This document shows positions 1 to 64,000 of a stretch of DNA of 64,000 nucleotides, piece by piece. The translations under genes were made by a program, and so were the position numbers. The DNA is taken from the NCBI GenBank assembly GCA_961205875.1, contig OY540810.1:21204001-21268000 (forward strand), written 5' to 3'. The notes under the pieces are model-generated. The model worked only from the letters and a program-made list of their open reading frames with translations. It was not told where the DNA came from and did no database searches. How positions within the stretch are numbered: position 1 is the first letter of the stretch; every line of letters begins with the position of its first letter. Source of the stretch: Sialis fuliginosa (Eukaryota > Arthropoda > Insecta > Megaloptera > Sialidae).

Positions 1-2106
1 TTCATATACATCTTAAAGGTAGTTTTAATATAGCTTAGAACGTAAAATATTAAACCTCTGAAAATTGAAAAAATCATACAGTAAACTAAACCTCAAAATA
101 AAAAAAAATTATAAATAAAGATTATGATGACTGAATAGCACATATAATAATTTTATTAAATAAGCCAATTAACCAAATCATTCGATAATAAAGTACGTTG
201 GTCATCAGATTGATACAAACGTGAAGATCGGATGGTTCTATCAGTATTATACATTACCAAACCTCCTCGTTTTTACTGTATAAACGCTCCACAGGTGAAA
301 ATTTTTTATTGTGAAAAGATTACAAACAAATAAATGTAACTGTTATACGTATAAAATAACACTAGTCCATTCAAAATAACACAATTTATTACTGTTTGTG
401 AAGTATTTTCGACAACGCACCAAAATTACTTCCACATATTGAAAACGAAAATTGATGAAAATGACCATCAAGATTACAATTTAAAGATTTAAACCGTTAA
501 TATCTTGTGGCGGGTGATCAATGCCACCTATCTATTGGTGTTACACATACATATTTTTTGTAGTTACGTTAGTACACTTATTAGTCCATCTTTATGAACG
601 CTCCCAGTGTATGAATCCTCCCCATCTCTCTCTACAGGTTAATGTTGCTAGAATACCGTATTTCCACCTAGTTAGTGCAACAAAATACCCAAATTCAGAA
701 TACTCAGCATTATTAATTATTACATTTTCTGGTACATAAGTTCCGCTTAAAACACCACATTCGATTGTGCATTGATAAAAGTAATAAAGTATATTGTAAT
801 GAGCAAAATTATGTATTGATTTTTGTACATTTTGAAGCAGACTAATACAAACTATAACTTTATGTTAATATATATTTAATGGTTTCGTTTCAATAAAAGT
901 AAAAATGACAAATGCGTTTTTAATATGTGTATGTTGGACTATAAAGTCGTGATATTGATTTTATAACTGATGTAATGTTCATGAAACACGATTATATAAA
1001 AGTTCAAATCATTCACTTGTCATCAAACAAATAATTGAACGGTTTTTGTAAATAACATGAAAAATTATTAACATTTTTTTGGTATTGCATTCTATATAAT
1101 ACATAAATCGAATATGTTGCCACTTTTTTATTTTCTTCTTGTGTATAATATAAATAAAATCTATCACAATTTAAAAAATAAGACACAGAATTTTACTTCA
1201 TTGTTTTTAACACACTACACGGTAAATTAGGTATGTCTATATTTAAAAGTTCATTTTAAAACCTCAATACTTTCTGGTAAGATATACAAAATTTAAGACT
1301 TAGGAATCACAATATAATAAAACATATTTAATTTTTATACGTAACATATATACAATTTTTTAAATCAGTATAACAAAAATGTATATCTGAATGTAAAAAA
1401 TGTAAACATAGTATTTTCAGATATGCATACTGATTAAATGCAGACAATTTATGGGTTATACATAAACAAATAAATCAAATGTATTATAATAAACTTTTGA
1501 CAGACCCTGTACTTTTAATATAAAGAAGTTGTAGAACTAATAAAAGTTTGCGGCGTCTATATTCCGCTCGCACAACGCAATATTCCCTGTTAAAGTTTCC
1601 TTCTCACTAAACGTATTTACAACGCAACTTATTATATATATGTACATATGTATATACATACATGTTTGTATATATTATATAATATGTAATTAATATATAA
1701 ATAAGTAATATATAATATAATACATATTTCCTTTTTATTTATGTAAATAAAATGTAAATTATATTTAAATAAAAGAAAATATTGTATAGGTACTAATAGT
1801 TTTTTTTTAACTACAGTTAATAATATCAATATAATGTAATAGGTATGCACCAATAAAAATATTATTATACAATTTTAAGAATCGAAATTACTATTGGATA
1901 GATTGCACATGAAATAATAAATCCGATGTTTGTTATAACGTTATAAGTACATAATATTAAAATCCTGATATTTAATAATACTTTTATATAGTAGGTAAGT
2001 TCACATGTAACTGTAAAATTAATTCTATAGTAATATGTGTATAGTGTATACGTACGTAACATGTACGTACGTACTTGTTAAAAAAAGAATGTACTATAAA
2101 GTAACA
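1..2106. other. AT-rich spacer, no gene seen
   Basis: No exon, RNA gene or transposase-like frame is recognisable. A run from about 1635 to 1730 is almost pure TA/TG/CA alternation (tatatgtacatatg type), and 2049-2073 is a small self-complementary run of ACGT steps. The open frames here are short and low complexity (mostly Y, I, L, N), as expected by chance at this base composition. Confidence 0.6.
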
Positions 2107-2108
2107 TA

Positions 2109-2597
2109 AGGTACTGAAACCAGTATTAGATCATACCCCAGTGTTTATAATCTATATAAACTTAACTGTAAAATAGCTTAATTTGATGAAAATCGGTCAA
2201 TGTGTGTCAAAATGGTGGACATTTAAGCTAATTATAAGTGTAATATTTTTATTAATTATTATATTATCATAGCATCTGCTTTTACATTATTTCAAATGTT
2301 ACGATTCTTTATTTAATTACTTTTGTGTCGTAGTACTTATCATTTTGTTATCATTAGCAAGTGTCCAGCATTATATTACTGATTTTACTTTATCAATTAC
2401 TGGAGAAAAAACATAAACAAAATAGAGGTTATGAGTAAAAAACTATAATTTCGTACTTTGGTAATTTAATTGATTTAAAAGAGGTATTTGTTTTATTAGT
2501 AACATTAGTTCATGAGAATAACAAAAAAGAAGCCCATCAATCCCAAAAAAAACAGTATACCTTGCTCTTAAAATGGCCAAGACTGGTGCCAGTACCT
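2109..2597. mobile_element. TA-flanked MITE, family A, copy 1
   Basis: Both ends are seen: AGGTACTG..ACCAGT at the left and its reverse complement ACTGGTGCCAGTACCT at the right, each flanked by TA (2107-2108 and 2598-2599). A TA duplication with short terminal inverted repeats (TIRs) fits a non-autonomous Tc1/mariner-type element of 489 bp. No coding potential is seen inside. Two other copies lie in this window: an internally deleted one at 33200-33540 and a much-interrupted one at 53851-60231. Copy 1 keeps the intact sequence across the point where Helitrons entered the third copy. Confidence 0.75.
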
Positions 2598-2599
2598 TA

Positions 2600-3075
2600 T
2601 TAGTTCATACTTGTGTATATAATAATAAAAGCAATGAAGTCAGTATATTTTTTACACTTTAAAAAAACAGTGTTAACGCCGATATATTACTGTAGAATTT
2701 AATACATGTATGTAGGAGTACATAATGCATAGCTTTTACGAAGAAAGCTGTCATGTCGGTATCTCCTTGTATCTTTTACCTACTATAATAATATTTGTAT
2801 TTACCCATATAGGTTTTCATATATTCGTGTTGACATGTTGTATGGATTTTTGAGAAAAGTCTTATGCTTGTCAATTACAATTATTTTTTATTGCCAAGAA
2901 ATAAATATTATCTGTTATTTATGTATGTATGCAAATGCATAAATTATGTCGAAGGATTTGTATAGTAATTACTATTTTATTCATTTCAAATTTAACAAAA
3001 ATTTGATTTAAAAATTGTTAAAAAAAATTATCAATAATATTATGAGATAATTATCCAGCATGGAGTTAAATAATC
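2600..3075. other. Spacer, nothing recognised
   Basis: AT-rich sequence following the family A element. I see no frame, TIR or tandem structure worth naming. Confidence 0.5.
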
Positions 3076-3077
3076 CA

Positions 3078-3330
3078 CACTGTCTGTCTGTCCGTCTGTC
3101 ACATCTAACTATTGAACCATTTGGCCTAGAAAACTGAGATTTGGCATAATTATAGTAAGTAGTGGACTAATAATAGACATGAATTATAAAAATAGAATTT
3201 TATTGGTGTTTTTAGAGGAGAGTAAATAGATTAAGCCAAACAAAGTTTTATTCAACCCCGGCGAGTGGGGCATCAAATGAGAGCTGACAATTCAAGGAGT
3301 TTAAATATGTAAACGTTGTGATATTATTGA
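3078..3330. repeat. Helitron/SINE-like leader fragment
   Basis: The block starts with imperfect GTCTGTC repeats (3080-3100). It is followed by 'ttgaaccatttggcc' and 'gagatttggcataatt', the same architecture as the leaders of the better-defined Helitrons at 54.2 and 57.9 kb. A GC-richer tail 'caaccccggcgagtgggg' is at about 3253. No CTAG end with a hairpin was located, so it is probably a truncated copy. Confidence 0.4.
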
Positions 3331-4500
3331 AATTTATAAATTTTCAAAAACAGTGTAAAAATATTTTTTAATAATTGAAAAGTTTTTTAAAAATTGGGAA
3401 TAGAATACTAATACCGAAATCAGATGAAAATTATCAGCACTCATCATACTTACGTATTTTTTTAAATAATTTAAAATAAAAAAAATATATACAATCCATT
3501 TGGTACTCTCTGTTTTCTAATAGAGAAACTATAAAATATAACTAATAATTATTAACTTTATGAGGCTTGGCTCGTACTTGACAATGTTTTTACCTAATGA
3601 GTGTTCATTGTTAATATTGAACATTTTTTCCCTGAACTGAACTACATATATACCTATTTTAAAGATCTAAAAGTGCATAACAGTATGATACGAAAATATA
3701 TTTCAAGAGATAAACATAAATGTTTATATATAATTTTATTGTCAAGAGCAGATACATATAGGTACCTACTGCATTTTTCGATGTAGATTATATCTAATAT
3801 TGAAAACATATTTTCAAACAGTAAAAGTAGGTCATTTTTCCAGAGATCCATACTTTTTCAGTTTTCTTCAGTTATCTTTCGTTCCGCATATTGAAATATA
3901 TTTATGTGTATAAATAAAATGTGTCATCTTTTTTTATACCATTGGTTAATATGAAGTGTTCGATTTTTTTAGACATTCATCAGTTTTTCATTCGTTGATT
4001 AGTTTTTTTATACATATATAAATAGTTTAATAAATATAGTAGACGAAATAGGTAGATAGAAAAAATGCTGTCTATTAATTTAAATAGGTCCATGCAATTT
4101 TTATTTGTATTTATTATGTTTATAGAAAATCCACCAAGTGGAAAATTCTTAAGAGGGCAAATTTATAAAATTAGGAATCTTGCATAGGATTTTCTTATGC
4201 GAAAATTATTCTGAATTTAAAATGTATTTAAAGATATTATTTTATAACAACTGTTTTGCAACTAACATATATTAAAAATTATAATTTTGTCTTTTTTAAT
4301 ACTGCATTTGCATACTCCAATATGTTTCAGTATTTTTAACCGATTTCGAAGAAGGTTCACAACAACCCATATATTTAACAACCCATATAAAATAATTTTT
4401 GTTTGATTGAAAGAAGGTGCTCTTCAGGTGGTCCAATGTTTTCATCGGGACAACTCCCTTTTGCGACATCATCATCAACATGATAATGTCGCAAAATGGA
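3331..4500. other. AT-rich spacer
   Basis: No gene seen. Two overlapping opposite-strand frames around 3600-3850 are low complexity. A small hairpin lies at about 4462-4495, where TTGCGACAT and its exact reverse complement ATGTCGCAA flank a loop of about 16 bases. Its function is unknown. Confidence 0.5.
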
Positions 4501-4539
4501 GCCGGATTATGGACAAAGCAACTTCTCATTGGTTGACAA

Positions 4540-4955
4540 CAAATTCCGCAATTTAATTAAATTAATTTTTTAACTTCCAAAATTAAAATCAAAAATGTCA
4601 ACATATTTTTATATTATGTGCGTGTGCGTGTGTGATTGTGTGTTTATGTATGTACGTATCATTTTTCCTGCACGAAATCTCGCAAATAAAAAATGTTATT
4701 GACTTCGTTGTGGTGCCAATCGAAACGTCTTGTCGTGAATATAATCTGAAAGAAAGGATTTTTGGAAATTCAACCCGTATGGGGGTACAAGGGGGTGTAA
4801 ATATTTATGTGGGTAAATTCCTTTAAAATGTTTCATAAATATATTCACATTAACTATATGGAAACAATAAATAATCAGTATTCAAGTATTAATAGTCATA
4901 CCATGTTGAGAAGTTGATTGTGTGGACCTAAAGGTTCTCACCCCACCCCACGGCT
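4540..4955. repeat. Dispersed repeat family D, copy 1
   Basis: The segments around 4570-4615 ('aaatcaaaaatgtcaacat') and 4845-4955 ('ggacctaaaggttctcac', then CCCCACCCCA) match the same blocks in the same order at 7635-7720 and 7975-8090. The middle part between the blocks differs. The family is unknown; no TIR or target duplication was found. Confidence 0.6.
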
Positions 4956-6045
4956 TATTTTTTTATCTTTTCGAGTGATAAAAAAGTCCTTATAGGTCTA
5001 AACATGAAAATCGGAAATGTTTTTTATTTTTCAAATCAGATGTAGACTCGTAGTCAGACTTAAGCTCACAGATCTTGAGTTGCTTTAAATTATAAAAAAA
5101 AAAAAAAAACAGAAACCACACAATAAGATTCGTTTTCCATTAAAATGTTGTTTACCGCTGTGTCAATATAAATCAATAATACATTGCTAATAGTAATTTA
5201 CTTGACGTACAAAACTTCTAACACCAGCAAACACGCTGATATTTATTATAGCGCAGATGTCTTACAACATACAACATTCACCCATCATCGCTAGACAAAG
5301 AAAACTGGTATATTCGCAGTGAAGGTACTACATAATTAGTTGTGTATTTGCAAATGTCACCGCCAGTTAGCGCCACTGCAGACGCACTCACTATATCGGT
5401 ATGTACGCAAACTAAGTTATTTGGAACGCGTTAAATTACTGTACGTAATTAGAATTGAATTGAAGTTTTGATTAGATTGCGGCAGTAACTGGAACCAACT
5501 GTGTTATTATTACTGAAGAGTGTGAACACCAGCCTCGTCCTCATCTACGAAAGTGATATCTGTAATTATCTTATTCTTTTTCTCCCTTTTCTCTGTATTT
5601 CTGCAGCCGAGAAAGTGTTATTGTACCGGCTGCAAGTGTTTTTATTTTGTTTTTAACTTCTTGCGTTCAACTAACGATAGTATTGGGGTAATGATTTTCA
5701 AGAAGTGTAATTTGAATTTAATGAATACTGTATTTTAAATTTCAGTAGAGACATGGAAAGAACGAGTGAGTTTATTCACGAAATTTTTATTTTTCATTCT
5801 CTTAGTACAATGAGGAGTACTTAATATGGACTTTTTTTAGAAATACGAGTACTTATCATGTCTGGTATTATAAAGATTTGTTTTTAAAAGAACAGTGGTA
5901 CTTCAATTTACTAAAACTATAGACATAGAACTGTGCATCTGCATATGCTTGTTTACTTTATTTAAACATGAGTGTAAAAAACGATAGAGTAATGTTTTAC
6001 ATATTATGTTAATACATAATGCACAGTCCATGTCTCTCTGTCTAT
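4956..6045. other. Spacer with a weak acceptor-like site
   Basis: No gene could be supported. A poly-A run is at about 5094-5110. At 5570-5607 a long pyrimidine tract ends in TTTCTGCAG, a good-looking splice acceptor. What follows (CCGAGAAAGTG...) stays open in one frame for about 40 codons without resembling anything I know. Upstream, 5330-5560 is somewhat less AT-rich. I would not call an exon here. Confidence 0.4.
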
Positions 6046-6049
6046 GACT

Positions 6050-6575
6050 AAAACACAGCTGATGATTGACCGTACAGGATATTTTGCTTCCTCGCAATAT
6101 CGAAGATACGAGAAGCTTTGTGATCGTTTTAAAATGAGACAAAAAAATTGTTCTCCGATTTCAAAATTTTAAATTAATCTTTCCGTTTCAGGTCAAGAGT
6201 AGTCAAAACAAACACTTCCGTGTCTGTCTTGAACTCATGAACCACTGAACTGATATTAATGAAACTTAGTTGGTTGTTTGAGTCAGATTTGAGGACGGTG
6301 TAAGAGGGAGTGGTGACATCCCAAAGTATTTATTTTTTCAAGTTATCTCAAGAACGATACGTCACGTGAAAATTTTATAGAATCTTTTTTGCAGAGCATT
6401 CAATTTCCTATAATATAGGTCTACAACGTTTGTTGTAAAATATTCCCTTACAAAGATTTATCTCAATTTGCATTAAAAATTCGCCAATTGTTTTTTTTTT
6501 GGTTCAATTAATAACTACCTTTGGTGAATTTAGCACGAGGAAGCACTGTGAATTTACTTATCAGATGTTTTTTTA
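6050..6575 (-). mobile_element. Inverted-repeat element family C, partial copy
   Basis: This block is the reverse complement of much of 13340-13865: shared pieces include 'gcttcctcgcaatatcga', 'cttacaaagatttatctc' and the 'ccactgaactgatatt' segment. At its right side 'gtgaatttagcacgagg' to 'cagatgtttttt' is the family C TIR. The part matching 13080-13330 is absent here, so the other copy carries either an insertion or an extra palindromic segment. The opposite TIR is missing. Confidence 0.65.
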
Positions 6576-6579
6576 TATA

Positions 6580-7300
6580 TATATAAACACTATTTTTACT
6601 TTTCCGCGCATGCGCTTAGTATTCATAACAGTTATATAAGTTTGATACCCCGTTAAAAGTGCTTATTGGTTAATAAATATTAATCAATTTCTTACTAGAT
6701 ATGCAACTATTTAAAAAGTTGTATGGACTTATTATTCTAATAATTTCTAAAATGATGCGTCTTACAACCAGTAGAATGAGAATTTTTTCTTTTAAATTAC
6801 ATTCGAACCAATATTATTTAAAAATTTACACGTCATTACAGAAGCACTCACAGCTGCATGTAAGAACACAGGCATTCTACCTGCATAATATAATTTCACA
6901 GTTTATATTGTAACATATTACATATGAATTATACATCCATATTCAAAAATCACTTCACAGAAATATATACTTTTTTCAAGGTCAAAGTAATATAAAAAAT
7001 GTAATAACATACATTAAGTAGCCAATTGTAAGATGCAGTTTAATGTAAGTATAGACTTAACACCAGATGGTGCTACTGCAGAAACATTGCCGCTGGCAAA
7101 AAACTGTCATGGCGTGTAATAAACCGTCAGCAAGATGGCGTATTGACCTGGAGGTATCAAAAAACTCAATAGTACTACACGCAACAAAACCACAAAACTG
7201 TTATGTTCAAATTGTATTGTTCTGTGATGAAGTATTTTCAAACACTTTTTTCTATTTTAATATTAAACGTAACTGACACGAATAAAATAATTATTTGTAG
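6580..7300. other. Spacer, nothing recognised
   Basis: No gene seen. A stretch at 7055-7160 (accagatggtgctactgcag, agcaagatggcgtatt) is less AT-rich. It gives a 69-residue open frame with no motif I recognise. Confidence 0.4.
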
Positions 7301-7311
7301 AAACCCTATTT

Positions 7312-7745
7312 TAAAAAAAAATTATTTTCTTGTTATTGTTTTTTTTAACTCTCCAACAAGAAATTATTGTAATCGGTTCGAAAATCGAAATCAAAAATTT
7401 CAACATATTTTTATGTTTCAAGGTCATTATAGTACATTTATACTATTTTAACCTAATATTTTTAAAAAACAATTATTTTCTTGTAATTGTTTAACTCTCC
7501 AACAAGAAATTATTGTAATTGGTTCGAAAATCGAAATCAAAAATTTCAACATATTTTTATGTTTCAAGGTCATTATAGTATATTTATACTATTTTAACCT
7601 TATATTTAAAAAAAAAAAAACAATTATTTTCTTTAACTCTCCAACAAAAAATTATTGTAATCGGTTCGAAAATCGAAATCAAAAATTTCAACATATTTTT
7701 ATGTTTTAAGGTCATTATAGTATATTAATACTATTTTAATCTAAA
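7312..7745. repeat. Three tandem units of about 144 bp
   Basis: Three consecutive copies share AACTCTCC (7347, 7493, 7635), 'ggttcgaaaatcgaaatc' and 'tttcaaggtcattatag'. The spacings are 146 and 142 bp. Units differ by scattered substitutions and by A-run length. The array leads directly into a family D copy, so tandem expansion happened inside that repeat. Confidence 0.85.
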
Positions 7746-8095
7746 CTGTTGAGGTGAAAACCATCCTCAAAATTTTAATTTTAAATATAATAAATACGTC
7801 TAGGTACTAATTCATGTTGCCTTGGAAAAAATATATGTAATTAAATTCAATTTGTCAGATTGGTTATTCTAAAAAAGTGTATTATATTATTGACATTAGG
7901 ATATCAGAAAGCTAATATTCATAATATTAGTTTTATTTCTGACAAATTCAATTAAATTTTTTCATAAATATATATTTTTAAATATAAACTATATTGTAAC
8001 GATAAATAATCAGTATTTAAGTATTGATAGTCATATCATGTTGGGAAGTTGATTGTATGGACCTAAAGGGTCTCACCCCACCCCACAGGGTCAAA
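7746..8095. repeat. Family D copy 2, 3' part
   Basis: The terminal block at 7975-8090 (gataaataatcagta, ggacctaaagggtctcac, CCCCACCCCA) matches 4845-4955. Just before it, an 11-bp arm AATTTGTCAGA (about 7852) and its reverse complement TCTGACAAATT (about 7938) bracket about 75 bp, so the middle of this copy contains a small stem-forming insert absent from copy 1. Confidence 0.55.
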
Positions 8096-8278
8096 TCATG
8101 ATTAACTAAAAAACCAATTAATTATTAAATAAAATAACATTATAAAACAACCATTGCATAAAAATTATTTCTAATACAAAAACAGAAATACTGCGCTTCA
8201 TCAATATTGTTATTGAAGTAAGTGCAATGTTAATTTAAGATAGTATTCCGGTGCGACGCCTAAAAATTTAAACTTTAA

Positions 8279-8757
8279 GGCACACGGAGCAACCTCTGGT
8301 TTCGTGCAACTGTGCTTGCTGGTCGAATTTCGGTTTCAGTTGCGTGGTTGCATGATATTTTAGCTTTATAATTATAATATTATTATTATTTATTTAGAAT
8401 TAAAATTATTAGTTAATTATTATTATTCCTATTAATAATTACCTACTTAGTTAGTTCATTCAAAATGAATGATCAGTTAATAAACATTAAATTCGTCGAA
8501 GAGGTGGAAAAACATGAAATTCTATACAATTATAACCTTCCTGGGTATTCAAGAATGCTTGACTTTTTACCAAAAGTAAAAAAAAACTTTAAAAAAATCG
8601 TTTTTTTCACGGTAATCCCCATAAAACTATCGACTGATCAATATTCAGTCGCGCTCGTGAGCGGAGCGAGGACTTAAATCGATTGCAAACCAGTTGTAAA
8701 ATAGTCGCTTCCGCAACTGGTTTGCGATTCTCGTTGCAAAACAGTCGCACCGTGTGC
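8279..8757. mobile_element. PIF/Harbinger-like remnant
   Basis: The left end GGCACACGGAGCAAC (8279-8293) and right end GTCGCACCGTGTGCG (8743-8757) form imperfect TIRs, 12 of 15 matching. The sub-terminal regions on both sides are packed with GCAAC/GTTGC and 'gcaaaccagttg' motifs, typical of transposase-binding sub-terminal repeats. The interior starts a frame with a MADF-like segment, a domain often found in the accessory protein of PIF/Harbinger elements. There is no transposase frame; the element looks internally deleted. The target duplication is not resolved. Confidence 0.5.
8465..8677 (+). pseudogene. MADF-domain N-terminal fragment, decayed
   Basis: The frame begins at an ATG in a reasonable context (ttcaaaATGa). 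Residues 10-28 read FVEEVEKHEILYNYNLPGY. That fits the first helix pattern of MADF domains: a hydrophobic residue, E, V, then L-Y and a downstream Y. A MADF domain runs to about 80-90 residues with a conserved W in the next helix. Here the match stops after about residue 29 and the rest (MLDFLPKVKKNFKKIV...) is unrelated and Lys-rich, so the domain is truncated. It lies between Harbinger-like TIRs, so it is more likely a transposon accessory protein remnant than a host regulator. The domain call is by eye. Confidence 0.5.
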
Positions 8758-8759
8758 GG

Positions 8760-9613
8760 AGAGCATTAAAATAGTTTAAAGGTAATTTAATGTTGGGGTC
8801 TTATATAATAACAATTATAAGATTATAACCGTTACTACATTTATATTTTGAAAAGAGTATTTACTGTCTTATTATAAATTACAAAAGGTAGTACGCTAAA
8901 AAAAGGCGTTTATCTCGTTAGTAAACCATATATTGCTTTTTGCCTCAGTTACGTGTAGGAAATCATTTACGGTTACAAACGTAAAAATTTTGAAAAAATG
9001 ATATTACTGCCTTTTACCTAAGCACTCAGAATATATGTTGAATATTATTTTACTACATGCTATAGAAATATTAATCTAGTACTTCCTGACCATATGTGCT
9101 GATTTGAAACGATTAAAACAGTAACAATAGTGAAATGTGAATTCTACAAGAATATTGTTTTGGCAAAGAACTATTTGCGGTTTAGTTTCCGCAAACAGCT
9201 GCGTGATTAAGTCCTTTTACAAGACAGTTGCTTAGTAATTGATACTTGCAAAAATTATTTCTATACATACACTTATGTATGTTCTGAGAATTAACATTCT
9301 TAATTATATGTCTCGACGGAAAAAATGACTACATACAAATTGTTTTAAAAATTATAATTCAGTCATAAAAATTCCGACGCGCAGATTATTGAAGATAATT
9401 ATTCTGTACATAGCTGTTTTATGTTTTTAAATCGATTTAATAAAATATTAAGTCGGATGTGAGCAACGGTATTTGAAAGAAAACGTAAAGGAGAGTGTAA
9501 TAAAAAATACTTATGTGCGTATTAATGTAACTAATTTTATTTTAATTGCTTGGATTTTGTATCATAATAATATACACTACCAGTAATTTTGTACAATAGA
9601 ATTATTTTGTATT
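8760..9613. other. Spacer, nothing recognised
   Basis: AT-rich sequence between the Harbinger-like remnant and the hAT element. No convincing frame or repeat was found. Confidence 0.5.
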
Positions 9614-9621
9614 GTTAGAAG

Positions 9622-10456
9622 TAGAGGTGTACTGAAATTGAAATTTTCAATTCCAGCCGGAATCGAAATCGTCGGAATTCACCCAAAAAATCCGACCGGA
9701 ACTGAACTTTTTTTTAAATTCTATATGAATAAATAATAATAATAATAATTTATTTTTAAGTTATTTTAATGATATTTTTTAAATAGCAGAGTACCTACTA
9801 CATTATATTACGAAGAATAGTATTTTCTGCAATCCTTGTAGTTTTTACAGCTTCGTAAAGTCGATTGTTTTTAATTGTTTGTATATCATACGTTCTTTCC
9901 GATAGAATCTAAATATATTTTAAGTTTTAATTTATAAATGCATATACTTTTAACAGCAGTGACTATAAATTTATATAGATAAAAGAATATCTGTTACTCG
10001 AAAAAGTGGCAATACATTACAATAGTGCATGTATAATGTATTATCATAAACTATATTGTTACCTATGTTCAGATAAAACTATTCATCAATTTTAAAGAAA
10101 AGATAATATCTAGAGTTAAGGTGTTACTCAAGAATAATGAACAATTCTGATTTTACATCATAACATTATCGAAAATCTTTGATTTATAATTCTACAGTTC
10201 AATATTCATAATTTAATAACATTTTAAAAATCAATGTCTGAATGAATTATTATTATTATTAATTATATTATTTATTATATTATTATTTAATTTTGTAAAC
10301 AAAAATATTTATTTATTATTTCAGAAACTTTTAGTAGAAATTAAAAATAAAATTTAAAAATTCCGGTAAATCCGGCCGGAATTTATATGTTCCGAGCAGA
10401 ATCGAAACCGGAATAAAATTGTGAATTTCGGTCGGAATTCCGGTACAACACTACAA
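9622..10456. mobile_element. Non-autonomous hAT element with 8-bp duplication
   Basis: The element is flanked by a perfect 8-bp direct repeat GTTAGAAG (9614-9621 and 10457-10464), the hallmark length for hAT transposons. Its ends are related inverted repeats: TAGAGGTGTACTGAAATT at the left, and TAGTGTTGTACCGGAATT when the right end is reverse-complemented. Both sub-terminal regions are rich in CCGGAAT and 'ccgaccgg' motifs (9650-9705 and 10360-10445). The 835-bp interior is AT-rich and shows no transposase frame, so it must have been mobilised in trans. Confidence 0.85.
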
Positions 10457-10464
10457 GTTAGAAG

Positions 10465-10940
10465 TCAGTTTTAATAATATTATTTTGTAAAAGAGATACA
10501 TATTGTTATTATCAACCAATAATGGTAAAATATGGACAATCGGAAATTTGCTGATATTAGCCTTTACTTACTAAAAATATTTAGTTAATTGAAACAAAAA
10601 TTAGATTGAGTCAACCGAACGTATTTTTAAATGAACCAATTTATTGTGTTTTTAAGAAAATTGTATGGTCAATGATTCACATTTGGTTAAAAAAAATCAT
10701 GGGTTTGTTTACATATAGAATCATGGATAATCAAGTATTTATGCTCGCCAAAAAAGCCTAGACCACTTTTCAATTTTTAAACGATATTAAAAATAACGTT
10801 AAATTATTACATCATATGAAATCTAGAATAATAAAGAAACTTTACAATAACAAAAAAAAACAATCAGCGGCAATGAGGGAAATAAATTTCGACTTAGAAA
10901 TAACAAATAATAAACAAAAAAAAACTATCTAAAAGACATT
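10465..10940. other. Spacer, nothing recognised
   Basis: AT-rich, with several long A runs; no feature is supported. Confidence 0.5.
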
Positions 10941-10949
10941 CTTAAATTC

Positions 10950-11345
10950 AACACCCCCTCCATATAAAATACGTCTACTTGGTCGTCCTCACTATGTGTT
11001 TCATAAAACTCGAACCCGATGGGTAAAAAACGGTTTCACATCTCCGCGCCTTCGTATCATAAACAAAAAAAGGAGGACGTCAATAATGGCCATAAAGTAT
11101 TTCCGTCGCAGGGACTTCTTTCCGCACAATCGTGTGCTGCTGCAGGACCGGCGAAATCGGAGGAGTATGAGGAGGGGAGAGGGTAGTCGGTGGCGGTATT
11201 ACGGACGAAATAAATCAAAGGATGTCTAACAGATTTGCCAAATCTCTTTCATGATTAAACTAATAACGTCGAAAAAGCGGCGGCCGCCGTTCCACTTTAA
11301 CCGGCCTCGTTATTGGTCTACAACGTGCCTCTGAATTCCGCTTCA
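10950..11345. promoter_or_regulatory. CpG-richer island, possible regulatory element
   Basis: In an otherwise strongly AT-rich window this stretch contains many CpG and GC-rich words (CCGGCGAAATCGG, AGCGGCGGCCGCCG, GTCGGTGGCGGTATTACGG, CCGGCCTCGTTATTGG). A 77-residue frame on the plus strand at 10996-11229 is Arg/Lys-rich and matches nothing I know. It may be an effect of the composition rather than a protein. No element ends or repeats were found. An unmethylated promoter-proximal or conserved non-coding element is plausible, as is a short unrecognised exon. Confidence 0.3.
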
Positions 11346-11569
11346 TTATTTTATCTATTCAAATGTAAAAAAGGTTTTATGTTTATGTGATGGGACTGAA
11401 TATATTACTCTTTATATTTAATTTTTTGTATATATATTATTTAATATTTAAAATTTGATGTGATATTCTTACTATATTATGTATTTTTGTATAAAATAAA
11501 ATTTACTACCCATATTAAAATAAATATTTATTGATTATCTCTGTATATAAATACAGAAATCCGTAATGT

Positions 11570-11995
11570 CTGACTCATCAACGCCTGGATCTAGAAACGT
11601 AAAATTTTAAGGTTGTTATTCTTTTCTGCCGTAAACACACACTTACAATTAGAAGTAAAATCCAAAATGGCAAAATATATACCTAACATTAAAATACACG
11701 TGATATTTCAAAGTTCATCTTTAAAAGGGATAAAATATTGTTCTAGATTAATGTCCGATATTGTGCTGATCACTATGAGCTTGTTTTTGAGTAAAAATTA
11801 GCGATCGACAAGTAGTAGTGAGAATTGTATCTTATAAAATACTTAACATTTACATTACCTACTATAAATTTATTACCACTGCTCTAAAATCCTGATCAAA
11901 TTCATATCAATTTAACAACTCGCATCAGATAGAGTTAGCTTGGCTTTTGCTTTAGAGTTAGTTCTTTACAATACCTTACATAAAGGTATTAGATT
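11570..11995. repeat. Dispersed repeat family E, copy 1
   Basis: 'actgctctaaaatcc' followed by 'caaattcatatcaattta' and 'actcgcat' (11877-11930) matches blocks at about 41625-41665 and 49190-49255. The 11577-11875 part does not share the family's 'tataaagaatttg' start, so the boundary is uncertain. The element type is unknown. Confidence 0.45.
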
Positions 11996-11999
11996 TTGT

Positions 12000-12890
12000 A
12001 AATTATAAATGTTCATAAAATCGAATACAACACGGCCGAAGCCGCGAGCGAGCAGGTTGTTTAGTAAAAATATCAAAACACTACAAAAAATATCGGTTAG
12101 TTAAAAATTAAATATTCTTTTTTATTTTTCGATTAGAAAATACTTGTTATGCGCCAAATGCATTGTTTATTAAATATTAGGTTAAGTTATTAACACTTAT
12201 TGATTAATCGATTTAATATAAATTGAAAATATTGTAAAAAAAATTCAAATCATAAATTAATTTGTAGGCATACTGTAGCAAATTCATCGAAGGAAATAAG
12301 TTATATCTTCCATAAAGAACTTTAGCTGTAGCTGATGATACTAGTGCTGACATCTGCAGACAAATGTGCCAACTGCAAGAACAATATTCCATATTTATTG
12401 CTATGTGCTCCAATTGACATAAAACGAACAAAATTAATTTCTACATTCAGTGATCAATCACAAACATCTAACAATTGTGCAGGTCATAATAATACAATAT
12501 TTCAGATTATATTTATTGAATCACTATATTATACAGGATATACATTATTGTCCAGAATCCCGAAATAACTCGAAAAAATCTAATTTTAAAAAATAAGTTA
12601 AAAACAAAAGTTGTGTTATTTAATTTAATAGGAGATTTAAATTTTGGGCCTATGGCTCTATTAGTTTTATAAAATGGGAACCTTAAGGTCTTAAACATAT
12701 TCGAAAGAATTGAGTCAGGATTATTTTCTTCATTAATTTAAATGAAGGTTTGAACTTGGGACCCAATTTTGGCCCTAATAGGCCCAAACTCATTTTTTTC
12801 TCGACAAGACTAATAATATAAGTTAATCTTGTTTTGGTATAGTCTCGTCAAAATTAAACGAATACAAAAGAAGATTTATATTCATTTGCT
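12000..12890. other. Spacer; small unrecognised frames
   Basis: At 12000-12060 a GC-rich scrap 'ggccgaagccgcgagcg' resembles decayed Helitron tails in this window. Around 12300-12430 both strands are open for 30-70 codons. I could not match either to a family. No splice sites make a convincing exon. Confidence 0.35.
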
Positions 12891-13240
12891 TAAAAAATCA
12901 TCTTTTGTTTTTCGATCGCTGCTTTTTACCTTGATATATTAAATGTCATTTTGATGTTTGCATAGCAGAAAAATTTAGAATTAGATTGAAATTGATAAAA
13001 AACTAAAAATATATGAAAAAAACATCTGCCAAGTAAATGCACAGTGCTTCCTCGTGCTAAATTCACTAAAACCGATAGTGTTCAGATAAATTGCCTGGCA
13101 TTGGTTAACCATTTAATTTTTATACAAATTTTACTAAAAAAATCTTAGTTAGAAATTTTTCTTAAAACGCACCTGAATATTTTTTCATATATTTTTAATT
13201 TTTTGACAATTTCAATCTTAATATAAATTTATGCAAATGT

Positions 13241-13318
13241 CAAAATGACATTTAAAACGCCAAAGTGACATTTAAAACGCCAAAATGACATTTAAAACGT
13301 CAAAATGACATTTAATAT
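13241..13318. repeat. Four 20-bp tandem units
   Basis: CAAAATGACATTTAAAACGC is repeated head to tail at 13241, 13261, 13281 and 13301, the last incomplete. Second-unit and third-unit variants differ by one base (AAAG for AAAA; CGT for CGC). The same CAAAATGACATT word recurs, inverted, at about 12943 and 46561 in related repeats. Confidence 0.9.
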
Positions 13319-13657
13319 ATCCAATCAAATATCAATTTAGAAAAACAAAACACGAATTTTTAAAATAAATTGAGATAAATCTTTGTAAGGGAATATTTTA
13401 CAGCAAACGTAGTAGACCCATATTATAGGAAATTTAATGCTCTACAAAAAATATTCTATAAAATTTTCTCGTAACATGTGTCGTTCTTGAGATATCTTGA
13501 AAAAAGAAATATTTTTGAGTGTCACCCCTTCCCCTCACACACGATTTTGATGATTTTGAAATGGGACTGTCCTCAAACCAAACCCAACCATCCGACCAAG
13601 TTTCAATAATATCGGTTCAGTGGTTCATGAGTTATGCGTGTGACAAGGATACAGGGG

Positions 13658-13712
13658 ACAGACGGACGGACGGACGGACGGACACACGGACGGACAGAGA
13701 GACAGACACGGA
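13658..13712. repeat. GGAC/GACA microsatellite
   Basis: Repeated GGACGGAC units pass into GACAGAGAGACAGACAC, inside the family C element. The same region in the 6-kb copy has only 'gtgtctgtc', so the array expanded in this copy. Confidence 0.85.
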
Positions 13713-13964
13713 ACGAAAAGTGTTTGTCTTGACGTGAAACGGATAAATCAATTTAAAATTTAAAAAAAATTTTTTGTCTCAATCTGAAACGATCACATAG
13801 CTTCTCGTATCTTCGAATGTCTTCGATATTGCGAGGAAGCAATAATCAGGTATAGTTCATCTAAATATTGAATTATTTTTTATTAAAATTGTTCAAAAAT
13901 AAACTACCTTTGGTGAATTTAGCACGAATAAGCACTGCACATTCACTTGGCAGATGTTTTTTCT

Positions 13965-15365
13965 AGTGCATAATACTTGCACATTACTATTCTTAATAAT
14001 CATTTTAAGATATCAATGAATAAAACGTGTATTGCAAACTGCAAAAGTTTTATAATTTATATGCACTTATATATTTCCAATAATACATATAATATCGATG
14101 CAATATTTTTCTAGCTATCGATCAAACAGATTGTCAACTACTTTAATGTAATACGTACTTACATTAACGCAAATAAAGCAGGAATGGAATACAAATATGC
14201 AAATACATTTGAATAAAAATAAACACAAAAGTAGATAGTACACGTTCTGTAAAATGTTAGAGAAGCGTTAAGACATAGCATTTGCAAACAGAATTCTTGT
14301 TACAGTACACAGAGAGAGCGTTTGTGCTTATCTGTTTGTTCTGATCAAAAGAAATCATCCCCCTTTTGTTGGGTTGCATCGTGTCTATCCATTTACATCA
14401 TATTGATTATATAATATTATTATGTATTATGTATATTTCTTATTCTCAAATTAAAACGCTTTTCAAAACGATTACGAAATGCATTTAGAAGTAGTTGGTT
14501 AGTAGCCTTTCTGTGTTTGTCATATAACGCATGAAGATAGCTACAATAAAACATTGTAATTTTCATATATATCTGTAAAAATATAGATTACCTTTTAATT
14601 GTTTATACAGTAAAATAAATAAATAAATACACAGGTCAATATCATTTTTACTCGAGTCACCTGAATAAATGATTTCATATAATGTTTTTTGCTTAAAATA
14701 TTTTTCTCTGTGTACTGTTCAAGTTTGGCACGAGAGTGCTGAATCATCCTGTATATGAGAAAATGTTTATAGTCAAGCCTGAAATAATAAGTAATTGCAT
14801 ATTTTAATTAATTCATATTATTATAATTGCTTGTTCAAATAACAATAACTAATTAGATACTTATACCTACACAAATTCAGAGACTAGGAATTATAGACGA
14901 GTGAAGACACGAAATATAAGATTTGTCTGACAATATTCGTTTGCTGTAAATTATCCAAGTGTTGAACCATAAAATAAATTAAAGACGACGACCTCTTCGC
15001 AGTGTAAGCAAATATTCCATTTCCTTCATAGCGAATTTCAATTTCTTTAAACGAAGTTAGCTCTAAATTAAACCCTTGTTATATTAAGATATTTATTATG
15101 AATTCGAAAATATTCCAAGTTTATTGCATGATTTTATTTTTCGAATTAATTATATTCCTCTTTTTATTGTTTTGCATTTTATAGTATGATTAAAAAGACG
15201 ATTTATAATATGCACGTATTGAATTTAAATTTAATGAACTTGAATATATATATTTGTGCCAACGATAATTGAATTTATTGAGTTGCTTCTGGGCATAAGT
15301 AAAGTCTATATAGTATATATAATATATATCAAAACGTTTGTTGAAAAAGCAAGAATACATTTTTA
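13965..15365. other. Spacer with one TIR-like end
   Basis: No gene seen. Around 14720-14755 'ggcacgagagtgctgaatc' and 'atcctgtatatg' read in reverse as TACAGGATGATTCAGC, resembling the end of a miniature element. A matching opposite end was not found. Confidence 0.4.
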
Positions 15366-15369
15366 TCAC

Positions 15370-15725
15370 TATTTGAGACGAGAGTGACTTAAATTCGAAC
15401 GAGATGAGATCAAAACGAAATTAACTTTAATTTAATTAGGACGACACAAGATCGAGACGATATTAACTCTATTTACAAATCTCGTTGAGAGTCTCGTTTT
15501 TATAAGATCATAAATTATTATTAAAAATGTATCTTCTTTATAAAAAAATTCACACGAGACAAAGATTTTTCTCGGTATCGGTCACGCGTACGAAACGAGA
15601 CAAGACAGACGAGATGGTTAAAAATTTATTATGTTCTTTATAAAAAAAATCACAAGAGACTGGCTTTTTTCAGTCTCGTTCTGTTCTTGGCCTTGCTCAC
15701 GTGTGCGAGATAACTCCGAGACGAG
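15370..15725. repeat. ACGAG/CTCGT-rich dispersed repeat, copy 1
   Basis: The words ACGAGA, GACGAGA and TCTCGTT recur many times on both strands in an otherwise AT-rich stretch, with two similar sub-blocks ('cttctttataaaaaaattcac' type at about 15532 and 15633, spaced about 100 bp). Related CTCGT/ACGAG-rich patches are at 32030-32165, 47868-47950 and 52380-52500. It is probably one repeat family with an internal simple-sequence bias. Confidence 0.55.
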
Positions 15726-15830
15726 AAAGATAATGATTTTAAAAACTTGAAAACTAGTTAGCTTCAACTATTCTGAAAGAATAAATTTCTCTATGTATAC
15801 ATGTGTTAGGTATACGTGTAATATGTATAT

Positions 15831-16052
15831 TCACAAATCATGTATATTTCCTTATATCTTATACTATATCCATTGAAACATTTTATATGTGCACACTAGG
15901 TGTTCTATTTTTATTTTAAAAGCTCCTATATAGTTACATTAAATTGAATTTATAATAGAAATAGATTCTCTAGTTCGAATGCAAATAGTTCTTTCAGAAA
16001 CTCAGAAGAAATCCATAGACCAAAGAAAGTAACGCACAGAATAGGATAATTG
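15831..16052 (+). repeat. Duplicated block A, first copy
   Basis: A 222-bp block starting TCACAAATCA and ending GGATAATTG is repeated almost exactly at 16321-16539, 490 bp downstream in the same orientation. Differences are single substitutions and short indels. No coding frame. With block B between the copies the layout is A-B-A. Confidence 0.9.
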
Positions 16053-16304
16053 TTATGTCAACTTGATGGTGAACATTTTTTTCAAATGTCATTTAAATTC
16101 CAAATATGCTTTAAATTGCAATTGAATTTGGCCTGTAAGAGAAATAATGTTTTCAAATAGATGTTTCCTGCTTATGAAATATCTTTGTAATACTTTGAGA
16201 AGCAATAAAATATAATACGTTTATTTTTAATTTTATAATTCAAAACAATTGATATTTATTTTGAGATCCAAATGATACGCCATTGACATTACAGAGAACA
16301 TTTT
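16053..16304 (+). repeat. Duplicated block B, first copy
   Basis: This 252-bp block starts TTATGTCAACTTGATGG and ends GAGAACATTTT. It recurs with equal length and only a handful of substitutions at 18805-19056. The internal copy sits exactly between the two A blocks, abutting the end of the first. It may be a dispersed element, or part of a larger tandem duplication that has since been rearranged. Confidence 0.9.
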
Positions 16305-16320
16305 ATATATGTATGTATGT

Positions 16321-16539
16321 TCACAAATCATATATATTTCCTTATATCTTATATATTCATTGAAACATTTTATATGTGCACACTAGGTGTTCTATTTTTA
16401 TTTTAAGAGCTCCTATATAGTTACATTAAATTGAATTTATAATAGAAATAGATTCTCTAGTTTGAATGCAAATAGTTCTTTCAGAAACTCAGAAGAAATC
16501 CATAGATCAAAGAAAGTAACGCACAGAATAGGATAATTG
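16321..16539 (+). repeat. Duplicated block A, second copy
   Basis: It matches 15831-16052 and is followed by unrelated sequence (cttcgttctacttcg), not by a second B. The left flanks of the two copies share only a TATGTAT-type run. Confidence 0.9.
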
Positions 16540-18800
16540 CTTCGTTCTACTTCGATATGTTACAAGCAGTATGAAAATGAATATTTCAAAGCAGTTTGTT
16601 ACATTCCTTATAGCACTAATCATGTCAATTTGAAATTCGCAAGCTGTGAAAATTTAATTGAAATTTAGAAACGAACTTTATAGAAAGATTGAAGAACCAT
16701 TTAACACTTTGACAACGTCAGTGTTGACAGAATCGTACAACTTAAATGGAGAAATTATCGAACGTTGAATCGTTCTATAAAGATGCGGCACATAAATTGT
16801 CTCTTTGACTGTATTTCTTTTTTAATGATGTTTTTTGGCTTGGAGGATGTATTTTAATGTACTTGTATCTGAGAAATGGGGAATTAATAATGGATAAATC
16901 ATAAATTAATGTTATAAATACAAGAAGTTTCCTAAATAAACGTATTTTTCATCATTTTCAAAATACTATACCAATTTTTCATTTTGCAAGGATACAAATG
17001 ATAAATTTATTTTCATGGTATAAGTTTTTTTTTAATGTCGTTTTATACAAATTAACTGTTTTTATTGACATACATAAATAATACATCTGTCATTTATTTA
17101 TATCTCTAAATTATATTTTTATCCATTTTATCTACATATTATATTTCGATTAAAATGGTAACTTAAAAAAAATTATCTCTAAGGAAAACTACCTATATAT
17201 ATAATTTTATTGTGATACCTGCTCTATTCGGATAGCATTAAAATAACATCATTTATCTTAACTTTATCGAACCATGAATTTATGTATAGATCAAACGAAA
17301 TAATACATAAAATTAAATTGGAATAAGTTTATCAATATATAATGAGACAAAATTTCAGGTTACATTAGGAATGTTACGGAGCTCTGCATCCGAAACCAAA
17401 ACTATCGGATATTCAAAACAATCTGATTTGAACTCCAGTCTAATTTTAGTATTTTGTATTTAAATAATTATTGAGAAAAAAAAGAGTATTTTATATTTTT
17501 TATACTTTACATACTGAGGGATTCATATTTTAATAAACTTGTATATATCTATGGTAATTTCAAAAACTTTTCGCCAATCATTAAAAATCGGTTTGTGATA
17601 TTCTACAGTTTAGGAATCGCTGGGCTAGAGTTTACTCGTTAAAACATTATTCAATTAGCGAGTTTCTAGCTACTAACACGTATTTATGTATTACCTGTTT
17701 ATAGTGTTCATAAATACATATAAGTTTAATACATACATATATTTATACATTATATACATAGAAGAATAATAATAATGTCAAATTATAAATACCATACAAT
17801 AAATCTATCAAACACATGTTCTTAGTCTATATTCTCCCGTATCTATAAAGAAATCTCAATCAGTTTACTTAATATGGTAGTAAATATTTGTTCATTTTAT
17901 AGCGAACATGCATCTTTATCTAGATCTGTTACTTAAATTCTCACACATAAAACGCAATAATATGCAACGGGTGTTATAAATTTCATTAAAGAGAAATAAC
18001 ATTAATCGTTGGCGGCTATAATTCAAGAAATATAATCGTAAATCTATTAATTAATACTATTTAACTCAACCATAATTTATATCTCACATTAATTAGTGTG
18101 TGTGAGATTGTAAGGATATAGAAGCGTTAGCAATAAATTGAGGATATCGATAATTACAGAGATGGTCATTCTTAACCATTGGCGTCTATAATAAGAATTG
18201 TTGCATTTTGTATGCACTTGTATGTTAAACACAAGACATTTAATATTGATAATAAAAAATTGACGAGAGTGGATAGTCATTACAATGTATCAATTTAATA
18301 TTTAATATTATTTTACTAATTAATCCTTTAATTCGTGAGTATATTATTTATAAATCAATTTTTGTACTGCGTCATACATTATTTTTTAAGCACATGATAA
18401 ATGAAATATAATAAAACTACCAATATAATTCCTCTGTTTAATACACATTTATATTAAAAACAAAACAAAAATTTAAACGAAATAAATAGTATTTTTGTTG
18501 GACATATTATTTTTGATACCCAAATCTCGCATGACAAAAGCATGCAGATATAGTTAGTTTTTAACTTATATTTTGTTGAAAAACTATAAAAAACGCAAAA
18601 AAAAACAAAAAAATTCAATTCTTGTTTTTATCAAATTTCTCAATTTGATTTTCTCTTTTGATGTAATTAAAAATGTTGCTATTACCATAAATCCATTGAA
18701 GTATATAAATAATTAACTTCTTTTCTGTCTTACAAGAATAATTTCTTAGATAACGAAAATTAATTGTGCATAAGAAAAACAACCTAGTCTGTAATACGAA
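16540..18800. other. Spacer with a hAT-like end at 17622
   Basis: No gene seen. Read on the minus strand from 17622, CAGCGATTCCTAAACTGTAG is a typical hAT terminal sequence (CAG..GNTTCCTAAAC type). I could not find the other end or an 8-bp duplication. The rest is AT-rich. Confidence 0.45.
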
Positions 18801-18804
18801 TGTG

Positions 18805-19056
18805 TTATGTCAACTTGATGGTGAACATTTTTTTCAAATGTCATTTAAATTCCAAATATGCTTTAAATTGCAATTGAATTTGGCCTGTAAGAGAAATAAT
18901 GTTTTCAAATAGATGTTTCCTGCTTGTGAATTATCTTTGTAATACTTTGAGAAGCAATAAAATATAATACGTTTATTTTTAGTTTTATAATTCAAAACAA
19001 TTGATATTTATTTTGAGATCCAAATGATACGTCATTGACATTACGGAGAACATTTT
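18805..19056 (+). repeat. Duplicated block B, second copy
   Basis: Same length and orientation as 16053-16304, 2752 bp downstream. It is followed by 'tgcggagcacactgg', which the first copy lacks. No A block flanks it. Confidence 0.9.
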
Positions 19057-19710
19057 TGCGGAGCACACTGGTAATAAAAAAGGTAGCATATTGTGAGTCC
19101 TATATCTCGAATGAACCTAAAGAAACGTGAAATTAAAAATACAAATATAATAAAAATGATTCCTCAAAAATTTACAAGCAAACGCCTATGTGACCGTTTC
19201 AGAAAACGTATTTAATTTTATCAAGTTAAGTTGTTATTTCTGTAAACATGTTGTTTTACGCTTTTACTTCTGGTTTTAATCTCAATCTCGTGCGATTAAT
19301 TATGAAGATATTAGTTGTTTATCAAGAGTCCCTCCGTGAAAAAATACCAGATCCGAGATACGCGTCTTTTTAGCTCAAATGATCTTTAATTGTATAAAAT
19401 TACGATCTCTTATAAGTAATGCGTCTGAAGCATGTATACGATAATAAAAAACAAGTGAATATAAAAATAATACATATGTATTTGTATGATTATAATTGAT
19501 TTATGCGTTATTATCAGTTTGCTTTCGTTTTGTTTTACACAACAGTTAATGAACATATATTGCATGTCTGCGTTTGCTCTTGTAAATGAGTGTTATTGGT
19601 TGCATTAAAAAGCTTCGAGGGTTTGTTTAAATCATGTGTTAATGTTCAAACGTAAATTACTTATTCATTATGGTTAAATTTAATCTAGATTATTATGATA
19701 TGAATACAAG
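19057..19710. other. Spacer, nothing recognised
   Basis: AT-rich; a less AT-rich part at 19330-19430 shows no frame or repeat. Confidence 0.5.
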
Positions 19711-20830
19711 TAGGGGACACCGGGGCTAGTCGGCATAGTTATTAGTTTTTAATTTTTCTTTTTTCCCTGTGATACTTACCGCTAATGTGACCGATGCTGT
19801 TGATAGTGGTGCTCCTTGGTTATACTAATTAATGATGGAAAATACCACTTAAAATTCTTATTTCTGCAGAAAATAAAGGTTTAATCACAAAAATTGACCC
19901 TTTTAAAACTAATTTTGAATTTGACGCCAAAACGCTCGCAAGTGTCACGCCTATGTTAACACTCTTTGTCAACTATAATAAATCCTTGTTCCATCGCTAA
20001 TGTTTCTCGGTTTTACTTTTGGTAATACAAAACTGAGCAAATTGATAATTTAAAACCACAAAATAATTTATAAACAGTGCAGATATTAATGAAACAAAAA
20101 TGACGTTTACGGTTTACGTAGCCATGACGTCATCCACTCTGACTGGTGTTATATCAAACATGGCAGATTGCTGTATTTTGCGTTTTTATTTTAACAAAAA
20201 TCATATTAATCTCGCTTTTAATATAAAAATAAATACATTTTTTAAATTCTTTTTAACTTATTTCAATATTTAAAATCATAATTTCAGTGATACTTTGATA
20301 CTGGCATCATGCCTATTGTATGCTGAATTCATCAAAAATTGTATACAAATAATGATGAAAATATCACTTAAAATTGTATTTTGAATTCGTCTAAAATTGT
20401 TTACAAAAACGTTCCAGCTATGTCAACTTACCCCAGATGTGGGGCAAGTTGGTATACACCCTGGGGTAAGTTGGTATACATGATGGTTAATAGGATCTGA
20501 GGAATAAGCATAAGTTAGTAACTACAAAACTTTTATTTAAATACAAAATACAGAATATCTTATAATTAATAACTAATGTGAACACGTATGGCATTTCCTT
20601 ATAATCTGAACAGATTACTTCGCTCGTTCAGTCTTTCTTTTGTAATTCCCCATGGCAAACTTGCAACGAAAATAATTAAAAACTAGTTCAAAATGTGTGA
20701 ACAAATACCCATATGTGCAAAAAATGTGAGTGAGGAGTAAGTTGGCATACTACTTGCTCGATGCCAACATGCCACTAAGCTTAAATGCCAACTTGCTCCA
20801 ACATGACATTTTAGACAAGATGGCTGCCTC
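19711..20830. mobile_element. GGGGACACCGGGG-type repeat element
   Basis: It begins TAGGGGACACCGGGGCTAGT and carries repeated phrases 'gggtaagttggtatac' (about 20440-20480), 'agtaagttggcatac' (about 20738) and their reverse complements 'ctatgtcaacttacccc' and 'aaatgccaacttgctcc' (about 20417, 20784). This fits the widespread insect MITE style whose TIRs read 'taggggac..ggggcaagttggca'. The right end is not clean, and a TA duplication could not be proven. A related terminal sequence (TACCCTACTCTCCCCTA) is at about 42412-42428. Confidence 0.45.
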
Positions 20831-22330
20831 ACTGTTCCACAAAAGTTTTATGAAGCAATTCAGCACTTGAAGACAATTGTTATTGACTCCTCTACTCGAT
20901 CACCACAACTGTTTAAAACGCCTCGATATATCTAGAGCTTCACAGAATAACAAAAACTTTGAGTGAAAAAAAACTTATCTGGCTGGAAATAAAAAAAATA
21001 TTATTAATAATCAGTCAGCGTATTTATTTTCCTGAAAATTTTGAATTCTTATTAAATATGCTATGAAAAAAATTAAAAATTGATTCATCTTCTCCTATAA
21101 TAGACAAGACTCTAAATGCACCGGAGTAATCCAGAACGTGAAATTATTGAAAATATCGTTCCGGTTCGTATACAAGATGCCCAATTTGCAAATAGTATTT
21201 TTTCGGTAATTTTGAAGTGGCGTTCCGGTTTATGAAATTTTCCATTTCAAGCCCTGCTTATAGATTTATAGATGTATATACATATGTGTACATTTATAGA
21301 AAAATATGCATACATACATAACCTGGCTTGTTAATAAATATACTTTCATAATAACGTACTTTTCCTATACTCTATACCATGTATTATATAAGATAAGATA
21401 AATATGATTTATGTGCCATTGTGGTTTAAGTTTTTAGATATTTTAATGAAGAACTAATCCCAATTTAATAATCGAGCTAATTAATTTCAATAATTATAAT
21501 ACCCAAAATATTTCAATTAATAATTGTATGCAAATATATACACCACAGAATAAATTATTGTCGATGAACATTTATAATTAAACAAAAGCATTTGGAATAA
21601 ATCTTTTATCATTGAAAACAAAAACAAAAACAATACAGTCGTTTCCGGTTACTGAAAGTAAAACTGGATTGAAGGGAGTGAACAAAATGTCGTTGAATAG
21701 CCAATCAGAGGGAATACTTTTAATTATTCAAAGTGGTTCGTTGAACACCAAACAATACGCTCAATAATAAGTGCATCAGTTATTAGGCTGCTCTAATTTC
21801 ATAAATAATTTATGTTATAATTGTCGATTGAAATGATAATAACAAACACACACGTAAACAAATGTAATTGTCATCGGGATTTACAGTATTAAATATTGAA
21901 TTAGATATTACTCGGAAATCGATCAAATACATACATATATTATGATAATAATAATAATAAATACATAAACTTACTATTATAAAATAGCTGTATGATGTAT
22001 ATGGGAATGAAAACATATGTATGTTATATAAATAATTAAATAAGAAAAATAATGAGTAACTAATTTTTGACGTAGCATTAAGTTGGGTAATTGCTATAGC
22101 AGGGTAAAAATAAGTGTTAACCAGTTAATATCTCAGAAATTTACTATCTGCTCTCAATGAAATAAAAACCAAAGTTGATTAAAAATTTTGAGTTTTATTT
22201 CTTTCACCCATAATACTTAAATATAAATCATTAATAAATGTACTAATACATTACATTACCCTTTTTTTGGTTGAAATATTTACAAACTATAAAATTAAAA
22301 ATTAATGTCTACCCGATACGATATTTTAAT
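20831..22330. other. Spacer, nothing recognised
   Basis: No gene or clear element. Short frames near 20850-20930 and 21810-22016 are not recognisable; the latter is Y/I/F-rich low complexity. Confidence 0.5.
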
Positions 22331-22341
22331 AAAAAGTCAAT

Positions 22342-22603
22342 CTAGAGATACATATAGTAAGAGTTCTGACAGCTTAAATTGATTTCTGATTCAGCAGCCA
22401 CGTCTCAATCACAGCCGTATTTTCTGTATTTATCAATCAATATCATTAAATATACGTCATGTTATTACATTATGTTCAATTTTTTATTTATTTTTTATTA
22501 TTGCTAAAAAGAATACATATCATGAATTTTTGAATAGATCGCGTCACCGTCGATTTGGCTAAAAATGGCGATGCTGTCATAATTCTTACTGGAGTATCTC
22601 TAG
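22342..22603. mobile_element. MITE family G, copy 1
   Basis: TIRs of about 30 bp: CTAGAGATACATATAGTAAG at the left and 'cttactggagtatctctag' at the right, followed inward by 'gttctgacagc' and 'gctgtcataattc'. The element is flanked by a 6-bp direct repeat GTCAAT (22336-22341 and 22604-22609). The 262-bp interior matches 49988-50252 in reverse orientation. No coding frame. The superfamily is not settled by a 6-bp duplication. Confidence 0.75.
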
Positions 22604-22810
22604 GTCAATCCATTCCAACAAAAAAAAAATGATAAGTATAAAAGTATATAAGTAGTTAAAATAAGCATAAAGTAGAATATGTTGCTTGCATTTACCCAAC
22701 ATTTTAAACAATGAATGGGAGAAAACAGTGTTAAACTTTTTGTTTTGATACGTGTATCTGCAAAACTGCATATATTATTAAGATAAATGATACAAATAGT
22801 GATTTAAATA

Positions 22811-23196
22811 GTATATAAAAACAAAAACGTTGGTGCGTATGTATGTGTTCTCATCAGGCCTAAACCACTAGACGTATTGAAGCTATTTTCCCACCATATG
22901 TTCGTTTGTTGCTCACGTTAGGTTTATCTTTTTTTTGGACCCGATAGGTGGCGCTGGGTTCGAGATTGTGTATTTATGGTCCGATTTGGCTCATATTTAA
23001 AATATATGTTAGTTACGTGGAAATAAATATTTTTACGAAAAATGGACCCGATAGGTGGCACTGTCGATATATTTACAAAAATATGTATTTATAGCCTGAT
23101 TTTTAAACAAATTATTTTTGGGCAGAACAACGTTTTCCGGGTCAGCTAAAACAACAATTACAACCCACCATACGGACAGTGGGGGGGATCCGCTAG
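22811..23196 (+). mobile_element. Helitron-like element ending CTAG
   Basis: The segment runs from 'aacgttggtgcgtatg' through two repeats of GGACCCGATAGGTGGC (about 22937 and 23043) to GGATCCGCTAG at 23186-23196. It also carries 'cgttttccgggtcagct' at about 23130, the phrase seen just before the end of the Helitron at 29657-30077. The left end TC could not be fixed. Non-autonomous; no Rep/helicase frame. Confidence 0.5.
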
Positions 23197-23199
23197 TAT

Positions 23200-24065
23200 T
23201 TATAATATTATATGTAATATTATATACAATGTTATTAAATAAATAATTTTCTTACTCTGCAATTATATTATTTAAACAATATTTTTCATATTTTACATCG
23301 TTGCTACTGAAACAAATGATTATATTTTGTAAACAACGTTTCGTAACACTTTACAATGTGGTATTAAGTATACCTACACTTATAAAAGAACAGTTATTCA
23401 AAGCAGCCGCACTATACTGATATGGTATTAAAATAAACAGCCGTCCACATATTTTTTTAAAGAATATACACATATGAGCATTACCTTTTATGTCAATGTC
23501 AACCATAACTAAAGTTTAAACAAATAAGAATTTCAGAAACTGTATTTCTCTTTAGAAACAAAATAAGTAACAATAATTAGTTATTTTCTTACGGTTCATG
23601 TACATTTTATTTTTCACCCGCACGTCGCAACTGCAGTAGAAGTAAACATTATTTTTTAAAAGAAACCGAGTGCATATAATTTTATAACATACAGCAAACG
23701 AGAACAAATATAAAATTATATGACGAAAAATAAACAATGTTCGTGGTAATTCATATTATCACAATGTAGGAGTACAAAGTTTTCTGTATTCTATATAATA
23801 CATATTCACATACATTTCCATGAATTTTTCCAGGAGCTCTCAACACTTTTTAAAATACGTTTGTTTATTATTTAACAAACACTTATAATGCCCATACATT
23901 GTAAAATCGTTTGTACAGATGCCGATAGTATCGTGTGAAAATTACATATCGATATGAAAACATACAGTACAAAAATATTTATCTCGAAACCGCTTAGTTC
24001 GAAAGCAATCCATGTATTTGCATCTAAAAAACGTTGTTATTTTAATTAAGTAAAAAACTTCATAT
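23200..24065. other. Spacer, nothing recognised
   Basis: AT-rich with palindromic TAATATTATAT runs at 23200-23235. No feature is supported. Confidence 0.5.
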
Positions 24066-24069
24066 GAAC

Positions 24070-24330
24070 AATAATGAACATGCATCCAGAAATTTTTCTT
24101 CTTGAGGGAACTGTCAGCCCTTAAAAAATTATGAGTTTTTATTTAATATCTAGAGAACCCATTGTGAAACAGTTATGAAATTTGATAACCGGTTTATAAT
24201 GAATAAGTGTTATCAAATAATAATAATTTAGACCAGGAGTGTACGGGGCCAGTGGGCCACATCGATTTTTATCAATTCCTTTTTTGTTCTTTAATTTTTC
24301 CCCGAGTTGGGCTCTTGTAGAATGTAGAAG
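24070..24330 (-). repeat. Dispersed repeat family H, copy 1
   Basis: In reverse, 24070-24205 reads 'caaatttcataactg', 'cacaatgggttctct' and 'aaaatttctgga', matching 33618-33722 on the plus strand in the same order. The adjoining GC-richer segment 'gagtgtacggggccagtggg' (about 24237) may be the end of a second element. The type is unknown. Confidence 0.6.
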
Positions 24331-24419
24331 ATTATATGACATAAAATACATAAAAATATACCTTACCCATTTGTCATAAGATCAACCGTTTTCGAGAAAT
24401 ATTGATAAAAAGAAAATAA

Positions 24420-25195
24420 TGTAGAATTCTACTTATTACGGATGCTTCAAATTACACAAAATAAGCTTATATTCTTGTTCTTTTTTCACTAGTTGTAAAT
24501 CACTCTGTATAGTACACATTTTTTTCAATTAAGATTATTGCATGCCACTATTGAAGTGCTGGCTCTGTCAAATTACATAATAAATTAATATTTAAATGAA
24601 AAAATATTTTTTAAGAAAAAAAGCTTCTTACATCTTAACTTAGATGGGTATATGTATGGACAGGGAGGGGGTCGAAAATGTTCTTACGTAATACTTTAAT
24701 GCCCCCATAATATAATTTTTCCGGGAGAAAAATTTACCCCAAAACCTCCTCTGTATTCAACACTTGGTAAGTCTGGTAATGAAATAAAAAATAACACGAA
24801 CTACTGTTTTCGTGAACGAGGTTTTTTTTCGATACCGATATTGCTTTTATCATCAATTCATACCTATCTTAGTATACTAAAACTCCAGAACGTTGGTAAT
24901 TGCATTGTTGATGTATTCAGTCCAATACTCGAAAATAAGTATGATTTCAAATCCATTCGAATTAAAATAATCTTACAGCAACGCAAAATCTTAACAAAAG
25001 TGCTCTGTTGCATATATGCAACGCTGGTCACGATTGGGTTAAGAACTAATAACAAAATAGTAACATCGTCTTTGAAAGTGTACGCGACCAATAAATGAAC
25101 CCGTTTCCCTTGTACAAATAAAATAGTGCTGTAGAAAGCACTGTGTAATACACATCGATGTGTTCATGTGTGTGTGTTCTGTTTTAAACTAATTA
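24420..25195. other. Spacer, nothing recognised
   Basis: No exon seen. The 85-residue frame at 24841-25098 and its antisense partner are open over the same interval, which is typical of a chance open stretch. Neither has a recognisable motif. Confidence 0.45.
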
Positions 25196-25199
25196 ATAG

Positions 25200-25335
25200 T
25201 ACGAGCTGTACAGCTAAGCACTTGTCTGTTCGCAAGCGGCGGGAGCTTCCAACTCTGCGCGTCCCAATTACAGAGTGTCATCGTCTCGCAGTAGGTACCA
25301 ACTACTGCAGCTTTTACGCGAGCTTTTTCGAACTC
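25200..25335. promoter_or_regulatory. Small CpG-richer island
   Basis: 'tgttcgcaagcggcggga', 'tctgcgcgtcccaatt', 'atcgtctcgcagtaggta' and 'ttacgcgagctttttcg' lie close together in AT-rich surroundings. There is no frame, repeat or TIR. It could be a promoter or 5' untranslated exon of an unseen gene, but nothing proves transcription. Confidence 0.25.
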
Positions 25336-26420
25336 TAATAATAGGATACTCGATCAAATATAATTATTTACTTTTAGTTCATTTACATATAAAGTATTTA
25401 TAGGTTAATACATACATACATACCTATGTATAGAAAATACGAGTATACCAATTATTCGAAAAATAACATTTTATGATCATTAATTCAAAAATAAGACACT
25501 CTTTAAACATTAGAATAATAATATGTTTTTGTTAATTTTTAAAATTATCACCCAATTTACCATTGGGTAGTATAAATTTTTATCCCCCACCTCCTCTCCA
25601 TCGGTATTTGTAAAAAAAAGTGTGGTAACATAGCTTCATACAAGTATATTCTATAAATCTATAATAAAATATTGCTTAATTTGCTTGAAAACGAACCCCA
25701 TTTTATTTTTGTAGGATATTATTGTAAAGCCGGAAAAACACGTTTCAAAATTTTTAACAAGGTTATACAGACAAAAAAAAATATTTTACTAAAAAAGGCA
25801 AATAAATTTTTGCCAAAAAGTTTAAGAACCAATACACGCATTTATGCATTTGTTATAGCTCTCAAGTGCATATCAAGAAAATGAAAATATTTATAAAAAA
25901 TACCACCCATTTACCTCACATACCCATTTCCCACCACTTACCCTACAGAAAAAAAACGTTTTTTTTATCATTTCAAAATGAAATTATAACAAATTATTAA
26001 ATCATGTACATGAGTCGTGAGTAAAAACAATAATTCGTGAGCATGTTTCGTCGTCAATTTATTAACAATAACCGTGAGTGAGTGAGCGTCACACTTGACT
26101 GTAATAGTTGTAATAAACATAAAATGATACTTATTTTATTAATTTATAAAAATTACAAAAAAATATATAATTCCTGGACTTATTATTTTTTAATGGTTTT
26201 CTTACTTCTTTCCCTGAAGATACCTGTTCCTTTTGAACAGATAAGCTTTTATTTACATATAAAGCTTCATTTAAATGTATAAAGTTTTAAGAAGTGTGAA
26301 AGATTTTGTTTAATTTTTATTTATATAGATATATTTTTTTTATATTTGTATATGTTATATCAACTTTTTGGTATATTCTGTGTTCATTTACCTATTGGTA
26401 TTTCCGTACAAGGTCTTTAT
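25336..26420. other. Spacer, nothing recognised
   Basis: AT-rich; open frames at 25672-25884 and 26082-26282 are Lys/Ile-rich without recognisable motifs. Confidence 0.5.
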
Positions 26421-26422
26421 TA

Positions 26423-27153
26423 CTAGCGCATTGGACGCGGTGCTACCCGGGGATATTAATTTAATTAAACTTAAAGTAATCATTCTCACCCGACATGCCC
26501 ACCCAACATGCTCACAACACACGGTTCACCGTGAATTGTTTTTTTTTCGACCTCATGAAATTTACACAAAATATCTCCAAATTATACACCTAAACTTAAC
26601 CTATCCATTAGTGAAAACCGGAATAAAATTCGTTCAGTAGTTACTGAGAAAATCGTGAAAAATTATATTTTCAAACACCCAAGAAACACCAGATCCCATC
26701 TTGGAATTTGTATGAAAAAATAATAATAAATACATAAATAGGTTAACTACAATCATAATCAATTTCGATATTTTACTTTTCATGGAACTTAAAAGTTTCT
26801 TCATATTTTAATTTTCGATCAATATATTTTGAAAGAGACGTGCTCATAATAACCTAAATAAAATAAAAATTGAAACCGTAAATTCTTGTAAATTATAGAA
26901 TTTTTTATTCCATGGCTCCTATGTTTTTAGATAAATGACAGTTGTATACTATCACATTATGGAAACAAAACACGACTTGATAAAGATTTTGTTAATCTTT
27001 TGATATTAAATCTTAGGTTTACACAAAATATTAATAGCCACGATACTGCTCAGAAAACTTATCTAACTTTGATGAAAACCGCATTGAAATCGGTTAAGTA
27101 ATTCCCGAATCTATAAGCCTTATACAAACGAACATTCATTTTTATATATTAGA
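26423..27153 (-). mobile_element. Non-autonomous Helitron, family A copy
   Basis: On the minus strand it starts TCTAATATATAAAAATGAATG... (trim to the first 20 bases), at 27153, and ends in GCGCTAG at 26423. The 3' end has a GC-rich hairpin just before CTAG (CCCGG, short loop, accGCG/CCGGG-type). Insertion is between A and T (T at 27154 and A at 26422 on the plus strand), as Helitrons do, without a duplication. It is homologous along most of its length to 58855-59703, and a fragment of it recurs at 57500-57745. No Rep/helicase coding. Confidence 0.8.
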
Positions 27154-27154
27154 T

Positions 27155-27405
27155 TTATTAATGCCAAACGCGAAGGTAAATACAAATTTTAATTTAAAAA
27201 AATTAAAATATCTATTACTGTTGCCATTTACCAATACCGTAGATAATTTTATATTTACACTTTCTATACAAATAACTTTGACGTTGTTGAAACTATCGTC
27301 TGAAGTAACCGTACACAAAAACTCTTATGTTCTACACAGGTATAATCTCTTGAAAACTTTGCACAGTGCAAAGACAAAGTGTGGGGGCTTGCGTCGTTGC
27401 ACTCA
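27155..27405. other. Spacer before the CA repeat
   Basis: An open frame of 136 codons (27161-27571) runs through this region, but its second half is the CA microsatellite read as Thr-His. I see no sign that it is coding. Confidence 0.5.
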
Positions 27406-27407
27406 GC

Positions 27408-27410
<3 letters not shown>

Positions 27411-27442
<32 letters not shown>

Positions 27443-27452
27443 ACACACACAG
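27411..27452. repeat. (CA)n microsatellite
   Basis: About 20 CA units interrupted once by a CT step (acacactcacac). Confidence 0.95.
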
Positions 27453-28555
27453 ACGTCACCCACCCACCCATCGCCTGCAGCTATTATTTCGGCGTGTTTC
27501 ATCAAAAAAAGGCAAAAAAACTCTTGTTGAGACATCATTCATTTACTGAATCTTTCACGGTCGGTTCGTGAATTTATTTTTATAACGAACATGAAATAAA
27601 CAAAATGCATTTTCAACATTGCTTTTGCAGAAAAACTTGTTTATTTTTCTGTCGCAGTTATTTTAATATATACAAAATAAAAGTATTTAAATTAATTTAG
27701 TTGTCTACGGATATATTTCAGTTTTTGTTGACTTGACACATTGTTCATTTATTTTCAATAAATGTTTTCATTAACTTATGTCTCTGTGATTTATATTTCG
27801 TCGGTATAATGAATGAACACTTTCGTTTGTAAATGCCCCCCTCAGCTTCTCCTCCGACCTTAGCCATTTTGTGAAAATAAATCAAAAGAAAAAAAATCAT
27901 TTGAAAACAATTGGTAAAAAAATTTAAAGACAAGGCGGAAAAAAAAAATTCATCCTGTACCCAAAAAAACTAGCTACGCCACTAACCTAGCTTGGGTAGA
28001 GGTCGGAATATCACCTTAATCTTACATAGTTTTGATACATTTATTATATTTTCATCAACGTATTTGAATGAAATTGTATACCATAACATCTTTTGATATA
28101 CTATATAGTAGGTACTATTAAAAATACTTTTAAAAAGAAGTTGACCTATATACAAAAAAATAAATGATTTTATATTCTCTACATATGCTAGCAAAATACA
28201 TTAATTAATATTTGTTTAAATAATTAAGAAGAAAAAAATTCCTTAAGTAAGTACCGCTTTGAATCCCTCCCTCAACCTTAGATATAGAATAGAATTACTA
28301 AAGTTTTATAGACCCCCTCCCCCACCCAAAAAAAAATCTCAGTTCAATGTAAAGAAGTATATTTTGTATACGAGTATTTGTCATTTTATATATTTTTTCA
28401 AAAATTTTATGTTCCGACACTGACTAAAATGCATACTACGGAAACACATTCAAAATAATTACTTCATAAAAAAATATGTATAAACGTGATGCAAGTTGCG
28501 AATTCTATCATAACGAGAGCAGTCATTAGACGAAAAGCCAAAAATAAATTGTAGA
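27453..28555. other. Spacer with a hAT-like end
   Basis: No gene. Read in reverse from about 27986, TTAGTGGCGTAGCTAG is the terminal phrase of many insect hAT MITEs (cagtggcgtagctag type). The partner end and the duplication were not located. C-rich patches at 27833-27850 and 28313-28330 lie in otherwise AT-rich sequence. Confidence 0.45.
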
Positions 28556-28639
28556 CACAAAAAAACAACAACGTTTTACAACAAAAATTCACCATTTTTC
28601 CTTCCTGCATCCATTGTTATTAAAATAGAACAATGAAGG

Positions 28640-28950
28640 AGAACCCTTTAATGTAGGTATCCCGTCACTATTATGTTGGCAATGCACTCATGACGTCATC
28701 TAGAGACTTTTCGAGTGGACCGGTAGATGGCAGAACTATCGTCTCGAGATTAATATGTCTCCCCTGTACAACAACGCTTTAAAAAAATTAACCAATAACG
28801 TCGTGTTACACGTATGGAGGGATGAAATTAATGAGAGGTTGTAAAAGGGTTCAATATATATGTGGACGTATTCCGTCGGTAAAACAGGGTATGTGCGCGT
28901 TTAACGAGCTTGCGGTTTGAAACTCGACTCTGACGGATTATAACTATGTC
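28640..28950. promoter_or_regulatory. Less AT-rich block with ATGACGTCAT
   Basis: It contains an ATGACGTCAT palindrome (28691-28700), the core of a CRE/ATF site, with several CpG words (tcgtctcgag, ataacgtcgtg, attccgtcggta, gtgcgcgtttaacg). No frame or element ends are seen. Possible regulatory DNA only by composition. Confidence 0.25.
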
Positions 28951-29299
28951 TAACGTGTTTTTGTTAGAAGATTTCGTACAACTGTAAGGAAGTTTGTACA
29001 GCATGTTACACCTCTGATATCATTGTTGAAAAGTAACTTTTTGTTTATGAATTATCATAATATGAGTAAAAACTGTTTTTGTAAGACTTATGCGCTACAT
29101 TATTACATTTCTTGCACGCATTACAATATTGTGTGATGTTATATCTGCAGTGTTTTGTTTATCCAATAAATAATACAAAGGAATATCAAGAACATGAATT
29201 ATGAAGTCAGTATCGGCCTGAGCAACCACCCCACAGTGGTCCCATTTAATTATGTAGCTGAACAAAAGGTCGTAATTTCAGAAACTAAATTGTCTGCAA

Positions 29300-29640
29300 A
29301 AATGTATCTATTCAACAGCTAAATAAGTATATGGATAATGGATATAGAACATGTGTGTACTCTTTAAAAAAAAAGTTTCACCGAAGATGTGCATATTTAT
29401 CGGAGTTATGTCCGAAAATACGTAAAAAAAATATACAGAAAAATTGAAAACTCCCTCCTTTTTTGAAATCCAATGTCAGATACTGATAAAATTTAAATAA
29501 AACCACCTCGGGAGTATACTCTTTCAAACAAAAAAAAAAAGTCCAAATGAGTGCATATTTGTTCGAGTTATGTCCGAACATATATATGAATTGAATTGAA
29601 AACTTCCTCCTTTTTTGAAATAGGTTAAAAACCATTAATA
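29300..29640. repeat. Two tandem units of about 160 bp
   Basis: 'actctttaaaaaaaaag', 'gtgcatattt', 'gagttatgtccgaa' and 'ctccctccttttttgaaat' recur about 160 bp apart (first unit from about 29359, second from about 29518). This is a two-copy direct repeat directly upstream of a Helitron. Confidence 0.8.
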
Positions 29641-29656
29641 TGAATATATAATATAA

Positions 29657-30077
29657 TCTATATATATAAAAATGAATCCCTATTTCCCTTGGTCACGACA
29701 TCACGCGTGAACGGCTGGACCGATTTCAATATTTTTTTTTGTTGTGTTTGTTATTGTCAGGAGAAGGTTCTTATGAAAGAAAAAATTAAAAAAATTGCGC
29801 GGAAAATTAGAAAAACAGAAAACCAATGATACAAACCTATCTTAGACACAAACCGTATTACAGTTTCGGTTTGTATATACCGTTTGTATGTAAGCCGTTC
29901 ACACAAAACTATTTATATACGCTCAAGAAAAAAAATCTAAGAATAATGTATATCATAAAGCATTAGAATAATAAACACTTTTTTTAAATATTTTTTTTAT
30001 TAATTTTTTAATTCATTATACCAATTCGAATTCAATAGTCATAGTTAAGACAGGACAACATCTGTCGGGTCAGCTAG
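29657..30077 (+). mobile_element. Non-autonomous Helitron, 421 bp
   Basis: It starts TCTATATATATAAAAATG and ends GGGTCAGCTAG. A terminal hairpin GACAG...CTGTC precedes the CTAG. It is inserted between A (29656) and T (30078) with no duplication. Joining the flanks gives a plausible AT-rich empty site. The interior has the GACCGATTTCAAT core phrase common to the other Helitrons. No coding. Confidence 0.85.
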
Positions 30078-30110
30078 TTTAATATAAAAGTAGTGACGTT
30101 AAATATAAAT

Positions 30111-30184
30111 AAAAACAAACTTGTTTGTCTAAACGTCAAAATATAAATATAAATTTTGACGTTTAGACAAACAAGTTTGTTTTT
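30111..30184. repeat. Perfect 32-bp-arm palindrome
   Basis: Left arm 30111-30142 and right arm 30153-30184 are exact reverse complements around a 10-base AT loop. A weaker outer match (ATAAAAGTA at 30083, TACTTTTAT at 30199) suggests the remains of a longer foldback element about 125 bp in size. It lies 33 bp downstream of a Helitron end. Confidence 0.9.
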
Positions 30185-30209
30185 ATAATATAATTTAATA
30201 CTTTTATCC

Positions 30210-33195
30210 AATCAGAATTAAATTTGACACCACTGTGTGCCCGGAGCATTGCGATTTAATAGTACTTTTTGCGGAAATTTGATTGCCATTGTTAACAATA
30301 TTTTATTATTATTTTGAATATTATGACATTTAAATTGTTAATATTGAGCCAACTTGATATATGTACATTCAATTATTTAATTTAATTCTAAAATCTGTGT
30401 GCATCTATTCCGTTGAAGTTACAGTATCATTTATGCATAAAATAATATCCAGATTGGTAGAACCGGTAAACAGATAACGTATTAATATTACAACATTACA
30501 CGTTTGTATTAAATCCTCTATGCCTGATATTTCAATTTGAGCTATTACAAATTGCCACAATAATATTATAATACATTATTTAGAAAATTTGTATTTAGGT
30601 ATTATCATAGGTAATTGGATTCACCACAGTTAAGTGCACACCTAAAAATTCTATGAAATATTAAATATTTATATATGTACATTGTACATGTATAGATTCA
30701 TTTACTTTTAAGGTAGCGGTGTATGTACCTACTATGTACAATATACATAATCTGTGTCTCAAAAGTTTTGAAGTGGTCAAATATATAAAAAAATGGGTGT
30801 ATCAAAAATATTTAAGGACAGAATTTGATCATTTTTTTTTTAACTAAAATAAGAAGCTTCAATCAGTAATCCATTTAGCCTCCAAAACCTATATCACGAT
30901 AACTAATGTTTCAAAAAAAATGTTAAATGACTAGTGATACTACCAACGACAAATACTAAAGTCAACAACATCATTTCAAATTTTGGAAAAAAGGAAGCGT
31001 GATATAGTTTTTTTTCATACCAAGGTATGTGGGGTGTCGAAATGTAGTTCTCAATTAGTAGAATTTGACCTAAAAATAACACCTGCAAAGTTTCTTAGTA
31101 GGTCCTTTCGGAACCCTCTTACAAAAACCCATGTATGTCTAAAAATATTATATAATAATTAGTCTTCAGCGAACCAAACATTATTATAAAATTTCCGTTT
31201 CATCAAAATTCAAGCCAGCTCGTCACAATACATATAATAATATTTTTTCAGATTTTAAGTATAATTACTTTTTTAGAATAAAATTATATCTGAAATATTC
31301 AAAAAAATAAAATAAAAATGAAAAATAAGTAAACGAGCATACCATAAATAACATCTAAGGAAAAAATCATCATTAAGTTATACTCAAAAACGAAATAATA
31401 AAATATTCCTGAAAAATTAATAACATAAAGGGAAAATTTAAATTATACTTTCAAATGTAAATAAGATATTTTATATACACAAATTTTTTACTTGAAACGT
31501 ACATTTTTGATGTTTTGTGTTATTCTTTTGCTACTTTAGTATTGGAACACGGGGGCTTTTATATATACAACAGAATAATAAAACACGTCTGGTAGCTTTA
31601 GAATTAAAATCTCAAAGAAAGCTTTCGTTACCGTAGCTGTATTTACATCCCATTACCCTTTAAAAAATTCAAAGTTGGGAGTACTTGTTAAAACTTTTGT
31701 TTTAGAAAAATATGAAAATTGAATTTTATTTTCTCTGTACAAGTACGCCCAATTTATATGTATTATCTTATTATATAACAGAAAATTAGTAAGTAAATAT
31801 ATTTAAATAATTAATTATCCTTATTTTGTTTCTGAAATTATAAATGAATTGAAACAGTTTTCTAATCGGTGTGTCGTGAAAATTAAAAAAAAAAATATTA
31901 TTTGATTTTAATCTTTCAATCAATAATTAAAGCAAAATATACTTATAAGATTTGTTATATTTCAAAGTCTATTTAATTACATAAGAATAAATGGAAAACA
32001 TATTTTTTAGAAAAAAAAATTCACGAGATAGACTGATCTCGATATCTTCTCGTAAAAAATAAACCGGCCTCAACTCGTACACGCGATCAAGTCGTAAACT
32101 AGATGAGACCTGGTTTTTTACGAGACGAGACCATTACGAGATAGATTCAACTAGTATCGACTAGTGTGTTACCCTAGAAAAGATCTATAAAACGTAAATG
32201 CAAACCCTTTACCTTTTGTTCATTATTGATGTATTACATATAAATATACCGTAATACGATTTTGTTTTTTTACATAAGTAATAAAAAAATCAATTTTTGT
32301 AGATATTACTGTGATACATTAATTATTTATTATTTTTGGGTTTCTGGCAAATAAAACAAAATTTATATTAAATATATAAAACTATTCCTTCCTCAGTGCA
32401 GTTTTAAATAAAAATATAAATATATTTATTATAAATATATTTATCATTTTGACATTTTATTTAAAAAGGAAAATATTGTAGGTATATTGATAATTTTATT
32501 TAAAAAGTGCACTGAAGAAAGAACATTTGTTCCGACACGTATGCTAATTTTATATATTTCATATAAATTGTGTTTTATTGACCAAAAAAATAATAAATAC
32601 TTTTATTATATGGTCATATTCATAAACTCAAATGACTATAATAATATAATGAAAAGTTAGATTGATATTGGTATCATATTTTGCAAATTACAATACACAA
32701 ATAATATATGTTATAATTGTCTCATAATGCGACAAAAATAACATAACTTAAGTAAGAACAACAATAAAAAGTATTTATAAATTAATTCAATCACACACTG
32801 AAAAACACTTTAGTTAAGCCGCTCTGCAAACTAAGCAGTCACTACCAATATGATGTAGAATATACTTTTACAAAAGAAGCCATCATACGGCAGTTAAAAT
32901 TTAAAGATGCAATATTTCAAACATCTTATGGAAACTAATCCATCAAAAAAATCGTTTTCGAGACAGTTTCAAAGGCTTTCATCTCCTAAAATGAAGCGTG
33001 TTTTACCGCTCTATGCAAGCACATTTTTTCAATTTTCAAGTTAATATTCAGAGCAGCAAAACAGTTCCCTATTCAATGGCACCAGATCGAGCCTCGGGTA
33101 GTACTTATATAGACACACAAATTGCTTCTGCTTATGTATAATGTGGAGAAACTTCATTTTTGTTTTATATACAATGATAGAAATAAATAGTATTC
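30210..33195. other. Long AT-rich spacer with one ACGAG patch
   Basis: No gene seen in nearly 3 kb. 32030-32165 belongs to the ACGAG/CTCGT-rich family (cgagatagactgatctcg, ttacgagacgagacc). Around 32384-32520 'ctcagtgcagttttaaat' and 'atttaaaaagtgcactga' form an imperfect inverted pair. Frames at 30903-31088 are not recognisable. Confidence 0.5.
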
Positions 33196-33199
33196 TATA

Positions 33200-33540
33200 A
33201 GGTACTAGCACCAGTCTTGGATATTACCCCAATAATGGCAATTTTTTAATTAAATGTATACTGAATAAGAAATATTTGTTGATATTTGATTACTATCATT
33301 TCTGAATATTAATCTATATACATTTAACTATCTTACAGCGTGATTTGATGACAATCGGCCAATAGGTGTCAAAATGGTCGACATTAAAACTACGTATTAG
33401 TATAATTTATTTATTAATTATTATATTATCATAGCAACTGCTTTACATTGTTTCAAATTTGACGATTCTTTCTTTCATATCTTTTTTGTTGTAGTACTTA
33501 TCATTTTATAACTTGTTTTATTAGTAACATGAGTTATATA
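33200..33540. mobile_element. MITE family A, copy 2 (internally deleted)
   Basis: It starts TA+AGGTACTAGCACCAGTC and runs opposite to copy 1. It keeps the central ATTAATTATTATATTATC segment uninterrupted, giving an empty-site reference for the copy split by Helitrons at 54.2 kb. About 150 bp present in copy 1 (its 2352-2495 part) is missing, and the far TIR is lost. It has an extra block (aatatttgttgatatttg) that copy 1 lacks but the third copy shares. Confidence 0.75.
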
Positions 33541-33607
33541 ATAATATATAATACTCTACAACTACTATTGGTTGATACTTGATATCGATAACACTTATTA
33601 ATACTAA

Positions 33608-33735
33608 ACCCAGTATCAAATTTCATAACTGTCGCACAATGGATTCTCGAGATTATAAATAAAAACTAATTTTGAGTAAAATCTTTGGAGGACTGTAGCT
33701 CCCTCATGAAAAATTTCTGGACACATTTGAGTTGT
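33608..33735 (+). repeat. Dispersed repeat family H, copy 2
   Basis: Matches 24070-24205 in reverse (caaatttcataactg, cacaatggattctcg, aaaaatttctgga). Boundaries are uncertain. Confidence 0.6.
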
Positions 33736-33739
33736 TAAG

Positions 33740-34230
33740 AAAATTTTAAATTTTATTAAAAAAAAAAAGTTATAATTTTAAATTTAAGATTTTTTTACAA
33801 CAAAAGTTGTTAATTTAATATACTTTTTAAGATAAAGTACTACTTGATATATCATTCCATTTAAAAGTTTTGCATTTTTGATATGTCGCGTATGACACTT
33901 TAAATTATCCAAATCTCAAATAATTATACATCATTAGAAAGTTCATTATTTCTACTTTCAAAACAAATTTTAAAAATAAAATTTCATTAATATTTAACGA
34001 AACTAGAGCAATTTTATTAAAACTCTACAATTTGGAAACAAGCCGCCATATTTTCTAAACAATGAATGAATGAAAATTTTTTTTACAAAAGTTTCTTACT
34101 TTTTTATGGTTTTTAAAATTATCTACTTTTAGATATACCATTCCTTTTGATTTTGCTGAGAAACGGGCATGTACCCCTCAAACTACCCCCCAAGGGGATT
34201 GAAAATATTTTCTTGAAATTCTTTAGGGTC
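33740..34230. other. Spacer, nothing recognised
   Basis: AT-rich; no feature is supported. Confidence 0.5.
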
Positions 34231-34234
34231 GATA

Positions 34235-34485
34235 TATACAGTGTATTCCAAGTTGATTAAGACATAGGAAATTTAACATCGGGGCAATTAGAAATGTTGT
34301 AGTAACCTTTGGTCAAATTTAACGATGGTGATTGGTGCATTTTGAAATACCGCCACAAAATTTAATAAAATAGTAATTAGTATTTTGTTTTCAATTCGTT
34401 AAATTTGACCAAAGGTTACTACAACATTTATAATTGTCCCCATGTTAAACCTATGTCTTAATCAACTTGGAATATACACTGTATA
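34235..34485. mobile_element. Foldback MITE with about 90-bp arms
   Basis: The left arm (34235-34326: TATACAGTGTATTCCAAG ... ctttggtcaaatttaacg) and right arm (34396-34485) are near-perfect reverse complements, separated by about 70 bp. Both ends finish in TATACAGTGTA, consistent with a TA target. Only a few mismatches separate the arms, so the element is young or maintained by arm conversion. Confidence 0.85.
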
Positions 34486-34753
34486 CTACTGTATAGTAAA
34501 TTTTTTATCATAAAACTCTTCAATAGTTTGGGCGTAAAACATAGTGGACGGGTGGCCTGGAACACCCGGTATAACAAAATTTCAATTATTAAAAAAAAAC
34601 TTTTTTGAACATAAAAATATATAAAACAACAAAGTGCAGCTGTGCCTGTAGTACACAGAATAGTTTAAAAAATCATTATTTCATTTAAAATTTAAAACAA
34701 TTGTTTAACTTCTGACAAACATAATATGTCACCTTAATCACCTAACCTAACAT

Positions 34754-35041
34754 TACGGTGACCAGGTCTCCGGTTTTGACCCGGAGTATCAGGGTTTTCA
34801 TACTGAATCTCCGGGCTCCGGGTTTGGGTGCAATTTCTCCGGGTTTTGCAAAAAATGACGACGATTAAAAAGGTCGTCAAAAATAGAGCAGGGGACATAC
34901 CTAACAGTGCAGATTTTGGTAACAAATTTTATGAAAATAAAAATAAAAAGAATAAAATAAAATAAAATAGATAAGATAAAATAAAAAAGGGGTCTTCATT
35001 TACAGCTCAGGGTTTACCAAAACTAAAATCTGGTCACCCTA
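34754..35041. mobile_element. hAT MITE with 8-bp duplication
   Basis: Perfect 8-bp flanking repeat CCTAACAT (34746-34753, 35042-35049). TIRs are TACGGTGACCAG and, reverse-complemented from the right, TAGGGTGACCAG. The interior has CCGG-rich phrases on the left (gttttgacccggagt, tctccgggctccggg). 288 bp, non-coding. It lies 32 bp downstream of the splice donor of the probable exon at 35087-35197, so would be in its intron. Confidence 0.9.
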
Positions 35042-35086
35042 CCTAACATGTGATTCAATTTTAAACGATTACAATGTATTACTTAC

Positions 35087-35197
35087 GTCAAATTCCTTTT
35101 TGTAGTATTTTAAAAAATCATCATATGTTTCAACATCCTGAAGACAATCGATGTCTTCTATTTCTTCCTTTATATGGTCCTCTTTAACGTGAAACAT
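35087..35197 (-). CDS. Probable coding exon, unknown protein
   Basis: On the minus strand an ATG at 35197 opens 37 codons that end exactly at a consensus splice donor GAC|GTAAGT (35087/35086). The peptide is charged and non-repetitive (contains KEDHIKEEIEDID and FLKYYKKEFD), unlike the Ile/Tyr/Asn-rich chance frames elsewhere. A pyrimidine-rich acceptor-like site TATCTGCATTTAG lies 22 bases upstream of the ATG, so the exon may be about 133 bp. The frame also continues upstream without a Met. Acidic openings of this style occur at the start of insect zinc-finger and domesticated transposase proteins, but I do not recognise the family. No downstream exon was found in the window. A transposon-derived exon is an alternative. 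Confidence 0.45.
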
Positions 35198-35289
35198 TTC
35201 AATCCAGAATATTTTGCCACTAAATGCAGATAAAATATAGGCGAATGAAGATTTTTCACTTTTGCACCATAGTGCTAGTATTACTGAAT

Positions 35290-35570
35290 GTTGAATTTAT
35301 AAGTATTTTTAATTGTTTAAATATTTTGTGAAACAATTAAAATTTGATTTTTCTATTTGTTACGATTCGTTACTCATGTGACTTCTGTATTGTAGAACAG
35401 TGGTTTTCAACATGTGATCCAGGGGTCTTCGGTGGACTCGAGTGTTGGAAACCAATGGTTTAACCGTTAACGGGTTAATTTGACTCAACGTTTCCACTGA
35501 TGTGAGGATGTTTCACGCCTCCACTGGCGGGTTAATTGTAACATCGGTTATTCAGAGCTACAGTTTATTT
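35290..35570. other. Spacer with a hAT-like end at 35398
   Basis: CAGTGGTTTTCAACATGTGATCC from 35398 (first 20 bases diagnostic) resembles hAT termini of the CAGTGGTTCTCAAC type. 'taaccgttaacgggttaa' at about 35461 is a short palindromic patch. No partner end or duplication was identified. Confidence 0.4.
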
Positions 35571-35994
35571 GAGCTATGTGAACTTGGCAACTGACTTTGG
35601 AAAATTAAATTTTTTTATATGCATTCGTTTGTACCTCGTTTGTACCCGTTTGTACCGCAAAAATTTTCGTTTGTACCTCAAAGGGCTAAGAGATATAATT
35701 TTTTTAAAAAAGGGTAGCAACCAACATTATAATATTAAAAATCTGTGAACGGCATCAGCTTCGACATCGTTTGTACCCGTTTGTACCGCAAATATTATTG
35801 GTTTTAAACAAAGGGCTAAATATTGAAAATTAAAAATAAGGGCGACATCCAAAAAGTTCCAAAGTGGGTATTTCTAATTTGGATTGTTTAATAAATTGTT
35901 TATCATGTGCAATCGTTTGTACCTTTTGTGCGTTTGTTTGTACCACCAAGGGTTATCTTTTAAGTCTAAGGGCTCGAAGGGAAAAACAAAAAAA

Positions 35995-37320
35995 ACATCG
36001 TAGACTAAGTAATTTTCGGAATATTTTAAATCTGTAAACGGCATTGATTTCAGTGTCATTTGTACTCGTTTGTACCGCATATAGTTTTGTTTGTACCTCA
36101 AAGGACCAAAAGTTACAAACGATTGGACATTTGAAAATCTATTATTATTGTTATTTCGTGTTTGGTATATTAAATAAATTGTTTATCATATGCAATCGTT
36201 TGTACCCTTTGTGTGTTCATTTGTACCACCAAGGGTTATCTTTTAAGTCTAAGGGCTCGAAGGGAAAAACAAAAAAAACATCGTAGACTAAGTAATTTTC
36301 GGAATATTTTAAATCTGTAAACGGCATTGATTTCAGTGTCATTTGTACTCGTTTGTACCGCATATAGTTTTGTTTGTACCTCAAAGGACCAAAAGGTACA
36401 AACGATTGGACATTTGAAAATCTATTATTATTGTTATTTCGTGTATGGTATATTAAATAAATTGTTTACCATATGCAATCGTTTGTACCTTTTGTGTGTT
36501 CGTTTGTACTACCAAGGGTTATCTTTTAAGTCTAAGGGCTCGAAGGGAAAAACAAAAAAAACATCGTAGACTATGTAATTTTTGGAATATTTTAAATCTG
36601 TAAACGGCATTGGATTCAGCGTCGTTTGTACTCGTTTGTACCGTAAATAGTTTTGTTTGTACCTCAAAGGGCCAAAAGGTACAAACGATTGGACATTTGA
36701 AAATCTATTATCATTGTTATTTCGTGTATGGTATATTAAATAAATTGTTTATCATATGCAATCGCTTGTACCTTTTGTGTGTTCGTTTGTACAACCAAGG
36801 GTTATCTTTTAAGTGTAAGGGCTCGAAGGGAAAAACAAAAAAAACATCGTAGACTATGTAATTTTCGAAATATTTTAAATCTGTAAACGGCATTGATTTC
36901 AGTGTCATTTGAACTCGTTTGTACCGCATATAGTTTTGTTTGTACCTCAAAAGGCCAAAAGGTACAAACGATTGGACATTTGAAAATCTAATATCATTGT
37001 TATTTCGTGTTTGGTATATTAAATAAATTGTTTATCATATGCAATCGTTTGTACCTTTTGTGCGTTCGTTTGTACCACCAAGGTTTATTTTTTACTCTAA
37101 GGGCTAGAAGGGAAAAACAAAAAAAACATCGTAGACTATGTAATTTTCGGAATATTTTAAATCTGTAAACGGCATTTAATTCAGCGTCGTTTGTACTCGT
37201 TTGTACCGTAAATAATTTTGTTTGTACCTCAAATGGCCAAAAGGTACAAACGATTGGATATTTGAAAATCTATTATCATTGATATTTCAAATTCGGTACT
37301 TTAAATAAATTGTCTATCAA
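35995..37320 (+). repeat. Direct-orientation part of the 283-bp array
   Basis: Five landmarks spaced 283, 283, 283 and 282 bp. Units differ by scattered substitutions, for example ACTAAG versus ACTATG after the landmark and TACTCGTTTGTACC variants. GTTTGTAC words are spaced irregularly within each unit, often with a short gap between pairs. Confidence 0.9.
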
Positions 37321-38153
37321 GTTCGAGCCCTTAGACTTAAAAAAATAAACCTTGGTGGTACAAACGAACACACAAAAGGTACAAACGATTACATATGATA
37401 AATAATTTATTTAATATACCAAACACGAAATAACAATGACACTCGATTTCCAAATATCCAATCGTTTGTACCTTTTGGCCCTTTGAGGTACAAACAAAAC
37501 TATTTGCGGTACAAACGAGTACAAATGACGCTGAATCCAATGCCGTTTACAGATTTAAAATATTCCGAAAATTACATAGCCTACGATGTTTTTTTTGTTT
37601 TTCCCTTCGAGCCCTTACACTTAAAAGATAACCCTTGGTTGTACAAACGAACACACAAAAGGTACAAGCGATTGCATATGATAAACAATTTATTTAATAT
37701 ACCATACACGAAATAACAATGATAATAGATTTTCAAATGTCCAATCGTTTGTACCTTTTGGCCCTTTGAGGTACAAACAAAATTATTTACGGTACAAACG
37801 AGTACAAACGACGCTGAATCCAATGCCGTTTACAGATTTAAAATATTCCTAAAATTACATAGTCTACGATGTTTTTTTTTTTTTCCTTCGAGCCCTTAGA
37901 CTTAAAAAATAACCCTTGGTGGTACAAACGAACACACAAAGGGTACAAACGATTGCATATGATAAACAATTTATTTAATATACCAAACACGAAATAACAA
38001 TGAAACTAGATTTTCAAATGTCCAATCGTTTGTACCTTTTGGCCCTTTGAGGTACAAACAAAACTATTTGCGGTACAAACGAGTACAAACGACGCTGAAC
38101 CCAATGCCGTTTACAGATTTAAAATATTCCGAAAATTACATAGTCTACGATGT
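37321..38153 (-). repeat. Inverted part of the 283-bp array
   Basis: Three landmarks spaced 283 and 281 bp in reverse orientation, starting abruptly at 'aagttcgagccctt'. The junction shows no spacer: the direct and inverted halves are fused within a unit. The halves are unequal (five versus three units), as expected from unequal exchange within the array. Confidence 0.9.
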
Positions 38154-38579
38154 TTTTTTGTTTTTCCCTTCGAGCCCTTAGAGTAAAAAAATAACCCTTG
38201 GTGGTACAAACAAACGCACAAAAGGTACAAACGATTGCACATGATAAACAATTTATTAAAAAATCCAAATTAGAAATACCCACTTTGGAACTTTTTGGAT
38301 GTCGCCCTTATTTTTAATTTTCAATATTTAGCCCTTTGTTTAAAACCAATAATATTTGCGGTACAAACGGGTACAAACGATGTCGAAGCTGATGCCGTTC
38401 ACAGATTTTTAATATTCTAATGTTGGTTGCTACCCTTTTTTAAAAAAATTATATCTCTTAGCCCTTTGAGGTACAAACGAAAATTTTTGCGGTACAAACG
38501 AGTACAAACGAGGTACAAACGAATGCATATAACAAAAATTTAATTTTCCAAAGTCAGTTGCCAAGTTCACATAGCTTGG

Positions 38580-40795
38580 GATAAAAATTGAAAAATATAA
38601 ACAATGGTTAAACTTTTGATAAATTGGATAATTAAATGGATAATACATATTTATTTTTAATGTATAAATTTATATATATATTTAAGATAGTAAAGACAAT
38701 TACCACGTGCCCTAACCTAAAGTAGATATAAAAGTTATATTGACATTGTTATACACTAATGTATCAACACACAAAGCTCATTTCAAGAAATCAATTTTTG
38801 ATGCGCGCAAAAAAAATACATTTTTGATTTTGTTACATTTATTTTTATCGAAAAAATATAATTTAACGTTAAGGTAGTTAATTACATGAATAATAAATAA
38901 AATCTGAAAACATTGTTTTTTTAAAATTATTCTCTTTTCAACCAAACTGTAAAGATTTAATTTAATTTAAATTAAATTTTAATAGCCATGAGCTCAGGCC
39001 GGGATTTACCATGCAGGCAGAGTAGACAGTTGCCTAGGGCGGCAAATTTTGGCGGAAACTTTGAAAACTTGTTATATTCGTGGGAATTGAATTTCCCGCC
39101 TATTTCGTTGACACGCGTACCAACATTATAAGTGGAAAATGCCCGAATCGAGAAAAGAATCGATTTATACAAGTCTCGATATTGGCCTAAGTCGAATATT
39201 CGATAAGTTTCTGTATCGAAAATCATCTTATTTTCTCCTACAGTATATTGTGATACACATAACCTCCTCTGTTAGGGGTTGAATTTTGGGAAATGCGAAA
39301 ATACATGTTTCATTGTTTGTATTGTAGAGTATTTATTTTAAGTTTCAAGTAAAAACGACCAAAAAAAATCCCATAGGAATTTGCACACGTCTTTTTATCC
39401 CCATAGGGGTATAATTTCGAAAAATCTTGTTTTTAGTGAGTGCTTACATTATAAAAGGAAGACATCACTGAAATTTCACGTTTTTAGGTCCAGAGGTTTC
39501 GGCTCGGCGATGATCAATCACAGTCAGGACATGTTATTATATGTATAATATATAATGTATATATTATAGATTATTCCTTATACTCGTGGTAGAACTAATT
39601 TATTATTTAAATAAATTATACGGAAAGTAAACAAATATGGGAACAAAAAATAACTGATTTTTATTTTTCTACAATGAAAAATATTCGTTCAAAACACAAG
39701 AAAACAAACACATATTATTTTATTTGAAAACTAGTATTGAAATTACCTCAGCGTCGAGAAAGTAGAGAAGGAAACAACAAATGATTACCTGAAAGCTCTT
39801 GGGGGAACACAGAAAAGAACAGAGAAAATATAATAACAGATATACTTTAGGCTTGGAAATATATGTATATCAACATGTCACATATGTAAGGATATGGATA
39901 CGTGCATTGAAATAATGTATATATTTTTTATTTTGAGGCAAAAAATTTTTTTAAAGGAAACAATTTTTATGTTGTGAAAATTGTTATAGTATCAACATCA
40001 GTGTTAAACTATGGTAGAAATTCGTTAGACAAAGAGGTTACGGTACCTTGCTCTAGCTATTTCTATCTAACATAGTAATATTATATCTCTATTTTCTGTA
40101 TGTTCTATACACAATAAAACCGCATAGTCCTTTCATAACCCGTAAAAACTAGAATTAAGTTTTGTCTGTCTTCATTAAAAAAATTTACCTACTTACAAGA
40201 ACATGATCAGCAGATATTTTAATTACTAACCTTGATTAACTAAAAACGTGGTGTGTGCCTGTCTCACCCACATAAGCGCATTCCCCTTTAATTCCTTAGC
40301 GTTTCATCGTATTTTAAAACGTGTCGAGGTCATTCCAATTCACTAGACTCGCTAAAGAAGTTTCACTTCAAAAACATATAATTTTCGGACACTATCCACA
40401 TGGTAACTTTTGATTTGAAATCATTAACTACATCATATATACTTACTTCAGTTTCAACCAATTTAACTGTACCGTAGGTTGGTTTGTGAGACGTCCTTAT
40501 ATATATTTTTTAATAAGTTATAGTTTTGTCATATTTTTACTAGATTTTATATTATTGTAATAAGTTTTTGCAAAAAAAAAAATGTATTTTGAAAATAATT
40601 GAGTAATATTTATTTCCTACAAGTCTGCAGAAATTAAAAGAGACAGGACATAATTGGTATTAATAAATTCCATGCATTTCATTAAAGATGTAAGCGAACA
40701 TTTTTATGCGCGAGTTATTGAATTTTCTTTAGAAAATGCGTGTTCATAAAATTTTGCTCATTTAACTAAATAAAAGTTGATAATGGCGGAAGGGA
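38580..40795. other. Spacer with one hAT-like fragment
   Basis: No gene. 38996-39060 (AGGCCGGGATTTACCATG, gttgcctagggcggcaaa) is the recognisable end of a widespread insect hAT-type miniature element. The rest is AT-rich. 40240-40330 is less AT-rich with no frame. Confidence 0.45.
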
Positions 40796-40839
40796 TCTTC
40801 GCATATAAATTGATATCGATTTTAATATTTAATATAAAC

Positions 40840-40990
40840 ATTCCCGGAAATCCAGAAAGGTTCCGTGTTCCGATACTGCGAGAGATTCGAGCACATAATG
40901 TTATTTTTGTGAAGCGAGTCGGCGGAAGAAACAGACGATAAAGTGTAATGGCTTCGCTTTTGTTGAGGGCGCGGAAGTTTTAGTTTTGTA
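40840..40990. promoter_or_regulatory. Small CpG-richer island
   Basis: 'gttccgtgttccgatactgc', 'gcgagtcggcggaagaaac' and 'gttgagggcgcggaag' lie in about 150 bp. A 66-residue minus-strand frame covers it (40822-41022) but has no motif I know. Composition is the only evidence for function. Confidence 0.2.
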
Positions 40991-41429
40991 AAAAATGGTT
41001 TATGCGAAAAAGAATATTTCATACTTTTTATGTATCTAGGTTACCTAAATCTTTTCTTCAAATTTTAACTTCGTGTCTTATACATCATAGTTATGCTGGT
41101 GTTTTTACCTACTATTCCAAAAACTTTACATATTATACGGGTTTATTCGGCCCCTAACTTCTTACCTCTCTATTTATTGAAGATTCGCATCAATAAACAT
41201 AAATCTGATATGTATATGCGTCATAACATTTTATTCAGGCAAACTACATTAAACGTAAACACATATTTGCATCAAAATGTCTCTCAACATCATCACATGA
41301 ATTTTTTATCGTTATAATAGTTTTTGATGTATTCTCAAAATAGAAATCATATTTTCTGAAAGTTTAAAAAAAATTTTATTAACAACAATAATTAATGTCG
41401 CTCATAGAATCGGAATTAAATAAACATTA

Positions 41430-41690
41430 ATGTCTGGTTTTATAAAGAATTTGTTTTCAATAAAAAGCTAAGTTAACGCTATAATTTGGGGGTATTGAAT
41501 AAAATGATATACTAACAGTTCTAATCAAATGTATGGTTTATATGAATGATCTTGATGCATGCTTGGTAAATATAAATCAACTATCTTACAGCAGTGTTGA
41601 CATGTATACCTTATTTACATCTAAAACCCCGAGCAAATTCATAACGATTTGGCACCTCGCATATAGCTTTTGCTCTATTAGTCGAAGAAA
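41430..41690 (+). repeat. Dispersed repeat family E, copy 2
   Basis: Starts 'tgtctggttttataaagaa', passes 'tatggtttatatgaatga' and ends near 'cataacgatttggcacctcg'. The same three phrases occur in order at 49015-49255. A chance frame of 68 codons lies over it. Confidence 0.7.
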
Positions 41691-42039
41691 ATGTCCATCC
41701 TCTTCCTTTCAGACCCCAAAACTAATACTCGAAATATGAACCCTCGTTCACTTAAATTAATTACGGTTTTCCCTAAGAGTTATTTTCAACACATTTTTAT
41801 TCTTTCGATAACGCATAGTATAAAAATTAAAAATTGCACTTGAAGCACATTACCTAGTCTTGAATAGGAGAATCTTGGTATTTTTTATTATAATAACAAA
41901 AATAGTTATTTTCTTTATCAACATCTTCGTTTCTTCTTCTATTTTACTTGGCACATCTTATTTTGTTTATTTTAAATAAAATGACTGCGAATGCTCGCAC
42001 TTTTTCCAGTTTTAGTTTTCATCAGTATTTTTTTACATC

Positions 42040-42428
42040 GTTCGGAATTGCCCCATTTAATTTGTTCGTCATTACCCCACGAGCTTGAAAAATATTTTTT
42101 TTTCGAAGATAGGATCATATAATAAACAATACTAGTGACATCAAATACTGTTTGATCGAGGCTTACTTGGGCATTACTTAATTACATTTATATTAATTAC
42201 ATATCAGTTATTACATGACTTTTATTTTAATAAAAAATTAGATGAATATGATATAAAAATGGAACTAAGCTTACTTTGTAATGTGAGTGTGATCTGCACT
42301 GACCGTTAACGGTCCAATACTAGACGTAGGCCCAATTGTCGGTAAGTGCAGAAAAAACATTAGCTTTCCTCTTTTAACATACTGAATTCGCGATTACCCC
42401 GCGTTCGTGATTACCCTACTCTCCCCTA
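42040..42428. mobile_element. Fragment ending TACCCTACTCTCCCCTA
   Basis: The right end reads, in reverse, TAGGGGAGAGTAGGGTAATC, of the same style as the start of the 19.7-kb element. 'gcgattaccccgcgttcgtg' and 'cgtcattaccccacgagc' (42068) are internal ATTACCCC repeats. A 14-bp perfect palindrome GACCGTTAACGGTC is at 42301-42314. The left end was not found. Confidence 0.4.
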
Positions 42429-42786
42429 TATTTATTTACATATTATATAGTAATACACAAGCAATTTGTTAAATTCTTAAAACAAAAAGAAGACACCTAA
42501 ATCATACAGATTACAGTTTACATTTTTGTGTTGGTGAGTGGGAGTGTACGACTACACCAGGCGAACAAATGCATAAATATATCAACCAGGATCAAAAGAT
42601 GTTTTTATGATGGCTGTTCCCCACAAAAGTGGTCTTATTCAAATGCGATACTCGATTTAGGTTATCTCGCATAGCATTCACCCCCACCATCACACTTTAC
42701 TCCAGTGCTGCTTAAACAATTGCATAACTTCAATAATATTTTTATAATAAAAGGTAGATGTGAATTAATAGTTCTTATTTTTTAAG

Positions 42787-43360
42787 GGGGAAAGCCACTG
42801 TGGCGGAATAAAATCGATTTTTTATGCATTTTTAAAAAAGTATAAATATATTCAAAAATATGTAAAATATTAAGTTAAAATTCCGAAAATTGCCTAAGTG
42901 GCAGTCAATTTAGTGGAAGTAGATAGCGTGGCCGGTTATGACCCTCAGAAAACTTAAAACACGTTTTTTTCGAAACGACTTTTTCGGCTTGATTTATTGC
43001 GATTCCTCAAAGAGTAATGAACCGATAAAAAAATGTTTTTTTTCAAAATTTTCGTAATCGCAGTAGCTAAGTAAGCTAAAAGAAATTCAAACCGTCGGAA
43101 AAATTAGATATAGATATTAATAAAAAAAAATATTTCCAATAACCCATTCCGAAACTTCGATGGAACCATGGAGAAAAATATATTTTTTTGGCGTTCACAT
43201 CGAAGCTCATAACTGTAAATTTTTTATATTTTTCATTAAAAATTGGTATTGAATAAGTTGAATATATACTTAACAAAATCTCCTTAAAATAATTAGTTGT
43301 ACCTATGAAAAAAATTCCCAAACATTGATAATTTTTTGACCCGTCACAGTGGCTTTCCCC
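42787..43360. mobile_element. 574-bp TIR element, GGGGAAAGCCACTGTG
   Basis: The left end GGGGAAAGCCACTGTGGCGG and right end CCGTCACAGTGGCTTTCCCC are inverted repeats of about 18-20 bp with one or two mismatches. They are flanked by AAG on both sides (42784-42786, 43361-43363), a possible 3-bp duplication. The interior is AT-rich and non-coding; the 100-codon minus-strand frame at 43076-43378 runs out through the TIR and is not credible. Confidence 0.75.
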
Positions 43361-43364
43361 AAGA

Positions 43365-46360
43365 TTTAAAAAGTGCAATTTTAAAATAAGAAGTTGATTT
43401 TATATGTTATTTGTATTTCTAATTTAAAAATCAGTTGCGCGCTTTGACCATCAGGGGCTCTTTTCTCTGAAAATTTATCAAAAAAAAGAAATTACCTTTA
43501 AGATGTCTTTTTTTAAAAAAAGGAAATATTTATGTTGTTTTATATCAACCCTCCTCCTTTAGTCTTATGTTAGTTGGATTCTGTGAGTCAATATTATTAA
43601 GGTAATAATTAAAAATTTAACAAACGTTATTTTTTCCCTGTTCGTAAAAAAACTGGTTTAAAACCATTGACCTAATAATAATATAATGCCTCTGTATATA
43701 GATATTATTTTCTTTTTTTGGCAAAAAAGATTAATCGTATTATCCTATAAAAGTACAAAATAAATATTGAAATAAAAAACCTATTTCATGCCACTGAAAT
43801 AAAAAATATTATTTGTGTATGTGTGTGAGTTAAGGGCTGTTTTCAAGGGATGGGGGTAGAGAGAACGTTCCACGCACACCGGTTGTAGAAGATGAAATAA
43901 ATTTTAGAAGAAAAACTACAATAAACTGTACCGCGTACGTGCAAATGTCATAACCTCCATAGCCAAGAATTTGTGATTTGACGCCTGTCTATGAAAGCAG
44001 TTTTCACTTCTATACGTATTGGAATCGTATGAAATATGAAAACGCTTTTATTACAGCTACAATATATCACAGTAGTTGTACGAAAGTTTGCACCTAAATA
44101 TTAATGCAATCGTATGAATTGCTCCTTTGTGTTTTGCATTGTGAACTTTATATTCGATTGAAATGTTGCATGTACATAATATATCTCTATATATTGCATG
44201 TGTATTTACTGAATTATTTATACCTGGTATAATAAAGAATTTAATAGAAATCCAAAATAAACGCTATCTTCAAGATGTCAAATAGTGCACTTAAATTAAA
44301 GTACACACACTTTTTTTTAAATATTGTTTTTTTTGCTCATGTCACTCATGTAAGTTTGAGTAACAAAAAAAATTATATTAGTGAATATGTAATACAGTTT
44401 AATGTACACTTCCAGCCTTCCTGTAATGTAATTTATATTACTAAATACAGTATCTTTCTATTCTATTCTATGATATAAGATGTCAAATAGTGGTCATTTT
44501 ATAATATTGTTAAATGGCTACCTTTTGTATGATGTACACCAATCACCGTTGCTTTTAGATCGTTGATTTCTACTTACGATTAAATTAAGTATCCTGTAGA
44601 TAGTTAATAAATATATAAACATTATAAACCCGTGTCCGAGGTCTTGAAATATAGCAAAATTTTTAAAATATGAATTTGTTTGTTATTTAGAAAAAAAGTA
44701 TTATATATATTATTGGGGGGGGGGGTGCATAACCGTCCCAGATATTGACTTTTCTTAGTCTGTTACTGGCTCTTTCCCAAGTAAAATATAAAATATCATA
44801 TAAATAAGCAAAATTTTTTTAAGTTTATTTATTTTATTCATAAAATCGGACTTAAAATACTAAATCAAACTTTAACTTAATGAGTTAATTTCATTACGTA
44901 ATGAAATGTTAGCCGAAACTATGATAAATCACAAATCAAATTTATATCTGTGAAATCCATTCAATAATAATTAATTCTTTTTAATCTGCATACTGGCTTC
45001 CAGAAGTTAAATAGAATTTTTTATAAATAATTTTGCATTCTCTACAAACATATTCGTATACCTAAACAAAAGAATGCATAAATATAGATACCCGTACAAT
45101 GTTTCATTCCAATAAAATTCAAATACTTCACACCGATGAAAAAAGTGAATAAAAAAACTGCATTTATAGAGCATGATAAATCCTGAAATAAAACAATAAC
45201 TCTAGCGGAACGTGAATATTTGTTATAAAAAAAATCTATACGCAGTAAAATACAAAATTCACAATAGTTTGCATTGAAAACTTTTGTATTTAACGTCATT
45301 GTATAAATAATTATAAGTATTATTCTTAATAACAAATAGAAAAAAAACATTTTTTTTTAATAATTGTTCTGAAAATTTATATTGGTATCTGAATTATTTA
45401 AAAAAATGTTCTTGATTGTACTGTGAGTGTTTTTATTTATATTAAAAAAAATTTTTTTTGGATAATTGATAAAAAATAGAAAACACAAATGAGACATTCA
45501 GTATATACTATAATAAATAGTATTATCTACTTTACAACTTTTGTCATTTAACCGTTTTAAAAGTAATTCGAAAAATTCAAAATTGATAGAAGTAAACAAT
45601 TGTTTCCTGTTGTGAAAATGAATTCTAAATCCTAAATATAACATATCAACATTCTATGCAGTATAATTATTTAGTTACAGCGTCTACGGGACGACAGACA
45701 GATATCATGACGAAATAGATAAGGGAAGATTCAGGAAAATTCAAAATGGATATTCCCATCAAATACATATATTTCATACACATGGGCGTATAAAAAATTA
45801 AAAATTTAATAAGAATAAAGTATGTGTAAACATTTTTGAAAATCGGACTATACTTCTAACCTTTTTACTATTCAAATTAAGAAACAATTAATAACAAACT
45901 AAGAACACTTAATAATATTGAATTTTTAAATTAAAATTTTTATAAAAATAGGAAATTTTTCTAGTAGGCACCACGCGGCGAGACTAAATAAACAGTTCAT
46001 GAGAAAACATAACTACGTGTCAGCTGCGCTGCGCCGTTGTGGAACATAGTAAAATAATATTACATAACCGGCTGTGAAGGCTTTCGAGGAGGGTTTGATC
46101 CCTGCAGGAATTTTTAAACCCTTACGTAGATATTACTTATGTTTGTTGTAATTGATTTATTTTTTTTTGTAAAATATCAACAATAAAATGTTATATGTTT
46201 TATTAACTTTTTTCCCGTACCTAATTGTATTTTTGAAAAAGAAATTATTAATATTTTTTAGATACCTAAACAATATTTCAGATCTAAGATTAAGATATAA
46301 TAGGTATATTAATGTATGAATAATAAAAATATTTCACGAAAGGTAAAGTATTTGTTATTC
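43365..46360. other. Long AT-rich spacer
   Basis: No gene or clear element in 3 kb. A ten-base G run is near 44713. A less AT-rich patch lies at 45965-46135 (gcaccacgcggcgagac, cagctgcgctgcgccgttg, gaggagggtttgatccctgc) with no frame or repeat. Frames at 44275-44478 and 45042-45350 are F/Y/I-rich. Confidence 0.45.
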
Positions 46361-46369
46361 TGCTTATAC

Positions 46370-46790
46370 CAGTGGTCTTCAAACTTTGTCGACTCGCGGA
46401 ACCCTTAGAATTAATAGGTTTTTATTATTTGTATAAAAAAAATCATAAATAATTTAGTAACAATCATAATCAATTTCGAATATTTTACCTTTTTTGGAAG
46501 TGAAATACTTTAAAAAATCGTCATTTGTTATTTTTAATATCTATTTACTTTGACATAATAAATATCATTTTGACGTTTGCATAGTAGAAAAATTTAGATT
46601 TAGATTGAAATTGTAAAAATTAAAAAATATACGGAAAAAATTAAATTATTAACCAATGGCGGTTCATGAGAATACTTTATCGATGTTTATTAAAATTGTT
46701 TAATACCTAATGAATTCACAACCGCTCGTGAATTTAGCACGAGGAAGCACTGTGCAATACTGTGCATTTACTTGGCATATGTTTTTGTAC
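46370..46790. mobile_element. hAT-like end plus family C fragment
   Basis: CAGTGGTCTTCAAACTTTG at 46370, followed by 'gactcgcggaaccc', is a textbook hAT terminus. Downstream, 46555-46650 matches 12935-13010 and 46719-46786 carries a family C TIR (gtgaatttagcacgagg, acttggcatatgttttt). It looks like a composite of two unrelated elements, both incomplete. Confidence 0.5.
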
Positions 46791-47226
46791 ATAGATCAAC
46801 AAAACCAAATGAAATACAAGCAAATAGGTAAAATTTATTTAATTTGGCACTGAACAGTAAAATAACATAAAGTAATGGCACTACATGCAAATGTTATATC
46901 CGTTGAATTAGCTAGCTGAGTTGAGCTAAACCAAAGGGATATTTGCAAAACATAATCATGTTGTTCTTTTAGCTTGGCCACGAATATATGCATACATTAT
47001 ATTAAATGAAAAATGTAGCATTCCGCCGTAACATGCACGAATTCAAAAACAATTTCAATAATGCAAACATTACTATTGTATTGCTGCAATAGAACTCCGC
47101 AATCTTTCATACCTTTTCCTCTATGTGTATATACATGAGGTGGATGCCGCGCTTTATTTAATTGTGTTTTTGCTTGTTTGTTTGTAGTTGTAGTGTTGTG
47201 TTCGTTGTTTGATTCTTGTTGTGAGT

Positions 47227-47253
47227 TGTTAAAGGAATATTATGTTTGAACAG
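47227..47253 (+). other. Weak candidate first exon end
   Basis: After a G/T-rich stretch with no ATG, ATGTTTGAACAG is followed directly by a good donor GTGGGT. Four codons are far too little to support a gene; recorded only because the donor is strong and the preceding 80 bases differ in composition from the surroundings. Confidence 0.12.
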
Positions 47254-47308
47254 GTGGGTTTAATTTGATTGGTGTTCAGATTCGACAGTAGAATATACAT
47301 TTATACGT

Positions 47309-47835
47309 ACAGCCAGCGCCGGATTTAACTTTTTGGTACCTATGGTTTTTTTTTCTCTTTTAGATATAAGTATTCACTTTCAAAAGATATTGCATTATTG
47401 CATTGGATTTTTTCATTTTCAATTATGTTTCAAACTCGACCAAATATAGAATTCATTGTAATGGCGAGCGATTCATTTATTTTTTGATTGACTTTGTGTA
47501 GAATAACAGAAAATAGTAAGTATAACATCTCCGCCTACGTAAATTTGTTCCTTTGATTTGGACTTGAGGCGAAATTTCACGCTTACATAATATACTATTT
47601 AATATTATTATTAGTAATAACATCTCAATTAATAGAAAATATTGTTTTCACCTTCTAATTCTTATCATTAAAATGTGCTGAAACCATAATGAAGTGTTCA
47701 TAAATGCTACAAGTCCAATACAAACATATAATTTTTAATGAGAACTCTAATAACCGAAATAGTTCTTATATAAAAAACATAATCTCTTCTTGCGGTGCCC
47801 CCTCTGTTGTGATGCCCTAAGCCGGTGTCTAGTGT
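47309..47835. mobile_element. hAT-type miniature element, decayed
   Basis: Left CAGCGCCGGATTTAAC and right 'ccctaagccggtgtctag' (inverted CACCGGCTTAGGG) resemble the CAGNGCCGGATTTA / CCGGCTTAGGGC ends of common insect hAT MITEs. The 8-bp duplication was not resolved. Interior AT-rich. Confidence 0.45.
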
Positions 47836-47839
47836 GCCT

Positions 47840-49010
47840 TATTATAAATCCATTTGAATAGGAATGTGCGCTGAGACGAGATTGACTTAAGTGGGACGAG
47901 ACGAGACAGAGATGATATCAATTTATTCATAAACCTCGGTTTTAAAGAATTATCAATAATTATAAAAGTTATCAAAATATATGATTGTTTTAAGGCGATG
48001 AAAAACGTGCAACGTTTTCAATGTTTATTCTACAGGTGCGCAAAAAATAACATTTCTTTATCAAAAAAATTAGTACGCATCTTCAAGAAGATTAAATTGT
48101 CTACACATTTTTATTCGCAGATTTTTTTTATAAATGTATTGTAAGTTACTTAAAAGCACTTGAAAATAGTAAACTTTCCCTTGAATGAAACTCAAATATT
48201 CATTTACATAATTAAAAATGAACCTAATGCATAAAGAAAAGGTTATTGAAATTGAATATAAATTCATAAATAGCTGCACAAAATAACTTGTCAACTTATT
48301 GTTAGTTAGTTACATTATAATCATTGACGTAAAAGAGAATTGTTAACTTTTAAGTATAGAGAGTGTATATCCAAGTTTCAATACAATATCCCTTTAATGA
48401 CTTGGTAATGAAATAGGTTCCTTAATAATGGACATGTTTGTTTTATTCGTCTAATGGATCGAAAGTTTAAAGTTTTGTTAATCGCTTTAAAATATTAATC
48501 CTAGTTTGCAACTCTTTGTAAACAAGATTCAACAGCAAAGTTATTCTGAGAAAGGATTCCAGCCTAATTATATTGTTTATTAATAAACCGGTGCCGTATT
48601 TTAAATACTTACAAACTTTTTCGTGTAAATGTAAACGAATGTTTGCATTTTATAAACGCTTTAACAATTTACACAACGCAAAACTTTTTATCGAAAGATG
48701 AGAAATTATTAATCAACTATGTAAACGGTTATTTTAATTTTAATCGTTAATAATTATTTGCTTTACTTGTTTATACATGAAAGAATTTATACAAATCTTA
48801 AATATTAGTTTTACCTATATTTTGAAATTAATATGTAACTAAAGAGAAAATTAATAATGCTCACAGATATACGTTGTGTGTTCAAAAAGTTCCAGGAATT
48901 TTTAATTAAAATACGAAAAAAAATATATTACCTTATAACTAATGTCAATTATATAATTATAGTATACCCATTATAGTTAAACATATTTGTTTCAACTTGA
49001 CATATTTTAA
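47840..49010. other. Spacer; ACGAG patch and a TIR-like start
   Basis: 47868-47950 belongs to the ACGAG-rich family (gagacgagattgactt, gggacgagacgagac). At 48877 'tgttcaaaaagttccagg' resembles mariner-type element starts. No gene seen. Confidence 0.4.
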
Positions 49011-49014
49011 ACTC

Positions 49015-49260
49015 TTATGTCTGGTATTATAAAGAATTTGCTCTCGAGCAAAAGCTAACTAAATACTATCTGCAGGGTTCTAATGAATAGTATGGTTTAT
49101 ATGAATGACCTTGAAACTTGCGCGTTAAGTAGAAATCAGCAATATAAAGTCAGTGCATAGCATATAAGTACGTACATTATTATTCAATTATTACTACTGC
49201 TCTAAAATCCCGAGCCAAGTCATAACGATTTGACACCTCGCATGTAGCGTATTATTTATA
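49015..49260 (+). repeat. Dispersed repeat family E, copy 3
   Basis: Shares 'ctggtattataaagaattt', 'tatggtttatatgaatga', 'actgctctaaaatccc' and 'cataacgatttgacacctcg' with copies at 41.4 and 11.9 kb. Boundaries by comparison only. Confidence 0.7.
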
Positions 49261-49785
49261 GTACCTGATATTAAAAATGCATCAGATTAAACATATACCA
49301 GCGAAACTAAAATTTCGTGCAAAAATAATAATTTAAAAAAAATTGCTGTTACTCAGTAGAGAAAAAAGTCTGGGCTATATATTATATGGTATAGACGTCT
49401 GAATTTGGGTACAATTTCGATTTTACTTGAATAAAAAGAATTTAGTTTTGTTTCACCTAGAATTTAATTTATCAACGGGCATAAACTTTCTAATAACCCT
49501 ATTGTATTCTTTGAAATGTAACGAAACATATTCTGTTATATAAATGAATAATTTATTTTGAAATGTATGGAAGAAATACCAACATTGAAAATTTCAAAGT
49601 TGCTGACATTCCGTTTTAAAATACATAAAATGTTCATGTTGATTTTATAAAAAGGCAAAATTTTTGTTCAGAATTTAAAATGTTCCTATGTTAAATTTAT
49701 AACATTTCTTTTTCACAACATATTCTCACAAAAAATAAATTCACATTTAATATAAAAGTTTCCCTCGGGGTTATACATCGGAAGT
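49260..49785. other. Spacer, nothing recognised
   Basis: AT-rich; no feature is supported. Confidence 0.5.
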
Positions 49786-49789
49786 AGGC

Positions 49790-49850
49790 ACACACACACA
49801 CACACATTCTCACGCACGCAAACACAAACACGCATGACATGCGTACACAT
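49790..49850. repeat. Short CA/CGCA-rich run
   Basis: About eight CA units, then an interrupted 'cacgcacgcaaacac' run. Low-complexity DNA just upstream of a family G element. Confidence 0.85.
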
Positions 49851-49987
49851 AAACATATGAAAGGAAGCAAGGGTTGCCAAACTATTATTGCTATAATATA
49901 ATCTGCTTGATAGAAACTATAAAATGGACGCTAAACAGAAAACGAATTTTAAGGGCGAATGCTTGTTCGAAAGTTTGAACGGCTGAT

Positions 49988-50252
49988 CTAAAGATAATAT
50001 AATAAGAGTTACGACAGTATCGTCATTTTTAGCCAAATCGGCAGTGACGCGGTTTATAAAATATTATTTTTAGCAAGCATAAAAAAATAAAATGAAAATT
50101 AAACTTAATATGAAGAATCTATATATTGATGATATCGATTGATAAAATCAGAAAACACGGCTATGAGTGTAACTTATTGTTAGCTACTTCAATCAATCAG
50201 AAATGGATTCGAACTGTCAGTACTGTTACTATATACATATGAGTATCTCTAG
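49988..50252. mobile_element. MITE family G, copy 2
   Basis: Matches 22342-22603 in the opposite orientation, including 'tttttagccaaatcg', 'cagtgacgcg' and both TIRs (ctaaagataatataataag, ..actatatacatatgagtatctctag in part). No clear flanking duplication. It ends 8 bp before the next TIR element begins. Confidence 0.75.
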
Positions 50253-50260
50253 ACTAATTA

Positions 50261-50928
50261 AGGGGTCTAGGTCTAGTCAGAGGCTTATAAAAACAGGCAT
50301 TAAAAAATTGTTTTTAACCTTTTGTATAATGTTTTTTATTTTATATATAATACCAAGTTTTTACAATATATTTAAGTAAATTTCACGAAAATTTCAAATC
50401 AAAATATAAATTCTGGACCAAGTTATCTGTTTGATTGTTGAACGCTCTCTTACAAATAGTGCCTTGCGGTGAGCATTTATTTAAAATCAATAAAATAAAA
50501 TGATTATATAGTTTAATACTTTATCTAGGGCTTAATCGAAGCTTTTTTCAAACTAAGCAAAATGGCGGCCCCTGAAAGTTTATTTACAAAAAGCGCTCGT
50601 TTATTGTTTATAAACAAAGTATTGATCTAAAAATAATCTTTCGATTAAGAACTAGTTTTTTATGCCTATAAATTTCATTATAATCCGTCGAGCGATTTAA
50701 AAAATATATTTGCTCATTTAATGTTTTACACTTAAATTATAATATTAAATTCGAATATATTTATTTATACAACTACAATTTATTAATTTACTTACATATC
50801 TATAAAACCATATATGTGCTATTCATTGGATCAACTTTAAATTTTCACAGAATACTGTCAAAATATTATACTCAATATAAATGCAAAAAATAATCGATTT
50901 AAAAAAAATCTGATTAGACCTAACCCCT
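50261..50928. mobile_element. TA-flanked TIR element, 668 bp
   Basis: Left AGGGGTCTAGGTCTAGTCAG and right CTGATTAGACCTAACCCCT are inverted repeats with two mismatches, flanked by TA (50259-50260 and 50929-50930). Fits a non-autonomous Tc1/mariner-type element. 'caaaatggcggcccctgaa' in the middle is a GC-richer patch with no frame. Confidence 0.75.
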
Positions 50929-51299
50929 TATGTATATGTAGACAATAATATCTCAATGATAACATTTAGTCTGAACTAATTCAAGAGTCTTAGGTTTTGT
51001 AACAGAGAAAATCCCATCAAAATCGATTTTTAAATATTTTACTCAATATATTTACAAAATAAGGTTAAAAACCTAATCAATATATTGCCTATAAATTACA
51101 GTTGAATTTGGTTCCAAATAGACGATTATTACTTAAATACTTTTAAATGCAATATAAAAATATATAATGTTAGGTAGCGTATCATTTACTTATCTAACAA
51201 TAAGAACAAAACCAAAACTGACGTAAAAATTATAAAAAATAACAGTCACTGATTTTTGAACGAATGCGTACAAACACACACATACACATACATACATAT

Positions 51300-51435
51300 G
51301 CATACATGTAGAAGTGGCGAGTGTTAAAGTATTCGACGGAAACGGACCACGGGCGGACGCGTCCCGACGGCGCGGTCGGTGCATGTCGCGCCATCTGTGT
51401 CCGACCGTGATTTGTGTTGCGTGTACACGCATTCT
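51300..51435. promoter_or_regulatory. Sharp CpG-rich island
   Basis: Within 135 bp: 'ttcgacggaaacggaccacg', 'ggcggacgcgtcccgacggc', 'gcggtcggtgcatgtcgcgc', 'gtccgaccgtgatttg'. This is the highest local CpG density in the window, bounded on the left by a CATACA repeat. Minus-strand frames of 74-80 codons cross it (RHAPTAPSGRVRPW) but continue into the CA repeat as Cys/Val, so I doubt they are coding. It may be a promoter or a conserved element. Confidence 0.3.
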
Positions 51436-51742
51436 TTAAAACTAATACGTTCAATAGAACGCGTATATGTGGGTTTGTGTAAATGTAAGTTCCTGTCTGA
51501 ATGTTTTATATATCTAAAATAATTAAAACATAGGATGTTTATAATGTTACTTTCGAAAGGAATTTGAAGCGATATTTAGATGGGAAGACAATAGTATAAA
51601 AAGTAAAAATAATGTGTTCATCTTTTTTTCTCAGTCAGTGAAATAATGCCAATATTACAAAATTAGGACGACTCGGTTTTCTATCGACTACGATTCCGAC
51701 TATTTTTTTTTTAATATTGTATAAATTCATTTGATTAACTTA

Positions 51743-52341
51743 CAAGGTTCCCCAACTTTATTGATGTCAAATAAATTAATGTATTTTGAGGAAACTACGA
51801 TTTATTCCTGAAAAAAAAATTTCATCCATACATTATGTATATTACGGAGTAAAAATTAATTCAGTTCAAATCTATCTCCTTTTTCACGAATTACGAGTTT
51901 CGTTTTAACTTTTACCCCTGGCTCCACAAAGTGTAACGGTAATTTGCCTTTTTTTGATTATGCTCCCCAAACCATTACACGAGAGATATTCTGGAAACGT
52001 TAGACAGCTAATTTATATTTAGGAACAACAGCAAGAGATACAAAATACACTATATAATTCTGTTGATTGTTACCGTCCTGTAAAAGGAACATTTTCTCAT
52101 CAGAAAATAGAATTTCTGATTGAGCGTGCCAAGAGGGTAAAATTTTACATTTTGTTACTCTAGATTCCATTATGATTAAACACTATTGCAATTATGTTTT
52201 GTAATAAAACTTTCATACAATGTAAACAATATAATAATAAACACTTTGAACACACACAACTTACAAAATATCTAGAAAAACTCACGAGAACCAATTTTAA
52301 GTGAATCTAAAAGTTGACATCAGTAAGACTGGGGAACCTTG
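51743..52341 (-). mobile_element. Decayed Tc1/mariner-type transposon
   Basis: TIRs CAAGGTTCCCCAACTTTATT and, inverted from the right, CAAGGTTCCCCAGTCTTACT continue to GATGTCAA. They are flanked by TA on both sides (51741-51742, 52342-52343). At 599 bp it is well short of an intact element (typically 1.3-1.6 kb) and holds a broken transposase on the minus strand. TIRs, TA target and protein fragments all agree. Confidence 0.85.
51866..52170 (-). pseudogene. Broken IS630/Tc1/mariner transposase fragment
   Basis: Three pieces of the DDE catalytic region are readable on the minus strand, in family order. First SEILFSDEKMF, containing the catalytic first Asp of the FSDEK motif. Next VMVWGA, the conserved strand before the second catalytic region. 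Then GKLPLHFVEPGVK after a frame change. A stop interrupts the segment between the first two, and another follows VMVWGA. The N-terminal DNA-binding half and the distal catalytic Asp are absent. The enzyme would cut and rejoin transposon ends at TA sites; this copy cannot. A Met codon at 52170 is probably internal to the ancestral protein. Confidence 0.85.
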
Positions 52342-52379
52342 TATATGTAGAACATATTGAAATGAGAGATTGGAGGAGA

Positions 52380-52500
52380 TTGAGAATTGAGATGTGACCG
52401 CTTAAATTTTAAACGAGATTGTAGTATCCGAGACTATCAGTTATAAATCCGAGATGAGATGAGACATCTCAACCTTATTTTATTTCGTCTCGTGTGAAGT
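52380..52500. repeat. ACGAG/CTCGT-rich repeat, copy 4
   Basis: 'gagattgtagtatccgagac', 'gagatgagatgagacatctc' and 'tttcgtctcgtgtga' follow the same pattern as 15.4, 32.0 and 47.9 kb. Confidence 0.5.
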
Positions 52501-52798
52501 CCTAAATAAATTGTTTTGTTCATGCATATTGAAGAATCTATCATTATCAATAACCCCTATATAATACAAATAATTTGTTTTAGTATGCGTCGTTCTACAG
52601 AAAATAAAATCAATTTTGATAACTTTTAGAATTTTTGTATATGTCTATTTCATCCGCCAATAAACATGAAAATGAATAAACCGATTATGATAGTAATTTT
52701 ACTTTTCATGAACAGTCGGACGCATGGACCTTCACCGATTTCGAAATACATGCGACTGAAGCCGCTGGTAAAAACGTATATATTAAAAATATATATAT

Positions 52799-53107
52799 CA
52801 GGACCGGTCTTAACCAACCTGATGCTCTAGGCGAGATTTTATTCACCCCCCTCCGATAGGAACGATTATTACATCAAGGCAATCATTAAAAATACATTAA
52901 CTACTCTAATAATTTATTCAATTAAAATTAACAAATAAATAGAAATATTTCATTTTTTATTTAAATAATACAATTTTTTTAACCAAAATATGAAACGAAG
53001 ACTTAACAATAAAAATTCTGAAACAAAAAATTACTGAATGTTTTTTTACATGTGGCCGTCCGCCATCGCTCTATCTTGGCGCTCTACTCTCACTAAAGCC
53101 GGTACTG
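52799..53107. mobile_element. hAT-type MITE, 309 bp
   Basis: Left CAGGACCGGTCTTAAC and right ACTAAAGCCGGTACTG are imperfect inverted repeats. Inward, 'gatgctctaggcgagattt' and 'cgctctatcttggcgctct' also pair loosely. Similar phrases start the element at 61123. No intact 8-bp duplication is seen, so it is probably old. Confidence 0.6.
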
Positions 53108-53109
53108 CA

Positions 53110-53845
53110 TTTATTTAACTATTTAATTAATAATTATTATTTAATAATTTGTATAATGAATTTTAAATGTGATTTTATAAACTTGTTCAACACTGAAAAA
53201 GACACAAAAAGCAATAACTCACCAGATCTCACAGTAATTATTTCACGAGTAGTTAAACTGCTAAATAGAGTAGTACGCGCCACCAACAACAATTCGGATC
53301 TTTATTACAATTTTAATTCCGAGTTTATGAGGTAGCACAAACAGTACATCTTCTAATTAAACTGGTACTAGAATTTATGTCCTCCAGTTTGCTAGATCCT
53401 ATTAATTCAAACAACGTAAAGCCATTCGTAAATAAGACGGCGACCGTCTCGTCGCTGTAGTGGCTAGCGAGCGCAGCAAGACCGTATTCGACACTAATCC
53501 GTGTGGATCAAGCTTAATCCTTACCGACTTCAACTACAACTACCTAATAGTATAGTGCTGTAGTGCTTGATGCAGACGTTGGCTACTGATCAAATGTGTG
53601 CTACTGAATCGTGCTGATTTTATGTACTGGGTTAAAGGTACATATTTTGTTAGATGAAAATTAAATGTTTAGTATTATTATTTATAAGATAATAAGACGA
53701 TATTTTCTATAATTTATGTCTCATTAATTTGTATATCTCTAATAAATTGTCTATACATTTGATTTTGATAAGTATAGTACATTACAAGTACATAAAAATG
53801 CTTCTTCAAGTAATTTCATTGAGAATTTGTAACAGCTCTGTTAGT
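53110..53845. other. Spacer with a less AT-rich block
   Basis: 53430-53640 (agacggcgaccgtctcgtcg, gctagcgagcgcagcaag, gtgtggatcaagcttaatc) is less AT-rich but has no long frame on either strand and no TIR. It sits directly upstream of the split family A element. Confidence 0.4.
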
Positions 53846-54201
53846 ATATAAGGTACTGCCACCAGTTATGGCCGCTAAAAGAGCAAGGTTTACTGTTTTT
53901 GTGATTGACGGGCTTATTTTTTGTAATTCTCTGAACTCATGTTACTAATAAAATAAGTAACTTTTTATTCAATCAATTTAAATACCAAAGTCCGCAACTA
54001 TAGTTTGTTTTTTAAATTATAACCTTTTATCTTGTTTATGGCTTTTCTCCAGTAATGGATAAAGTAAAACCAGTAATGAGCACGCAGTGATGGACACTTA
54101 CTAATGATTACAAAATGATAAGTACAACGACACAAAAGTTACAAAAGAAAGAATCATCAAATTTGAAATAATGTAAAGCAGTTACTATGACAATATAATA
54201 A

Positions 54202-54238
54202 TCTATATATCCTTAATATATATAAAGCTCAACGTCTC

Positions 54239-54273
<35 letters not shown>

Positions 54274-55109
54274 GCCTGTCCGTTAGTTACCTTATCACTC
54301 GAGAACCACTTATCCGATTTACGAGTTTTTTTTTTTAATTCATAGGTACATTCTCTGGCCAGGTTATAGGCTATATTTTTTTACGTTAGGTAACATAACA
54401 ACAAAGCAGTGACGATAATAGTAAATCAAGTCGGAAAAAATTTTGCCGTCGGCGCGCTGTTTTGTAATACGCTGCCTAAACCGTTCAATATAGAACAAAA
54501 TAATGTATTAAAGAATTGTGTAGAATCAAAAGTTCTACAATTAAGTCAGCGACACGATATGTCTAACTTTTATATTTAAGCCACAATGACTGCTTTTATG
54601 TTACAAAGAAAACATAAAATATTTTGGTTCTGTTTACATGGATTTATGACCTACAAAACATTAATCCATATCGAAATAAATGATTTCATCGTCATAAGTA
54701 CTTAATATAGATATAATTTGCCCTTTACAGCATCCAATTTGGTCGTATAGTTTAGAAAATATCTTAAAATATATTTATAAAGGTAACATCTTAAATGTAT
54801 GGTGTCGTGCCGCATCGAAGCGAGTACATCAGACTGGATTCGCGTACGCTCGGTAGATATTCGGAGTCCCTCGGCTGATCGTTTGTGTTTATTTTGTTTT
54901 CAATAATTAACATTTAAATTTAAACAGAACACAAATTATTTGTACTTTTTTCTTCTGATTCGTTTTTGTTAGGTAATTTAGGTATTGATAAATTATTATT
55001 ACAATAATAACTAATCGTGTTTGTACTTAATTAATTAAACTATATTTTTCAAAAATCCTAAACAATAATTCCGTAGTCTACGCGAGCGAAGCCGCGTGGG
55101 CCCAGCTAG
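54202..55109 (+). mobile_element. Non-autonomous Helitron 1 of the cluster
   Basis: It starts TCTATATATCC immediately after the A of the family A target. It carries a GTCT leader array and ends 'gaagccgcgtgggcccagCTAG' in part at 55106-55109. A GC-rich inverted pair (CGCG...CGCG) precedes the end. The interior includes a CpG-richer block at 54810-54885. No Rep/helicase frame. Confidence 0.75.
54239..54278. repeat. (TGTC)n microsatellite
   Basis: Nine or so GTCT units ending CTGCCTGTCCGT, in the leader of Helitron 1. The equivalent GTCTGTCTG in Helitron 3 has only two to three units. Confidence 0.95.
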
Positions 55110-55450
55110 TCTACTATATATAACGAAGTGCCCTGACTGACTGACTCACAATCATTTTTTTGACCATTTCCACTCATCGGAGAAACTTGAAATTTGGTAT
55201 ATACATTCCTTGGGGGTAAAAAATAACAACTAGTGGGCCTTTTTTGAAAAAGTTTATAAATGGGGTAACAAGGGGCCCCCAAATTTTCAAAAAAAAAGTT
55301 ACAATTTTTTAATTATTTTTTTTATATTCCTTGGGCGATATAATGTAAGGTTCAAATTTCAGATTTAAAAAAAAATGAAAAAAAAGGAAAAAAAAAGTTT
55401 TGATGTAAAAAAGTATCAAAACGAAAACCGATATTAGATTTTTTTAATTT
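55110..55450 (+). mobile_element. Helitron 2 of the cluster, 5' part
   Basis: TCTACTATATATAACGAAG begins at the very next base after the CTAG of Helitron 1, so the two are joined head to tail with no spacer. The leader (ctgactgactgactcac, gaaacttgaaatttggtat) is Helitron-like. The 3' end was not located; it must be before 57895 if it survives. Confidence 0.6.
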
Positions 55451-56440
55451 TTTTCAAATACTTTGGTTAATTGACAACCATGAACCCGTGTCTGATTTTT
55501 GAAAAAGATATGTTAAAGAGGAGAAAATAAACAAAATACGTTTACATATAATGCGCTTGAAGCATTTACTAAATTAATTGCAAATGTCGTAACTATGGAT
55601 ACATTATATTTTATTGATTATTTTAATAAATTTTAAATGTCAGTGGCCATTTAAAATTTTGAAGTGAACAATAAAATATAACAAAAAAGAAATATAAAGA
55701 ACATAACGAATGAAAAAATATGCACAACTCTAATGTAATATATAATTAAAATTTTCATAAATAAATTTGACAAAAAAATTGAAGACAAACAATTACAGCA
55801 TTCGGACAATTCGACCAACATTCGGCGATAGATATTATGTGTTCCCGGCACAAATAAAAATTAAGTATATAATGACATTTTTTTAATCTTAAGTCATTGA
55901 TCAATATTTTTACTTTCATAGTTATAGGTATTTTATTATATTTATTTGTAATCATAAATATCAGAAGAATTTATATAATTTCAAATTAACATTGTAATTT
56001 TAAATGATATTATTTTAATTGTTGTTTGAAAATGTATATCTGTCATCTTTAACCTAAAATGTACATTTACAAAATTAAAACAAGATGTTGATTTATTGCA
56101 AATTGTTACGAAAGCTTCATTCAATTGACAAGACCTATATTTGATTGTAATTAATTAATTAATTGTACAAAGGGTGTACGAGTATCTACAAGAGCTAATA
56201 ATGTATTTATATAGACACATTGATGAATTTTTGAAAGACACGAGCAGAAAAACCAAAAATGAAATTATTTTTAATATTCATAAAATGTTCAAATCATGTA
56301 AGTACATGATGTAATACAATACATGTACCAGAAGTCATAAAATAATTTTTTGTCGTTGTCATATCAGAAACAAATGTCATAATATGTATTTAGTATGCAA
56401 TATATTTTCATACGACAAGAGTTGAAAACGCATCGTAAAC
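55451..56440. other. AT-rich interior of the Helitron cluster
   Basis: No gene; overlapping minus-strand frames at 55651-55955 are I/F/L-rich. It is likely the body of Helitron 2 or sequence captured by it. Confidence 0.4.
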
Positions 56441-56447
56441 AAATATA

Positions 56448-56736
56448 CAGGTAATCCTCGACTTATAATTGTCTTTGTCTCTTTCTTACATGCACATATT
56501 ACATAAATGAAACAAACAGTTCCGGGAATTTCCCAAAAATGTAATTTATTATTATTTATGTAGATATTTTTGGGAACCCGCAACTGTTTGTTATGTATAG
56601 AAAATGCGATTCGCTTCACATCAAGGAAAACGTCCAAAGCAAAAATATGTACATATTGTACGTGTTAACTTACAACTTATTCTATTTACGATCGATGTTT
56701 AGAAACCTATCTCGGTTGTAAGTCGAGGAATACCTG
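56448..56736. mobile_element. TA-flanked mariner-type MITE, 289 bp
   Basis: TIRs CAGGTAATCCTCGACTTAT and, inverted, CAGGTATTCCTCGACTTAC are flanked by TA (56446-56447, 56737-56738). The interior contains a second inverted pair, 'acagttccgggaatttccc' and 'gggaacccgcaactgt' (56517-56538 and 56575-56591), so the whole can fold. It is nested in the Helitron cluster. Confidence 0.85.
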
Positions 56737-56879
56737 TACTACGATATATAACGTATGTCTTATCAGTTTAAGCGTAAAAAATATCAAAGTTAATATTCAA
56801 TGTTTTTAAATGCTGCGAGAAGTTCAAACATGCTTGACTGATTTAAATTTACTTTTTTCCTTATTTTATATATTACTTA

Positions 56880-56956
56880 CAAAATAACCAAGACGTTCCA
56901 TTAAAATTTCAGGATTTGTGAAGTGTTCTGTCGTAGGAAAAGTTTAGGAAGCACTG
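56880..56956 (-). mobile_element. hAT-like terminal fragment
   Basis: Read in reverse from 56956, CAGTGCTTCCTAAACTTTTC is a typical hAT end. No partner or duplication was found. 57200-57240 (tcagggctagctacgtcact) may be an end of another hAT-type element. Confidence 0.45.
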
Positions 56957-57499
56957 TTCTACATCATACTTCAATATCAACCAAATTGAGTTATTGAGGG
57001 TAAAAAATATATTGAAAAAACCTCATAGAGAAACCATATTTAGTTTGTGCAATAAAGTTTTAACAGGTACGATTTTTCTAAAATATCTTAAAATTAATAA
57101 AATTAAAATTGATAAAATTAAAATTGATAAAAGCCCAGCTCTAATGAATAAATAAGAAAGCACTCCGTCACAGCACTATATTATTCCGTCGCGGGAAAGT
57201 ACCTACCATATAGGCCAGTCAGGATCCACTCAGGGCTAGCTACGTCACTGGTTACGATACTATATTATTGTTGGTTACGATATTTCATAAACAGATATCG
57301 GTGCTTAGAATACATTGTCTGGAGGAATACGATAAAAGTTTTAACAGATTTTTTAGCGGATAAGAGAATTTTGTCGCTTATATATGAGATTTTTAGAATC
57401 GATAACTCAATTTCGCAAAAAGTGTATCTTACGATACTTTGCCTTGGAGGGGACGATATAGAAATAATTTAACCAGGTATGTTATAATTTAGGTATATA

Positions 57500-57745
57500 A
57501 AAACATAGTACCTAGCCATGGAATACGGAATTTTATAATTTACGGTTTCAATATTTTATTTTATTAATTTAGGTTACTATGATTATGTCTCTTTAAAATA
57601 TTTTGTCGAACAATTAAATGATTTTTGACACATATTAACAATTAAATATTTTGAAATGCCTATATTGATTGAAAATTTAAATATGAAGAAACATTTCACT
57701 TCTATGAAAGGTAAAATATCGAAATTAATTATTAGGTTTGGTGTA
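57500..57745 (+). repeat. Helitron family A internal fragment
   Basis: 'ccatggaatacggaatttt', 'atttacggtttcaat', 'atatgaagaaac' and 'aggtaaaatatcgaaatt' match the middle of the 26423-27153 Helitron read on its own strand. Neither end is present. Confidence 0.65.
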
Positions 57746-57894
57746 AATTTTTCGAAACACAATTTTTTGAATCACAATTTTTCAAATCAAAATTCTTCGA
57801 ATGAACAATTTTTCGAAAAATTTAAGTTTTATTGTTCAAATTTTAATTAGTTAATAAAATATTAAGTAAAGTAATATTTGGACATTTTACGATA

Positions 57895-58854
57895 TCCATA
57901 CTAATATTATAAATGCGAAAGTGTGTTTGTCTGTCTGTTTTCTGTTTGTTACCTTTTCTAGCCGTGAAAACCGCTTTACCGATTTTGATGAAATTTGGCA
58001 GTGAGATAGCTTGCATCCCGAGGACGGACATAGGCTATTTCGTATCTTAAAAATTCAACCCCTAAGAAATTGCAAGGGGGTGGAAATTTTTTAATTTTTT
58101 TTAGTAATTATTATTTTACCCCCCGATACATATGAAGGGTTGTAAGTGGTTTTATTCGATCCGGCGGGAAAAATACCACGGGGGCGTAGGTTTTAGGGGG
58201 CAAAACAACCCTCTATCTCGCATAGGAGCCGAGATATTTACGATTTTGTATAATGAAAGAAAACTAAAAATAAGAAAAATTTAATATTTTACCCCCTGTC
58301 ACATATGAAGAGTTGTAATTGATTACATTCGATCTGGTGGGCAAAAATACTACGGAAGAGGGATTATTAGGGGGACAAAACAACCCCTTATCTTACATAG
58401 GAGTCGCGACTTATATTATAAATGCGAAAGTGTATCTCTCAGTCTGTCTATTTGTTACCTGTTCACGACTAAACTGCTTTACCGATTTTGATGAAATTTG
58501 GCAGTGAGATGGCTTACATCCCGAGGACGGATTAAGGCTATTTCGTATCTCGAAAATTCAACCCCTAAGGAATTGCAAGGGAGAGGAAAATTTTTAATTT
58601 TTTTTAGTAATTATTATTTTACCCCCCGTTACATATGAAGGGTTGTAAGTGGTTTTATTCGATCCAGCGGGAAAAATACCACGGGGGCGGGGGTTTTAGG
58701 GCGGAAAAACCCCTCTATCTCGCATAGGAGCCGACACATTTACGATTTTGTATAATTAAAGAAAACTAAAAATAAGATAAATTTAATATTTTACCCCCTG
58801 TCACATATGAAGGGTTTCGAAATCCACGCGAGCGAAGTCGCGGGTAGCAGCTAG
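57895..58854 (+). mobile_element. Helitron 3 of the cluster, internally duplicated
   Basis: It starts TCCATACTAATATTATAAAT, a leader found in many arthropod genomes, and ends 'gcgggtagcagCTAG'. The leader and body occur twice, 509 bp apart (from about 57905 and 58412). Within each, a block beginning 'ttttacccccc' with 'acatatgaagggttgtaa' is itself repeated about 175 bp apart. The tail 'acgcgagcgaagtcgcgg' gives the terminal hairpin. Non-coding. Confidence 0.8.
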
Positions 58855-59703
58855 TAATATATAAAAATGAATGTTCGTTTGTGTGTGGCTTATAGACTCG
58901 GGAGTTACTGAACCGATTTCAATGCGGTTTTCACCAATAGTCAGATAATTTTTACGAGCAGTATCGTGGATAATAATATTTTATGAAAATCTAAGATTTA
59001 ACATCAAATGATTAAACAGAATCTTTTGCACAGCGTCTTTTGTTTCTATGATGTCAGAGCATAGAACTGTCATTTATATAAAAACACAGTAGCTATGGAA
59101 TATAAGACGCTGAAAACAATTACTATATGTAAATGTCAATTTGAATGAAAAAAACACGCATTTTACAATATAAATGAAGAAATTAAGTGTAATATAAATA
59201 AGTGAATTGTTAAAAATCAAAATAAATAAAGTATAATGTAAATAAGTGGCTTTTCACAAATCAAAATAGAAAAAAAATATAGTGCAATATAAATAAGTGA
59301 ATTTTTTTAAATCAAAATAAAGAACTTCCAAGAAAGGTAACCTATTTATTTATTTTTGATTTTCATACAAATTCTAAGACAAGACCTGGTGTTTCCTGGG
59401 AGTTCGAAAATATAATTTTACGCGATTTTTTCAATAACTACTGAAAGGATTTTATTCCGGTTTTCACTAATGGATAGGTTAAGTTTTGGTGTATAATTTG
59501 TGGATATTTTGTGTAAATTTCATGAAGCCGGAAAAAAAATTCGTGGTGAACCGTGTATTGTTAGCATGTTGGGTGGGTATGTTGGGTGAGCATGTTGGGT
59601 GGGCATGTTGGGTGAGCATGTTGGGTGGGCATGTCGGGTGGGCATGATTACTTTATGTTTAATTAAATTAATATCCCCGGGTAACACCGGGCCAATGCGC
59701 TAG
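58855..59703 (+). mobile_element. Helitron 4 of the cluster, family A
   Basis: It starts TAATATATAAAAATGAATG directly after the CTAG of Helitron 3; the first TC of the family start is missing, which suggests fusion at the junction. It ends with hairpin CCCGGGTAACACCGGG and GCGCTAG at 59703. The next base, T 59704, resumes the family A target. Homologous to 26423-27153. Confidence 0.8.
59564..59646. repeat. 13-bp minisatellite inside Helitron 4
   Basis: Six and a third units of GCATGTTGGGTGG with A/G and T/C variants. The homologous place in the 26.4-kb copy (26486-26512, reverse) has only two units. Confidence 0.9.
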
Positions 59704-59821
59704 TTAATAAATAAATTATACAAATAATTAGTTTAAATGTCCACCATTTTGACACATATTAGCCGATTGTCATCAAATCACGCTGAAAGACAGTTAAATG
59801 TATATAGATTAATATTCAGAA

Positions 59822-60127
59822 TAGGGCCGTACCTACATACTCGGGGGCCTCGGGGCAAGAAGAGACCGAGGCCCCCCTAAAATATGAAAAATTGAAGACC
59901 TTTTTTTTGGGCAATGTCAATTTTTTTTATTTAATTGTACACTTTCTACTAACTTTATTTTCATGAATAATGAATGTAAAATTCAAGTTGCCAACGAAAA
60001 AAAAAGGCTCAAATCAAAATTTGTATAGAACCAAATAAAAATAAAAGTTTTACGCTGCCGCGGGCCCCCCTATCTTCAGGGGGCCCGGGGCACTGCCTCG
60101 GCTACCCCGGTGGTAGTTACGGCCCTG
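59822..60127. mobile_element. hAT MITE with 8-bp duplication, 306 bp
   Basis: Perfect 8-bp flanking repeat ATTCAGAA (59814-59821, 60128-60135). The uninterrupted site, with a single ATTCAGAA-type word, is seen in reverse in the copy at about 33293. TIRs are TAGGGCCGTACCTAC and, inverted, CAGGGCCGTAACTAC. GC-rich ends (cgggggcctcggggc, gggggcccggggcactg) and an AT-rich middle. Non-coding. Confidence 0.95.
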
Positions 60128-60234
60128 ATTCAGAAATGGTAGTAATCAAATATCAACAAATATTTCTAATTCAGTACATTTAATTAAAAAATAGCCAATA
60201 CTGGGGTCATTTCCAAGACTGGTACGAGTACCTT

Positions 60235-61120
60235 AGTTGATTTTTTTTTTAAACTTTCACATATTTAATTCATAGGTATCTTATATTTGATATATACTTC
60301 CGGTGCTGTAAAGATAACGATCATATATAAATTGTGACGAAATAATATAAAAATATTGCTTTTCAATTGAAATAATTGCGTATATTTTAATTATATCTCC
60401 AAGTGATAGTCACACCTTTTTGTTTGAATATGCGTGGGTGTTCAATTTCATAAAAAAAACATACCTATATAATGATACGTCACTATAATGACCTACGGGC
60501 ATCATTGGGTCTGAAAAAATATGATTTAATAATACATCTAGAATATAAATAATAAAAATAATAATAACCAACGAATTCGGCGAAATAAATTTATTTGTCT
60601 TTAGAAATATATAAATAATATATTTCGTAACTCTTGTTCATGTAAGTTTTTATGTAGGTATGTAAATGGAAATATTATATTTTTTTTATTATATAAAAAG
60701 TATTACTTAGAAACAGGTCCGGATATTACCAGCGGGCAACCGGGCAAATGCTCAGTGGCCGATCAAATTATAAAATACATTTTTTAAACACTGAAAATGA
60801 TTAATTAACACAACAAATTGAGATTCTTAGAAAAATTTGTATAATACCTTAAAATTCGAAAAAAATGCCAAAAAATTGACATTTTTCGATTTTTTGTGAA
60901 ATTTTTTTGTCGAATTTTTAAGAATTATACATAACACACCAATATATGTATAGATCTTGACTCGGATTGAGATAAAGATCTACGGTTTCAAAATTTCAAT
61001 ATTTCATGTCATTTTCTATAATAATATAATAAATAGACATACATAACAAAAACACAAAATTTTGGTGGTTGTAACGTTTCATGCAACACACGTCAATTTG
61101 TCATAGAAATATTAACTTAC
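60235..61120. other. Spacer with a hAT-like fragment at 60714
   Basis: No gene. 60714-60765 (CAGGTCCGGATATTACCAGC, ggcaaccgggcaaatgctc) resembles the end of a common hAT-type miniature element. Short inverted words around 60855-60925 (aaaaattgacattttt) are low complexity. Confidence 0.4.
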
Positions 61121-61122
61121 AC

Positions 61123-61620
61123 AGAGCTGGCCTTAGCAAGTCTAGCGCCCTGGGCGAGATTTATTTTTTCGCTCTCTCTCCCCCTAAAAAAATGTTTGAA
61201 AATCACCGAAAATGTCAATTAAAATTGATAAATTAACAAATAAGTTGAATAATATCTAAAAATATAAAGGTCCTCAGTTTTATATTGTAAGCTGCGGCCC
61301 TCAGTAAACTAAATTAAATAAAATGGCTTACATCATTAACTTTAAGTCTATCAAATGCCCTAAGACCGTCGAGATCCCCTTCCCCTATTATTAACAAATT
61401 AAAATTAATAAATTAACATTTAGTTGAATAGTTAATATCTCAGCTTGGCGCGATCCTATAGGCTCCAACTTTTAAAATAATATAGCTTACATCATTAACT
61501 TTAAGACTATCAAATGCCCTAAGAGCGTCGAGACCCCCTTCCCTTATTATTAACAAATTAAAATTGATAAATTAACAAATAAGTTGATAGTTAATATCTC
61601 AGTATATCATCTCACACATT
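61123..61620. mobile_element. hAT-like end followed by tandem repeats
   Basis: CAGAGCTGGCCTTAGCAAG at 61123 with 'tagcgccctgggcgagattt' resembles the 52799 element. It is followed by two to three direct repeats: 'cttacatcattaactttaag' at 61327 and 61486, and 'aaattaaaattgataaatta' at about 61216, 61393 and 61552, with periods 159-177 bp. The right end was not found. Confidence 0.6.
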
Positions 61621-64000
61621 TTTTTAACGACTCTGATGAAAAATATTCATAAAACTTAATTTATACTAGAATTATGAATAAAATGAGCTCAGTTTGAACT
61701 CTCTAACACTAATAAAACCGGAGATATGTCGTCGTGAAATTGGGTATCCGAGCATTATAAGAATATGTGAGCATTCTATAGGTCGTAATTTAACAGATCA
61801 GAACTAAAATGATTGATATATGACCATATCCCGTTAACAAATAAACATAGTGAGTTCATTTTTAATTTATTTTCTTTATAATTTTATAGAGAACAAAAAT
61901 TACCTGCAGTTATGATGGATTTCGCGATAGGTTTGCAGTTAAAATACAATTGTAGACAGAACATATGACTGGGGTGAAAGTAGTCATATAATATGACTCT
62001 CAACCTATTAAGACTGTGCTCGCCATAATTTTTTTTTCAGTGTACCATTTTTAATGTAATATATGTTATGTATATATATAGGACAAAATACAAACTGTAT
62101 ATAGAAATTACATACAAAAATTAATTATACAAACCTTATATTACAAAGCCAACATTTTAATGTAGATTTTTAAAATTTATTCATTGCAGCTATGAAAGGA
62201 TTACAAAAAACTTAATGTCAAACTTTTTGTACTAACTCTCCATAATATATTTTATATTTTTGTCAATTACACTATATTTTAAAGTTGCATCACTTTTATA
62301 ACTAAATCTTGGCACTAATTTTCACTCACTGTATTAGACCAGTAAAACTTCTATGTAATCACTAACATTAATTCTAATAGTAAAATAAAAATATTATGTT
62401 GATGCAATTTGTTCATGAGGTGAACATTTGTGTAATACGAAAATTAAATAATATATGATAAAACGTCTAAGGACCTTTTATGTAGAGGATAAAATTATCT
62501 TTAAAAATTTCAGCGAGGGTATATGTCTAACTTTTTCAGTTTAGACGTGAGACGCCCAAATTCCCGCGTCAATGTAAGAATTAATGGAAGTGATTTTGTA
62601 ATTGCGCTAGTCTGTATAGAATATTTTAATAATATTTTATCACATTTCCTAAACCAAACAAACCTTATTTATAAATTACAATACAGCGGCAGAAGTTTCG
62701 AGTTTAACCTATATGTCTTTTGTTTTTCCTGGCATTGCTTTGTTCATACAGTTTGTTTTGTTCGGCTGTTTCGAGAAAACACTTTGGAAATAACATTAAG
62801 CAGTTCTATGCGACTCTAACAAGGGAGCAGGAAATTCGTGTTAAGAATTACAATGCTACAACCCAAGTTTGTCAAATTAATTCACATATTCACTCTGTTC
62901 ATTAGTTCCAACGATAATTTTCTTATAGTTTACAACCTCAGGAATGAAGTTCTTTCTACTGGAAATAATTCTGTAATCGAAAAACAGAAAATGCTCGTTT
63001 GATTTGATCAGTCATTGGGTTTTATGTATTCAAAGAGGAATAAAATAAATGCCTTTACTAAATGGCTATTTGGTTTTCTGGTCAGTTAGTTTAACTTATT
63101 GGTGGAAAGGCATGGAATATAGGATGTATACAGGATGTTTCGTAAACATACCGATCAACTTTCAGGAGTTGTCGAGGACCATGTCCGCAAACGAGCCATT
63201 TTAACAGTGGGGTAAAAGTAGGGACCCCGCAAGAATGCAATGAATTTTACCTTTTGGTTGACATTTTTTATGGAAATGATAGTTCAAAGTGTGGTCAAAA
63301 GTTGTAATGGGCGTAAACTATGAAAATCCATAATTTCTGCTGCAGGAAGCATCCAAACATTTTATGTTTAGTTCATAATTTTATGTTCATATTTATTTTT
63401 ATCTGCTGAAGGTTTTACTTTTAAAAAATTTTGTAACGCATTTACCCTCCCCCCTCCCTTAAAAAGTAACAAAATCATAAAATGTTATTTTGACTCATGT
63501 CATTTATTGGTCCACCATTTACTACCTACAATTATGCCAATCTCAGCTGTCTAGGAAAAACGGAAAAAGTGTTATTTTTTTCGATTTCGGTGCGGAAAAT
63601 TAAAAACCAAAATATTTAAAATTTATGGTGATTTTATAGGATTAACGTTTAATTGATTAATGATCAAAAAAACACATTTTTGAAATATGTATTTTTATTT
63701 GATATTTGCAAATGTAAAATACTTTCATCAAAAATGCACAATATACCATTACAAATATTGATACATTAAAGAAAAAAAAATACAAATGTTAGATTTCAAT
63801 ATTTAATTTGTCTTATTACTTGCATATAGTTACATTTCGTAGAGTTACATTTTAATGTCACTAATTTAATACAAAAATAACTAATAGTATATTTATAATA
63901 CATATAGTACAATGAATTATTTACAAAGATCATTAAAATATAAATGAAAATATACATGTGATACTAGAATAATACAACGAATAGAATAATTCCATCAGTA
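61621..64000. other. Spacer; one 98-codon frame, one element start
   Basis: A frame at 62523-62819 (MSNFFSLDVRRPNSRVNVRINGS... in part) is a little more balanced than most here, but matches nothing I know and lies in no exon-like context I trust. A 34-bp segment inside it is bounded by TTTTTCAG and GTAAGA, which fits a micro-exon by chance. At 63132 'acaggatgtttcgtaaaca' resembles a miniature-element end. The rest is AT-rich. Confidence 0.35.

Follow-up and report, generated by a model that had tools for sequence, protein, structure and literature searches.

The 3,005-bp element at 35572..38576 of the window, the 64-kb stretch of Sialis fuliginosa DNA analysed here, is strongly supported as a transposon of the foldback type and as one copy of a dispersed family, with mirrored arms around opposed arrays of ~283-bp units (Table 1). 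We call it a foldback transposon because the family has dispersed copies, fixed tips, a 9-bp target duplication and variable arrays, and because one copy has a transposase-like core. With high confidence, we further interpret the element as a non-autonomous DNA transposon copy whose family moves, or once moved, by cut and paste through a DDE transposase of the Mutator-like (MULE) type supplied by full copies. Since a coding core lies between the same arrays in another copy (L019) and centre junctions are shared among copies, the window element was probably moved in trans, by an enzyme that a rarer sister copy probably encodes or once encoded.

An earlier note, made from the letters of this DNA, had described two mirrored outer arms of ~423 bp, five units of 283 bp facing three in reverse, an abrupt inversion at about 37320 and a potential hairpin of more than 1.2 kb, and all of these features were recovered. 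The arms are present, with tips exactly at 35572 and 38576; the arrays hold 5.1 forward units (period 283) and 3.3 reversed units (period 281); and the inversion is present in this assembly. The outer arms are 97% identical over 399 ungapped bases (35596-35994 against 38153-38551) and 98% over 429 bases in the arm search of the genome. Aligned as a hairpin, the two halves match at 1,212 of 1,253 positions (96.7%) in five blocks, so that they could pair over 1.2 kb, leaving unpaired the unit at 36264-36548 and a stretch at 37111-37320. The predicted RNA folding energy of the element is -2090 kcal/mol with 90% of bases paired; two control stretches of equal length (3,005 bases) from elsewhere in the window gave -568 and -589 kcal/mol, with 58% and 61% paired. 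Rfam and tRNA scans of the window returned no matches.

Table 1. Features of the foldback element and its immediate flanks, in positions of the 64-kb window
Feature	Position	Strand	Basis
Whole foldback element, very probably a non-autonomous copy	35572..38576	.	Facing identical tips; family copies at other sites
Left tip AGCTATGTGAACTTGGCAACTGACTTTGG	35572..35600	+	23-base core at 63 genome places, <=2 mismatches; control 0
Right tip, mirror of left	38548..38576	-	Tip comparison
Left outer arm, 8 exact GTTTGTACC words	35572..35994	+	Self-alignment and word count
Right outer arm, 7 exact GTTTGTACC words	38153..38576	-	Self-alignment and word count
Forward array, 283-bp units, 5.1 copies; overlaps inner end of left arm	35890..37319	+	Period 283
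Reversed array, ~282-bp units, 3.3 copies; overlaps inner end of right arm	37322..38257	-	Period 281
Centre junction, orientation switch; differs from the centre common to 7 other copies	37318..37324	.	
Extra unit, unpaired in hairpin alignment of halves	36264..36548	+	Hairpin alignment
Left flank GTTTATTTG; no 9-bp duplication against right flank, 2/9 positions match	35563..35571	+	
Right flank TGGGATAAA	38577..38585	+	Flank comparison

Other repeats lie in the same window. A dispersed repeat at 35468-35536 adjoins the element on its left and accounts for 29 of the 41 left-flank genome matches listed (81-93% identity). Three self-complementary stretches, at 34235-34485, 30084-30207 and 32321-32602 (76%, 83% and 64%, respectively), resemble small inverted-repeat elements; 57900-58314 and 58409-58816 form a direct duplication of 415 bp at 90%, and 7307-7744 holds three tandem copies of a 146-bp unit.

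The earlier note had proposed a genome search with the arm and an inspection of flanks for a duplication of fixed length, and this search found both dispersed copies and such a duplication. In the genome of 392 Mb (20 contigs, the window sitting in contig C2), the left arm gave at least 200 matches, 40 of 78 candidates having been scored, and a 23-base tip pattern allowing up to two mismatches occurred at 63 places, 32 forward and 31 reverse, against none for a reversed-pattern control. We compared the window copy with 35 further genome stretches (36 sequences, two of the stretches, L012 and L013, being halves of one copy), among which 15 copies, the window copy included, have two tips. A 9-bp target duplication flanks 11 of these 15, seven exactly and four at 8 of 9 positions, whereas none of 210 mismatched left-right flank pairs, taken as a control, exceeded 6 of 9 matching positions; its length falls in the 8-11 bp range described for MULEs (PMC6446971). 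The features of the foldback class are thus present in the family: inverted arms of tandem repeats, scattered copies that share their tips and a duplication of constant length, and variation in unit number. The L012/L013 flanks share a 6-bp match only, out of register, and the duplication is absent from L022 (1/9), L034 (3/9) and the window copy (2/9), which was therefore probably changed after insertion by flank deletion or rearrangement. No sign of ectopic recombination between the window copy and a partner was found in flank searches, which gave no more matches than their controls (7 against 15, and 25 against 26). In two pairs of copies, L029/L033 and L028/L031, the outer flank next to the tip is identical or nearly so by eye, which may reflect either segmental duplication or independent insertion into one kind of repeat.

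Copies differ greatly in size and share parts in ways that bear on their history. Length runs from 817 to 7,854 bp in 14 two-tipped elements (L012/L013, split between stretches, left out), and 120 full units, partial units having been dropped, came from 19 of the 36 sequences, L018 contributing the most with 24. One centre junction is common to seven of the 36 sequences (L009, L010, L012, L016, L018, L020 and L034), with 0-2 differences in 25 bases, and the window copy's own join at 37320 occurs in none of the 35 others, the best of which has 8 mismatches in 30 bases. Because the window centre differs from the junction that these seven share, several foldback centres arose. Within a copy, arm-to-arm identity is 98.6% for the window element and 87-99.8% for a further twelve copies in which both arms could be compared. 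Eight of the 13 have one or both arms more similar to an arm from a different copy, and we infer that arms were probably exchanged or copied between elements. The innermost forward unit was considered as a tie of the window copy to L018 and L020 and dropped, the same stretch occurring in 10 of the 35 other sequences. An assembly artefact is an unlikely source of the whole structure, because 14 other insertions have both facing tips and seven of the 36 sequences share one centre.

The copy on C8 has itself received insertions. A second foldback is nested in it at L012:3164-6252 and shows no match to the family element at a threshold of E 1e-5; it has facing arms of ~1,030 bp at 96%, ~151-bp units, the tip TGTCCATGAAGTTAGCAGAGC and a duplication of 7-11 bp, for which 9 bp fits and whose boundary is ambiguous. 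This nested element sits inside a 283-bp unit, and intact sister units show the empty site. Another insert in the C8 copy, L012:8681-9993 with L013, has a 938-bp inverted repeat at 99%.

A coding-type copy of the family was found in L019 (contig C14), where an element of 7.9 kb at 965-8818 has the same tips and ~282-bp arrays and is flanked by an exact 9-bp target duplication, CCGAATATG. The core between its arrays holds reverse-strand frames of 488, 141 and 416 codons; because these coding frames are interrupted, L019 is probably a dead copy, and no intact source with the family tips was found. Judged from profile matches, its products resemble a MULE transposase (weak Pfam matches) and, through a relative, a ubiquitin-protease-like domain. 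The first frame matches the MULE profile PF10551 weakly (E 0.044), at the same profile positions (13-87 of 99) as L051 (E 0.029) and L052 (E 0.0013), and all three matches (14.6, 15.2 and 19.5 bits) lie below the Pfam cut-off of 27.6 bits. In L051 the unrelated profile DUF5382 outscores MULE (E 0.0081), and five of the eight loci scanned (L045, L047, L048, L053 and L054), those with the longest frames included, gave no PF10551 match at E <=1.

Relatives of this transposase frame are numerous, with 36 genome matches, L019 counted. Two of the relatives, L047 and L048, are 98.8% identical over 4.4 kb and have open frames of 1,190 and 1,174 codons; since the family tip is absent at both, they are probably related elements with other ends. 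NCBIfam returned nothing relevant for four proteins. A search of viral contigs for relatives of the long-frame transposase gave no matches, and a broader alignment was too little conserved to serve as a query. A further relative, at C5:33107500-33110999 and 44-46% identical to the L019 transposase frame, immediately precedes an exact copy of the family tip, which is directed away from it; the two are possibly neighbouring elements.

Several other readings of the element can be weighed against this one. Its tandem 283-bp units would suit an immobile sequence, either satellite DNA or a tandem array that was assembled wrongly, and foldbacks can seed satellites, as is described for Tetris (PMC4079207); the window's centre join, seen in none of the 35 other sequences, would also fit. 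This explanation is nevertheless highly improbable, as copies that bear arrays, end in fixed tips and are flanked by 9-bp duplications are spread over several contigs, and one centre is common to seven loci. Where the earlier note compared the element to FB or Galileo, the first comparison stands and the second does not: the element looks FB/Rehavkus/Mutator-like rather than Galileo-like because its target duplication is 9 bp, not the 7-8 bp of P and Galileo, and because Pfam gave no THAP match. Long inverted arms that are themselves repetitive and carry a recurring short word would suit a Galileo-like P-superfamily foldback, its words serving as sites for a THAP-type transposase, and the repeats of Galileo arms are described as able to bind the THAP domain of its transposase (PMC3688188), a likeness that would make the words here candidate sites. 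However, that transposase is of the P superfamily with a THAP domain, and Pfam detected neither a THAP domain at E <=1 nor a P-type transposase in the L019 core frames or the relatives scanned, so that with the length of the duplication a Galileo-like origin is scarcely credible.

Membership of Rehavkus proper, an arthropod and annelid group that roots the MULE tree, would be a finer placement compatible with our preferred reading of a foldback family moved by a MULE-type enzyme. For Rehavkus, PMC6446971 lists inverted repeats of 26-400 bp and a 9-bp duplication, together with a minisatellite and a PHD finger. Rehavkus-1_TC of Tribolium castaneum is described as 9.5 kb long, its inverted termini carrying 164-bp units that mostly stand in rows of five and eight (PMC10218199). 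The present family shares with these descriptions the 9-bp duplication, the repeat units in inverted termini and a coding length of several kb, and L019, a 7.9-kb element with ~282-bp units in its inverted termini, is very close in architecture to Rehavkus-1_TC as described. The related locus L053 (C3) has a 144-bp tandem array at L053:1-554, ~800 bp ahead of the frame for its transposase, so its ends may carry repeats too. Against this placement, the unit is ~283 bp here and 164 bp there, no comparable array was found at L045, L048, L051 or L052 within the stretches examined, and Pfam scans of 12 proteins returned no PHD finger such as that group has, a result that is not final since the family's own coding copy is broken. 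We do not file the family as Rehavkus because no PHD finger was found and the comparison is one of published descriptions; that it belongs there is a serious possibility, to which we give a little less than an even chance.

FB repeat units are short, ~10-31 bp, against ~283 bp here. As described, FB (Foldback) of Drosophila, the type for long repetitive inverted arms (PMC4079207, PMC3688188, PMC3169594), is similar in having long, internally repetitive inverted arms of variable length. Tm1 of root-knot nematodes, a Mutator/Foldback element (PMC3169594), differs, by its description, in a unit of ~14 bp and in a Phantom-like transposase with a FLYWCH finger, for which the L019 frames and the relatives scanned gave no Pfam match. 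Tetris of Drosophila virilis is described with ~220-bp arm units in variable number and with 8-9 bp duplications in three complete copies (PMC4079207), and is likewise a foldback with long arm units; by that account a transposase-encoding copy was not found there, whereas a broken coding-type copy (L019) exists here. Together with the mosquito Muta elements, described as having subterminal tandem repeats and 8-9 bp duplications (PMC5225508), Tm1 and Tetris indicate by comparison that repeat-bearing arms have appeared more than once in Mutator-like elements and foldbacks. Within the reach of these searches, with Rehavkus, FB, Tm1 and Tetris compared by their descriptions, the family appears to be a new one of a known kind of element, and it may itself already be in Repbase or Dfam.

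The word GTTTGTACC occurs 46 times in the 64-kb window, always within the element (25 on +, 21 on -) and never in the remaining 61 kb; a first-order Markov model of the element predicts 0.06 occurrences in it. This agrees with the dozens of words in both orientations that the earlier note had reported; of its suggestion that they were selected or amplified, amplification holds, as the words look amplified, and selection is not supported, word positions being no better kept than their surroundings. Searched for as literal text in the literature, GTTTGTACC or GGTACAAAC yielded no transposon paper among the matches listed, judged by title, and pattern scans of viral and prokaryote collections gave no matches.

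Whether the words are dense because selection kept them as candidate binding sites, for a transposase or a host protein, was examined in several comparisons. The excess of 46 over 0.06 speaks for this possibility, as does the spacing of a relaxed form of the word: all 30 spacings below 40 bp on the same strand measure 10, 11 or 21 bp, close to one or two turns of the helix, a phasing that is suggestive. These spacings are not independent, however, because duplication of a few ancestral blocks accounts for both the number of words and their spacing. In three diverged segment pairs word positions were favoured at P 0.13, 0.026 and 0.23, one of the three thus matching better at words, and a fourth, closer pair showed no preference (P 1.0); nor did the 120 units, in which majority agreement was 0.961 at word positions and 0.938 elsewhere (P 0.89). 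In 20 older arms, those with <92% identity to the window arm among 41 aligned arms that reach the tip and position 330, agreement with the young majority was slightly worse at words than elsewhere (0.801 vs 0.834, P 0.003). Between the old and young majority sequences, differing columns numbered 0 of 72 at words and 8 of 326 at other positions (P 0.36). Tip agreement in the older arms was 0.916 vs 0.834, a figure biased by the requirement that matches begin at the tip. Dead copies would show no selection in any case, and a role of the words in the source lineage is therefore still compatible with the null result; on balance we hold selection on the words to be a tentative reading, less likely than not.

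The third frame of L019 adds a possible second domain to the coding copy. Compared with the terminal part of the L048 frame, as read in L059, it shows 28% identity, and the two have in common a TCAFD box, an HY.AY box and two sets of paired cysteines close together. In Pfam the L059 region matches UCH (ubiquitin carboxyl-terminal hydrolase) below the cut-off, with 19.5 bits against 23.9 (E 0.00083). A two-row profile of L019 and L059, searched against structure sequences, gave seven matches, all to ubiquitin carboxyl-terminal hydrolase 2 (USP2), at E 0.031-0.044 over ~40 residues around the HY.AY box. Single-sequence searches with the L019 third frame gave nothing relevant, and one with L059 among structures gave an unrelated chain only (E 0.51). 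At four places (C1, C8, C5 and C3) the open frame holding the match to the first frame of L019 and the one holding the match to the third are equally long (1,190, 1,174, 772 and 731 codons). On the strength of these resemblances a ubiquitin-protease-like fold is likely in the L019 third frame and L059. A bolder proposal, which we consider speculative and rather unlikely, is that the family, together with its relatives in this genome, represents an undescribed foldback-forming lineage with a MULE-class transposase fused to a putative ubiquitin-protease-like domain, the helically phased words being a candidate landing pad for multi-site binding of the enzyme; if so, the protease-like domain might shield the transposase or change host chromatin marks. 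Ulp1 is reported beside MULE in the literature, and a search for a transposase with a ubiquitin-protease domain found none among the papers listed, judged by titles and abstract openings.

A scheme can be proposed for how foldbacks of this family may form and grow. We infer that a MULE-type DDE transposase, from full copies of which L019 would be a broken example, recognises the tips, possibly with the assistance of the repeated arm words, and that insertion would generate the 9-bp target duplication. Once the coding core was lost, the two repeat-bearing arms would meet in opposite orientation, head against head, as a foldback, in which slippage or unequal exchange may then alter the number of 283-bp units.

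The family is unusual in its long units, in the series of derivatives found in one genome and in its possible protease-like domain, which, if it holds, would be an unusual partner for a transposase. Galileo, a foldback-like element, has caused inversions, and Tetris is described as having seeded satellites (PMC4079207). In Sialis fuliginosa the series runs from a coding-type copy, via derivatives with a shared centre, to short remnants, so that the formation of foldbacks and the growth of their arrays can be traced in one genome.
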